Positions 1 through 39,849 of a stretch of 39,849 bases of DNA are shown here, piece by piece. The stretch is from Patescibacteria group bacterium (GTDB taxonomy: Bacteria > Patescibacteriota > Minisyncoccia > UBA6257 > 2-01-FULL-56-20), in NCBI GenBank assembly GCA_018971305.1, contig JAGXBC010000006.1, positions 1 to 39,849 of the forward strand, written 5' to 3'. The translations under genes and the position numbers were made by a program. The notes below the pieces were generated by a model that ran no database searches, was not told the origin of the DNA, and saw only the letters and a program-made list of their open reading frames with translations. How positions within the stretch are numbered: the stretch's first letter is position 1; every line of letters starts with the position of its first letter.

Positions 1-149
1 AGTCACGATTATCCGCTTGACCTGCGAGAGAAAATGCCCATCCACCCTCATGCCGGTCACTTTCATTTTAATGAGCCGATCCCGCAATTCATCATTGACG
101 ACCGACTGTGCAGCGGCGATTTCGTCCTTTTCCGACTTTAACTGCATCG
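1..149. repeat. terminal redundancy of the contig (copy 1)
   Basis: Bases 1-149 are identical to 39701-39849. The repeat lies inside one minus-strand gene that reads continuously across the join, so it most likely marks a circular or circularly permuted genome of 39,700 bp closed by an assembler overlap rather than a functional direct terminal repeat. Confidence 0.95.
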
Positions 150-204
150 CCCATTTGACGAGATACTCGATACTTTCCTTTTTGATATCCTGTGGCTCTT
201 TCAT
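1..204 (-). CDS. small coiled-coil recombination-module protein (N-terminal part, continues at 39700)
   Basis: This is the N-terminal 68 codons of a gene that continues across the circular join to 39551. The reconstructed protein is 117 residues. The start at 204 is chosen because it overlaps the stop of the annealing-protein gene as ATGA and has a GGAGGT Shine-Dalgarno seven bases upstream. The first half (about residues 8-50) is a charged helical, probably coiled-coil segment. The second half alternates Lys and Val/Ile as in a beta sheet. Size, layout and position between a Rad52-type annealing protein and a PD-(D/E)XK nuclease resemble Gp157-like phage proteins. That assignment is inference from context and layout, not from a diagnostic motif. 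Confidence 0.8.
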   Translation of the reverse strand, partial: MKEPQDIKKESIEYLVKWAMQLKSEKDEIAAAQSVVNDELRDRLIKMKVTGMRVDGHFLSQVKRIIVT

Positions 205-830
205 TTTTTACCTCCCTCTAAATGGGCCGCGATTAATTCTTTGGCCCTACTTTGTACGAGATTTGGCGGTATCGGTATTTTTAATGACTTCATTGTCTGA
301 ATCTGCGCGGAGGTCGCCGGATCGTTATCATGCTCGTCTTTGGGTATTTCTTTCGATTCGGTCAATTCCTCCACGCTGATTTCCTTAAACTCATTCTTGC
401 CGTAAATGTCACTCGCGAATCCGAACTGTGCTGCGCATCTTTTGAGCCCATCAGTAACCGCAGCCTTTTCATCGTTTCCGTAATCAAGAGGTTCTGTGGT
501 TCCTTTGCGCATGATAATATCCTTTTTACCGATATCGTCTTTATGCAGTAACTCGCTTCCATCCGGCTTATGGATGGTCAATCGGATTGTCGCGCAGACT
601 TGCCCATGCTTCTCGCGTATATCAAGGACTGTGCTCGACCACATCCAGCCGAAGGTATAATTTAAGCATTTTTTAATATACACCCCTGTCACATACTGCC
701 ACGTTCCACCGCCTTTCGCCGGCCGTTGGTAGACGTGATGCGGGGGTGTACGCTGTAGGGTGCGCAGGATTTGTTCTGTTGTAAATACACTTTTTCCAAC
801 CATGAGTTTTTTACCGTGATCTTCTGTCAT
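201..830 (-). CDS. Rad52/Rad22-family single-strand annealing protein
   Basis: A 209-residue recombinase predicted to anneal complementary single strands during phage recombination and replication. It shows the Rad52 signature: LNYTFGWMWSS near residues 56-66, a beta-rich middle (residues 76-100), and EKAAVTDGLKRCAAQFG at residues 121-137, which matches the conserved helix of eukaryotic Rad52 (EAVTDGLKRALRSFG). The acidic C-terminal third is variable, as usual for phage versions and often a partner-binding tail. The start has an AAAGGAG site. The stop overlaps the next gene (ATGA), so the two are probably translated together. Clustering with a small coiled-coil protein and a PD-(D/E)XK nuclease is the usual phage recombination module. 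Confidence 0.88.
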   Translation of the reverse strand: MTEDHGKKLMVGKSVFTTEQILRTLQRTPPHHVYQRPAKGGGTWQYVTGVYIKKCLNYTFGWMWSSTVLDIREKHGQVCATIRLTIHKPDGSELLHKDDIGKKDIIMRKGTTEPLDYGNDEKAAVTDGLKRCAAQFGFASDIYGKNEFKEISVEELTESKEIPKDEHDNDPATSAQIQTMKSLKIPIPPNLVQSRAKELIAAHLEGGKK

Positions 831-930
831 ATTTACTCCTTTCTTTTGATAATTCTTTTATACGTGCATTGGCTTGTTTTGTTGTTAATACTCCAGCCTT
901 CCATAAGTTGACGATTTCAATGAGTGTCAT
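811..930 (-). CDS. 39-residue hypothetical protein
   Basis: A short basic, helical ORF (begins MTLIEIVNLWKAG) whose ATG overlaps the stop of the upstream gene as ATGA and whose end runs 20 bases into the annealing-protein gene. The sequence between (about 831-926) would otherwise be empty, and coupled starts are the rule in this operon, so I call it a gene. The pattern LTTKQANARIKEL looks like a small helical hairpin. No family is recognised. Confidence 0.55.
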   Translation of the reverse strand: MTLIEIVNLWKAGVLTTKQANARIKELSKERSKYDRRSR

Positions 931-1151
931 AATCCTAGTAATTTTTCTAACCAATTTTTACTTGTTTGTTTTAATATAAAATTATTTCGTCTTTTTTCTC
1001 GTATCATAAATAATCTATTGCTTTCATTTATAAATATTTGTGCTTTTTTTATACCAACAGATCTAACATATTTTGCTGCTGTTATTGGATCAATACATCC
1101 AATATCTTTTAAGTGAGCCATTTTTATTGGATCAATCTTTTTTATGTTCAT
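927..1151 (-). CDS. 74-residue hypothetical protein
   Basis: A Lys- and Ile-rich small protein (begins MNIKKIDPIKMAHLKDIG). The middle part, with IDPITAAKYVRSVG near residues 20-33, could be a short helix-turn-helix or HhH-like segment, but no diagnostic residues confirm it. Start and stop overlap both neighbours by four bases (ATGA on each side), so it belongs to the same polycistronic message as the annealing protein. Composition is strongly AT-rich like the rest of the leftward arm. Function unknown. Confidence 0.7.
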   Translation of the reverse strand: MNIKKIDPIKMAHLKDIGCIDPITAAKYVRSVGIKKAQIFINESNRLFMIREKRRNNFILKQTSKNWLEKLLGL

Positions 1152-1327
1152 TTTAGCCTCTCATTCTCCGGCAATGGTGTTTTGCAGTCCTCGCGGTAGC
1201 CGTAAACTGCGCACATATGTTTATTGTAGGCTTTCAGGTTCGCGCCATTGACAAATTCCATAATAATGATACCGATGGCTATAAGTAATAACATTTCAAG
1301 AAATTGTTGAATAAGTAGAAATTTCAT
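1148..1327 (-). CDS. 59-residue single-pass membrane protein
   Basis: A hydrophobic segment (about residues 4-24, containing LLLIAIGIIIMEF) forms one membrane helix or uncleaved signal anchor, followed by a polar tail of about 35 residues with two cysteines. The ATG at 1327 is preferred over a longer frame because it begins at the hydrophobic segment, lies just after the stop of the upstream gene (1329) and has a GGAGTG-like site. Role unknown; membrane microproteins are frequent in early phage operons. Confidence 0.65.
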   Translation of the reverse strand: MKFLLIQQFLEMLLLIAIGIIIMEFVNGANLKAYNKHMCAVYGYREDCKTPLPENERLK

Positions 1328-1328
1328 A

Positions 1329-1544
1329 TTAAATTTCACTCCATTCGTACCCGCAATGATGACACAGTAAATCTGCTGATAATCCCCCAGCATCATTTGG
1401 ATTTACGTCGGCATAGACAAGGCCGACAGTGTGGCACTTGGGACACTCGCTATCCTCGCCGTAGTATATATAGCCAGAGGGGATATGTACATTTTCTGCT
1501 AGTTTTTCACCTTCTTTTATCAACAAATCGGTTGTATTTAGCAT
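1329..1544 (-). CDS. 71-residue zinc-ribbon protein
   Basis: Two CxxC knuckles (CPKC near residue 35, CHHC near residue 61) separated by about 22 residues form a classic zinc ribbon, ending in GYEWSEI as many ribbon microproteins do. It is the first gene after a promoter with TTGACA and TATAAT boxes (1566-1593) and has a GAAAGGGTG ribosome site. Zinc ribbons of this size usually bind nucleic acid or protein partners; the specific target cannot be inferred. Confidence 0.75.
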   Translation of the reverse strand: MLNTTDLLIKEGEKLAENVHIPSGYIYYGEDSECPKCHTVGLVYADVNPNDAGGLSADLLCHHCGYEWSEI

Positions 1545-1565
1545 ATTTTCACCCTTTCTTTACTT

Positions 1566-1593
1566 ATTATAAATATATAATAGGTATTGTCAA
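1566..1593 (-). promoter_or_regulatory. leftward promoter with an operator-like site in its spacer
   Basis: On the minus strand TTGACA (1593-1588) and TATAAT (1571-1566) are separated by 16 bases. The predicted start at about 1559 leaves a 15-base leader with a Shine-Dalgarno site before the zinc-ribbon gene at 1544. The spacer holds the near-palindrome AATAGGTATT (1579-1588), which recurs at the rightward promoter at 4284-4312. Confidence 0.75.
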
Positions 1594-1808
1594 GGGGTCA
1601 ATTTAGCCTCGTTTTTGGATCTCAATAGACTATTTTCAAAAGTTTCGTGATCCATGGATATTTTCTGTTTATTTCTATATAAAATAATCCCTTCTGACCA
1701 ATATTCACCGGTTCGCGCCATCGGTAGTCCACATTTTCTACAGGAACGGTTTTTCCTGTTCATAAATATTGCCTTACATTTGGGGCAAAAAATAACTTTT
1801 CTACTCAT
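1590..1808 (-). CDS. 72-residue zinc-ribbon protein
   Basis: It has two CxxC pairs close to the N-terminus (CPKC at residues 8-11 and CRKC near residues 23-26) with a basic loop between them, then a polar tail of about 45 residues. This is a small treble-clef or ribbon type metal-binding protein, probably nucleic-acid binding. It lies downstream of the helicase gene, separated from it by the 9-bp repeat array at 1819-1872. Its stop abuts the promoter for the next gene. I see no good Shine-Dalgarno site before the start. Confidence 0.7.
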   Translation of the reverse strand: MSRKVIFCPKCKAIFMNRKNRSCRKCGLPMARTGEYWSEGIILYRNKQKISMDHETFENSLLRSKNEAKLTP

Positions 1809-1818
1809 AGTTTTATTT

Positions 1819-1872
1819 GGTGACGATGGTGACGATAGTTACGTTGTTGACGTTGTATAGGTTGTATACGAT
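1819..1872. repeat. six tandem 9-bp iteron-like repeats
   Basis: Six 9-mers follow each other without gaps: GGTGACGAT, GGTGACGAT, AGTTACGTT, GTTGACGTT, GTATAGGTT, GTATACGAT. The first two are identical and later copies diverge. They fill the space between the helicase stop and the zinc-ribbon gene. A 21-bp stretch (1817-1837) recurs inverted and perfect at 2966-2986 within the helicase gene. A replication origin or initiator binding site is a reasonable inference. Confidence 0.6.
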
Positions 1873-3338
1873 TATTTTGTATAATATAGTTCGGGTTGTT
1901 GTTTTTCTGTCTTGGGAATCTCAATATCAATACCAAACTCTATTTTTAAGGAATTTATACGATCCTCATTCCAAACAACGCCCATAGATCCTCCGTGGAG
2001 AGTTCTGGTCTCAAGACCCATAGAACGAAGTTTATTAAGGATTGTTCGGCTCTGTGTATTGTATTTGCTATTAAGATTTCCTTCATTATATTTATTGGCA
2101 ATAAGCTGTCCTTTGATACAGCCGCTCTCTATCTGATCTTGGCAATAGAGAAGCGCCAGAATAATCTGACCGCTGGTACTATCAACCTTTTCCGCGAGAC
2201 GGCGTTTTTCAATCTCGTGTACCATTTTCTTAAATGCTTCTTCTCTGGCGGGATTTATATTCATTAGAACTTGATAAAGAGGCTGAGTAATGTCTCCAAG
2301 TCGTGATTTAGCTATTCGGCCAACGTCGGGCCACATATCTCCCATTGTAGAGGCTCTCCAAGCTGTCAGTTTCTCTTTAATCGGGAGCGCATCTTCTGGT
2401 TGCACCTTTAGTGTAAATTCTTTCTTTGAATTTACCATGATTATTGGAATTGCTCGAGTATCTAGTATTTCGTGTATCGTTTCGTTGGTAGCGAAAATTG
2501 TAGGGCCAAAAACTGTATAATAATCTGTATCTTGAAAAGCTCCCTTTTCTGGTCGATTTACTCGAGAAACGTCAATGCCTCGCTCCGGCCTATTGAGAAA
2601 CACATCTTCACTTCCTGCCTTTTCTATTTTTTCCCATAAATTCATCATGTCAAGAGCAAGCGTGGCGTCAATATGCGTACAATCACGTAAAACCTGTGCA
2701 TCGGTGAGGCTTATTTTACGAAGTCCGCGTCGTGCTATATAGATCATTGATTTAAGCATTCGCGACTTACCTTTTTCTGGCAAACCAAGAAAATAAATAA
2801 TAGGGCTAAAGTCAGCGCGTTCCATACAATATGTGTGAAAAGCCCATACCGTCATTACATCATATAGGCCTTCTTCGGGAAGCTCTGCTCGGCCGTGATA
2901 ATACTCTATAATTTGGTCATATAACTCTACGTCCCAATAAAAAATGACGTTCTTATTTATCGTCTTATCGTCACCATCGTCACCAATACCGTCTTTTTTG
3001 ATACTATTTGATACGCTTTTTTCTATTTTTGAATTTTTCCTTTCAAAAATATAATGGAGTACTTCTTCTTTACGTGGGAACAAAAGATTATGGGGTAATA
3101 AATTCTTTGGAGGAGGTTGATAGGTTCTATCATCTATAATAACCGAAGGAGAAACGGAAACACTTTTACTTGTCGGATCAAAAATGAGATATTCTAATTC
3201 GTGATTTTCGTTTTCCACCAAATCAACCAAATTAGGAAATGAGGCCTTATAGGAAATTTTGTTTTTTTCTTTTGATTCCTGTATAAGCTCTTTTTTTAGT
3301 TGCTCGTCTAATTGTTCATCAACCGTTTTTTTGACCAT
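1872..3338 (-). CDS. P-loop replicative helicase-like ATPase (phage primase-helicase type)
   Basis: A 488-residue protein with Walker A GLPEKGKS (residues 185-192), a Walker B-type TLALD ending at Asp230, and a sensor-like FGPTIFATNE near residues 277-286. The layout resembles SF3/D5-like or DUF3631-type helicases that accompany phage primases. The N-terminal 130 residues are charged and low in conservation, with an Asp-rich GDDGDD loop. The C-terminal 100 residues look like a winged-helix module. No primase active site is visible, so it probably works with host primase or polymerase. It overlaps the upstream gene by 20 bases and is the only recognisable replication enzyme in the genome. Confidence 0.75.
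   Translation of the reverse strand: MVKKTVDEQLDEQLKKELIQESKEKNKISYKASFPNLVDLVENENHELEYLIFDPTSKSVSVSPSVIIDDRTYQPPPKNLLPHNLLFPRKEEVLHYIFERKNSKIEKSVSNSIKKDGIGDDGDDKTINKNVIFYWDVELYDQIIEYYHGRAELPEEGLYDVMTVWAFHTYCMERADFSPIIYFLGLPEKGKSRMLKSMIYIARRGLRKISLTDAQVLRDCTHIDATLALDMMNLWEKIEKAGSEDVFLNRPERGIDVSRVNRPEKGAFQDTDYYTVFGPTIFATNETIHEILDTRAIPIIMVNSKKEFTLKVQPEDALPIKEKLTAWRASTMGDMWPDVGRIAKSRLGDITQPLYQVLMNINPAREEAFKKMVHEIEKRRLAEKVDSTSGQIILALLYCQDQIESGCIKGQLIANKYNEGNLNSKYNTQSRTILNKLRSMGLETRTLHGGSMGVVWNEDRINSLKIEFGIDIEIPKTEKQQPELYYTK
2966..2986. repeat. inverted copy of the iteron-region sequence inside the helicase gene
   Basis: These 21 bases are the exact reverse complement of 1817-1837. They encode the GDDGDD region of the helicase and contain two GTCACC units, mirroring the first two 9-mers of the 1819-1872 array. 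Confidence 0.8.
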
Positions 3339-3585
3339 AAAGAATTAAAAACTGCTCTACGTTTTTTATTATTTTTTTATCGGTTAAGGACTCTAATAAA
3401 GCATTGTTAAGACGATCTTTTTTAGAATATGAAAGAACTGAAAGTACTCCGTATTCGATTCCCTTTTTGCATAAAATCTGTATTTTCATTGCTATCTTTT
3501 CCAAATCAGAAACCCCTCCGCGTGACGACCCACTCAGTAAAGTGGACGCGGAGGGATTACTAACTTGGAAAAAGTGGGTCGTCAT
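3319..3585 (-). CDS. 88-residue hypothetical protein, first gene of the leftward arm
   Basis: Begins MTTHFFQVSNPSAS and ends in a helical region rich in Lys, Leu and Ile (DRLNNALLESLTDKKIIKNV). No catalytic or metal-binding motif is visible. It is the promoter-proximal gene of the leftward operon and overlaps the helicase start by 20 bases. Its first 24 codons contain a striking nested inverted-repeat structure that can cover the start codon, so its synthesis may be regulated at the RNA level. A helicase loader or replication accessory role is possible from position only. Confidence 0.65.
   Translation of the reverse strand: MTTHFFQVSNPSASTLLSGSSRGGVSDLEKIAMKIQILCKKGIEYGVLSVLSYSKKDRLNNALLESLTDKKIIKNVEQFLILYGQKNG
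3514..3584 (-). promoter_or_regulatory. start-codon-overlapping pseudoknot or alternative-hairpin element
   Basis: Four segments alternate. In the leftward mRNA, segment 1 (3584-3573, includes UG of the AUG) is a perfect 12-base complement of segment 3 (3534-3523). Segment 2 (3555-3546) is a perfect 10-base complement of segment 4 (3523-3514). The 1-2-3-4 order with 1:3 and 2:4 pairing is an H-type pseudoknot with almost no bases between segments 3 and 4. Segment 2:4 can alternatively form a hairpin extended by CCACT/AGTGG. The 1:3 helix would block the start codon. Confidence 0.55.
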
Positions 3586-3596
3586 AGTTATTTAAC

Positions 3597-3623
3597 AGTA
3601 TACCCATCATAACCTGTTGTCAA
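3597..3623 (-). promoter_or_regulatory. leftward promoter for the replication arm
   Basis: On the minus strand TTGACA (3623-3618) precedes TATACT (3602-3597) with a 15-base spacer, shorter than the optimal 17. The predicted start lies at about 3590, only a few bases before the ATG at 3585, so the leader is very short. It diverges from the rightward promoter at 3654-3682. Confidence 0.55.
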
Positions 3624-3653
3624 GAACCAATTTGTCACGTCCTGATCTTGTTT

Positions 3654-3689
3654 TTTACAAAACACTACAGGTAGTGTATAATAGGTGTT
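3654..3689 (+). promoter_or_regulatory. rightward promoter with two palindromic operator candidates
   Basis: TTTACA (3654-3659) and TATAAT (3677-3682) are 17 bases apart. Between them lies a perfect 7+7 palindrome with a 2-base centre (ACACTAC at 3662-3668, GTAGTGT at 3671-3677). AATAGGTGTT (3680-3689) overlaps the -10 and start and differs by one base from the AATAGGTATT sites at 1579 and 4310. The first codon is seven bases after the -10, predicting an almost leaderless message. The gene it drives encodes an HTH protein, so autoregulation is plausible. Confidence 0.65.
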
Positions 3690-3878
3690 ATGGAATACAA
3701 AGAATTACTTACAAAATTTCGTGAACGTCGGCAACAAATCAGAGAGGACTATAACAGAAAAGACGAAGCCGGCAAACGATTATATAATCAACGACAACTT
3801 GCGCAAAAGTATAATATTTCGCAAGCTCGTATTTGGATTATTCTTAATGAGCCTAAAAAACCCGCAAGCAAAAGGTAA
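3690..3878 (+). CDS. 62-residue helix-turn-helix DNA-binding protein
   Basis: A small basic protein with a helix-turn-helix pattern at about residues 33-54: RQLAQKYNISQARIWIILN, including the Ala-x-x-[Tyr] helix, the NIS turn and a recognition helix. The N-terminal 30 residues are charged and helical. It is the first gene of the rightward arm and is preceded immediately by palindromic sites, so it is the best candidate for the regulator that balances the two divergent arms. Its end overlaps the next gene by 32 bases. It could instead be a small recombination or replication accessory factor, but the operator-like context favours a repressor or activator. Confidence 0.7.
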   Translation: MEYKELLTKFRERRQQIREDYNRKDEAGKRLYNQRQLAQKYNISQARIWIILNEPKKPASKR

Positions 3879-4287
3879 ACGATTTGAATACTATGTGCGC
3901 GACGTCCTTAGAGCCTATGGCTACAAAGCGGAACGTACTCCGCTATCCGGCGCGCTTGATGGGTGGGCTGGCGATATCACCAGCCGTAGCTTCCCATTCT
4001 TCATTGAATGTAAAAACACGGAAAAAACACAATTCATGGAATGGTACAAAAAAGCGCAGGATGAATCGACGCCGCGCCGACCCGTCATCATTTGGACACG
4101 TAATGGCGAAACCGCCTATGTATTTTTACAACTCACCGATTTCCTCGACCAAATCACGGCGAAACCACCGGCGCAGCCAATCCCTAAAAAGGTACTACAG
4201 AAGAAAAAAACGGCACCAGAGGACGTAGCATGGCAAGGGTCATTATCTAAGTTTAGAATGTCGCACCGAAATAAATATAGTACTTGA
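3847..4287 (+). CDS. Holliday-junction-resolvase-like PD-(D/E)XK nuclease (Hjc-like)
   Basis: A 146-residue nuclease with the archaeal Hjc arrangement: KGKRFEYYVRDVLRAYGY at residues 9-26 (catalytic-type Glu14), ERTPLSGALDGWAGDI (Ser34, Asp43) and FFIECKN with the ExK pair Glu54-x-Lys56. It probably resolves branched DNA before packaging, complementing the Rad52-type annealing protein. A longer frame upstream exists, but the start at 3847 fits the family N-terminus. The gene begins within the HTH gene, suggesting coupled translation. Its stop codon overlaps the -35 box of the next promoter. Confidence 0.8.
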   Translation: MSLKNPQAKGKRFEYYVRDVLRAYGYKAERTPLSGALDGWAGDITSRSFPFFIECKNTEKTQFMEWYKKAQDESTPRRPVIIWTRNGETAYVFLQLTDFLDQITAKPPAQPIPKKVLQKKKTAPEDVAWQGSLSKFRMSHRNKYST

Positions 4288-4319
4288 CAATACCTATTAT
4301 ATGAATTACAATAGGTATT
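4284..4319 (+). promoter_or_regulatory. rightward promoter flanked by a pair of operator-like sites
   Basis: TTGACA (4284-4289) and TACAAT (4307-4312) are 17 bases apart. AATACCTATT (4289-4298) and its reverse complement AATAGGTATT (4310-4319) abut the -35 and cover the -10 and start, with centres 21 bp apart, i.e. two helical turns on the same face. The arrangement is what a dimeric repressor with cooperative binding would use. The first 19 bases also match the leftward promoter at 1566-1593. Confidence 0.75.
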
Positions 4320-4334
4320 AAGAAAGGACAAAAT

Positions 4335-4490
4335 ATGGACTTTGATGATAAATTTTTCACAAATACGTTAATTTTACTCGAGACAGAACTAAATGATCTG
4401 TCACAATGGAGCGTCTATAATGGTGATAAGTATAATGAAGAAATTGCCCAACTTAAAACCATCATTGAAAAAATGAAAGGTGAAAAATGA
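4335..4490 (+). CDS. 51-residue acidic helical hypothetical protein
   Basis: A small protein beginning MDFDDKFFTNTLILLETELND and ending in a Lys/Glu helix. It is preceded by an AAAGGA site and is the first gene after the operator-bearing promoter at 4284-4312, with a predicted leader of about 16 bases. Its stop overlaps the next start as ATGA. No family is recognised. Predicted to be mostly alpha-helical and cytoplasmic. Confidence 0.7.
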   Translation: MDFDDKFFTNTLILLETELNDLSQWSVYNGDKYNEEIAQLKTIIEKMKGEK

Positions 4491-4747
4491 AAATCCAACC
4501 CCTCAATTTATTTTATCGTTTTATGTGGTATCCCGTGGTTTTTGGATTAGGAATGTTATTTGCAGGATTTTTATATTACCGATTAACCACGCCGCAGATG
4601 TGGTGGGCCAAAGACCACCCTAAGGAAGTAGATTGGGCACACGCGAGGTATGACCTATATCAAAAAGCCGCTGGTATGTTGTATTTTCAAGACGAAAAAG
4701 GAACTGGTGTCACCATAGTACGACCAAGTGATATGCCAGTAAAATAA
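4487..4747 (+). CDS. 86-residue single-pass membrane protein
   Basis: One membrane helix at about residues 12-31 (WYPVVFGLGMLFAGFLYYRL) follows a short amphipathic N-terminus. The C-terminal 50 residues are polar and aromatic-rich and likely face one compartment. Translation is coupled to the upstream gene by an ATGA overlap. Nothing distinguishes it as a holin (one helix, outside the lysis cassette). An early host-membrane function is possible but unproven. Confidence 0.7.
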   Translation: MKIQPLNLFYRFMWYPVVFGLGMLFAGFLYYRLTTPQMWWAKDHPKEVDWAHARYDLYQKAAGMLYFQDEKGTGVTIVRPSDMPVK

Positions 4748-4748
4748 T

Positions 4749-4904
4749 ATGCACAGTGTTTGTGACCTAGGAAATATTACGTGGACAAGTCCATTTAATA
4801 GATATATGTGGGAGGGTGTTTGTGGAAAGGGCGGTACAGGAATAATAATATTGGTGATTGTTATTTTTTTGTTTCTAGTAGCTATTAAATCAGCAAGCAA
4901 ATAA
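4749..4904 (+). CDS. 51-residue membrane microprotein
   Basis: It begins MHSVCDLGNITW and contains one strongly hydrophobic helix near residues 31-46 (IIILVIVIFLFLVAI) with two cysteines in the N-terminal polar half. The start lies two bases after the previous stop, so it is probably translated by re-initiation. Function unknown. Confidence 0.6.
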   Translation: MHSVCDLGNITWTSPFNRYMWEGVCGKGGTGIIILVIVIFLFLVAIKSASK

Positions 4905-4912
4905 TAGTTATT

Positions 4913-4921
4913 TGTTATACT
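4913..4921 (+). promoter_or_regulatory. extended -10 promoter for the chaperonin operon
   Basis: TGT-TATACT is an extended -10 (TGnTATAAT type). Exactly six bases (4922-4927) separate it from the GroES-like ATG at 4928, so the predicted transcript starts at or within a base of the start codon. There is no Shine-Dalgarno in that interval. Confidence 0.7.
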
Positions 4922-4927
4922 ACATAT

Positions 4928-5206
4928 ATGAAATTTTATCCGGCACAAGGTGTTTACATAGCAGAGCTTCTCGAAGATAAAGAAAAAATATTTGTCGACA
5001 CGCGGAAAACCCGTCTCATAAAAGGAAAAGTGGTCGCCATCAACCCTGTAGAAGTGACAGACTTTGGTATAGAAATCAAAACCCCTATTCGTGTCGGTGA
5101 CGTTGTATATTTTCTTAGCTACGAGGGAGACTACGATAATGCAAAAATAGACGGGAAAACATATTACGCAGTACTAAGAAAAGATCATCGATTCGTACTC
5201 AAATGA
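4928..5206 (+). CDS. groES: GroES-like co-chaperonin (Hsp10)
   Basis: The 92-residue length matches GroES (94-97). The beta-barrel landmarks align: Pro5 after a short strand, GKVVAINP at residues 33-40 (bacterial GEVLAVGNG), RVGDVVYF (bacterial VKVGDIVIF), then a glycine turn and KIDGKTYYAVLRKD near the end (bacterial KIDNEEVLIMSESD). The mobile loop is shorter than usual and lacks the GGIVL sequence, but a hydrophobic Ile21-Phe22-Val23 triplet occupies the place of the Ile-Val-Leu edge that binds GroEL. The stop overlaps the GroEL start as ATGA, which strongly supports a working pair. The closest functional precedents are phage co-chaperonins such as T4 gp31. The match is divergent but consistent along the whole length. 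Confidence 0.83.
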   Translation: MKFYPAQGVYIAELLEDKEKIFVDTRKTRLIKGKVVAINPVEVTDFGIEIKTPIRVGDVVYFLSYEGDYDNAKIDGKTYYAVLRKDHRFVLK

Positions 5207-6780
5207 AAAAAACAGAAATACTACATGGGCAGAAAGCGCGTGCAAAAATACTTGCTGGCGTCAATAAGATGGCCGATACGGTCACAATCACGTTAGGATT
5301 AAAAGGCCGAAACGTGGCAATCGCTATGCAGGACTTCCAGGGCAACATATACAAACGAGACAATATCCACGATGGTGTACGAGTAAGTAAAGCCATAGAC
5401 CTGCCGGACGAATTTGAGAACATGGGGGCGGCCATTATGCGTGAGGCTGCCGAGAAAACGGTCATGGAGGTCGGTGATGGCACAACGGTAACGATTCTCC
5501 TTAGCCAGGCACTTTATCAAGAGGCAAATAAAGCAATAGCCACAGGATCAGACCCTGTTGAGATACGGGAAGGATTAGAAAAAGCGGCTGACACGCTTGT
5601 AGGGGCTCTGGGAAAATATGCAATCCCTGTAAAATCGCACGATCAAGCTAAACATATCGCAACCATATCATGTCAGGATCCCCAAATTGGTGAAATGATA
5701 GCGGATACCCTTTATAAAATAGGCGCTGAAGGAGTCGCCACCATAGAGGAATCCAAAAATAATGAAACTACTGTTGACTATCAGACAGGTATGCAGCTTG
5801 AGAAAGGATATTACCATCCATACTTCATTACCGATCAGGAAACAGAATCGGCAGTATTGGAAAATCCTTATATCCTTCTTACTGATAAACACCTTATGAG
5901 CTTGGAGCCTCTCGAGAAGCTCTTGACCGAAGTATACAACCGTCATGCGGCCATCGTATTTGTGTGTGCGTCATTTTCAGGTGTAACGATTCCCCTCTTA
6001 TTGCAAAATAAAATGGGAGGAAAACTCAACTGTCTCGCTATACAAGCTCCCTCCTTTGGAGAAAACCAACAAGCAACCCTTGAGGATATCGCGACTCTTA
6101 CTGGCGGCAAGTTTATTGCAGAGGGTACCGGCATGGACTTAAAAGATATAACTCTCAAAGAATTAGGCCGTGCCGACTATGTGACAGCAAATAAAAACTC
6201 ATCATTGATTGTAGGTGGCAAAGGCAACACAAAAGATATAGAGCTACGGGTAGAAAAAATAAAAAGTCAGATTGAAACACAGGATGATGAGTTCAAAAAA
6301 GAAAAACTCCGTGAGCGATTGGGCAAACTCACGAACGGTATTGCAGTCATACACGTTGGCGGGTACACGGAGATTGAAATGAAAGACCGCAAAGAAAAAA
6401 TTATTGATGCTGTATCAGCTACGCGCGCCGCAATGAAAAAGGGGATAGTGCCAGGTGGAGAAATTATTTATCTCAAGCTCCGCGAAATGCTTGGTAACTC
6501 AATAGCTGAGCGTATTATGTATAAAGTTCTTGAGCGCCCATTTAATAAGCTGGTAGAAAATGCTGGTCTCGACAGCGGACAGATGCGTGAACGTCTACGA
6601 AATGTGACTACAAAAAATGCCGGTGTTGATCTTCGAGATAACAAAATAAAAGACATGGTGAAAGCGGGGATTATTGATCCCCTGTTAGTTGTAGAGAGCG
6701 CATTGTATAATAGCGTTAGTGTAGCAAATGCCTTAATACTCACTGAGGCTATTATCGTGCCAAAAGTTGACAAAAAGTGA
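5203..6780 (+). CDS. groEL: GroEL-like chaperonin (Hsp60)
   Basis: A full-length 525-residue group I chaperonin subunit. The ATPase signatures are present: TLGLKGRNV at residues 30-38, HDGVRV with Asp57 (E. coli Asp52), VGDGTT at 90-95 with Asp92 (Asp87), and IDAVSATRAA with Asp402 (Asp398), followed by GIVPGGE. The apical domain keeps GMQLEKGYYHPYF (aromatic residues that contact GroES and substrate) and the FGENQQATLEDIATLTGG helix region. Departures: the usual Pro33 of TLGPKG is Leu, the equatorial stem loop is about three residues longer, and the C-terminal Gly-Gly-Met tail is missing. It probably folds phage capsid or tail proteins in the host cytoplasm. It follows the GroES-like gene with an ATGA overlap and lies just before the packaging and head genes. 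Confidence 0.95.
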   Translation: MKKTEILHGQKARAKILAGVNKMADTVTITLGLKGRNVAIAMQDFQGNIYKRDNIHDGVRVSKAIDLPDEFENMGAAIMREAAEKTVMEVGDGTTVTILLSQALYQEANKAIATGSDPVEIREGLEKAADTLVGALGKYAIPVKSHDQAKHIATISCQDPQIGEMIADTLYKIGAEGVATIEESKNNETTVDYQTGMQLEKGYYHPYFITDQETESAVLENPYILLTDKHLMSLEPLEKLLTEVYNRHAAIVFVCASFSGVTIPLLLQNKMGGKLNCLAIQAPSFGENQQATLEDIATLTGGKFIAEGTGMDLKDITLKELGRADYVTANKNSSLIVGGKGNTKDIELRVEKIKSQIETQDDEFKKEKLRERLGKLTNGIAVIHVGGYTEIEMKDRKEKIIDAVSATRAAMKKGIVPGGEIIYLKLREMLGNSIAERIMYKVLERPFNKLVENAGLDSGQMRERLRNVTTKNAGVDLRDNKIKDMVKAGIIDPLLVVESALYNSVSVANALILTEAIIVPKVDKK

Positions 6781-6796
6781 TTGGAGGTGAGATAGT

Positions 6797-6880
6797 ATGT
6801 TTGGTAAAAAAAGTTCAAAAGGATCGAAGAAAAGCTCAAAGCATTCTTCAAAAAAAAGTTCCAAAAAAAGCTCAAAGTAA
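6797..6880 (+). CDS. 27-residue Ser/Lys repeat peptide downstream of GroEL
   Basis: A tiny protein starting MFGKKSSKGSKK and then made of KSS and KKSS repeats only. It has an excellent GGAGGT site eight bases before the ATG, better than most genes here, and lies 16 bases after the GroEL stop. The composition (about half Lys, half Ser) is that of a disordered nucleic-acid-binding or phosphorylatable tail. Function unknown. It could be a DNA-condensing peptide or a chaperonin accessory; only the strong ribosome site argues that it is translated. Confidence 0.6.
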   Translation: MFGKKSSKGSKKSSKHSSKKSSKKSSK

Positions 6881-6883
6881 CCT

Positions 6884-7207
6884 ATGATTTGTCCTAGCTG
6901 CCACTTAGGCACAGCGCAGATTGACAAACGACTTGGTGTACTGCCGTGTCGTTTGTGCATTAAACGCCATAGAAACCTTCGGCGTTCTTCCTTACCCCCA
7001 GAGTTCACCAGCGATTCAATAAAACAACAGCGAAAAATGTATCGAAAAGACATTTTGCCTATCCATAATCGCGGCCAGCTTGATAAAGGTTGGCTTGACC
7101 GCTATGGTGCCAAAAAGGCAAAGCAACGAGGTTTTACTGATGAAGAAATAAAAAACGCTCGGTATGTATGGGACGGGGTAGATGAATACTACCCCTCACA
7201 CGTATGA
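6884..7207 (+). CDS. 107-residue zinc-finger hypothetical protein
   Basis: An N-terminal CPSC (residues 3-6) and CRLC (near residues 22-25) form a zinc knuckle or ribbon. A basic middle (KRHRNLRRSS) follows, then a helical C-terminus with GWLDRYGAKKAKQRGFTDEEI. The metal site plus basic patch suggest nucleic-acid binding. The stop overlaps the next start (ATGA). Position between chaperonin and terminase genes does not reveal its role. Confidence 0.7.
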   Translation: MICPSCHLGTAQIDKRLGVLPCRLCIKRHRNLRRSSLPPEFTSDSIKQQRKMYRKDILPIHNRGQLDKGWLDRYGAKKAKQRGFTDEEIKNARYVWDGVDEYYPSHV

Positions 7208-7464
7208 TTTGGCAACCTACATGGAAAAAAGGTGAGATAATACGCAATATACTAAACGGAAAGCCAGTCATGGTGGTACATATTTATTCCCTCGGTATAA
7301 ACTCTTCAATCACCGAAGTAGTGGATTTGGAAAGTAAGGATAGCCCTACACCGGCACTCTACATTACTCAAGCATATTACGATCAATGGGTGCACGATCA
7401 GGATATGACCCCCAAAGAAACTACTAATGGTGTAGAATGGATACATAACCCAGTACGACTATGA
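7204..7464 (+). CDS. 86-residue hypothetical protein
   Basis: A beta-rich small protein (begins MIWQPTWKKGEIIRNIL) without recognisable motifs. It overlaps both neighbours by four bases as ATGA, so it is part of a tightly coupled translation unit. It appears soluble, with no membrane segment. No function is proposed. Confidence 0.7.
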   Translation: MIWQPTWKKGEIIRNILNGKPVMVVHIYSLGINSSITEVVDLESKDSPTPALYITQAYYDQWVHDQDMTPKETTNGVEWIHNPVRL

Positions 7465-7766
7465 CAGACTTTTTTCTAGTATTTGGCACAATTTTAGGTA
7501 TAGCAATCGGTTTCTATTTTGGTTTGCGAATTAATGTAGAAGAAATCAGAAAAGACAAAAAACACATTGCCGATATAATCACGAATGCCCTCGATCAGGT
7601 TGACAGTGATTTACAGGTAGGAGTTTTGCGCCGACCCAGCGCACATGAGGTATTTTTACGGAACGAAGACGATAAGAAAAAGGCATCAAAAAAAGCCATG
7701 AAAGAAACACTTGATACCATACCAGAGCTTAAAAAAGCGAGAGAGGCAGCGGCCAAGCAAAAATAA
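7461..7766 (+). CDS. 101-residue membrane-anchored protein with charged helical tail
   Basis: The N-terminal segment FFLVFGTILGIAIGFYFGLRI (residues 3-23, one membrane helix) is followed by a Lys/Asp/Glu-rich region of about 75 residues, probably cytoplasmic helices. The topology resembles small spanin- or scaffold-type anchors, but no lipobox or partner gene is present. Start coupled to the upstream gene by ATGA. Confidence 0.65.
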   Translation: MTDFFLVFGTILGIAIGFYFGLRINVEEIRKDKKHIADIITNALDQVDSDLQVGVLRRPSAHEVFLRNEDDKKKASKKAMKETLDTIPELKKAREAAAKQK

Positions 7767-7767
7767 T

Positions 7768-7956
7768 ATGTACTGTTTCCATTACCGTGTTGAAAATCCA
7801 TTGAGCAAATTTCACCACCATAACCAGAGGTTTGCAATCGCGTGCATACCATACGTCAACACAAAAAAGGAAAAGCAAAAAGATGGAAAGACTATTGATG
7901 TAGAAGAAAAAGGTTTTATGTGCCCACGATGTCTTAAAGTTTATCGAAGTAACTAA
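7768..7956 (+). CDS. 62-residue His/Cys-rich zinc-binding protein
   Basis: The ATG at 7768 begins two bases after the preceding stop; a longer in-frame extension overlaps the previous gene and is less likely. The protein has a His cluster (FHHHNQRF) and a C-terminal CPRC knuckle with an additional Cys-x-Ile-Pro further upstream, so one zinc could be bound. Function unknown. Confidence 0.65.
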   Translation: MYCFHYRVENPLSKFHHHNQRFAIACIPYVNTKKEKQKDGKTIDVEEKGFMCPRCLKVYRSN

Positions 7957-8079
7957 ATGAGAACAACAGTATACTACCAATCAGAGCGTACGTGCCCAAA
8001 ATGCAGGGATAAATTCATGTCGGACATATACACACTATGCCCGAAGTGCCGAAAGCCAAAAACGGGAAAAAAGCGGTAA
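7957..8079 (+). CDS. 40-residue zinc-ribbon microprotein
   Basis: It starts at the base after the previous stop. Two CPKC motifs 14 residues apart (near residues 13-16 and 29-32) make a compact zinc ribbon with a Lys/Arg-rich tail. It is one of about ten such tiny metal-binding proteins in this genome. Confidence 0.65.
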   Translation: MRTTVYYQSERTCPKCRDKFMSDIYTLCPKCRKPKTGKKR

Positions 8080-8089
8080 TAATTCTCCC

Positions 8090-8174
8090 TCTCCCCTACT
8101 CTATCGACACACTCCCCCTCTCCCCTCTTTTGAGGCTAATTATGCCGTACGAGTATAATAGGGGATAGGGGAGA
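8090..8174 (+). promoter_or_regulatory. two CU-rich boxes complementary to the terminase Shine-Dalgarno, with promoter
   Basis: TCTCCCCTA (8090-8098) is a perfect 9-base complement of TAGGGGAGA (8166-8174), which contains the ribosome site of the small terminase gene. A second box (8119-8126) matches 8 bases of the same target. A promoter TTGAGG (8130-8135), 18 bases, TATAAT (8154-8159) would give mRNA lacking both boxes. Only read-through RNA from upstream could therefore fold back on the ribosome site. Confidence 0.5.
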
Positions 8175-8179
8175 CTACT

Positions 8180-8596
8180 ATGGCTCACGCAGGAGGAAGA
8201 CCAGTCAAATACAAAACCGTTGAAGAACTCCAAAAAGCTATTGATGAGTATTTTGCATTTTGTGACGCGCGTACTAAAAAGATATGGGATGATGACAAAC
8301 AAAAAGAAATCATGGTTTCTTATCCCGCACCTTATACCATGCACGGACTAGCCAGAGCTATGGGAATTGATCGGGATACACTTATAAATTATTCTCATAA
8401 AGAAGAGTTTTTCGGCGCTATAAAAGCCGCACGGCAAAAAGTAGCTGAAGATGTCGAAACACGACTCATGGATGGCAAGGCACAGGCAGGTGCTATATTC
8501 AACCTAAAAAATAACTTTGGCTGGAAGGATGAGCAAAAGCACGACATTGAAGGAGGATTGGAGGTAGTATTCCGCCGTGGTAAAACGAAAGATTGA
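8180..8596 (+). CDS. terS: terminase small subunit
   Basis: A 138-residue DNA-recognition subunit of the packaging motor. It begins MAHAGGRPVKYKTVEELQKAI, the usual start of this family. A helix-turn-helix follows (YTMHGLARAMGIDRDTLINY, about residues 52-71), then a helical oligomerisation region (AARQKVAEDVETRLMDG) and the typical NLKNNFGWKDEQ segment. It has a GGGGAG ribosome site. It overlaps the large subunit start by 20 bases, the classic terS-terL arrangement. Confidence 0.92.
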   Translation: MAHAGGRPVKYKTVEELQKAIDEYFAFCDARTKKIWDDDKQKEIMVSYPAPYTMHGLARAMGIDRDTLINYSHKEEFFGAIKAARQKVAEDVETRLMDGKAQAGAIFNLKNNFGWKDEQKHDIEGGLEVVFRRGKTKD

Positions 8597-9938
8597 AATT
8601 GACACATTTTACCCAAGTGGGCCACACCCAGGTCAACAGAAAGTATTGGAAGCCCTGGATAATGGCGTGCGATTTGTACAACTGCGTGCTGGACGCAAAT
8701 GGCGTAAAACCTCACTTATCATTTCTTGGTTATTCGAAAAGGCATTTGAAACAGGACTCGTCTGTCCGTATATTGCACCAAACCGCGTGCAAGCCAAAAA
8801 CATTGCATGGGATGACCATATCAATAGACTCTTAAACCACTTCACTGCACAAGGGCTTCCCTACAAAGCAAATGAAAGCGAACTATCAATTACATTTCCC
8901 AATGGCGGCAAAGTGCAGCTTCTTGGCGTAGAAAACAAAAACTCTCTTCGTGGTATATCAAACTGGGGGGCAGTGGGCGGTGATGAGTATGACGACTGGG
9001 AAGAAGATATTTACTCTGATATTATCCGGCCCAACCTAATTACCTATCATGCACCAATTATCTTAGGTGGTACGCCCAATGGGTTTCGAAACCTCTACCA
9101 TATTGAAAACATGAAGGATGAGAAAGGCAGTCACATATTCCAATCATTTCACTTTACGACCATGGACAACCCAGACATTCCCAAAGAAGAACTCGCAAGC
9201 CTTATTAGCGAATATAAATCCATGGGCATGGGCTCCTATCGACAGGAAATACTGGCCGAGTACGAAAAGCCCGAGGGCGTGGTATATGACGAGTGGGACA
9301 TGAAGCAATATATACCCTTCTGGTATGACGAAAACCTGCCGCTGCACCTGTCGTGGGACTTCGGGGTAAATGACCCCACGGTCGTCCTGTTTATACAGCC
9401 CAACGGCAGCGAGCTGCGTATAGTGGATTACATCGAGGCGTCCAATGCAAACTTAGAGTACTTTGTCGAGGAGATAGATAAGAAGGGATACAAAAAACCA
9501 TCGTTCGAAGCCGGCGACATTTCGGGCCGGGCGCGGTCGCTCATTACAGGGAAAAGCCCCATATCGCTGCTGCGCGAGCTGGGCCACGATGTACGCAGTA
9601 TGCCTATACCCGATATAGAACAGCAGATACGCAACGCCCATACCTACGTCCCGAACCTGTGGGTATCAAGTGCAAAGGCCGAACGCTTCCGCGACTGCAT
9701 ACTGAACTACCACTACCCGGAGAAGTCGACCACACTGGTAAACCAAGACAACGAACAACCAGTCCACGACGAGTACAGCCATGCCCTCCGGGCGTTCGAG
9801 TACTACTGCTGGAACCTCAAGCACGGGAGAGTGGGGGCTGTGCATGAACGGCTGGCAGATAAGCACTCACCCAGCCCGAGCGCCGAGTTCTTTAGGGGGC
9901 AGCAGGTCGGGCTGGATATAGATAAGTTTAAGCATTGA
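8577..9938 (+). CDS. terL: terminase large subunit (packaging ATPase and nuclease)
   Basis: The 453-residue motor protein has an N-terminal ATPase and a C-terminal RNase H-like nuclease. Walker A is AGRKWRKTS (residues 38-46), unusual in having Arg where the last Gly of GKT normally stands. Walker B is GGDEYDDW (Asp136, Glu137), and the coupling motif is GGTPNG. Nuclease acidic residues include Asp261 in WDFGVNDP, the GDISG segment and DEYSHALRA near the C-terminus. It starts with GTG inside terS. Base and codon use change near 9240 (about residue 222): CTG, GCG and CGC codons become common in the nuclease half. The stop is directly followed by a tRNA gene. Confidence 0.93.
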   Translation: MVKRKIEIDTFYPSGPHPGQQKVLEALDNGVRFVQLRAGRKWRKTSLIISWLFEKAFETGLVCPYIAPNRVQAKNIAWDDHINRLLNHFTAQGLPYKANESELSITFPNGGKVQLLGVENKNSLRGISNWGAVGGDEYDDWEEDIYSDIIRPNLITYHAPIILGGTPNGFRNLYHIENMKDEKGSHIFQSFHFTTMDNPDIPKEELASLISEYKSMGMGSYRQEILAEYEKPEGVVYDEWDMKQYIPFWYDENLPLHLSWDFGVNDPTVVLFIQPNGSELRIVDYIEASNANLEYFVEEIDKKGYKKPSFEAGDISGRARSLITGKSPISLLRELGHDVRSMPIPDIEQQIRNAHTYVPNLWVSSAKAERFRDCILNYHYPEKSTTLVNQDNEQPVHDEYSHALRAFEYYCWNLKHGRVGAVHERLADKHSPSPSAEFFRGQQVGLDIDKFKH

Positions 9939-10011
9939 TCCCGCGTAGCACATTTGGTCGTGCAACGTCCCGTTAAGGCGGAGAACGGAGGTTCGAGTCC
10001 TCCCGCGGGAG
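9939..10011 (+). tRNA. tRNA-Asn (anticodon GUU)
   Basis: A 73-base cloverleaf: perfect 7-bp acceptor stem (TCCCGCG/CGCGGGA), 4-bp D stem (GCAC/GTGC) with GG in its loop, a weak anticodon stem (four of five pairs, one G-U), loop CCGTTAA with anticodon GTT, 5-base variable loop, and a perfect T stem with TTCGAGT. Discriminator base is G, as expected for Asn. CCA is not encoded. Position 33 is C where U is nearly universal, so decoding may be impaired. It begins at the base after the terL stop. Confidence 0.85.
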
Positions 10012-10027
10012 CACTATAGAGATTGTC

Positions 10028-10033
10028 TATAAT
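10028..10033 (+). promoter_or_regulatory. -10 promoter element six bases before a start codon
   Basis: TATAAT lies between the tRNA and the zinc-ribbon gene, with AGAGGT as the only six bases before the ATG at 10040. The message would start at about the A of the ATG (leaderless). If transcription started a few bases earlier, AGAGGT could act as a Shine-Dalgarno. Confidence 0.6.
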
Positions 10034-10039
10034 AGAGGT

Positions 10040-10492
10040 ATGAAGATAACGGTCAAAAACCAAGAGAAGGAAATACTGGTACAGACGGTAAGCCTTCAGA
10101 AAAACAAGTTTGACCCCACCAACCTGTACCTGTTCCGCTGCCCGTACTGCGGCACGGCAATCACGCAGATACAGGGGCTGGTGAATAAGATAGTGGCGGG
10201 GGTGGAGCCAACGGAGAACGTGATAGTCGTCCACCAGTGTGCTACCTGCAAACGCCTCTATACCTTCCAGACCCTCGAGTACCCCGATATACGCGAAACG
10301 AAGGTCATGCTGGTTAACTCGCTGGGGGCCATGTCTACCTTCCGCTGTTATATATGTCGCACACCGCTGGTCGAGTTTCGTGGTGACAAGGTTATACGCA
10401 TCAGCGATATGAGCATGGTGCATATACCCAGTCATATACCATGTCCCAATGATGGGTGCCCCGGCATCTATTATTTTCAGGACGTGCTATAA
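10040..10492 (+). CDS. 150-residue double zinc-ribbon protein
   Basis: Two ribbon modules are visible: CPYCGTAI with CATCKRLYTF in the first half (about residues 34-77) and CYICRTPL with CPNDGCPGIYYF in the second (about residues 103-147). The tandem rubredoxin-like layout suggests a structural or nucleic-acid-binding metal protein. It sits between terminase and portal, so a packaging or head role is possible from position only. Its stop codon overlaps the -10 of the portal promoter. No named family recognised. Confidence 0.7.
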   Translation: MKITVKNQEKEILVQTVSLQKNKFDPTNLYLFRCPYCGTAITQIQGLVNKIVAGVEPTENVIVVHQCATCKRLYTFQTLEYPDIRETKVMLVNSLGAMSTFRCYICRTPLVEFRGDKVIRISDMSMVHIPSHIPCPNDGCPGIYYFQDVL

Positions 10493-10531
10493 TAAACTAC
10501 ACCACTTAGGCGACCCGCGAGTGGCTTTTTT
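10485..10531 (+). promoter_or_regulatory. promoter, hairpin and U-tract cassette before the portal gene
   Basis: TGC-TATAAT (10485-10493) is an extended -10. The predicted leader of about 32 bases folds into a hairpin (CCACT 10502-10506 with AGTGG 10520-10524, inner GCG/CGC pairs) followed by six T that run directly into the ATG at 10532. There is no Shine-Dalgarno. Confidence 0.65.
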
Positions 10532-12592
10532 ATGGCAGAATCAGATTTTCATGTTCCAATGCAAGGCAGCTTCCACGATGCCCACACGCCTCCACTGGTG
10601 GCAGAGGAAGGGCTTGAGTCCGAGCTGCTTGACCCGCTATCGCTGGATATCCCCGATGATGAACTGATCGACATCATAGACACGCGCATACAGGAAACGC
10701 GCAACTTCTATAAAAATACGATGGACTTGTACAACCGCAGGCTGACCAATGAGGTGTACTACTTCGGCAAGCAGATCATCGAAAAGGAAAAGGCGCACCT
10801 CCTGAAAGATTACGAATCACGATATAAAGACAATGCCATTTTCGAGATAGAGGCAACCCTCAAGCCGCTGGCAATGAGCAGGCTTCCTGACTTACTGGTA
10901 ACGCCCGGCAATGACAGCCAAGACGCAAAGCTGATGTCGCAGGAGCTATCCAAGGCCATAGACACACAGGTAAAGAATAGGGAGAACCGGCTGGTGCTGG
11001 GCCTCGCCTTCAAGCACCGTCCTGTGTACTTCGCCGGTGTTATAAAAGCGGTATGGGATCCAGAGATTGATGACTACCGCTTCCTCTGTATACACCCCGA
11101 TATGATTGACGTCGACTGCTATGCCCCCACCAACAATGCGGACGACATGGAGATCGTGAGCCAGATTATCCCCATCACTATAAAGGAAGTCTTCATGCGC
11201 TTCCCCAAGGCGAAGGATAAGTTCATCGCGGAGCTGCAGACCAAGGGAATAAACATCAACCCCGATAAGCCGTGGGAGAACGAAGCTACTAAGATAAAGA
11301 TACGCGAAACGTGGTTTACATGGTACAAAAAGGCAAAGGAAAAAGACGAGTACGAACGGGTCGAGGGCGTCATGTGGAAATACGAAAAGTGTCTGCTCAA
11401 AAAGATGAAAAACCCCAACTTCGACTACGAAGGGGAGGACAGATACTTTACCTATGTCGAGGGGAAGAAGCAGGAGCTGACCGTCGATCAGGAGATGCAG
11501 ATTATCGCGCTAGGCGTTATGCCGCCCGATGTACAGACGGAGAAGGTATACCACAATTACTTCCGCAGGCCGCGCAAACCCTTCTACTTCATGGGATACG
11601 ACCAGTGGGGAAAGCAGCCGCTGGATGAAACGAGCGAGCTGGAGCAGAACATACACCTTGAGCGCGCACTGGATAAGCGGGGCAAGCAGATAGAGGAAAC
11701 ACTGGATAACCGCGGGCACCACGTCTGGAGCAAGGAGTCAGGTCTAAAAAGTGGCGATGTGCAGGGCATGGATATGAACGACCCCGATGTCGATGTCATC
11801 GTGGACGGCGATGTCAATAAGGTACATAAGTATATAGAGCCGGCCCGCCCGACCCCCGATGAGTTTTCGGATATGGAATCAATCCGCAACCGTATGTATG
11901 GCATAGCAGGGGCCAATGCGGTACGCGGACAGATACAGACGCAGGTCGCCACCACCAACCAAATCGCACGCGAGGCAGACTTCACCCGTGCCGATGATCT
12001 GGTAGAGGACACCATCAATGGTGCCGCAGAGTGGATGGGGGATTGGGCGCTGCAGTTTATAAAGCTGCGCTACACCAAAGACCACTTCCGTGAAATCCTC
12101 GGCGTAGCCGGGGATATCGTCTATGTGAAGCTCAACCGCAATATGGTACGCGATGGCATGATTATAAAGATTAAAGCATCGGGAACGGATAAACTGAAAG
12201 CCCAGAACAACGCAATAGATATGGCGAAGCTCAAGATGATTGACCCCGTGCAGTTCTTCAGGGATATGGGACTTCCCGACCCCGAGGGACGCGCAAAGCA
12301 GCTGATGATGTGGATGAGCGACCCCAATACCTACATGATGCAATACGTGCTGGGTCTGGAAACCTCAGAGGATATGGCAAATAAGCTGATACAGGATAGC
12401 GCAACAGGAGGCGCCGGAGCGCCACCCGCACCACCGGCCCCACCCGCACCTGCACCTATGGCGCCCCCAGCACCACCGGCACCAAGCCCCGGACTAATGG
12501 GTGCGCCCGTAGCACCAACGCCAACCAATACGGCAGCCGTACCCGCTATGCCCCCGGCAGGTGCGCCGGTAGGAAGTCCACGGGGACTATGA
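10532..12592 (+). CDS. portal protein
   Basis: A 686-residue ring-forming portal through which DNA enters and leaves the capsid. Position directly after terminase, size, the helical N-terminal region (DTRIQETRNFYKNTMDLYNR) and the central beta-sheet and stem sequence with DPEIDDYRFLCIHPDMIDVD are typical of long podovirus/P22-like portals. The last 80 residues are a low-complexity Pro/Ala/Met tail (APPAPPAPAPMAPP type), probably disordered. The start follows the hairpin U-tract with no Shine-Dalgarno; the MAESDF N-terminus is reasonable for a virion protein. Confidence 0.85.
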   Translation: MAESDFHVPMQGSFHDAHTPPLVAEEGLESELLDPLSLDIPDDELIDIIDTRIQETRNFYKNTMDLYNRRLTNEVYYFGKQIIEKEKAHLLKDYESRYKDNAIFEIEATLKPLAMSRLPDLLVTPGNDSQDAKLMSQELSKAIDTQVKNRENRLVLGLAFKHRPVYFAGVIKAVWDPEIDDYRFLCIHPDMIDVDCYAPTNNADDMEIVSQIIPITIKEVFMRFPKAKDKFIAELQTKGININPDKPWENEATKIKIRETWFTWYKKAKEKDEYERVEGVMWKYEKCLLKKMKNPNFDYEGEDRYFTYVEGKKQELTVDQEMQIIALGVMPPDVQTEKVYHNYFRRPRKPFYFMGYDQWGKQPLDETSELEQNIHLERALDKRGKQIEETLDNRGHHVWSKESGLKSGDVQGMDMNDPDVDVIVDGDVNKVHKYIEPARPTPDEFSDMESIRNRMYGIAGANAVRGQIQTQVATTNQIAREADFTRADDLVEDTINGAAEWMGDWALQFIKLRYTKDHFREILGVAGDIVYVKLNRNMVRDGMIIKIKASGTDKLKAQNNAIDMAKLKMIDPVQFFRDMGLPDPEGRAKQLMMWMSDPNTYMMQYVLGLETSEDMANKLIQDSATGGAGAPPAPPAPPAPAPMAPPAPPAPSPGLMGAPVAPTPTNTAAVPAMPPAGAPVGSPRGL

Positions 12593-12593
12593 T

Positions 12594-13157
12594 ATGGCTA
12601 TACCAGACAGCAAACAGCTCTTCGCCGAACTCATGGCGGGCAAGCAGTCCCAGCCAATGTCGAAAGGCGGCGCGACCCGCGATGTCTATGACTTAGGTAA
12701 TGCTGTGGCAAAGGTAGCCAAAAATGCCAAGGGACTGCAGCAGAACGATGAAGAACTGGATGATACCCCCAACACACCCAAAGCCCTCGCGAAAGGTAAG
12801 GATTTCGTCATAACGGAGAAGGTCATGCGCGATGATACGGCGCTGGGCGAATGGCTGAAACCCCTGCAGGACTATAGCGAGAGCGACTTCGAGGAAAAGA
12901 AGCCCGAACTGGTCGAACAGATGAAGGAAATGGGCCTCGATAATTTCCTCAAGTTTCCGCTGCTGTGGAATGACTTTATCTCGAAGCGCAACTGGGGTCT
13001 AAACAGCGAGGGCCACCCAGTCCTCCTTGATAAAGGATCGCTGAACAGCCATATCTACGACCACGATGAAGCCCCCAAAAAAGTGCAGGGCGAATATGAT
13101 AAAATAAAGCAGTCACGCAGAATAGTAAAAAAAAGTTATGCGTATAAAGGGGGGTGA
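12594..13157 (+). CDS. protein-kinase-fold-like protein of the head module
   Basis: A 187-residue protein. The segment ATRDVYDLGNAVAKVAKN (residues 27-44) looks like the first strands of a kinase-like N-lobe, with Lys40 in the strand-3 position, followed by KGLQQN. Residues 127-150 (NDFISKRNWGLNSEG then HPVLLDKGSL) resemble a catalytic-loop Asn and a DFG-type Asp146-Lys-Gly. The full kinase motifs (HRD, glycine loop) are not clear, so it may be a degenerate fold or a transferase of the same clan. It lies between portal and scaffold, two bases after the portal stop. Confidence 0.6.
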   Translation: MAIPDSKQLFAELMAGKQSQPMSKGGATRDVYDLGNAVAKVAKNAKGLQQNDEELDDTPNTPKALAKGKDFVITEKVMRDDTALGEWLKPLQDYSESDFEEKKPELVEQMKEMGLDNFLKFPLLWNDFISKRNWGLNSEGHPVLLDKGSLNSHIYDHDEAPKKVQGEYDKIKQSRRIVKKSYAYKGG

Positions 13158-13163
13158 TCCAAT

Positions 13164-13286
13164 ATGGCCGGTGATATGAAGAAAGTTATCAAAGGGAAAC
13201 CAGCATCGAAGTACCGCGTTAAGAAGGCAAAGTACGGATGGCACGGTGGAAAAAAGCTCAATAAATCCCACAGCGTCGGAGCGTAA
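13164..13286 (+). CDS. 40-residue very basic protein
   Basis: The sequence begins MAGDMKKVIKGKPASKYRVK and contains KKAKYGWHGGKKLNKSHSVG; Lys and Gly dominate. It has a strong GGGGGTGAT ribosome site. A small basic protein in the head module could bind DNA or capsid interior. Function unknown. Confidence 0.65.
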   Translation: MAGDMKKVIKGKPASKYRVKKAKYGWHGGKKLNKSHSVGA

Positions 13287-13298
13287 ATTATACCCTTG

Positions 13299-13307
13299 TG
13301 GTAGTAT
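13299..13307 (+). promoter_or_regulatory. extended -10 promoter before the scaffold gene
   Basis: TGG-TAGTAT followed by exactly six bases (13308-13313) and the ATG at 13314. It follows the same geometry as the other leaderless candidates, although the -10 hexamer is less canonical. Confidence 0.5.
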
Positions 13308-13313
13308 ACGTTT

Positions 13314-14252
13314 ATGGCACCTAAGATTAAACCTCCCTATGAGGATTTGCACAACAAATCCATGCGTACCCTCGTGAAAGAGGCGCACGAAAAGGTTGCT
13401 GATGCAGGTAAGCCGCCTGAGGATACCAAGCCGCCTGAAACCAAACCTCCCGAAACGAAACCCCCGGAGAGTAAGCCGCCGGAAACGAAACCCAATGAAA
13501 AGCCAACGCTCTCGGTAGAGGACATCAAAAAGAACGCCCGCGAGGCGGTAGCCGAGGAAGTGAAGAAAAACACGGAGGAACTGAAGGCAGAAATCAAAAA
13601 GATACAGGACTCCACCCAAACCAATGAAGAAAAGAACAAACAAATCGAAGCACTGAAAGTGAAATGGCAGGGGGTTGACCCCAAAACCGGGAAGCCGTCA
13701 CCAGTCAATTATGATGAAATCGTTGCGGAAACACGCCGTATCGTCATGGAGGAAGTCAAACAGTTCTACAAAGAGCAGAAGGAACACGAACTGGAGGAAA
13801 TGAAAAAAGTGCAGACCGAGGACGAGCAGAAAAAGGTACAAGAGAAAAAAACCTATGAAGAACGCCTGACCCAAGTGCAGGCCCGTATCAATAATGAAAT
13901 GGAGGAACTATTCGTACAAGGTAAACTGGCCCGGCCAAAGGATATAAACGATCTGAAAGACCCGGCGGCCCGCAAAGTGAAAGACCTCTTCGACCAAGCC
14001 GCAGCCTACAATATGCAACGGCAGAAGGAAGGCAAGGAGCTGGAGCCATCAATCGCAAAGTTCTTCTTCATGTACTACAAGCCAAAGGGCGACCAACCCG
14101 CGGGAGCCGATGCCCCCGTATCGACCAATAAAGCAGCGCCGCCCCCGGCAGATACTGAAGACCGATATGTCTATGCACGCGACCACCGCAAGAGTATGCG
14201 CCAAATCCTGTATGAAGCGGCACAGAGGGCGCTCGGAAAAAAGACCCCTTGA
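13314..14252 (+). CDS. capsid scaffolding protein
   Basis: A 312-residue, highly charged, mostly helical protein directly before the major capsid gene, as expected of an internal scaffold that directs procapsid assembly and then leaves. Residues about 35-60 are a KPPET repeat linker. Long coiled-coil stretches follow (about 62-110 and 140-205). The extreme N-terminal segment KSMRTLVKEAHEKV and the C-terminal KSMRQILYEAAQRA are clearly related, so both ends may carry the same short helix. The stop codon overlaps the -35 box of the capsid promoter. Confidence 0.82.
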   Translation: MAPKIKPPYEDLHNKSMRTLVKEAHEKVADAGKPPEDTKPPETKPPETKPPESKPPETKPNEKPTLSVEDIKKNAREAVAEEVKKNTEELKAEIKKIQDSTQTNEEKNKQIEALKVKWQGVDPKTGKPSPVNYDEIVAETRRIVMEEVKQFYKEQKEHELEEMKKVQTEDEQKKVQEKKTYEERLTQVQARINNEMEELFVQGKLARPKDINDLKDPAARKVKDLFDQAAAYNMQRQKEGKELEPSIAKFFFMYYKPKGDQPAGADAPVSTNKAAPPPADTEDRYVYARDHRKSMRQILYEAAQRALGKKTP

Positions 14253-14333
14253 CAAAAATTAAAATAGGGTTTACGATATGTACAGTTCACGAGACTTACT
14301 CGGCAAGTAGCCGAGTTTTTTTGTGCAAAAAAT
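14249..14333 (+). promoter_or_regulatory. promoter and hairpin-U-tract leader of the major capsid gene
   Basis: TTGACA (14249-14254), 17 bases, TACGAT (14272-14277). The predicted start at about 14284 gives a 50-base leader containing a perfect 7-bp hairpin (ACTCGGC 14298-14304, GCCGAGT 14310-14316, 5-base loop) and a T-run to 14322, followed by an A-rich stretch to the ATG at 14334. It is the strongest hairpin of the six and would also terminate transcripts arriving from the scaffold gene. Confidence 0.75.
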
Positions 14334-15443
14334 ATGGCATACGATGGAATCCAAAATTCAAATCGCGTAACCGGCTTAACTACCCGCGCTCTCTATACGA
14401 AGGTAGTCGACCAAGTTCTTAACTCCGCAACCTACTACTCCCGGCTTGTTTCACAGGGCGAACCCTTTGAAGGCTCAACGATGGACGTTACCTATGATGT
14501 AACGGCAGACAGCGGTGGGCAGTTCTTCACCGGGCTTGAAACGCTCAACAGTTCAGCCGTCAACACGACAGCAACAGCATCATTCGCACACACGGCCTAC
14601 ACACAGCCGGTGGTTAGCATTATGCTTGAGAGCTTTGCAAACGTCGGAAGCCTCGGCATTATCAATCTTGATACCTTCAAATATAACAAAGCAGCGGCCC
14701 AAGCACTGCAACAGCTCGGCAGCTCAATCTATAGCACAGGCTCTGGTAACCAGCCGCTTGGCCTTACCGCCATTGTCGATGACAGCACCAACGTGGCAAC
14801 TATCGGAGGACTGGCACGATCGACCTACACCGTACTCGACTCAACCCTTACCGCATATGCATCAGGTAAACTGACGCTGGCAACGATGGGCACACAATAT
14901 GATAGTGCCATCGCCTCGGGTATGGCAGAGGAAACACCGAATGTCGGCGTTACCACAAAAGGCATTTTCACACTCTATGAGCAGCTCTTAACCCCGAATG
15001 TCCGGGCAACCTACGATGAAGTCGGATATGATCGGGTCTTGGTACGCAGCAAATTCGGCCAGAGGGGCAGCGCAGAACTCAAGAACGCATCAGGCTTTAA
15101 TGCACTGTCCTACCGCGATATGCACATCATGCGTGACGATCAGGCAACAGCACAAATGCTCTGGATGGTCAACGAAGATTACATACACTGGCATGGCCGC
15201 ACAGAGGTGCCGGCAGAGTATGAAGACGTCCTTGAGAAAGTGGATTTTGGCACAAGCGAAGTCTATGAGGGTACAGGTGCAATGGCACTGGATATGCCGT
15301 CCGAGTATAATGGATGGTTCTACCAGAAACCGCTTTTGATCCCGGATCAGGCAGGACGCATTGCAAGGTTTTACGTCATAGGACAAACAATCCCGCTGTC
15401 CTTCCGACGTCACAGCAAGGGTACAGGGATAACAGGAGTTTAA
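14334..15443 (+). CDS. major capsid protein
   Basis: A 369-residue protein at the expected place after the scaffold. The sequence has the feel of HK97-fold capsid proteins of podovirus-like metagenomic phages: an N-terminal arm (MAYDGIQNSNRVTGLTTRALYTKV), an E-loop region rich in Ser, Thr and Gly (residues 45-95), a spine helix (NKAAAQALQQLGSSI) and a C-terminal P-domain and A-domain with YDRVLVRSKFGQRG. No large insertion. It is translated from a leader with hairpin and no Shine-Dalgarno. It is probably the main client of the phage chaperonin, which is inference. Confidence 0.85.
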   Translation: MAYDGIQNSNRVTGLTTRALYTKVVDQVLNSATYYSRLVSQGEPFEGSTMDVTYDVTADSGGQFFTGLETLNSSAVNTTATASFAHTAYTQPVVSIMLESFANVGSLGIINLDTFKYNKAAAQALQQLGSSIYSTGSGNQPLGLTAIVDDSTNVATIGGLARSTYTVLDSTLTAYASGKLTLATMGTQYDSAIASGMAEETPNVGVTTKGIFTLYEQLLTPNVRATYDEVGYDRVLVRSKFGQRGSAELKNASGFNALSYRDMHIMRDDQATAQMLWMVNEDYIHWHGRTEVPAEYEDVLEKVDFGTSEVYEGTGAMALDMPSEYNGWFYQKPLLIPDQAGRIARFYVIGQTIPLSFRRHSKGTGITGV

Positions 15444-15444
15444 T

Positions 15445-16191
15445 ATGGCTAACATAACCGGACCAGCATTTTTATCATATACAGACCTCTACGCAAACGA
15501 CACGACAATCCCGAGCGGATTGTACCTTGGCGCACGATCATACGGTGACGGCGGCAAGATGTTCCGCTATGCCTTAGCGGGTGGCTCTGATCTTGTAAAA
15601 GGCAACTTACTGCAGGAACGCGCGGAAGATACGCAATTTGAGAACATGGCGGTACTGGCACAGGCCATTGCAACCGCAGGTGTTCTGCAAACCGTCCCGG
15701 TAACCAATGGCTCAACAACCGTCGCAGCCCATGATTTCGATGGAGGCTCGCTCTCCGTCTACACGACCCCGGATGGCGGCTCTGAATATAAAATCCTTGG
15801 TCACACGACTGGGGGATCAGGTGCGGCATTGACGCTCACTATTGATAGGCCACTACAAACCGCATGGACAACCTCCACCAAAGTCAACATGAAGTGGAAC
15901 CCATGGAGCAAAGTAATCCAAGCACCCGCTACGACCCAAACCGGTATCCCAGTCGGTGTCGCCATTTATGCCATCCCGACGGCTACCTATGGGTGGGTAC
16001 AGACCCACGGCGAAGCCGCCGTTCTCTCGGACGGGTCGACGTTCGCAGTAGGCTCCGAGGTTGGGACACCTTCGGGTACCGCAGGCTGTGTCACAGTGTA
16101 TGCAGCAGGTACAACCCATGCAAAGGTTGGCTCCGTTCGACAAGCAGCAGCATCAGGACATTGGATTTCAATTTTCCTCCAGATAGACTAA
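15445..16191 (+). CDS. capsid-associated structural protein
   Basis: A 248-residue, Thr/Gly/Ala-rich beta protein starting MANITGPAFLSYTDLYAND, encoded just after the capsid gene with an ACAGGAG ribosome site. The low charge and repeats of TTGGSGAAL type suit a decoration or head-stabilising protein. No enzymatic motif. The assignment is from position and composition. Confidence 0.65.
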   Translation: MANITGPAFLSYTDLYANDTTIPSGLYLGARSYGDGGKMFRYALAGGSDLVKGNLLQERAEDTQFENMAVLAQAIATAGVLQTVPVTNGSTTVAAHDFDGGSLSVYTTPDGGSEYKILGHTTGGSGAALTLTIDRPLQTAWTTSTKVNMKWNPWSKVIQAPATTQTGIPVGVAIYAIPTATYGWVQTHGEAAVLSDGSTFAVGSEVGTPSGTAGCVTVYAAGTTHAKVGSVRQAAASGHWISIFLQID

Positions 16192-16221
16192 CCTTCTATC
16201 TTCGAGGAAGGAGTCTAAACT

Positions 16222-16992
16222 ATGGCAGCACTCACATCAGGACTACTTGAAGGCGCAATGGGCGGTTTACCGCTTGTCCGTGATTTTGGTATCAATACCA
16301 ATAAAAACATCACGGTCGGTGGCACTGCAAATATTGACCTTTCAGGATCATCGGGAACATTCCTTACCCCGTCGGGCGCCGTTACCATCGGGCCGGGGGC
16401 AGTTACCGTATCGGGTGCTGTTACCTTATCGGCAGCCGCAACCGCATCATCGACACTGGCCGTAACAGGTGTCCTAACCCCCACGGGAGGTATTGCGGCA
16501 GCAGGTGGCAAATCCGTCCCCACGGTCTACCACTCCGGCGGCTACCAAGCACCGGCAACCACAGGATTAACACAAACGCAAATCGTTACAACGGACAGCT
16601 ACTATGTCGAAGTCTTTATCCCGGCAAATGTCACCCTAACTGGTATCTCTCTCTTACAGGGCCATACAACCAATGCCAGCGTCAATCTATCTGTAGGATT
16701 GGCAGACTCTACCGGGGTTATCGTAGCGAAGAGTGCAACAACCGTCGCACAAGGAGCAGCAGATGCCTATCAACAGATTCCCTTCACCGCAACATACCAA
16801 GCAGTCGGCCCGGCGAAGTACTTTATCGTTCTGCAAGGCTCGGCAACGACAGGATTTTTCGCCACCCACACGATCGGGAACTTCGGGGCGAAGCTCTTGA
16901 CCTCAGAAACCTTTGGAACATTTTTAACGACAGCTACCTACGCAACCACAACCTTCACCACGGCCCAAGGCCCGGTGGCAGACACCTACTAA
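16222..16992 (+). CDS. virion surface or decoration protein with beta-repeat N-terminus
   Basis: The 256-residue protein has a conserved-looking start (MAALTSGLLEGAMGGLPLVRDF), then a repetitive stretch at about residues 50-85 (GAVTIGPGAVTVSGAVTLS) suggestive of a triple-beta-helix or fibre shaft, then a beta-sandwich-like C-terminal half (residues 110-250). This is the architecture of head fibres or capsid decoration trimers. It has a GAAGGAG site that also falls in a small CCTTC/GAAGG hairpin (16192-16211). Confidence 0.6.
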   Translation: MAALTSGLLEGAMGGLPLVRDFGINTNKNITVGGTANIDLSGSSGTFLTPSGAVTIGPGAVTVSGAVTLSAAATASSTLAVTGVLTPTGGIAAAGGKSVPTVYHSGGYQAPATTGLTQTQIVTTDSYYVEVFIPANVTLTGISLLQGHTTNASVNLSVGLADSTGVIVAKSATTVAQGAADAYQQIPFTATYQAVGPAKYFIVLQGSATTGFFATHTIGNFGAKLLTSETFGTFLTTATYATTTFTTAQGPVADTY

Positions 16993-17004
16993 ACTCTACC
17001 CGTT

Positions 17005-17013
17005 TGATACAAT
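17005..17013 (+). promoter_or_regulatory. extended -10 promoter before the glycosyltransferase
   Basis: TGA-TACAAT, then exactly six bases (ACCTTC), then the ATG at 17020. No Shine-Dalgarno is present, so the mRNA is predicted to be leaderless. Confidence 0.65.
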
Positions 17014-17019
17014 ACCTTC

Positions 17020-17625
17020 ATGTACAATATCATGGTTGGCATGGCTACCGGCGGCACCGTCCGTTCCGAGACGGTCAGCTCGCTCGTTGGGGCATTAGAA
17101 GTTATAAAGGGGAAGGGTGCCGGCGTGGCCCTCTCATTACAGATCGGTGGCTATGTCGCGCATAACAGAAATGAGCTGGTCAAACTGGCACAGGAGAATA
17201 AATCCACCCACATCATGTTCATCGATAATGATATGGTCTTCAAGCCCTCCGCAATCCAACGCCTTTTAGACCACGATAAAGACATCGTGGGGGCAAACTA
17301 TAATGCACGGGGCGTACCGGGGAAACCTGTGATAATGACAATGAAGCTGACCAACCCCGAAACCGATGAAAATAAAGGACAGTATATGCAGGTTAACTTC
17401 CCCCCGCAGCTCTTTAAGTGCTGGTCGCTTGGTACGGGCTTCATGCTGGTAAAGACCAGCGTGTTTGATAAGCTCGCGCGCCCCTATTTCGTTGCGTATG
17501 AGGAGCCAAACGGTGAACACCACACCGAGGACGTCGAGTTCTGTAAAAAGGCCCACGAGGCAGGGTATGATGTATGGTGCAGCCCTACCATAGAGATTAA
17601 ACATATCGGAACGTATGAATACTGA
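17020..17625 (+). CDS. GT-A-type glycosyltransferase
   Basis: A 201-residue enzyme with ATGGTVRSETVSSL near residues 9-22 (nucleotide-sugar binding start), HNRNELVKLA, the metal-binding Asp69-Asn70-Asp71 motif within MFIDNDM, and a C-terminal acid-rich HTEDVEFCKKAHEAGYDV plus KHIG, typical of GT2-like glycosyltransferases. It transfers a sugar from a nucleotide donor. It is encoded between head and connector genes and overlaps a methyltransferase gene by 11 bases, so glycan decoration of a virion protein is a likely role. Modification of host surface or DNA is less likely from context. Confidence 0.82.
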   Translation: MYNIMVGMATGGTVRSETVSSLVGALEVIKGKGAGVALSLQIGGYVAHNRNELVKLAQENKSTHIMFIDNDMVFKPSAIQRLLDHDKDIVGANYNARGVPGKPVIMTMKLTNPETDENKGQYMQVNFPPQLFKCWSLGTGFMLVKTSVFDKLARPYFVAYEEPNGEHHTEDVEFCKKAHEAGYDVWCSPTIEIKHIGTYEY

Positions 17626-18178
17626 GTTCACCCAAGATTGGTTTTCACAAAATATCCCCATATGGCAGGCTATTATTGGCCCCAAAAAGGGAAATGCCAT
17701 AAACGCGCTGGAAATAGGGTGCTTCGAGGGCCGTGCAACCTGCTGGCTTCTGGATAACGTCCTGACCAGCCCTGAGAGCCATATAACCTGCGTGGATACC
17801 TTCCACAGCGATGAGGAACTAAAGGATATAGATTTTGGAAAAGTGAAAGAACGATTTATCCACAATACGTCCCCCTACGGTGGAAAAGTATCACTCGTTG
17901 TTGACACCTCTGAAAACTACCTGCGGCACACTGCACAGCAGTTCAGCCTCATCTATATAGACGGCTCCCACATGGCCCCGGACGTCCTCACTGATGCGGT
18001 ACTGGCACACCGCACACTGGAAAAGGGCGGGATCATGGTTTTCGATGATTACCTCTGGACGGGATTAGGCAAATTGGTACGAAGCCCTAAGATGGGCATA
18101 GACGCCTTTTTAGACTGCTTTGGGCATCTTTATACCCCTCTTTCCATAGGCTATCAGGTAATCATTTGCAAAAAGTGA
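17615..18178 (+). CDS. class I SAM-dependent methyltransferase
   Basis: A 187-residue Rossmann methyltransferase. Motif I is ALEIGCFEGRAT (residues 31-42), motif II acid is CVDTF, motif IV is FSLIYIDGSH, and the post-motif GGIMVFDDY follows. This pattern is that of Methyltransf_24 or cephalosporin-hydroxylase-like enzymes, which often methylate sugars. The overlap with the upstream glycosyltransferase suggests that the two act sequentially, for example adding and O-methylating a sugar. The end of the gene overlaps the extended -10 of the next promoter. Confidence 0.82.
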   Translation: MNTEFTQDWFSQNIPIWQAIIGPKKGNAINALEIGCFEGRATCWLLDNVLTSPESHITCVDTFHSDEELKDIDFGKVKERFIHNTSPYGGKVSLVVDTSENYLRHTAQQFSLIYIDGSHMAPDVLTDAVLAHRTLEKGGIMVFDDYLWTGLGKLVRSPKMGIDAFLDCFGHLYTPLSIGYQVIICKK

Positions 18179-18184
18179 TATAAT
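18176..18184 (+). promoter_or_regulatory. extended -10 promoter before the RDANR-motif protein
   Basis: TGA-TATAAT is a perfect extended -10, with exactly six bases (GACCCT) before the ATG at 18191. A leaderless transcript is predicted. Confidence 0.7.
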
Positions 18185-18190
18185 GACCCT

Positions 18191-18724
18191 ATGGCAGCAA
18201 CAAACGGTGCCCAGCCGAGAGACGCAAACAGGCAAGTACTCACCTACTTAGGCCCAGTCCTTTCCAACTCAAAAACCCTAGTCGGAAGCAATGCGACTGT
18301 GGCCGTGCCCCTTTTTACCCTTACGGGGACGGTCATGGTGACGGGCTTATGGGGCGTTGTAACAACAGTACTAGGGGCAAATAACACCGCGGCATATTTC
18401 AGATTAAACGACCAGACGGTACAATCAAACATCACCGTAAACACCGGCGTAACCCTAAGTGCCGCCGCAGCAGGGTCGGTCATTGTGAAGAATGGCCTTG
18501 CAGCCGCAGCCGCCGTCCTTCTGTCCGCATCACAGGAGCGCGTGTCGGAGCCTACGACACTGGAAACGCTGTACTTCTCACCCTTTGTTATAGTTAAAAA
18601 GCCGGCAGCAACGACACAAATCGAGTTCGTCTACTCCACGACTGACACCCCGACATCAGGTGCTATCCAGTTCTTCGTAGCCTACTACCCCCTCTCCGCA
18701 GATGGTGATTTAGCCATCGTCTAA
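18191..18724 (+). CDS. virion structural protein with RDANR anchor-like N-terminus
   Basis: A 177-residue protein. Its start (GAQPRDANRQVLTYLGPV, residues 6-23) resembles the N-terminus of the fibre protein at 20684 (QRDANRVPVMGAVSS), a motif that I infer attaches these proteins to the virion. The rest is a beta-rich, Ala/Thr/Val-rich domain without catalytic motifs (residues 30-177). It may be a tail or decoration component. The function is not assigned beyond structural. Confidence 0.6.
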   Translation: MAATNGAQPRDANRQVLTYLGPVLSNSKTLVGSNATVAVPLFTLTGTVMVTGLWGVVTTVLGANNTAAYFRLNDQTVQSNITVNTGVTLSAAAAGSVIVKNGLAAAAAVLLSASQERVSEPTTLETLYFSPFVIVKKPAATTQIEFVYSTTDTPTSGAIQFFVAYYPLSADGDLAIV

Positions 18725-18741
18725 TCGTTTTTATACCCCTA

Positions 18742-18750
18742 TGCTATACT
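18742..18750 (+). promoter_or_regulatory. extended -10 promoter with a Shine-Dalgarno leader
   Basis: TGC-TATACT followed, at a predicted start near 18757, by a 16-base leader carrying AGAAGGAG before the ATG at 18773. It shows that the same extended -10 is also used with a conventional leader. Confidence 0.6.
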
Positions 18751-18772
18751 ACATTGAGAAGGAGTAAATAAT

Positions 18773-19045
18773 ATGGCAGAACCAACAGATGAGCAGAAAA
18801 AGGAAGCCGCTGCAAAATTGCAGATGGAGCTTGATACCGAATACTCGGTTGTCTTCAAAAAACGCGAATGGGTATTGATCTATAATATCCTAACCTCCGT
18901 AACGTATAAGCTGGGCGATGCAACCCTCGTCCTGCCGATCGTTGAGAAGGTGGCACGCGATGCAGACCTTTTGCAAAAACCGCAACCGGTAGCAAAACCT
19001 GCAGCAGCGCCGGAGAAGCCAGCGGATAAGGTACTAACAAACTAA
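18773..19045 (+). CDS. 90-residue hypothetical protein
   Basis: A helical protein with an acidic N-terminus (MAEPTDEQKKEAAAKLQMEL), a central segment KKREWVLIYNILTSVTYKLGD and a Pro/Ala/Lys-rich tail (KPQPVAKPAAAPEKPADK). It has a strong AGAAGGAG site. The PVAKP tail motif recurs in the next gene's product, suggesting that the two proteins evolved together or bind a common partner. Function unknown. Confidence 0.7.
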   Translation: MAEPTDEQKKEAAAKLQMELDTEYSVVFKKREWVLIYNILTSVTYKLGDATLVLPIVEKVARDADLLQKPQPVAKPAAAPEKPADKVLTN

Positions 19046-19046
19046 C

Positions 19047-19658
19047 ATGGATCCAGAAGCACAACAGCGAGCATTGGTAGCTAATCAGCTGCGCCAGCGG
19101 GAGCTTGCCCGCAAGTCGCAGGACATCATACGGATTTATAATCCGCTGTATCAGGATTTCCGCTTCCTCTATGATGGGTATCCTAACACCGTAAAGGCGC
19201 GTGAAACGAAGGACGTGGAACGCTACAAAGCCGAGCTGTACTTCAAGAAAATCTCCCAGTACATCATTGGCCTCTCACAGATCGAAAAGGGTGAGGCGCT
19301 GCTGAAAAAGCGCCGGGATAGGGGGCTGGACGAGATACTGGATAAATACCAAGAGAGCAAGCAGATATGGGATAATACCCCGAAAATGAACGACCCGCAG
19401 CTGCTGGAACAAATCGCAAAGGTAGTCATTATCGGTCTGGTAGAGGAATACGGAAAAGAGGAACCGCTGCCCGGACAGCGTGAGGAACCGAAGCCGGAAA
19501 TGACCAACGTAGACGAAATTATCTTTAGGAAAATTGCAGACCGTAAAATAGAGGCCGCCCCCGAGCCGGTAGCAAAGCCGGTCACCAAAACGCTTGACGA
19601 AATGAAAAAGGATGAGGACGGAGCACCGCCGGTCAAAAAACTGGAGAAAGCAAAATGA
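19047..19658 (+). CDS. 203-residue helical hypothetical protein
   Basis: A charged helical protein, first half (residues 1-130) probably folded, second half with Pro/Lys/Glu-rich disordered linkers (EPVAKPVTKTLDEMKKDEDG). It starts two bases after the previous stop. It could be a tail-assembly or head-completion accessory, but no motif supports a specific role. Its stop overlaps the next start (ATGA). Confidence 0.7.
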   Translation: MDPEAQQRALVANQLRQRELARKSQDIIRIYNPLYQDFRFLYDGYPNTVKARETKDVERYKAELYFKKISQYIIGLSQIEKGEALLKKRRDRGLDEILDKYQESKQIWDNTPKMNDPQLLEQIAKVVIIGLVEEYGKEEPLPGQREEPKPEMTNVDEIIFRKIADRKIEAAPEPVAKPVTKTLDEMKKDEDGAPPVKKLEKAK

Positions 19659-19900
19659 GCGCCATATCAGAAAAAATATCAGCAATCATGGGCTTCACGA
19701 TCAAAGAGGGCAAATGGGCCTCCTTCATAACCCCTATGGATCAGGAGGGGGAACCGACACGGAGGCATATATCGGATATGCTTTTCGCTCTCTGTGAGGT
19801 CGTAGAAGACCTTGAAAAGCGCGTGAAGGAATTGGAGGATTATGTTGCGCGAAACGAAGCGGGACGACACCCCGACGAGTCTGTACAACCCGCTAAATAA
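19655..19900 (+). CDS. 81-residue helical hypothetical protein
   Basis: It begins MSAISEKISAIMGFTIKEGK and ends in a coiled-coil-like stretch (residues 43-68, CEVVEDLEKRVKELEDYV). It is coupled to the upstream gene by ATGA. The last 59 bases overlap the next gene in another frame. Function unknown. Confidence 0.65.
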   Translation: MSAISEKISAIMGFTIKEGKWASFITPMDQEGEPTRRHISDMLFALCEVVEDLEKRVKELEDYVARNEAGRHPDESVQPAK

Positions 19901-20108
19901 TGACTTTGTTGTACAAATGGCAGATGATAATAATATCCCCCATCTCTATACCCTCCACGCGGAGGAAATTGAAACATTCCCAGCGTATATAGCACGTCAT
20001 ATTAAGAAAAAATTAGCTGAAAAAATATATCTAGACCGATATGGGGGGAAAATAACAAAAGAAAGTATCATGCCTGCCATTTTACAGGAAATAGAGGTAA
20101 CACTATGA
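19842..20108 (+). CDS. 88-residue hypothetical protein
   Basis: The ATG at 19842 lies inside the previous gene, but is preceded by GGAGG at four bases and opens a protein with a sensible composition (helical C-terminus with KKLAEKIYLDRYGGKITKESI). Base use becomes AT-rich from about 19900 onward, marking the left edge of a compositionally distinct cassette. The stop overlaps the next start. Function unknown. Confidence 0.65.
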   Translation: MLRETKRDDTPTSLYNPLNNDFVVQMADDNNIPHLYTLHAEEIETFPAYIARHIKKKLAEKIYLDRYGGKITKESIMPAILQEIEVTL

Positions 20109-20632
20109 ATATACAAATTCTTAAAGATAAATCCGCCGATCTTTTTCAAATATTGGAGGTAAGTTTTTCTGAACTATCTAACCTTGACCAAAAAAGAAAA
20201 GAGATTGAGGAATATGACCATGAGGTACGTGAAAATGAAAAGAAAATACTTCTTAAAGAAGATTCGTTAAATATACGGGAAAAAAATTTAGAAAATGATG
20301 TACATGCCCTTCAATTGAAACGTGAAGAATTAGCGCGGCTGGAACAGAAAATAAATCACAGTAGAGAACAAATAATAAAAGCAAAAGAGCAACTTTCTAT
20401 TCTTGATGAAAAATTAAAAGAAATGCAGATTTATGAGGTAAAAATTAATGAAAAGAAAAAGGAATTAGAAAATCTTAAACCCAAAGAGGACGAATTAGCA
20501 CATCGTGAAACTATGTTACAAAAGGAAAAAGAGATTGACAGGAAGCGGAAAGAACATCTCGATAACCGGGTAAAAAAAATACGACAGGTGGAACAGAGAT
20601 TACAGATTGAAGCAGATGATAATTTAGAGTAA
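20105..20632 (+). CDS. 175-residue coiled-coil protein
   Basis: Nearly the entire protein (residues 25-170) is a continuous heptad-rich helix dominated by Lys, Glu and Leu (for example KREELARLEQKINHSREQII). It is strongly AT-rich with AAA/GAA codons unlike the GC-richer tail genes around it. An AGAGGT site precedes the start. A rod-like assembly factor, tape-measure-like spacer or fibre chaperone is possible; there is no hydrophobic domain that a tape measure would carry. Confidence 0.75.
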   Translation: MNIQILKDKSADLFQILEVSFSELSNLDQKRKEIEEYDHEVRENEKKILLKEDSLNIREKNLENDVHALQLKREELARLEQKINHSREQIIKAKEQLSILDEKLKEMQIYEVKINEKKKELENLKPKEDELAHRETMLQKEKEIDRKRKEHLDNRVKKIRQVEQRLQIEADDNLE

Positions 20633-20633
20633 G

Positions 20634-20683
20634 TGGTATAATATATATAAAGGACATACCTTGCATACCGGCAAGGTTTTTTT
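20634..20683 (+). promoter_or_regulatory. promoter, hairpin and U-tract cassette before the fibre gene
   Basis: TGG-TATAAT (20634-20642), predicted start about 20649. The 35-base leader contains a perfect 7-bp hairpin (ACCTTGC 20658-20664, GCAAGGT 20671-20677, loop ATACCG) and seven T (20677-20683) that touch the ATG at 20684. No Shine-Dalgarno is present. Confidence 0.75.
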
Positions 20684-21850
20684 ATGGCTGATCCACTACA
20701 ACGCGATGCAAATAGGGTACCTGTTATGGGAGCAGTTTCATCATTAAGCTCTACAACAGTATCCCCCATTACCTATACTCCTATTACAGGAGTTAATCCC
20801 GTGAATGTCGCTATTGTTGACGCATCGGGAACACAAATAACCTCATTCGGCGGCGGCACGCAATATGCCAACGCCGCAGTGGTAGCTACTCCCACGGGTA
20901 CGGTGGCTTTAGGTTATGACGGAGCTAATGTCAGGGCGTTGTTAACCGATACCACGGGAAAGTTAAACGTGACGGGTTCGATAACGGCGACTAACCCTTC
21001 TGTAGGTTCAACGGGGGTGGCAATTCCTACATCGGCCACGCTTTTAGGAGGTTCGGACGGAACTAATTTACAGCCCCTGCAGATTGACGCTTCCAAAAAC
21101 TTAAAAGTTTTACTCGCTAACGCTTCAGTTGCTGTTACGGGCACTTTCTGGCAGGCGACTCAACCAGTATCAGGTACCTTTTGGCAAACCACTCAACCCG
21201 TATCACTAGCTTCCCTTCCTCCCTTAGCCACGGGAACTAACAATATAGGAGTTGTAGATATAGCGGATACTGCTGGTAATAAATTTACTTCAAACTCAAC
21301 TACTTTTACTTCTAAGTATGCCCAAGATATTAATTTACTCGGAACTTTGGGTACTGCTTTCTCAACTGCTGGCAAAATAGACATTACGGCTATTCCCGCA
21401 GGAACTAATTTAATAGGAAAAGTTGAAGTCTCGGACGGCACGAATATCTTAAATACTACTACCAATCCAGCGGTAGTATCCGAAATTCCCACGTCAAATA
21501 CCGGATGGTCTTTTAATTACCAGTCGGCCTTATCAAACACAAAAGCGCAAATTAAGGGGACGGCGGGCATTTTTGGAGGGTATGTAATGTTATATAACCC
21601 CAATACAGCCGTAACTTATATTCAAGTTTTTAATAAAGCAAGTGCTAATGTAACTGTTGGGACTACAGCACCAGACTTTGTAATTCCTCTTCCAGGAGTG
21701 GCTTCTGCTTCAGCCACAGGAAGTGCAGCAAATGTGGAGTTTAGCGTAGGGATAGTTATGAATACGGGTATAACGGTAGCGGCAACAACTACCCCTACAG
21801 GTTCTACAGCTCCGGCAAATGCAATTATGGCAACCTTTTTATACCTTTAA
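20684..21850 (+). CDS. tail fibre or receptor-binding structural protein
   Basis: A 388-residue beta-rich protein. The N-terminus (MADPLQRDANRVPVMGAVSS) carries the same RDANR motif as the protein at 18191. The middle has repeated SGTFWQ(A/T)TQPVS units near residues 150-170 and long Thr/Asn/Gly strands typical of trimeric fibre shafts. The C-terminal 110 residues (SWSFNYQSALSN region onwards) look like a folded tip domain. The codon use is AT-richer than flanking tail genes, consistent with host-range cassette exchange. The next gene is a Gly-rich adhesin. Confidence 0.72.
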   Translation: MADPLQRDANRVPVMGAVSSLSSTTVSPITYTPITGVNPVNVAIVDASGTQITSFGGGTQYANAAVVATPTGTVALGYDGANVRALLTDTTGKLNVTGSITATNPSVGSTGVAIPTSATLLGGSDGTNLQPLQIDASKNLKVLLANASVAVTGTFWQATQPVSGTFWQTTQPVSLASLPPLATGTNNIGVVDIADTAGNKFTSNSTTFTSKYAQDINLLGTLGTAFSTAGKIDITAIPAGTNLIGKVEVSDGTNILNTTTNPAVVSEIPTSNTGWSFNYQSALSNTKAQIKGTAGIFGGYVMLYNPNTAVTYIQVFNKASANVTVGTTAPDFVIPLPGVASASATGSAANVEFSVGIVMNTGITVAATTTPTGSTAPANAIMATFLYL

Positions 21851-21853
21851 AAT

Positions 21854-22864
21854 ATGGCAACTGTAATTTTCTTAACTACGACAGGTGCTAATACTTGGAC
21901 AGTCCCCTCAGATTGGAATTCATCTAATAATACGATTGAGGTTATTGGGGGAGGAGGGGGAGGGACTGGCGGAGGAGTAAGTTGGTCAGCTGGTGGCGGA
22001 GGCGGAGGATATTCAAAAATTTCTAATCTTTCTCTTTCTCCTAATGCGAGTATAAATTATACCGTAGGAATAGGAGGTGTGGGTGGAACTGGTGGAGCGA
22101 CTGCCAAAGCTGGGGGAAATGGCGGAGATTCTTGGTTTAATGGAACTACTTTAGCGGGTTCTTCAGTCGGAGCGAAGGGTGGATTAGGAGGTCCACAATC
22201 TTCTGCTAATGGTTTAGGTGGCCAACAATCAGGAAATACAGGAAGCGTAGGAACTATAATAAAGTTAGGTGGAAATGGAGTTCATTCAGGGGGTTATGAC
22301 GGTGGTCCTGGTGGAGGGGGAGCCGCTGGACCTAACGGAAATGGTGCAGATGGGGCTTCGGATGGTGGCAACGGGGGAGCGGGAGGAGGAGGAAGTGGCG
22401 GGGGGTTAGTTGGAGCGGCTGGAAGTGGTTATACTGGCGGGAATGGAGGAGCAAATTATACTTCTACTCAAGCTGGTGGTATTGGTTCATCTTCTACTTC
22501 TACGCCAGGTGGAAATGGTACAGGAGATAGTAACGGTGCGTCAGGTGGAGGGGGAGGAGCAAGTAATTCAGGTGAAACAGCTGCTTCAGCTGGTGGCGAC
22601 GGTGGTCCAGGTCAAGAATGGGACTCAACGCATGGCTCAGGGGGTGGAGGCGGTGGTGCAGGAAGTAAATATAATGCAAATGATACAATTATACACAATG
22701 GAAATGGTGGATTATATGGAGGCGGTGGTGCAGGAAGTAATACTTTATTTGATTACTATGGAACTGGCGGCAACGGAGCGCAAGGAATTATAGTTATTAC
22801 TTATACGCCATCGGCAGGAGGTACCCAATACTTTTCTCCTTTTTCTATATTAGGTGTTGGCTGA
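21854..22864 (+). CDS. glycine-rich tail-fibre adhesin
   Basis: A 336-residue protein in which Gly makes up a large part of the sequence. The opening TWTVPSDWNSSNNTIEVIGG is the hallmark of Gly_rich-type fibre domains. The rest is blocks of GGGGGG and GGNGG separated by short variable loops, as in the polyglycine-sandwich receptor tips of T-even gp38-like adhesins. It probably binds the host surface at the fibre tip. It lies three bases after the fibre gene and shares its composition. Confidence 0.8.
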   Translation: MATVIFLTTTGANTWTVPSDWNSSNNTIEVIGGGGGGTGGGVSWSAGGGGGGYSKISNLSLSPNASINYTVGIGGVGGTGGATAKAGGNGGDSWFNGTTLAGSSVGAKGGLGGPQSSANGLGGQQSGNTGSVGTIIKLGGNGVHSGGYDGGPGGGGAAGPNGNGADGASDGGNGGAGGGGSGGGLVGAAGSGYTGGNGGANYTSTQAGGIGSSSTSTPGGNGTGDSNGASGGGGGASNSGETAASAGGDGGPGQEWDSTHGSGGGGGGAGSKYNANDTIIHNGNGGLYGGGGAGSNTLFDYYGTGGNGAQGIIVITYTPSAGGTQYFSPFSILGVG

Positions 22865-22866
22865 CA

Positions 22867-22929
22867 TGATATAATGATGAAAGCAAACATATTGCACCTT
22901 TCTAGGTGCTTTTTTATTACATAATCCCT
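22867..22929 (+). promoter_or_regulatory. promoter, hairpin and U-tract leader of the connector gene
   Basis: TGA-TATAAT (22867-22875), predicted start about 22882. A 6-bp hairpin (GCACCT 22894-22899, AGGTGC 22904-22909, TTCT loop) is followed by six T and then a 14-base AT-rich stretch to the ATG at 22930. No Shine-Dalgarno is present. Confidence 0.7.
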
Positions 22930-24177
22930 ATGAGGTTAACCTACACCGATTATTGGAGTCAGTTTTTACGCAATACCAATCAGGTAGGACTGAACGACAC
23001 TAATGTGCAGAAGGATTTTCAGCTGCATCTGGGCCAACGGTACCAACTCATGCTTGCGAAGCTCAAGAACTACCGCACCGAGAGTTACTATGCACCTTTC
23101 CTTACCGGCATGAATGTTGTATTACTCTCAACAGGTGTTGCTCAAGCGATAAGTTCGATTACATCATCGGGAACAACAGCAACCGTCACAACGATAGTAG
23201 CGCATGGATATAGTACAGGAAACTCAGTAAATATCATGGGGGCAGCCCTAAACTTCCAGAACGCCTCTGCGGTCAATACCTTTGGACTGACCAATCCCAA
23301 TGCATATAATGGCACCTACACGATTACAGTGACCGACACAACCCATTTTACCTATACTCTGGCATCAAATGTTAATGGCATACCCGCAATGCCCGCGCAG
23401 TACTTTCCATATCCACAGGGAAATATCACCATAGATGGCATTTTTATAACCGTGGGGGCGGTCAATTTCCCCCTGCAGCTTATCAGTACGACTTTCGGAT
23501 GGGAGGAATTGAACGCAATCCTTATCCAAGCGTCTGCGCTACCGCAATTCTACTTTCCCCGCCGGGATGATTTTGGTATATGGCCCGTACCACAATCCAC
23601 CTATCAGGGGACTATCCTCTACCACTACCGGGATAGGAACCTTATGGTCGATGATTACCTAACAGGTACCGTTACGATGACCCAAAACTCAAATATCGTA
23701 CTGGGAAGCGGGACAACCTTCACCGCCGCAATGGTAGGACGGTGGCTGACCATCACCGACACGACTGTACCGGGGCAGGGGTACTGGTTCCGTATACTGG
23801 GGTATACCGATGCGACCCATGTAACAATAGACCGAAACTGGCCCAATGCAACGACTTCATCAGTAGCGTACCGAATAGGGGAGTCGCCCGAACTACCCGA
23901 GGAAGGGCATATTATTCTCTCGGATGGCGTTACTGCTGATTACTACGGCGGTATGCGCAAAGATCAAGTAAATTACAAATGGTATTCAAACCTATTCTGG
24001 ACTGGCGATCCGGGGAACGATAAACGGCAGGAGGGCAACAGCGAAATCTCTGCCGGGCTTATCGGCCTCGTCAATCGGTATATGGATCGTGACGATGTAC
24101 GGGTTATACAGAAGCGCCCGAAGCTCAATCCGCTACAGTTCAAAGCATGGGCGACCTCACTTTCATCGAGCGGATAA
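22930..24177 (+). CDS. head-tail connector or neck protein with inserted beta domains
   Basis: A 415-residue protein. The helical start (TDYWSQFLRNTNQVGLNDT then FQLHLGQRYQLMLAKLKNYRTE) is that of phage connector or adaptor proteins. Two beta inserts are visible: residues about 70-150 (ITSSGTTATVTTIVAHGYST and YNGTYTITVTDTTHFTYTL) and about 240-310 (TMTQNSNIVLGSGTTFTA). The C-terminus returns to a helical YYGGMRKDQVNYKW region. A GTG in frame at 22906 lies inside the hairpin, so the ATG at 22930 is preferred. Likely completes the head or connects the tail; the exact class is uncertain. Confidence 0.65.
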   Translation: MRLTYTDYWSQFLRNTNQVGLNDTNVQKDFQLHLGQRYQLMLAKLKNYRTESYYAPFLTGMNVVLLSTGVAQAISSITSSGTTATVTTIVAHGYSTGNSVNIMGAALNFQNASAVNTFGLTNPNAYNGTYTITVTDTTHFTYTLASNVNGIPAMPAQYFPYPQGNITIDGIFITVGAVNFPLQLISTTFGWEELNAILIQASALPQFYFPRRDDFGIWPVPQSTYQGTILYHYRDRNLMVDDYLTGTVTMTQNSNIVLGSGTTFTAAMVGRWLTITDTTVPGQGYWFRILGYTDATHVTIDRNWPNATTSSVAYRIGESPELPEEGHIILSDGVTADYYGGMRKDQVNYKWYSNLFWTGDPGNDKRQEGNSEISAGLIGLVNRYMDRDDVRVIQKRPKLNPLQFKAWATSLSSSG

Positions 24178-24182
24178 AAATA

Positions 24183-24204
24183 CCCGCCGTATTGTCCCGG
24201 CGGG
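24183..24204 (+). terminator. hairpin after the connector gene
   Basis: CCCGCCG (24183-24189) pairs with CGGCGGG (24198-24204) around an 8-base loop, followed by ATTTATT. The GC-rich 7-bp stem just after the stop, facing the minus-strand gene that ends at 24210, suits a bidirectional terminator, although the T-run is interrupted. Confidence 0.6.
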
Positions 24205-24209
24205 ATTTA

Positions 24210-24395
24210 TTACATCGAGTGGGTGCCGGCAGATACGCTCATATTATCTATGCGCTTCCGGCCTATCCGTGGCTCCTTCCTGTACTTTCGTACTGCCCGG
24301 CTTATGGCTGTATTAAAGCTCGACGCCTTTTCTGTGTATTCAAAACTGATCGGATATGGAATGTATGCGGTTACTTTCACGACGTACATTTTCAT
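24210..24395 (-). CDS. 61-residue antisense-island hypothetical protein
   Basis: Encoded against the late genes. It begins MKMYVVKVTAYIPYPISFEY and continues TEKASSFNTAISRAVRKYRK, a beta-hairpin plus helix pattern seen in small phage accessory proteins, ending in a basic GRKRID segment. The start is fixed by a perfect AAAGGAGG seven bases upstream; an in-frame extension has no site. The promoter TGG-TATAAT lies 60 bases upstream. It is probably expressed at a different time from the surrounding structural genes. Confidence 0.72.
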   Translation of the reverse strand: MKMYVVKVTAYIPYPISFEYTEKASSFNTAISRAVRKYRKEPRIGRKRIDNMSVSAGTHSM

Positions 24396-24438
24396 ATTGT
24401 CCTCCTTTGTAAATGTGCTTTTGAGGCGTAGGAACAAT

Positions 24439-24561
24439 CTATACCTCTATATCAATTATACCAATCGGGTTTTCCATATTTTTATTCCCACGCCTACACT
24501 TTTCACAATCCGTGCGTGAAAATAAAAACTTGACTTGGTGTTTATCGCATGACAGCGCCAT
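24439..24561 (-). CDS. 40-residue Cys-containing microprotein of the antisense island
   Basis: It begins MALSCDKHQVKFLFSRTDCE and contains a DCEKCRRGN knuckle with an upstream Cys and His, so a single zinc site (CxxH plus CxxC) is possible. It ends PIGIIDIEV, a well-formed strand. The frame is too clean in composition to look random, and it lies upstream of the 61-residue gene on the same strand. Ribosome site weak. The promoter of the next gene overlaps its last codons. Confidence 0.5.
   Translation of the reverse strand: MALSCDKHQVKFLFSRTDCEKCRRGNKNMENPIGIIDIEV
24455..24463 (-). promoter_or_regulatory. extended -10 promoter on the minus strand
   Basis: On the minus strand TGG-TATAAT (24463-24455). 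The predicted start near 24448 gives a leader of about 52 bases to the gene starting at 24395, with a strong Shine-Dalgarno. Confidence 0.6.
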
Positions 24562-24627
24562 TTCTTATTTATGGCTACGCATGACCCCAAAAAACAGCGT
24601 GCGTAAAATTCGTGGTTTATACATCAG

Positions 24628-24636
24628 TGGTATAAT
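24628..24636 (+). promoter_or_regulatory. extended -10 promoter, leaderless geometry
   Basis: TGG-TATAAT and exactly six bases (AAAGGC) before the ATG at 24643. It restarts late-strand transcription after the antisense island. Confidence 0.7.
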
Positions 24637-24642
24637 AAAGGC

Positions 24643-24798
24643 ATGAGTCATATTGTATTGCGCAAACGTGCATCGGGATACCAGATGTACGATAAACGCA
24701 AAGAACACTATGTCGGGTCGGTTATAAAGGACTACCAGAAGGCCCGAAAAACAGCCCGAGCGCGCGATGAGCGTGAGGACAAAAAGTATAGAAGCTAA
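24643..24798 (+). CDS. 51-residue basic hypothetical protein
   Basis: A small Lys/Arg-rich protein (begins MSHIVLRKRASGYQMYDKRK) ending in a charged helix (KARKTARARDEREDKK). It is supported by the extended -10 six bases upstream of its start and by fitting exactly between two promoters. Its stop lies just before the next promoter. Function unknown; nucleic-acid binding is possible from charge alone. Confidence 0.65.
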   Translation: MSHIVLRKRASGYQMYDKRKEHYVGSVIKDYQKARKTARARDEREDKKYRS

Positions 24799-24799
24799 G

Positions 24800-24848
24800 T
24801 GCTATAATAAGGACAGTCAACTTATGACGCCGTGGTGCGTCTTTTTTT
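24800..24848 (+). promoter_or_regulatory. promoter, hairpin and U-tract cassette
   Basis: TGC-TATAAT (24800-24808), predicted start about 24815. The 34-base leader contains GACGC (24826-24830) pairing with GCGTC (24837-24841) and seven T that run into the ATG at 24849. No Shine-Dalgarno is present. Confidence 0.7.
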
Positions 24849-25094
24849 ATGGCTTTCACTGCAACGATCAAAACAATAAATATGACCCCGGACACCATCA
24901 CCATAGGTGTTCGCTACTATGATTCAGTAACGAACCTATCCACGGATAAAACATTTACCTACTCGAACAACGACACGATCACACAGGCACAGGTTGTGGC
25001 TGACATTATCAATGCCGGGAAGGTGTATAAGGCCGCGTGGACACAAAATATCGCACTACAGTCGAAGGTGGGCACTGTTATCGTAATACCGTAA
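24849..25094 (+). CDS. 81-residue beta-rich structural protein
   Basis: It begins MAFTATIKTINMTPDTITIG and is almost entirely short beta strands with a helix (QAQVVADIINAGKVYKAAW) near residues 47-65. Small proteins with this pattern occur next to tail genes. It is translated from a hairpin-U-tract leader like the other virion genes, which favours a structural role. The stop is one base before the next start. Confidence 0.65.
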   Translation: MAFTATIKTINMTPDTITIGVRYYDSVTNLSTDKTFTYSNNDTITQAQVVADIINAGKVYKAAWTQNIALQSKVGTVIVIP

Positions 25095-25095
25095 T

Positions 25096-28000
25096 ATGGC
25101 ACAAGTACCTATATCACAAAATGATTTCTCGGGGGGCATTCAGAACTATACCAAAAAGCCTACGCTGCAAAATGGGTATTATTTTGGGTATTGTGTCAAC
25201 TACAGGGACGACCCCAATGCTATAACCCTGCTGCCGGGATCAGTAAAGGAGTCGGGGACTGTCGTTACTGATTTGCTGAAATGGGCCGATCTCCTCCCAA
25301 ATACCACCACGTCCTTCTTTTACGGAAATGCCGGAAACCTCTACCAGCGCAGTTCATCTGCTACATGGTCATTCATCCATACAGCAGGGGCTTCTCATGG
25401 CAATGGCCTTTCGTACTTTTTCGCAGATGATTATCTGTACTACTCCTGCGATTACACACTGGGCCGCTATGGCCCCGTATCAGGTACCCCGACCTATTCC
25501 GATGATTTTATCACCGCGCAGGGGGGTATTCCTACCAATACCGCATCGCTCGTCCTTACGGCAGCATCGAGTATGTATGCCACAGCAGCCAATTCGGCCT
25601 CACTGGATATAACCAGCGATATTACACTGGAGGCATATTTCAAAGCAGCATCATTGCCCACAGGGACAAATACCATGACGCTTATTGGAAAATGGGACGA
25701 AAGCGGGGCGCTACGGTGCTATAAAATGGATATACAGGCAATCTCGAACTACTTTGGCAATGGCGCTGATGGTGCCTTAACAATATCTGTAAATACCACC
25801 GATGCCCCCATAGACTCTTCCTGTAATGCAACGAAAGGTACCTATACCATATCCGCAACAAATGCTTCATTTGCGCCTAATCAGAAAATCCTTGTACACC
25901 AAACACGCGGGACTGGGGCAGGTACGTGGCAGCGCATGACTATCCAAAGCTATACGGCGGGGACGATCACCACGGTGGAACAGGTGGCCTTTAACTATAC
26001 AACGAGTGGCAATAATGCTGCGCAGGTACTCGTTATTAAACAGTATACAAACGTCACGATAAATAACGGCGTAACACTGACGGCAAAAGCATGGAATGGC
26101 ACTGTAGGGGGTATTTTAACATTCCTCGCCAATGGCACCGTGACCATAACGGGAACGATAGACGCCTCCGGGTGTGGATTTTTAGGGGCTACCACATTTG
26201 TCGGAGGAACAAGCGCCGTACAATACGCCGGTGAGGGTACTGCGGGGCCATCTATACAAACCATGAGTGCAAACGGAAATGGGGGCGGTGGCGGTATTAC
26301 CGAGGCTGCGGCTGGGAGGAACGATATCGTTGCAGGCGCCGGTGGAAGTAATGGGACACAGGGAACTGAGGGTGCGGTACCGTGGTCATGGGATCAGGGC
26401 CATAACTCGCCCGGAGCATTAAGCGGAACGGCAGACTTAACAACCATGACCTTCGGTGGAGGTGGTGGCAAAGCTGGCTCTGATTATCACGCCACCCCTT
26501 CATTTAGCGGAAACGGTGGCAATGGTGGAGGAATTATATTTATAGCTGGAGCTACTATAACGATGACAGGATCAGTCCTCGCAAACGGCCAGAATGGACA
26601 AGCCCAAGCAGCGCAGGGCGGCGCCGGCGGGGGAGGGTCAATCCTCATAAAAACACAGGTAGGAACACTGGGGACACTCTCAACAGCAATCGGGGGCACA
26701 ACAACACAGCTCTACGATTCAAACCCAAACTATGTATGGGGACTGGGTGGGACTGGACGGGTACATATCGACTATTATACGAGTTTTACAGGTACTACCA
26801 GTCCAACCATAGATTCCCTTCAGGACACGACACTCGGTAATACTACTGGGTATCAGGCACGTATTGGTATATCCAATGATGGCACACTTCAAGAATACCT
26901 GTCTTACCCTCTGCCCGCCTCATTTACAACATCGGTGTGGAACCGTATATCTATCACGTGGGTAGCCTCAACATCAACAGCCTCATTTTACTGGAACGGC
27001 ATACTACTTGGTACGAATATCGGTACAAAAACAGCAATAAGTAATAACGTATCACTGCTCTATATCGGCGCAAATAAGGGCGCATCTGCCGTGCAGAACT
27101 TCTTTGACGGAAAGATAGACGATTTCCGTATATGGAATGCAGCACTATCAGCTTCAACAATCCTTGCTAATAACCAGATACAGGTTTCCGCAACAGCAGC
27201 CAGTTTGCAGGCGGCATGGACGTTCAATTCTGTGTATACCGATACCACGGCCAATGCCAATACACTCACCGCCGTAAACAGCCCGACCTTTGATACATCA
27301 GATGTTCCCTTCCCTGCCCCAACAACACGGCTGGATATAGACCAATCCTATACCACCGCGGGGAGTACCTACACACTGCCCACAGCTATATCAGAAGCGA
27401 CAAATGATACGCTTCCTTTTACCCCAGCAGATGATCCGCAAAAATCTGTTGATTTTAATATAGATACCGTGGGGACGGGTAATATCACGGTGACGGTGCA
27501 TGACCAGCAAAATAAAGTAGTAGCAAGCCAAACGATAAATCATGCAAGCCTCTCGACTGGATTTATAGAGTTTATCTACTCCCCGCAGTGGCGCATTGTT
27601 ATTGGAAAGACGTACCATATGCACGTTACGGTTTCCACTGGTACATCAAAAATAGTCAGTTCATCATTAAATAATCTCGCCACAGCTGATTTCCATACTT
27701 ACTTTGGCATTCTCGTGAATGATACCCAGTTCCACCCAATTATTCCGTTCCTCAACTTTATGGCAATAGGCAATGAGCGATATATCGCCAAGTGGGACGG
27801 GGCATTCTATACTCCAAACGCTATCGCTTTCCCTACCGGCTGGCGCGTGCGGTGTTTCGGAACATGGCGCGAGTACCTTGCAATAGGGGTATGGCGCGGG
27901 ACAAACATACAGGATTACACCCACGGCAGGGTGTACTTCTGGGACGGTATAGCGCCAACATTCAACTTTTTCATTGATGTCCCAGACGGGCAAATAAACG

Positions 28001-28767
28001 CACTGTGGGGCAAGGATTCAGACCTCTACATGATCGCGGGGTACCGTGGCGATCTGTTGGATTATCAGGGTAACTTCTTCTTCGATACCGGCAATTCGTC
28101 ATCGCTGAAACTGCGATTTATCCCGAAGCGTACCGCAGCTGATCTTATAGAAGTATATCCGGGCGCACTCAATTATTACCGAAACCTTATACACATCGGT
28201 GTTGCCTCATCGTCCAATTCAACCACCATAACGCGGGGCGTGTATGCGTATGGGACATACGATCCCCAGCTGCAGCCCACGCTATCATGTGATTATCTCG
28301 TATCAACGGGCAATACAGGAAATACGGTAACAATCGGTCTGGTGTTCCCCGTAGGCAATAAACTTATCGTGGGCTGGCAGGACGGGATAGCATATGGCGC
28401 CGATGTTATAGACTTTACCAACAACCCAGCCCCGCAGGGCCGCATTGAGATGATGATGACTGACGATAATGCGGTATGGCACCCGAAAATGAATACACAG
28501 GTACGTGCCGATTTCCTCGCGCTGCGCTCGGGGGAAAGTGTCGATTTGGCTATGTCTATCGATCGGGCGGCGTATATAACCTCGGCAAAAGACAGCACGG
28601 TTGGTGATAAGTTCTATACACTTCCCTCAACGTCCCTTACCAACGCAACGGGCCGTGGCAGGGAGTTCCAGCTCGCCGTGGATTTATACGCGACAGGTAC
28701 GACCAGCCCTACGCTATTAGGTGTAACTATCCTCCATGATGCACTAGGGGAGGAGCAACAATTCTAG
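25096..28767 (+). CDS. large tail protein with an adhesin domain inserted in a LamG-like domain
   Basis: At 1,223 residues this is the largest protein. Residues 1-140 (begins MAQVPISQNDFSGGIQNY) recall phage tail-hub or stopper proteins. A concanavalin/LamG-like domain starts near residue 155 (ASLDITSDITLEAYFKA) and is interrupted at about residue 215. It resumes at about 586 (YQARIGISNDGTLQEYL through FFDGKIDDFRIWNAALS). The insert has strands of the GTVTITGTIDASGCGF type and a Gly-rich block, as in phage receptor-binding modules. The last 350 residues look beta-propeller-like. It probably forms the tail tip and contacts host glycans. Confidence 0.75.
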   Translation: MAQVPISQNDFSGGIQNYTKKPTLQNGYYFGYCVNYRDDPNAITLLPGSVKESGTVVTDLLKWADLLPNTTTSFFYGNAGNLYQRSSSATWSFIHTAGASHGNGLSYFFADDYLYYSCDYTLGRYGPVSGTPTYSDDFITAQGGIPTNTASLVLTAASSMYATAANSASLDITSDITLEAYFKAASLPTGTNTMTLIGKWDESGALRCYKMDIQAISNYFGNGADGALTISVNTTDAPIDSSCNATKGTYTISATNASFAPNQKILVHQTRGTGAGTWQRMTIQSYTAGTITTVEQVAFNYTTSGNNAAQVLVIKQYTNVTINNGVTLTAKAWNGTVGGILTFLANGTVTITGTIDASGCGFLGATTFVGGTSAVQYAGEGTAGPSIQTMSANGNGGGGGITEAAAGRNDIVAGAGGSNGTQGTEGAVPWSWDQGHNSPGALSGTADLTTMTFGGGGGKAGSDYHATPSFSGNGGNGGGIIFIAGATITMTGSVLANGQNGQAQAAQGGAGGGGSILIKTQVGTLGTLSTAIGGTTTQLYDSNPNYVWGLGGTGRVHIDYYTSFTGTTSPTIDSLQDTTLGNTTGYQARIGISNDGTLQEYLSYPLPASFTTSVWNRISITWVASTSTASFYWNGILLGTNIGTKTAISNNVSLLYIGANKGASAVQNFFDGKIDDFRIWNAALSASTILANNQIQVSATAASLQAAWTFNSVYTDTTANANTLTAVNSPTFDTSDVPFPAPTTRLDIDQSYTTAGSTYTLPTAISEATNDTLPFTPADDPQKSVDFNIDTVGTGNITVTVHDQQNKVVASQTINHASLSTGFIEFIYSPQWRIVIGKTYHMHVTVSTGTSKIVSSSLNNLATADFHTYFGILVNDTQFHPIIPFLNFMAIGNERYIAKWDGAFYTPNAIAFPTGWRVRCFGTWREYLAIGVWRGTNIQDYTHGRVYFWDGIAPTFNFFIDVPDGQINALWGKDSDLYMIAGYRGDLLDYQGNFFFDTGNSSSLKLRFIPKRTAADLIEVYPGALNYYRNLIHIGVASSSNSTTITRGVYAYGTYDPQLQPTLSCDYLVSTGNTGNTVTIGLVFPVGNKLIVGWQDGIAYGADVIDFTNNPAPQGRIEMMMTDDNAVWHPKMNTQVRADFLALRSGESVDLAMSIDRAAYITSAKDSTVGDKFYTLPSTSLTNATGRGREFQLAVDLYATGTTSPTLLGVTILHDALGEEQQF

Positions 28768-28768
28768 T

Positions 28769-29476
28769 ATGGATAACAACCAATTATTATCACGGTTACA
28801 GTCGCTCGAGCGTGAAATAGCCAGCCTTAAACAAAGCAAAACCGGGGGCGTTACCATAACCCAAGATGCACTTCTCCCCGGTATCATTAAAGAACGCCAT
28901 CTGGTCGTAGGCTCGGGTGCGAACAAGGGTGATCTCATATACTCCGATGCGAATGGTGGGTTTACTAATTTAGGCATTGGGACAGCGGGGCAGGTCGCAA
29001 CGGTAGTGGGTGGCGTCCCCACGTGGCAGTCACCGTTCTACTCGGCTTCATACGGGTCAATGTATGTTTATAATTTGGGCACCGGGGGCACGACTGTGAC
29101 GATAACCCTCCAAGATACCTACTACCAAATAGGCAGCGGAATAACACAGGGGGTAGTGAAAAACTTTACTTTTCAGAATGCCCGAGAGCTAAAGGCCAGC
29201 GTTGCGGGGACATATCTTATCACGTTTACCATAGTCGTTGAGTGTGCCACAGCGGCGCAGACTATGGAGGCAGCGGTAATGGTAAATGGTACCGCTAACA
29301 CTACCATTGCAGGGCATTCAAACGTCAGTACAGCCACAAAACCCGTTACAATGGGTGCAACAGGTTTCCTAACATTGGCGGTGGGGGATTTGGTATCAAT
29401 GTCTGTCCTTAACCATAGCGGGGCAAATAATATAACGATAGACCATTTAATGTTCAGTATCACAAGAGTATTTTAA
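28769..29476 (+). CDS. trimeric fibre protein with a TNF/C1q-like tip
   Basis: A 235-residue protein. The N-terminal heptads (LLSRLQSLEREIASLKQSK, residues 5-23) form a trimeric coiled coil. A glycine-rich shaft follows with GDLIYSDANGGFTNLGIG and the phage-type GQVATVVGGVPTWQ motif. The C-terminal 130 residues (SVAGTYLITFTIVVEC to HLMFSITRVF) have the jelly-roll strand pattern of C1q/TNF-like receptor-binding tips. It starts one base after the large tail gene, suggesting that it is carried by it. Confidence 0.75.
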   Translation: MDNNQLLSRLQSLEREIASLKQSKTGGVTITQDALLPGIIKERHLVVGSGANKGDLIYSDANGGFTNLGIGTAGQVATVVGGVPTWQSPFYSASYGSMYVYNLGTGGTTVTITLQDTYYQIGSGITQGVVKNFTFQNARELKASVAGTYLITFTIVVECATAAQTMEAAVMVNGTANTTIAGHSNVSTATKPVTMGATGFLTLAVGDLVSMSVLNHSGANNITIDHLMFSITRVF

Positions 29477-29480
29477 TACG

Positions 29481-29531
29481 TGGTATAATGGGGACAGGCC
29501 ACCTAGGTCATAACCTCGGGGGCTTTTTTTT
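29481..29531 (+). promoter_or_regulatory. promoter, hairpin and U-tract cassette before the ejection genes
   Basis: TGG-TATAAT (29481-29489), predicted start about 29496. A longer imperfect hairpin spans 29497-29523 (GCC/GGC, CC/GG and AGGT/ACCT pairs with two mismatches), followed by eight T that touch the ATG at 29532. No Shine-Dalgarno is present. Confidence 0.7.
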
Positions 29532-30350
29532 ATGGCTGATAACATTTCAGGTGGAGATTTTGGTGCAGGACTGGCAGGACAGGCAGTACAAACGGGCCAA
29601 AATGCCATTAACTCATTCAATCCTCAAGATGTCGCAGGTACGCAGCGTCAGGGATTTAGCTCACTATTTGGCTCCCAAATGGGTGCAGGCGCCCCGATAA
29701 GTTCACAGGATTATTATAATAAGTATGCCTCCGCAATAGCGGCAAATCCCTCAGTTACGGGCCTGTACAATACGGCAAATACGCAGTTTAACGTGCCACA
29801 GCTGGCAAATCAGGCCGCCTACCTGAATAATCAGGTCGCAAACGTCGCGCCCACGCAATACTCACTGGCTAGAGGATTTGATGTATCAGACCCACAGGTG
29901 CAAAACGCAATAAATACCAACTTGCGCTTTTTACAGCCGCAGGCGACAGCAGCGACAAACTTCGCACAGACTGCCCAGAACCTAGCGGGACAGTACGTGC
30001 AGGCAGGTATCGCCCAAAACCAGTTTAATCTTTTACCCGTCCAGCAACAGGGACAGATGCTTTCTGATGCCCTCGCCCGCCAAAGCACAGGGTTTGATAT
30101 AGCGGCACAGAACGAGCTTCAAGGATTGGTATCAAAAATGAACGCCGGCGTCACCCTTTCGCAAACGGAAATGAGCAGGGCAAACTCTCTATTACAGGCG
30201 CAGGAGGCATACCAGCAGGCGGTTGATACGGCGAAGATACAGCAACAGACGACCCTCGGAGCAAGCCAGCTTGCGAACAAATATCAAAATATACCGGCTG
30301 GCAATACGCTTATAAATACCTTTACCGGCGGCGCATACAGGGCGCGATAA
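29532..30350 (+). CDS. internal virion (ejection-type) protein, Gln/Ala/Asn-rich
   Basis: A 272-residue low-hydrophobicity protein rich in Gln, Ala, Asn and Thr, with an amphipathic C-terminal half (AQNELQGLVSKMNAGVTLS). This composition and its place before a glucosaminidase and a 702-residue companion match the small internal or ejection proteins of podovirus-like phages, which leave the head with the DNA. No enzymatic motif. Assignment is by composition and context. Confidence 0.65.
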   Translation: MADNISGGDFGAGLAGQAVQTGQNAINSFNPQDVAGTQRQGFSSLFGSQMGAGAPISSQDYYNKYASAIAANPSVTGLYNTANTQFNVPQLANQAAYLNNQVANVAPTQYSLARGFDVSDPQVQNAINTNLRFLQPQATAATNFAQTAQNLAGQYVQAGIAQNQFNLLPVQQQGQMLSDALARQSTGFDIAAQNELQGLVSKMNAGVTLSQTEMSRANSLLQAQEAYQQAVDTAKIQQQTTLGASQLANKYQNIPAGNTLINTFTGGAYRAR

Positions 30351-30351
30351 T

Positions 30352-30888
30352 ATGGACGATATATACTTTCCGGGCATGGAGCAGACACAGCCTGATGCTT
30401 CGGCATCGATGGAGGGTATGTACTTTCCCGGTATGGCCCCCGCACAGGCAGATGAAGGACAACAGGGCTGGAGTGGGTTTGTTGATAAGGCATCACGGAT
30501 ATCCCAACAGCGCGGCTTCCCTACCAATGTATTATTGGGACAGGCAGCGATTGAATCGGGGAGAGGCTCTGCAGCACCGGGCAATAACTATTTTGGTATA
30601 AAGGGAAGCGGAACAGGGGGGTCGAATAATCTGGCTACAAAGGAATATGGGGCAGGTGGCTACTACGGGGAAAACTCGGATTTTGCGGCATATGAGAAGC
30701 CGGAAGATGCGATCAATGCGTACATTGACCTCGTAACAAGCTATCCCGGCGTACCAGAGGCCATAAAATCAGGCGATACGCTGGCAGTATTACAGGCAAT
30801 AAAGAATGCGGGGTATGCGACATCGCCCACATACGTGAACGATGTATCAAATACGCCGGAGTTTAGAGGTCAATATGGATCCAACTAA
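30352..30888 (+). CDS. virion-associated glucosaminidase (GH73/FlgJ-like)
   Basis: A 178-residue peptidoglycan hydrolase. Residues 43-130 hold the glucosaminidase pattern: ISQQRGFPTNVLLGQAAIES with catalytic-type Glu68, GNNYFGIKG, then YYGENSDFAAYEKPEDAI. The N-terminus carries two copies of a YFPGM motif (residues 5-9 and 24-28), perhaps a virion-anchoring repeat. Encoded among ejection proteins rather than with the endolysin, so it most likely opens the cell wall during DNA entry. Confidence 0.85.
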   Translation: MDDIYFPGMEQTQPDASASMEGMYFPGMAPAQADEGQQGWSGFVDKASRISQQRGFPTNVLLGQAAIESGRGSAAPGNNYFGIKGSGTGGSNNLATKEYGAGGYYGENSDFAAYEKPEDAINAYIDLVTSYPGVPEAIKSGDTLAVLQAIKNAGYATSPTYVNDVSNTPEFRGQYGSN

Positions 30889-32983
30889 TGCACCATCGGC
30901 ACAAATGACACCTACGGGCTTATCGTGGTTTAATAATGCCATGCAGGGTTTATCCTCTGCAGTCGGCGGGGGGTTAAATGCCATAGGAAATATCCCCGTT
31001 TCACCTATGGGTACAACGCTGGGTGATCTTACGAAACAGTACATATACGACCCGAAGCGGGGGATTTTACCGAATAACCTCATAACAGGGAGAGGGGGAT
31101 TATCAGATCAGGCTAAACTACAACAGGACTATGCACAGGGAAAAATATCAAAAGATGAGTTTATCAGTAAAAGCACCGAAATGGGCCTTCCGATGGTCAT
31201 GGGCCTTACGGGTGGGGTAGAGGCAGGTGGCGAAGGGCTGGTAACAAAAGAGGGAAAAGCCCTCACTTCAACGAAGTTCAACCCGCCGGATGAGGCCGGC
31301 CCTATACTCGACCAACGTGGCAATCCAATAAAAAGCCCGGAACCCGTGACGGAGCCACAGCCGATGCGTACCGGGGAAAATATACAGACGGAGGCACAGC
31401 CCCAGCCACGCCCAGAAAGACTACCGGCAACACGTACCTATACGCCCGGTAAAGTATCGAGTGCTGACCTACTGGAAAATCAGAAGCGCAATATACAGAT
31501 CGATGGCAGAGATATACAAACCCCCGCACAGGTAGAGCAGATCAACTCTACCCTTAACGGGTATGGGATTAAAGGCACAGGCGCACAGCAGCTACAGATG
31601 GCGAACGATAAAATCGCTGATTTATCAAAACAGGCGAAGCAAATCATAGCGAATGAGGGAGGAGTAACATCACGCGCCAGCCTTATTAAACAGACCGCAC
31701 AGAATATGTCCCTTAGTGGCAATCATGCGGTACCGGGGGAACAGGTGCCCTTCACCTCACAATCATACATTGACAGCCTCTACGCTCGCGCGACAGGGGC
31801 CGATCTTACAAAAAGCATCACAGGTGCCCCCGATTTTATACCTGATACCGTTGTTGCTGATATGAAAAAGTTTGCTGCGCAGGACGCAGCCTCTACTTTT
31901 GACCGCACCGATCCTACGAAATGGACAGCCAATCAGGCGACCTCACGCTTCGCGCGTGATGCCATTGACACAACCCTTGATACAGCCCATCCTAATGCTT
32001 CAACCCTTAATAATGACATGAAGGATTTATATGATGCACAGGACGCACTGCGGAAACAGTCAAACCTCGAAAGTGGGGCAGCATATAAAAGCGCAATGGG
32101 GCAACAGCCGCCATTATTGAAACGTATTCTTACAAATCCCCTCGCAGTAGGGGCTGAAATCGTGGGTGGTATGCAGGTGGCACCTCATCTGCCGGAAATT
32201 GCATCAACTCTTGGGGGAGGTATGCTTGCGGGAGCGAAGAAAGCGTATGATGTACTTAGCGGCGGTGATAACGCAAACGCAAAACAAAGCGGGCAAGAAG
32301 ATAATGGGGTCATGTTTCATGTTGATAGCGTACCACAAGACCCGAAGACGGGCAATTATTTACTCCCTGAAAACCCCGGAGTAACACCACTAACACCCGG
32401 TACCCCAGAGTATACTCGTGCGCAGAACTCGTTATCGGGCGGGGCGAGGCAGTTTATGCAGAATGCTCCCCAGTATATGAGTACGGTAAATCAGGTGAAT
32501 AGCGATGTGAAGGGCGGTATGCCACTCAATATAATGACGCTGTTCAAAAGTGCGCAGGACGTGAGCGCATACCTTAGCGATCCGAAAAGCCCATACGCAA
32601 AGCAGCTGGCCGATGTGGGAAAGCTCAATAGCCAGTTTAGGGCAGCATATACCGCAGTAACGGGTGAAAAGCCGGACGATAGCCAGATGCTCTCACCGGG
32701 CAATAGTGCCGAACAGTTTAGTGAAAAGTATAAGGAAATGGTGAAGTTTATCCATGACAATTTCGCACAGTTTCAGGTGCCGTACCTGCAAACATCAGAG
32801 GCGCCTCAGAGCTTCAATGCACCGGGCGGCCCGCAAACCCAGTACCAACAACCACAAGCATCACCAAATGCCGCATCAATTATGGGGGGCAATATGCCCG
32901 CACTCAACTTGCCACCTGTAGGTTTGCCCAGTCTAAATAATGCGCCGGGAGGACTGCCGGCTCCTAATTTTCCAACACAATGA
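30875..32983 (+). CDS. large internal virion (ejection-type) protein
   Basis: A 702-residue protein. The ATG at 30875 with AGAGGT seven bases upstream is preferred over a longer in-frame start inside the hydrolase gene; the overlap is 14 bases. It is Gln/Pro/Asn-rich with scattered helices (for example QAKQIIANEGGVTSRASLIK), one fairly hydrophobic region near residues 415-450 (NPLAVGAEIVGGMQVAPHL) and a disordered Pro/Asn-rich C-terminus. Such long, low-complexity proteins next to a glucosaminidase are usually ejected into the periplasm to form the DNA conduit. No enzymatic motif seen. Confidence 0.65.
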   Translation: MDPTNAPSAQMTPTGLSWFNNAMQGLSSAVGGGLNAIGNIPVSPMGTTLGDLTKQYIYDPKRGILPNNLITGRGGLSDQAKLQQDYAQGKISKDEFISKSTEMGLPMVMGLTGGVEAGGEGLVTKEGKALTSTKFNPPDEAGPILDQRGNPIKSPEPVTEPQPMRTGENIQTEAQPQPRPERLPATRTYTPGKVSSADLLENQKRNIQIDGRDIQTPAQVEQINSTLNGYGIKGTGAQQLQMANDKIADLSKQAKQIIANEGGVTSRASLIKQTAQNMSLSGNHAVPGEQVPFTSQSYIDSLYARATGADLTKSITGAPDFIPDTVVADMKKFAAQDAASTFDRTDPTKWTANQATSRFARDAIDTTLDTAHPNASTLNNDMKDLYDAQDALRKQSNLESGAAYKSAMGQQPPLLKRILTNPLAVGAEIVGGMQVAPHLPEIASTLGGGMLAGAKKAYDVLSGGDNANAKQSGQEDNGVMFHVDSVPQDPKTGNYLLPENPGVTPLTPGTPEYTRAQNSLSGGARQFMQNAPQYMSTVNQVNSDVKGGMPLNIMTLFKSAQDVSAYLSDPKSPYAKQLADVGKLNSQFRAAYTAVTGEKPDDSQMLSPGNSAEQFSEKYKEMVKFIHDNFAQFQVPYLQTSEAPQSFNAPGGPQTQYQQPQASPNAASIMGGNMPALNLPPVGLPSLNNAPGGLPAPNFPTQ

Positions 32984-33333
32984 ACCCACAAACACCATCA
33001 TTCGGCAGCGGTAGCCCTCTACTAGGGGGTATGCAGCAGGTGGCGCAGGGCATGATGCAGCCCGGAGGGTCAAATGTGCTTACGCAGCAGCAGTCACCAT
33101 CGGCTCCGGGGTTTAATGAGAATACGACTATCCCACCGCAGCCGCCGATGCCCAATCAAAGCCCAATGAACAACTTTGCACAGGGGCTGGTAAATAGGGG
33201 GCAGCCCGGTCAATCGGCACAGGGGGCAAAGCCACCGAAAAATCCACTGCACGCCCGCGCAGAGCTTATCGTGAAGGCGCTTACCGCACACCTTGCATTA
33301 CTAGATAAACTAATGGGAATACAGCACGTATGA
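32980..33333 (+). CDS. 117-residue Pro/Gln/Gly-rich virion-like protein
   Basis: The first 80 residues are disordered and Pro/Gln/Asn-rich (PGFNENTTIPPQPPMPNQ), resembling the tail of the preceding protein. The last 35 residues form a helix (LHARAELIVKALTAHLALLDK). It is coupled to the upstream gene and the next one by ATGA overlaps. Probably another internal or ejection component. Function unknown. Confidence 0.65.
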   Translation: MNPQTPSFGSGSPLLGGMQQVAQGMMQPGGSNVLTQQQSPSAPGFNENTTIPPQPPMPNQSPMNNFAQGLVNRGQPGQSAQGAKPPKNPLHARAELIVKALTAHLALLDKLMGIQHV

Positions 33334-33539
33334 ACTACCAACTAAGTGATATTATCTCTGGTATTTCGCAGGTCGGATTTCCGATTGTCATCTCACTGCT
33401 TTTGCTAATACGCATAGAGAGCAAAATGGAAAAGTTTGGTGATAAAATGGAAAAAGTAAGCGAGAACCTTGACAAGAATACGAATGCGACAGAAAAATTA
33501 TCGACTGTCATAAATGAGCGTCTACCCAGACGAAAGTAA
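33330..33539 (+). CDS. YvrJ-like small membrane protein, holin candidate
   Basis: A 69-residue protein. One membrane helix (QVGFPIVISLLLLIRI, residues 14-29) is followed by a charged coiled-coil tail (SKMEKFGDKMEKVSENLDKN). The GFPI...RIESKME pattern is that of the YvrJ and BhlA/UviB-like holin-associated families common in Firmicutes phages. Its place four genes before and adjacent to the lysis genes supports a holin or holin-accessory role. Coupled to the upstream gene by ATGA. Confidence 0.7.
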   Translation: MNYQLSDIISGISQVGFPIVISLLLLIRIESKMEKFGDKMEKVSENLDKNTNATEKLSTVINERLPRRK

Positions 33540-33543
33540 CGAT

Positions 33544-33885
33544 ATGGATAATACTACGTTAAATTATGTAGTGAATGCTCCCTATTTTTGGCTATCAATG
33601 GGCCTCGTAGCCGGTGTATCGGTATTTGTCGGGGCCATTATCTACGATGGCGACCTCAAGACCGCATGGAAGGGTATTATCAGCATACTTACCTATGGAT
33701 TTTTTATATTTGAAATCACCTTTACCCGTATCCTTCATTTAGAAAATGGTTTATCGGTGCAAGATCCAACGCGCTATGGGGGACTACTTACTATATTGTT
33801 TGTAACAATATTTTGGGTTATTGGTATGCTCTTGGGCGTATTTGCATCAAAGAAAACTCATAAAAGGAGTATAATAAAAGCATGA
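33544..33885 (+). CDS. three-helix membrane protein of the lysis cassette
   Basis: A 113-residue protein from the ATG at 33544; an in-frame ATG at 33514 overlaps the previous gene and would add 10 residues. Three membrane helices are visible (near residues 14-32, 46-63 and 83-101) with short polar loops. The topology fits a class I holin or a lysis accessory. It overlaps the endolysin start by four bases (ATGA), the usual holin-endolysin arrangement. Confidence 0.68.
   Translation: MDNTTLNYVVNAPYFWLSMGLVAGVSVFVGAIIYDGDLKTAWKGIISILTYGFFIFEITFTRILHLENGLSVQDPTRYGGLLTILFVTIFWVIGMLLGVFASKKTHKRSIIKA
33870..33875 (+). promoter_or_regulatory. -10 promoter element before the endolysin
   Basis: TATAAT and exactly six bases (AAAAGC) before the endolysin ATG at 33882. 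It sits inside the end of the membrane-protein gene. A GGAG immediately upstream of the -10 could alternatively serve as a Shine-Dalgarno for read-through mRNA. Confidence 0.55.
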
Positions 33886-34721
33886 TAGTCGGAAATGACA
33901 TATCAGAATATCAGGGGCAACCCGATTGGCCTACCCTCAAAAATAATGCCAACTTCGTGATTATTAAGGCAGGGGAGGGAGCGACCTACATAGATAAGCA
34001 GTTTGGCTATAACCGGCAAAAGGCCCGCGATGTGAATATCCCCAGAGGCTATTACCACTTTGCACGGCCCGATACAGGTAATACCCCCCAACAGGAAGCA
34101 CAGTTTTTTGTCAATCTTATAAACGGCCAGCCCCTACAGGAAGGGGAATCGCTGTATCTCGATTATGAAGTGCAGTATATCGGGGATAATGTGGGGTGGG
34201 TGCAGGCGTGGCTGGATTTTGTCTATCAAAAATTGGGAGTAAAACCATTCTTTTATTCCTACCAGTCAATGCTTACGAGCCACGATTGGTTACCCATAGT
34301 GAACTCTGGATACCCCCTGTGGGTAGCAGCACCGACAGGCGATCCGAATAATAATATATTCAAAACAGGCGCATGGCCCAAAGCGGCTATGCAGCAATGG
34401 GGAAATGAAACCGTACCAGGGATAACGACAGGAGTGGTAGACGCAGATGTATTTTTCGGTGATACAGCAAAATTCTTATCATATGGTTATCATTCCCCAA
34501 TACAACCAAATCCGCCCTCTAACGGTCAACCTACGCCTCCACAAACCCCTCCTGCGCCCCCGTCGACGCCGAGCACACCGCCGGCGGTTGACTACAAACA
34601 AATAGTGGATTCCATAGAGGTCATAATCAATGACAAATCTCAAATACCGTGGTGGGATTTTATCCTTCACGACAAACGAATTGACGAAATTCAAGGGCTC
34701 ATTGATAAAAGTACTGCTTGA
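33882..34721 (+). CDS. GH25-family endolysin (muramidase)
   Basis: A 279-residue lysozyme of the Chalaropsis/GH25 type that cleaves N-acetylmuramyl linkages in peptidoglycan. The strand-1 motif is GNDISEYQGQPDW (Asp6), the catalytic pair lies in LYLDYEVQ (Asp94, Glu96), and the barrel ends with MQQWGNETVPGI and the Asp-rich VDADVFFGD. Residues 205-235 form a Pro-rich linker, then a small helical C-terminal module that could bind the wall. No signal peptide, so release depends on a holin. The last 92 bases overlap the next gene in another frame. Confidence 0.92.
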   Translation: MIVGNDISEYQGQPDWPTLKNNANFVIIKAGEGATYIDKQFGYNRQKARDVNIPRGYYHFARPDTGNTPQQEAQFFVNLINGQPLQEGESLYLDYEVQYIGDNVGWVQAWLDFVYQKLGVKPFFYSYQSMLTSHDWLPIVNSGYPLWVAAPTGDPNNNIFKTGAWPKAAMQQWGNETVPGITTGVVDADVFFGDTAKFLSYGYHSPIQPNPPSNGQPTPPQTPPAPPSTPSTPPAVDYKQIVDSIEVIINDKSQIPWWDFILHDKRIDEIQGLIDKSTA

Positions 34722-34845
34722 ACGAGAGAAACGATACACCTTAAAAAGTGCAGAAAAAATAGCAGATAAAATTGTGCTGGGAGTTATTGTCTGTATGGGT
34801 CTTGTCGCATTTGCGTATACGATTGTACGGATAGCGGGGAGGTGA
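34630..34845 (+). CDS. 71-residue membrane protein overlapping the endolysin out of frame
   Basis: It begins inside the endolysin gene with AGAGGT eight bases upstream. The basic N-terminal half (residues 1-45) is encoded mostly in the overlap. The C-terminal half contains one membrane helix (VLGVIVCMGLVAFAYTIV, residues 49-66). The sequence ERYTLKSAEKIADKIVLG resembles helical segments of small phage membrane proteins. A lysis-regulating role (antiholin or spanin-like anchor) is possible from position. The 92-base out-of-frame overlap is unusual for this genome. Confidence 0.6.
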   Translation: MTNLKYRGGILSFTTNELTKFKGSLIKVLLEREKRYTLKSAEKIADKIVLGVIVCMGLVAFAYTIVRIAGR

Positions 34846-34850
34846 ATAAT

Positions 34851-35060
34851 ATGCAGTCACCACGATTTACACTAAGTAAGGAAGATATTATTAAATGGCT
34901 CCATAATGCAGTCATATTTTTGGCGCCGGCAGCCCTAGTATTTTTGGTTGCTCTACGAAACACAGGATCATCACATCAGGCATTTATTGTTCTTTATATG
35001 TGGGCATTAAATACCGCGATTGATCTTCTTCGGAAATTTATCGACGGGCCGGTGCAGTAA
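34851..35060 (+). CDS. 69-residue holin-like membrane protein
   Basis: The ATG at 34851 has GGAGGT seven bases upstream; a GTG nine bases earlier lies inside the ribosome site and is rejected. Two membrane helices (near residues 20-37 and 44-62) are joined by a short turn (RNTGSSHQ), with a helical KEDIIKWLHN start. The size and topology match class II holins. With three membrane proteins around the endolysin, which one is the true holin cannot be decided from sequence. Confidence 0.68.
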   Translation: MQSPRFTLSKEDIIKWLHNAVIFLAPAALVFLVALRNTGSSHQAFIVLYMWALNTAIDLLRKFIDGPVQ

Positions 35061-35287
35061 TGTCTGCCGAAAAATTCATTAATGGGAAGCATGATGACGC
35101 ACACCATGAGGGATTGCGTTCTACTGTACGGCGTGAGGCTGAATCTGAGCAGGAGATTGTAGATTTTTGGAGCTGGGCATGGCATGAGATTGTTGATTTA
35201 CTCGCCTCCGGCGGAGAACTGGAAGATGATAGTGGTCGTGATCTACGGTCGCCCAAACCTCCTGAAGATGTCGACAATCACCAGTAA
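35060..35287 (+). CDS. 75-residue acidic hypothetical protein, last rightward gene
   Basis: Its ATG shares one base with the previous stop. The protein is charged, with a Trp-rich helix near residues 34-51 (EIVDFWSWAWHEIVDLLASG) and a polar Pro/Asp tail. Base use matches the late genes. It overlaps the convergent SWIM gene by 167 bases, so either the tail of one of the two is dispensable or the two arms really collide here. Confidence 0.55.
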   Translation: MSAEKFINGKHDDAHHEGLRSTVRREAESEQEIVDFWSWAWHEIVDLLASGGELEDDSGRDLRSPKPPEDVDNHQ

Positions 35288-35387
35288 ATATAAATCTCGG
35301 GCAATTACAGCGTAATCCTTTTTTTGTTTCGCGCACCAGCCATTTTTTATTCAGATTTGATTTGGATTTTATTTCCCAATATTTCAT
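35121..35387 (-). CDS. SWIM-type zinc-finger protein
   Basis: Within the first 42 residues a SWIM pattern is visible: RCNCPRFIFTGDCRHLQEV, i.e. C-x-C-x7-C-x-H, preceded by beta strands (KKWLVRETKKG). SWIM fingers bind DNA or protein. The remaining 45 residues are Gln/Pro/His-rich and lie opposite the plus-strand gene, so they may be a passively encoded tail. It is the last gene of the leftward arm. A weak ribosome site. Confidence 0.65.
   Translation of the reverse strand: MKYWEIKSKSNLNKKWLVRETKKGLRCNCPRFIFTGDCRHLQEVWATVDHDHYHLPVLRRRRVNQQSHAMPSSKNLQSPAQIQPHAVQ
35304..35325 (+). terminator. weak terminator candidate at the end of the rightward arm
   Basis: ATTAC (35304-35308) pairs with GTAAT (35312-35316), then CC and seven T (35319-35325). 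The AT-rich 5-bp stem is weak, but it is the only hairpin plus T-run after the last rightward gene. Confidence 0.35.
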
Positions 35388-35407
35388 ATCCGTATCAAGT
35401 AGACGGG

Positions 35408-35584
35408 CTAAATCTTTTTATTGTTTATACAATGTAATGTTAAAATTCTTCGTGTCTTATCCCAATAAAAACAGAGGTCATTTTCATTCATAAAATGATA
35501 GCATTTTCCTTCTGGTTCTAACCACAGTGTTTTTTCAAACATTCCTAACGCCCGTACTTTAATTTTTCGTAATCCTTTTTTCAT
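35408..35584 (-). CDS. 58-residue hypothetical protein
   Basis: It begins MKKGLRKIKVRALGMFEKT and is a compact beta-rich protein with several aromatic residues and three Cys (KCYHF, LCFYW, LHCIN). A TAGGAGA site precedes the start by five to six bases. It fills the space between the 63-residue gene and the SWIM gene. A single metal site is conceivable, but no knuckle is formed. Function unknown. Confidence 0.65.
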   Translation of the reverse strand: MKKGLRKIKVRALGMFEKTLWLEPEGKCYHFMNENDLCFYWDKTRRILTLHCINNKKI

Positions 35585-35610
35585 ATATTCTCCTACAGAC
35601 TAGGGGTGAG

Positions 35611-35802
35611 CTAGACTAAAACATCTTCTAAAACTGCTTCATTTATTTCCCATTTAGGGCTTCGTATCGGGTCATTCACCATTATTAACTCTCCATCCAA
35701 TGTATACAGTTTTATCAGTCGGCGCACGACATCTTCTTTTGTTCCTTTGCCAAGAGTAGATTCATCGCTGTAAATAATTTCTATTTTTTTAACTTTAATC
35801 AT
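35611..35802 (-). CDS. 63-residue hypothetical protein
   Basis: The ATG at 35802 is preceded by AAGGAG with a good spacing; an in-frame ATG 24 bases earlier lacks one. The protein (begins MIKVKKIEIIYSDESTLGKG) is beta-rich with a helix in the middle (KEDVVRRLIKLYTL) and an acidic C-terminus. Such small alpha-beta proteins recur in phage early operons without known roles. Confidence 0.65.
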   Translation of the reverse strand: MIKVKKIEIIYSDESTLGKGTKEDVVRRLIKLYTLDGELIMVNDPIRSPKWEINEAVLEDVLV

Positions 35803-35846
35803 ATATCTCCTTTCGTATGAGTACATGAAAACTCGGACAAAAGATT

Positions 35847-36308
35847 TTACAATCCTAACCTTCTACTACCTTCTTCATATGCTCGTTTTGCTTCTTCAAA
35901 AGTATGAAAACCACCGAAATAATATAATTTACCGTTTAAGCGTCTTTTTGCTCTCCAACGTTTATCTCTTTCATGAAAAGAGACACCCACAAATCCGCTT
36001 TTACCTAAATCCCGATTACTACAATTTATTGCACCCGTCACTATTCGTAAATTCTGTTTCCGATTATCTAATTTGTCACGATTTATATGGTCAACTTCCA
36101 ATCCTTTAGGACAATTCATAATTTCTCGTGCTAAAAATATAGCTGTTACTTTCCGCTTATATAAAACTTGCGGACTATTTACTGTATGAATAACATAACC
36201 ATAAGGGTTAACAAACCATTTTAGATGACCGAATTTTTCAAAATCTTCATCATCTACCAAAGTATAATTAACTATTCCTTTCTTGTTAACCATCTTTATT
36301 TGTTTCAT
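35847..36308 (-). CDS. HNH endonuclease with AP2-like DNA-binding domain
   Basis: A 153-residue free-standing homing-type endonuclease. The N-terminal half has the phage HNH pattern (residues 7-33, VNYTLVDDEDFEKFGHLKW type), then LEVDHINRDKLDNRKQNLRI with the catalytic-type His and two Asn. The C-terminal half (SGFVGVSFHERDKRWRAKRR, then YYFGGFHTFEEAKRAYEE) is an AP2/ERF-like fold used to bind the target. The ATG at 36308 with GAAGGT upstream is preferred over one four codons earlier. It probably inserted as a mobile gene between unrelated small genes. Confidence 0.88.
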   Translation of the reverse strand: MKQIKMVNKKGIVNYTLVDDEDFEKFGHLKWFVNPYGYVIHTVNSPQVLYKRKVTAIFLAREIMNCPKGLEVDHINRDKLDNRKQNLRIVTGAINCSNRDLGKSGFVGVSFHERDKRWRAKRRLNGKLYYFGGFHTFEEAKRAYEEGSRRLGL

Positions 36309-36355
36309 ATGTACCTTCATGCGTGTTTGTGCGGATGTATCGCATCCCCCGAAAG

Positions 36356-36718
36356 TTACTTAAAACTAAACCCCGTTATTTTATCAGAATAACAAATATG
36401 ATACCCTAGTCCCGATTCTCCCGTATATGTTATCGTTATTTCCTTATCGTTTTCTCCAGATTTTCGCAAACCTTCTGCTAATTGAGTATCTTCCTGATGA
36501 ACACAGTAACGATCTTCTTGGGATTGTGCTTTATTTGTCTTAAAATATACGACATAATTTTTAACAAAAATGCCACTTCTTTCTACAGCCGTAACATACC
36601 CAGTGTGTGTACCATCTGCATCAAAATTAAGATGAATTAAACCAATTCCCATTATCAACAAAACAAGCCCTATCATACAAATTACTATTACACCTATTAT
36701 ACTTATCGCATCATCCAT
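36356..36718 (-). CDS. 120-residue single-pass membrane protein
   Basis: It starts at 36718 with GGAGGTG upstream. One membrane helix (residues 6-30, SIIGVIVICMIGLVLLIMGI) is followed by a soluble domain of about 90 residues, beta-rich (YVTAVERSGIFVKNYVVYF) with two Cys. The topology would place this domain outside or in the cytoplasm depending on orientation. It overlaps the upstream gene by eight bases. Possible roles include superinfection exclusion, but this is inference only. Confidence 0.68.
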   Translation of the reverse strand: MDDAISIIGVIVICMIGLVLLIMGIGLIHLNFDADGTHTGYVTAVERSGIFVKNYVVYFKTNKAQSQEDRYCVHQEDTQLAEGLRKSGENDKEITITYTGESGLGYHICYSDKITGFSFK

Positions 36719-37013
36719 ATTTTTCACCTCCCATCAGTTCCGTAAGCCTTGCTTTTACATCAGAGAGAGCTTGGTTATAGCCCATACAATTACACTCCCC
36801 ACTTATTTTGTGCTTTTTTTCCATACCATTTATCACCCCCATCATTTCCGTATGGAGGAGAGAGAGCAAGTCATTTGTCGCTTCGTATTGATTCAACACA
36901 ACAGTATCAAAACTTACTATCTCTGGTGGATTAAAGTCTTTATCTCCTGTTTTTGTAAGGGCAACAATATGCTTTTTCATTATTTTCTCTATTTTTTCCC
37001 GTAAGTCTGTCAT
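36711..37013 (-). CDS. 100-residue helical hypothetical protein
   Basis: Mostly helical (MTDLREKIEKIMKKHIVAL and LNQYEATNDLLSLLHTEMM). It carries a CNCMG segment near residue 75, which is not a full zinc site. It overlaps the membrane protein gene and lies two bases after the upstream gene. Small proteins of this type in early phage operons often interact with host enzymes, but no motif allows assignment. Confidence 0.7.
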   Translation of the reverse strand: MTDLREKIEKIMKKHIVALTKTGDKDFNPPEIVSFDTVVLNQYEATNDLLSLLHTEMMGVINGMEKKHKISGECNCMGYNQALSDVKARLTELMGGEKYG

Positions 37014-37015
37014 AG

Positions 37016-37216
37016 TTAAAATGGTATTTCTTCCGTTATTCTCCCGCTTTTTATATCTTTTACAAACTGTTTGATTCGTATAGTTCTTTCCTTGAAAAGT
37101 CGTTTCAATTCTTTTTTGCTCATCTTATTGTGAACGGGACAAGGAAAACCACACACCGACCAACCTTTGCCATCATATTCAGTACAAATGCAATTTTCGT
37201 CTATTTTTGTATCCAT
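37016..37216 (-). CDS. 66-residue Cys-rich hypothetical protein
   Basis: The ATG at 37216 has AAAGGAG eight bases upstream; a longer frame has no site and would cover the small zinc gene upstream. The first 30 residues contain CICTEYDG and CGFPCPVHN, a Cys/His cluster likely to bind one zinc. The basic helix after it (KKELKRLFKERTIRIK) could bind nucleic acid. Function unknown. Confidence 0.65.
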   Translation of the reverse strand: MDTKIDENCICTEYDGKGWSVCGFPCPVHNKMSKKELKRLFKERTIRIKQFVKDIKSGRITEEIPF

Positions 37217-37218
37217 AG

Positions 37219-37329
37219 TTATTTCTCCTTTGTAATCTTCCATTGAAATCCACAGTTCCAACAACGATACAAAGTACTCCATAATTTCCGTATATCGCTA
37301 TAATCATGACAGTTTGGACAAATTATCAT
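37219..37329 (-). CDS. 36-residue zinc-ribbon microprotein
   Basis: It begins MIICPNCHDYSDIRKLW and ends with CWNCGFQWKITKEK: two CxxC knuckles 17 residues apart, a minimal zinc ribbon. An AAAGGAG site precedes it, and its start overlaps the stop of the upstream gene (ATGA). It is shorter than most automatic cut-offs, but the metal motif and the coupling support it. Confidence 0.7.
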   Translation of the reverse strand: MIICPNCHDYSDIRKLWSTLYRCWNCGFQWKITKEK

Positions 37330-37670
37330 ACCTTCTCCTTTGTCGATTGAAGGGAAGAAAAAATATCCACAATTTCATCTTCATTCATCCAATAGCGAGC
37401 ATCTGTACCTTTTCCGTTTAATTTCATATGTTCCCGAAATCGTTTTTTTATTTCCTCCACCGCTTCCCGCCGTCCTTGGGCAAGAGCGTCAAAGTAGACG
37501 GAGTGGAGAAACTTTTTTACAAAGTCAATACACATATCATTCGTTTCCTGCCGTTTACCTACGAAATCATTAGCCTTTGCTTCGGATAGAGCATCACCAA
37601 TTTGATAAACGATATTCATGGCTATATGTTCTTTTTCTTCTTCCCATGTTCCTTTTCGTTGAGTGGTCAT
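37326..37670 (-). CDS. 114-residue hypothetical protein
   Basis: The start at 37670 is right after the stop of the small zinc gene; an in-frame ATG 18 bases earlier is less likely. A charged helical protein (begins MTTQRKGTWEEEKEHIAMN) with KRFREHMKLNGKGTDARYWM near the C-terminus. No domain recognised. It is in a run of coupled small genes. Confidence 0.65.
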   Translation of the reverse strand: MTTQRKGTWEEEKEHIAMNIVYQIGDALSEAKANDFVGKRQETNDMCIDFVKKFLHSVYFDALAQGRREAVEEIKKRFREHMKLNGKGTDARYWMNEDEIVDIFSSLQSTKEKV

Positions 37671-37671
37671 A

Positions 37672-37773
37672 TTATTTTTGTCGAACATAACCGCATTTTC
37701 TACACTTCCAAGAAAAATTCTTTTTTACTGTATGCCATCTGTTATATCCGCATTTTTCACAAGGTTTTTTCAT
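37672..37773 (-). CDS. 33-residue zinc-ribbon microprotein
   Basis: It begins MKKPCEKCGYNRWHTVKK and ends WKCRKCGYVRQK, i.e. two CxxC knuckles 19 residues apart with Gly-Tyr after each, a textbook zinc ribbon in only 33 residues. A GGAGA site is seven bases upstream, just after a small GAGGG/CCCTC hairpin (37784-37798). The next gene starts one base after its stop. Confidence 0.7.
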   Translation of the reverse strand: MKKPCEKCGYNRWHTVKKNFSWKCRKCGYVRQK

Positions 37774-37795
37774 ATCTTCTCCGAGGGGGAAGCCC

Positions 37796-38422
37796 TCAAA
37801 ATAAACTTTTCTGATTTCCGATAATTTCTTTTACTTCTAAGGCTTCATTGAGAATATGCAAACCTGTTTCTGGCTCAACACAATTCCTCAGTATTGCCCG
37901 TTTATCAATTCCCGTATATTTATCTAGATTGAATCCTTTTCGTGTTTCCAATACTTTTATGCCTGCCATATGTTTCCGGCTTTTCTTATCAATATCCCGT
38001 ATCAGAAAGTTTGTCCAAAAATAATGTCGGCTGATTTCTCTCGGCTTGATAAGGGGGGGGTACCAGCTTATGACATTCTCAACACAAAACTTTCCCTTAA
38101 AATATCCCTGCAAAAATACAATTTCTTCATAAAGTTTCATATCGGGAAATACAGGTTTATTCTGTTTTCGCTGTTCAACGGCTAATTCTTTTCGGATATG
38201 GCTATGGCTCGGACATGGTGGGCTACTCCATATAAAGTCATACTCCTCAAAATGCGCCAACAGATACGCATGGGCATCTTCAACCAAAACCCTATCCTGG
38301 GGAAAGAAGTCTTGGTAAATCGCAGCAATCTTCGGGTCTATCTCCACAGCCGTAATCTCATGGCTATCCCCCCATAATTTTCTGTTTCCCCCTATTCCGG
38401 CGTATAAGTTAAGTATTCTCAT
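37796..38422 (-). CDS. short DNA cytosine-C5 methyltransferase
   Basis: A 208-residue methyltransferase of the C5 family. Motif I is LYAGIGGNRKLWG (residues 6-18), motif II ends AVEID, motif IV is WSSPPCPSHS with catalytic Cys70, and motif VI is FCVENV (Glu115). It lacks the large target-recognition domain of restriction-system enzymes, as do other compact phage versions. No cognate endonuclease is next to it, so protecting phage DNA from host restriction is the likely role. Some phage relatives may act on nucleotides or be inactive. The start is ATGA-coupled to a 15-codon ORF. Confidence 0.85.
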   Translation of the reverse strand: MRILNLYAGIGGNRKLWGDSHEITAVEIDPKIAAIYQDFFPQDRVLVEDAHAYLLAHFEEYDFIWSSPPCPSHSHIRKELAVEQRKQNKPVFPDMKLYEEIVFLQGYFKGKFCVENVISWYPPLIKPREISRHYFWTNFLIRDIDKKSRKHMAGIKVLETRKGFNLDKYTGIDKRAILRNCVEPETGLHILNEALEVKEIIGNQKSLF

Positions 38423-38466
38423 TTTCCCCTCACTATCTCGATAATATCGTCAGATTTATACATCAT
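38419..38466 (-). CDS. possible 15-residue leader peptide before the methyltransferase
   Basis: A 16-codon frame (begins MMYKSDDIIEI) lies between the nuclease stop and the methyltransferase, its stop overlapping the methyltransferase ATG (ATGA). It could couple translation or be an accident. There is no convincing ribosome site of its own. Confidence 0.25.
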   Translation of the reverse strand: MMYKSDDIIEIVRGK

Positions 38467-38471
38467 AATTT

Positions 38472-39068
38472 TTAGATCTTAAAATGACAAGCCTCCCCGT
38501 ATGGGCAATCGTATTGTATACAATGTTTATTTTCATCAAGCCCCCCGTAAAACTTGCCCGCTTCTATCCCGGTGATAGCCTCGTCTACCCAGATCTTCGC
38601 TTTCGCAAGCTCCGTATCACTCGCCTCAAAGTAAAACGTCTTGAAGTCCGACAGATCAAAATGACAGGTAATGAGTAGCGCCTTGTGGAAGCCCGTAACC
38701 ATCGCGTAGTAGCGCCATTGCATATGATCCCAGAACTTTTGCTGGCTCCATGTAGTGCCCCCGGTCTTTATTTCCGCGATTACCTTACTGTCATAGGCGA
38801 TCATGTCGATGTAGCCGTGCAACGTGAATTTGTCATTATAGGGCTTGAGCGTATGGTGTTCGGCCTCGGTAAAATGCCAATCGAAGGTTGAAAGGCGGGG
38901 ATCTTTTTTTATGCCGAGGCAATGATCCTGTATGATTTTATGGGCATCTTTGCCATGTTGCATGGCCTCTGTGGTCACCGTTTTTATTCCTAACATGGCA
39001 TTTAACCAAGAATGTGGTGATATATGATAATTATTAATTTTTGTATAACTAAGAATAATTTTTCCCAT
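38472..39068 (-). CDS. PD-(D/E)XK exonuclease of the recombination module (Cas4/RecB-like)
   Basis: A 198-residue nuclease expected to make the single strands that the Rad52-type protein anneals. Motifs: MQHGKDAHKII (residues 36-46, helical His motif), LHGYIDMI with Asp88, VIAEIKTGG with Glu99 and Lys101, then the QxxxY-like MQWRYYAMV. The C-terminus carries CIQYDCPYGEACHF, as in the Fe-S cluster of Cas4/AddB enzymes. The usual N-terminal Cys partner is Ser (HISPHSW), so an intact cluster is doubtful. The ATG at 39068 fits the family start and overlaps the HNH gene by 20 bases. Confidence 0.85.
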   Translation of the reverse strand: MGKIILSYTKINNYHISPHSWLNAMLGIKTVTTEAMQHGKDAHKIIQDHCLGIKKDPRLSTFDWHFTEAEHHTLKPYNDKFTLHGYIDMIAYDSKVIAEIKTGGTTWSQQKFWDHMQWRYYAMVTGFHKALLITCHFDLSDFKTFYFEASDTELAKAKIWVDEAITGIEAGKFYGGLDENKHCIQYDCPYGEACHFKI

Positions 39069-39510
39069 ATATATTACCTTTTTGAAAACCAAACTTTTTT
39101 CCTTCTTTATATGCTTTATTAACTCCAATACTTATTTTTTTAAGAGTTTTTTTGCTTACAGGGTGTCCCATTAATGATTTTCTTATTTTTTCTCTTGTTT
39201 CTTTTGGTATAGGTCGTCCAATTTGATGATTTGCAGGATGTTGATGGCGCGTCATTACAATAAGATTTGTAATTTGATTATCCTGTTTATTACCATTTAT
39301 GTGATGCACAACTTCATTAATTTTCAAATATCTACCCAATTCTTGTTCCATAACATATCTATGTTGTAGAATATATCCATGATTATTATTAGGATGATCT
39401 GGTTTCCATATTTTTATGTATCCTTGACCATCCCCAACAATACCACCTTTCCAACTTGTACTTTTTTCTCCCTTCAAAAATCTACCTAATTTATCGCGTT
39501 TAATTTCCAT
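39049..39510 (-). CDS. HNH homing-type endonuclease
   Basis: A 153-residue free-standing HNH endonuclease. The centre has NEVVHHINGNKQDNQITNL (paired His, Asn, His-type signature), preceded by HGYILQHRYVMEQELGRYL. The C-terminal third contains a NUMOD3-like DNA-binding repeat (KIRKSLMGHPVSKKTLKK). Much more AT-rich than the nuclease and coiled-coil genes that it separates, so it is probably a recent mobile insertion. It has its own promoter (39517-39545), with the ATG six bases after the -10. Confidence 0.88.
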   Translation of the reverse strand: MEIKRDKLGRFLKGEKSTSWKGGIVGDGQGYIKIWKPDHPNNNHGYILQHRYVMEQELGRYLKINEVVHHINGNKQDNQITNLIVMTRHQHPANHQIGRPIPKETREKIRKSLMGHPVSKKTLKKISIGVNKAYKEGKKFGFQKGNIYGKNYS

Positions 39511-39516
39511 GAACAC

Positions 39517-39545
39517 AGTATAACCTATATTCTAATCATTTGCAA
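39517..39545 (-). promoter_or_regulatory. promoter of the HNH gene, leaderless geometry
   Basis: On the minus strand TTGCAA (39545-39540), 17 bases, TATACT (39522-39517), then exactly six bases to the ATG at 39510. It shares the 6-base rule with the rightward leaderless promoters. Confidence 0.65.
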
Positions 39546-39550
39546 CTAGG

Positions 39551-39849
39551 CTATTCATCTTTCGCCTCACGAATCTGAATGAATATGTTTACTCTGACAC
39601 CCTTGATTTTTACGCCGGATTGATAGAGTTTCCGCAGCTTCTCGCTGTCCGCGACGGTTTTTACGGCCCCTAGCTCTTTCGCCTTTGAGAATGTCACATC
39701 AGTCACGATTATCCGCTTGACCTGCGAGAGAAAATGCCCATCCACCCTCATGCCGGTCACTTTCATTTTAATGAGCCGATCCCGCAATTCATCATTGACG
39801 ACCGACTGTGCAGCGGCGATTTCGTCCTTTTCCGACTTTAACTGCATCG
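39551..39849 (-). CDS. small coiled-coil recombination-module protein (C-terminal part; starts at 204 across the join)
   Basis: The C-terminal part of the 117-residue protein described at 1-204. Bases 39701-39849 duplicate 1-149. Across the real circular join the frame is continuous, which confirms circularity. This half is beta-rich with VTGMRVDGHFLSQVKRI and the closing GVRVNIFIQIREAKDE. The HNH gene follows after a 40-base gap holding its promoter. Confidence 0.8.
   Translation of the reverse strand, partial: MQLKSEKDEIAAAQSVVNDELRDRLIKMKVTGMRVDGHFLSQVKRIIVTDVTFSKAKELGAVKTVADSEKLRKLYQSGVKIKGVRVNIFIQIREAKDE
39701..39849. repeat. terminal redundancy of the contig (copy 2)
   Basis: Exact copy of bases 1-149. 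Within it the coiled-coil gene is interrupted only by the linear display. Confidence 0.95.

Follow-up and report, generated by a model that had tools for sequence, protein, structure and literature searches.

Interleaved pairings in the leader of a phage operon, a candidate attenuator of early replication genes

The head of the leftward operon in the phage genome studied here carries two perfect, interleaved pairings. The question raised by this locus is whether they control the genes behind them, at which level, and whether a start codon is hidden in the structure. To our knowledge, how phages of ultra-small (CPR-type) bacteria control their genes has hardly been described.

The leader of the leftward operon

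The window, i.e., the whole stretch of 39,849 bp that was analysed, has a 149-bp exact direct terminal repeat (1-149 and 39701-39849), and is therefore a complete or circularly assembled phage genome. A tailed-phage gene set was found, i.e., terminase, portal, capsid, endolysin, Rad52-like, and chaperonin genes. The contig was binned with a 0.96-Mb genome. Within the genome collection, a relative of its terminase was traced to a Candidatus Moraniibacteriota assembly, which is in line with a CPR/Patescibacteria host for the phage.

The gene clusters diverge at about 3.6 kb. The rightward cluster encodes an HTH protein, a resolvase-like nuclease, GroES/EL, and late genes, and the leftward cluster encodes a 56-aa ORF, a 488-aa P-loop protein, and a Rad52-like protein. 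The phage-borne GroES-like and GroEL genes are placed at 4928-6780 (+), and GroEL likewise precedes terminase in the relative L004. The first base of a tRNA-Asn gene (9939-10012, +) directly follows the terminase stop codon. The 56-aa ORF showed no Pfam family above cut-off. The 488-aa protein gave no Pfam or PHROG match in profile searches, and distant homologues were found in other genomes of the same class. Judged from its motif, it is probably a replication helicase/primase-type ATPase. The features of the control region are as follows.

3654..3682, + strand: divergent promoter TTTACA-17-TATAAT, outside the RNA element, with a dyad at 3662-3677
3618..3623, - strand: predicted -35 box TTGACA of the leftward early/replication promoter, the top-scoring sense promoter beside the element
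3597..3602, - strand: predicted -10 box TATACT, with transcription start expected near 3588-3592
3583..3585, - strand: 5'-proximal AUG, its UG within A, opening an 88-aa frame across the element
3573..3584, - strand: segment A, UGACGACCCACU, perfect over 12 bp with A' (flank-shuffle p = 0.001)
3546..3573, - strand: S2 5' arm, i.e., core 3546-3555 and outer part 3556-3573
3541..3545, - strand: segment D (CCACU), repeating the 3' end of A and pairing with the initial 5 nt of A'
3523..3534, - strand: segment A', AGUGGGUCGUCA, in the S2 loop, immediately 5' of the 3' arm
3496..3523, - strand: S2 3' arm, with purine-rich UUGGAAAAG at its end
3319..3489, - strand: first ORF from the proposed true start, 56 aa
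1872..3338, - strand: second gene of the operon, 488 aa, P-loop GLPEKGKSR

The perfect 12-bp pairing (A:A') joins 3523-3534 with 3573-3584, and the perfect 10-bp pairing of 3514-3523 with 3546-3555 is interleaved with it. Besides A:A', the whole window has no perfect inverted repeat of 12 bp within 90 nt, and only one interleaved pair with both arms of at least 9 bp was found in the 39.8 kb. By 200 dinucleotide shuffles, 0.125 twelve-bp repeats and 0.02 interleaved pairs were expected per 40 kb, which rules out chance pairing. The original prediction, which described both pairings and held them improbable by chance, was correct in this respect. The 10-bp helix, however, is the core of a longer stem, S2, of 28 bp (3496-3523 with 3546-3573 in the leftward RNA), with four G-U pairs and one U-U mismatch.

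The S2 hairpin (3496-3573) was calculated at -47 kcal/mol, and the 121-nt leader had an MFE of -48.9 kcal/mol (z = -6.7). Because of the G-U pairs in S2, the leftward RNA strand pairs better, with a pairing score of 56 for the sense strand vs 39 for the antisense strand. In the fold of the leftward strand, the small hairpin D:D' caps S2, and the remaining part of A' (GUCGUC) is bulged. The D-type arrangement is also present in two other leaders described below, L026 and L023, and the L026 copy reads CCCUU where that of the window reads CCACU. The S2 stem of the window is not followed by a T-run. Rfam 15, riboswitches included, gave nothing above gathering threshold for the elements of the window, L026, L023, L014, and L118, and its only match in the window is a tRNA.

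Two interleaved helices, which define an H-type pseudoknot, are present by sequence complementarity. As a stable end state, the pseudoknot first proposed is not supported, because the nested hairpin is so stable and A:A' excludes the full stem. Since A adjoins the stem base and A' lies at the stem top, A:A' and full S2 would be mutually exclusive in the window, and their formation at once is sterically unlikely.

The pairing had been placed inside a coding region, with the hidden AUG (3585) as the start of the gene. The 32 codons of 3490-3585 score below 99.5% of 32-codon windows from this phage's genes. Therefore, the element is probably non-coding and lies outside the coding region, and codon usage rules out coding constraint as the main cause of the pairing. 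An in-frame ATG at 3487-3489 lies 6 nt past the S2 end. It is probably the likelier start, as codon usage is against 3585 and the hairpin abuts this ATG. UUGGAAAAG is a possible ribosome-binding site. The leftward promoter reads TTGACA-15-TATACT, and is imperfect because the 15-nt spacer is short. It places the predicted transcription start of the window near 3590, a few nucleotides before A. Given this position and the probable start codon at 3487-3489, the simplest reading is that the element constitutes the 5' leader and that A begins it.

Recurrence in other phages and mobile elements

Relatives were chosen via terminase (53-66% identity), and none was similar in element sequence. No close relatives were found among viral contigs via helicase, GroEL, or nuclease, no second copy of the element sequence in its own genome, and no near-identical element in phage records. 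A long-stem scan found stems in several terminase relatives, mostly immediately 5' of start codons. When pairing between loop and flank was checked, the interleaving was found again with unrelated letters, and A' always adjoined the 3' arm.

L023: A/A' = UCUUAAAACA/UGUUUUAAGA
L014: A/A' = UUAAAGGG/CCCUUUAA
L068: A/A' = GGUAAAGGUAG/CUACCUUACC
L049: A/A' = UGAUAUAAUUAG/CUAAUUAUAUUA

L026, L006, and L090 were added next. L118 was retrieved by protein alone, i.e., by a helicase 59% identical to that of L026, and its structure was disregarded in the choice. Its leader consists of A UGAUUGACAC, the S2 arms CCCCUAGCGUGU/GCGCGCUAGGGG, and A' GUGUCAAUCA, then UUUUUU and AUG. L026 and L118 are the closest pair of homologous operons, and in this prospective check the letters differed and both pairings were retained. 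A broken pairing beside a kept protein, which had been named as the finding that would count against the structure, is thus not what the closest pair presents. No such element was seen in the leader region of G444, whose helicase is a more remote homologue (37% identical). Regions around helicase, terminase, and recombinase-bearing mobile loci of other genomes gave L143, L138, L146 (two), L147, and L139. A final viral scan gave no additional member.

The order A, S2 5' arm, A', S2 3' arm, ATG is therefore shared by about 15 leaders of unrelated sequence, i.e., the window, L026, L118, L023, L014, L068/L069, L049, L006, L090, L143, L138, L146 (two), L147, and L139. They were found in CPR-like genomes, in related phages and mobile elements. 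In 15/15, the distance from the end of S2 to the ATG is 0-25 nt. S2 pairing is stronger on the transcribed strand in 14 members, with one tie, and this strand asymmetry indicates RNA-level selection on S2. A T-run resembling that of an intrinsic terminator follows S2 in 9/15 and is absent in six, the window phage included. In the window, L026, and L006, the predicted transcription start is within a few nucleotides of A. The linker from A to S2 measures 24-36 nt in four members (L026, L090, L146+, and L139) and 25 nt in L118. A may be outside the transcript in L146+ and L049, because A and S2 are separated by a strong extended -10 in the former and A overlaps a TATAAT in the latter. The linker of L026 contains the hairpin AAAAAAGCCTTTGGCTTTTG, which is repeated in phage G430 (L026 11578-11602, 13271-13296, and 14331-14374; L025 1905-1948) and is possibly a repeated terminator of that phage.

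Mostly, the leaders precede primase, helicase, initiator, or serine-recombinase genes, and the rule across members is that the first-expressed replication or recombination genes lie downstream.

L090 and L068: Prim-Pol and DnaB_C
L049: VapE/NrS-1-type primase-helicase
L026, L118, and L143: AAA_25 helicase
L118: CHC2 primase
L014: DnaB_C
L146: serine recombinases

In L146, one mobile locus holds two serine recombinase genes with separate interleaved leaders (6879-6930, -, and 9428-9481, +), whose sequences differ.

The A:A' pairing was compared with shuffles of the 5' flank, and p was 0.001 for the window, 0.002 for L023, 0.016 for L014, 0.004 for L068, 0.002 for L049, and 0.016 for L006. Six further long stems gave no A:A' signal by the same shuffle. 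A descriptor search (ATG nearby, score of at least 55) of 1.1 Mb of phage loci returned eight elements vs none in the reversed control, and none were returned from 795 kb of host chromosome. Reversed sequence preserves pseudoknots, so true members reappear in it and only ATG-linked counts are informative. Among 56 hairpins before ATG in mobile loci, chosen regardless of A:A', ten had A:A' at p<0.02 where 1.1 were expected; without the window the count is 9/55, and in chromosomal loci it is 0/36.

Several candidates were left out. The long hairpins of L061 and L015, and that of phage G431 (L004 1625-1730, an RNA hairpin after a tyrosine integrase and before a small ORF), lack A:A'. L105 2309-2378, with SD and AUG inside the 3' arm, was not counted (A:A' p = 0.13). 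L091 12648-12686 has a good A:A' and no gene immediately downstream. L079 and L108 are high in GC and were excluded as noise. In the window itself, a weak, AT-rich look-alike at 4853-4912 (+), 15 nt before the GroES start, is probably due to chance.

Candidate mechanism and alternatives

The architecture is well supported, and its function we infer. The leader may be a cis-acting attenuator of the early replication operon, in which A:A' transiently opposes a terminator or a start-masking hairpin; a probability of roughly 50% is given to this reading. The translation switch of the original prediction survives in part. An RNA-level interleaved structure at the head of the leftward operon is present, and it was kept through full sequence replacement in other phages; probably it switches either translation or transcription. 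Nothing points to a sensor of temperature or of a ligand, as no sequence is conserved.

The attenuator is suggested by the folding of growing chains. In the window, A:A' is the best fold once A' has been made, with an MFE of -22.7 vs -11.5 kcal/mol without A pairing, and nested S2 replaces it after about 8 nt of the 3' arm. The same switch was seen in six of the seven members first tested, after about 8-19 nt of the 3' arm, and in L014 only if the leader begins close to A. A transient nascent fold displaced by a final fold, i.e., the feature of an MS2-type kinetic window, was found by growing-chain MFE alone.

During RNA synthesis, A would pair with A' in the S2 loop and would be displaced when the S2 3' arm emerges. 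A:A' would trap the S2 5' arm in a closed loop tied to A, so that at most the apical core of S2 could pair, forming a pseudoknot. The basal half of S2 beside the start codon would stay open, and ribosomes could load. In members with a T-run, A:A' would let RNA polymerase escape the terminator. Once S2 is zipped to its base, the ribosome site would be closed, or transcription would end. A:A' would thus be the opponent of the basal S2 half, which adjoins the start codon or the T-run. Through the leader, the replication genes would receive just a fraction of the transcripts, or just the young ones. The balance may be tipped by polymerase speed, by a protein, by a trans RNA, or by the arrival of a ribosome at the near-leaderless 5' AUG.

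Because the T-run is found in only part of the members, a single architecture is proposed whose output would be either termination or masking of the start. As S2 of the window phage lacks it, control would be at translation there. With A directly at the foot of a stem of 22-32 bp, pairing of A with A' would preclude pairing of the stem base, because A' lies at the far stem end. In the members with linkers of about 24-36 nt, L118 among them, A:A' and the whole S2 could coexist and need not compete. Such members with long linkers and short stems could form a complete pseudoknot instead, and the sign of control may differ. These long linkers count against the attenuator, as do the possible position of A outside the transcript in L146+ and L049, stems without A:A', the G444 operon, the six leaders without T-run (no single output fits all), and the 15-nt promoter spacer of the window.

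Among the alternatives, it is possible, though doubtful, that the long hairpin works alone. It would mask the ribosome site, end transcription, or serve as an RNase III processing or 5'-stability stem, as in the lambda N leader, and A:A' would be a by-product. S2 is by far the most stable element and abuts the start codon, and an RNase III gene is present in the host genome. Long stems without A:A' also stand before starts in several related phages (L006 5123, L048, and L056). However, among the hairpins before ATG, A:A' is well above chance in mobile loci and absent from the chromosomal set. It is also constant in its topological place, and it was kept by full replacement between L026 and L118.

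The divergence of sequence on a constant frame is the behaviour of specificity determinants, and it would suit a trans-acting RNA in immunity or copy control. An attenuated leader or an antisense RNA would pair via A or A' with the nascent leader and drive termination, with its own specificity in each phage, in the manner of P4 CI RNA or pT181. Attenuated RNAs of about 60-150 nt are expected wherever S2 is a terminator, and replication genes lie downstream, as in pT181 and pIP501. This explanation is nevertheless unlikely. No good antisense promoter lies beside the elements (best antisense 9.0-9.9 vs sense 10.0-12.0), the better antisense matches in the window and L006 sit upstream and read away from the element, and the window sequence has no second copy in its genome.

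Hiding of the 5'-proximal AUG may still matter, because an AUG stands at the 5' edge of A in 6/15 members (window, L026, L118, L049, L006, and L146+). By start-site choice, A:A' would hide an AUG at or near the transcript 5' end, and a leaderless upstream start would be weighed against the start behind S2. The two starts of the window share a frame, the upstream frame of L026 ends at an ATGA overlap of the main gene, and that of L118 ends just beyond the main start. However, the AUG is missing from this edge in the nine other members, the upstream frame in L006 and L049 stops after 2-4 codons, and the N-terminal extension in the window does not look coding, which makes this choice improbable.

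A DNA element, i.e., a replication origin, a protein-bound operator pair, or a cruciform recombination site, would agree with the place between divergent promoters and beside replication genes in the window, the nearly pure Watson-Crick A:A', and an A maybe upstream of the transcript in L146+ and L049, but it is scarcely probable given the strand asymmetry of S2, its position directly 5' of start codons, and a window phage with no integrase among its annotated ORFs, hence no case for an att site, and only noise in place of a dif/Xer site.

From its recurrence with unrelated letters, this leader type is probably a widespread, undescribed on/off attenuator. It would be a common decision point of CPR-type phages and mobile elements, before replication and recombinase genes. 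More tentatively, a general, sequence-free principle may be at work in phages and mobile elements of CPR-like bacteria. The leader 5' end would pair with the loop of a hairpin that terminates transcription or masks the start, and so form a private RNA switch, possibly with RNA immunity or copy-control specificity, over replication or recombination genes. A leader design of topology only escapes sequence or covariance-model searches, as the lack of an Rfam match illustrates. This suggests that descriptors of interleaved pairing and start codon may find a class of attenuators missed by homology methods.

Relation to known leaders

No published description of such a leader was found in the literature searched, most of it outside subscription papers. 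The closest known logic is the attenuator of the pT181/pIP501 rep leaders, in which a pre-emptor pairs with the terminator 5' arm and a countertranscript tips the balance (PMC5703833). In both cases, a replication-gene leader has a stable terminator-like stem just before the start codon, overlapping the ribosome site, and an alternative upstream pairing that pre-empts the stem (PMC5703833). Unlike those leaders, A pairs here with the loop segment A', which is interleaved with the stem and outside the S2 arms, and no suitably placed antisense promoter was prominent. The stem and its position before a replication gene agree, whereas the T-run is present in nine of the 15 and not in the window. 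The element was not classed with pT181/pIP501, because neither a countertranscript nor a pre-emptor pairing with an arm of the stem was found when both were looked for.

In the MS2 maturation-gene leader and the metastable hairpins of hok/aapA3, a transient nascent structure gives a time window for translation before the stable closed fold forms, and the leader described here would be similar in this respect (PMC6733600). Those are single cases of conserved sequence before a maturation or toxin gene, whereas the present leader belongs to a replication operon of a dsDNA phage, has many members, and shares topology alone. The timP leader adopts either of two folds that exclude each other, one of them containing a pseudoknot, and access to the ribosome site depends on which is formed; this resembles the folds proposed here (PMC11228461). 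However, timP has a partner sRNA and conserved sequence, and neither was seen here.

In the immunity RNAs of phage P4 (CI RNA) and P1 (c4 RNA), short complementary segments lie in the leader of a replication or lytic operon, and termination is premature. The present leader likewise has short complementary segments ahead of a replication operon, and termination may be premature. P4 requires a processed trans RNA, which for the leader here would be hypothetical. In lambda, a large RNase III hairpin in the N leader precedes the opening gene of the leftward early operon, and a large hairpin is similarly placed ahead of the first leftward early gene in the window. We know of no counterpart of A:A' in the lambda N leader.

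On the other side of the divergence point, ACACTACAGGTAGTGT (3662-3677) forms a perfect 16-bp dyad between the boxes of the strong rightward promoter. It is likely an operator of the divergent control region, perhaps serving the 62-aa HTH protein encoded at 3690.
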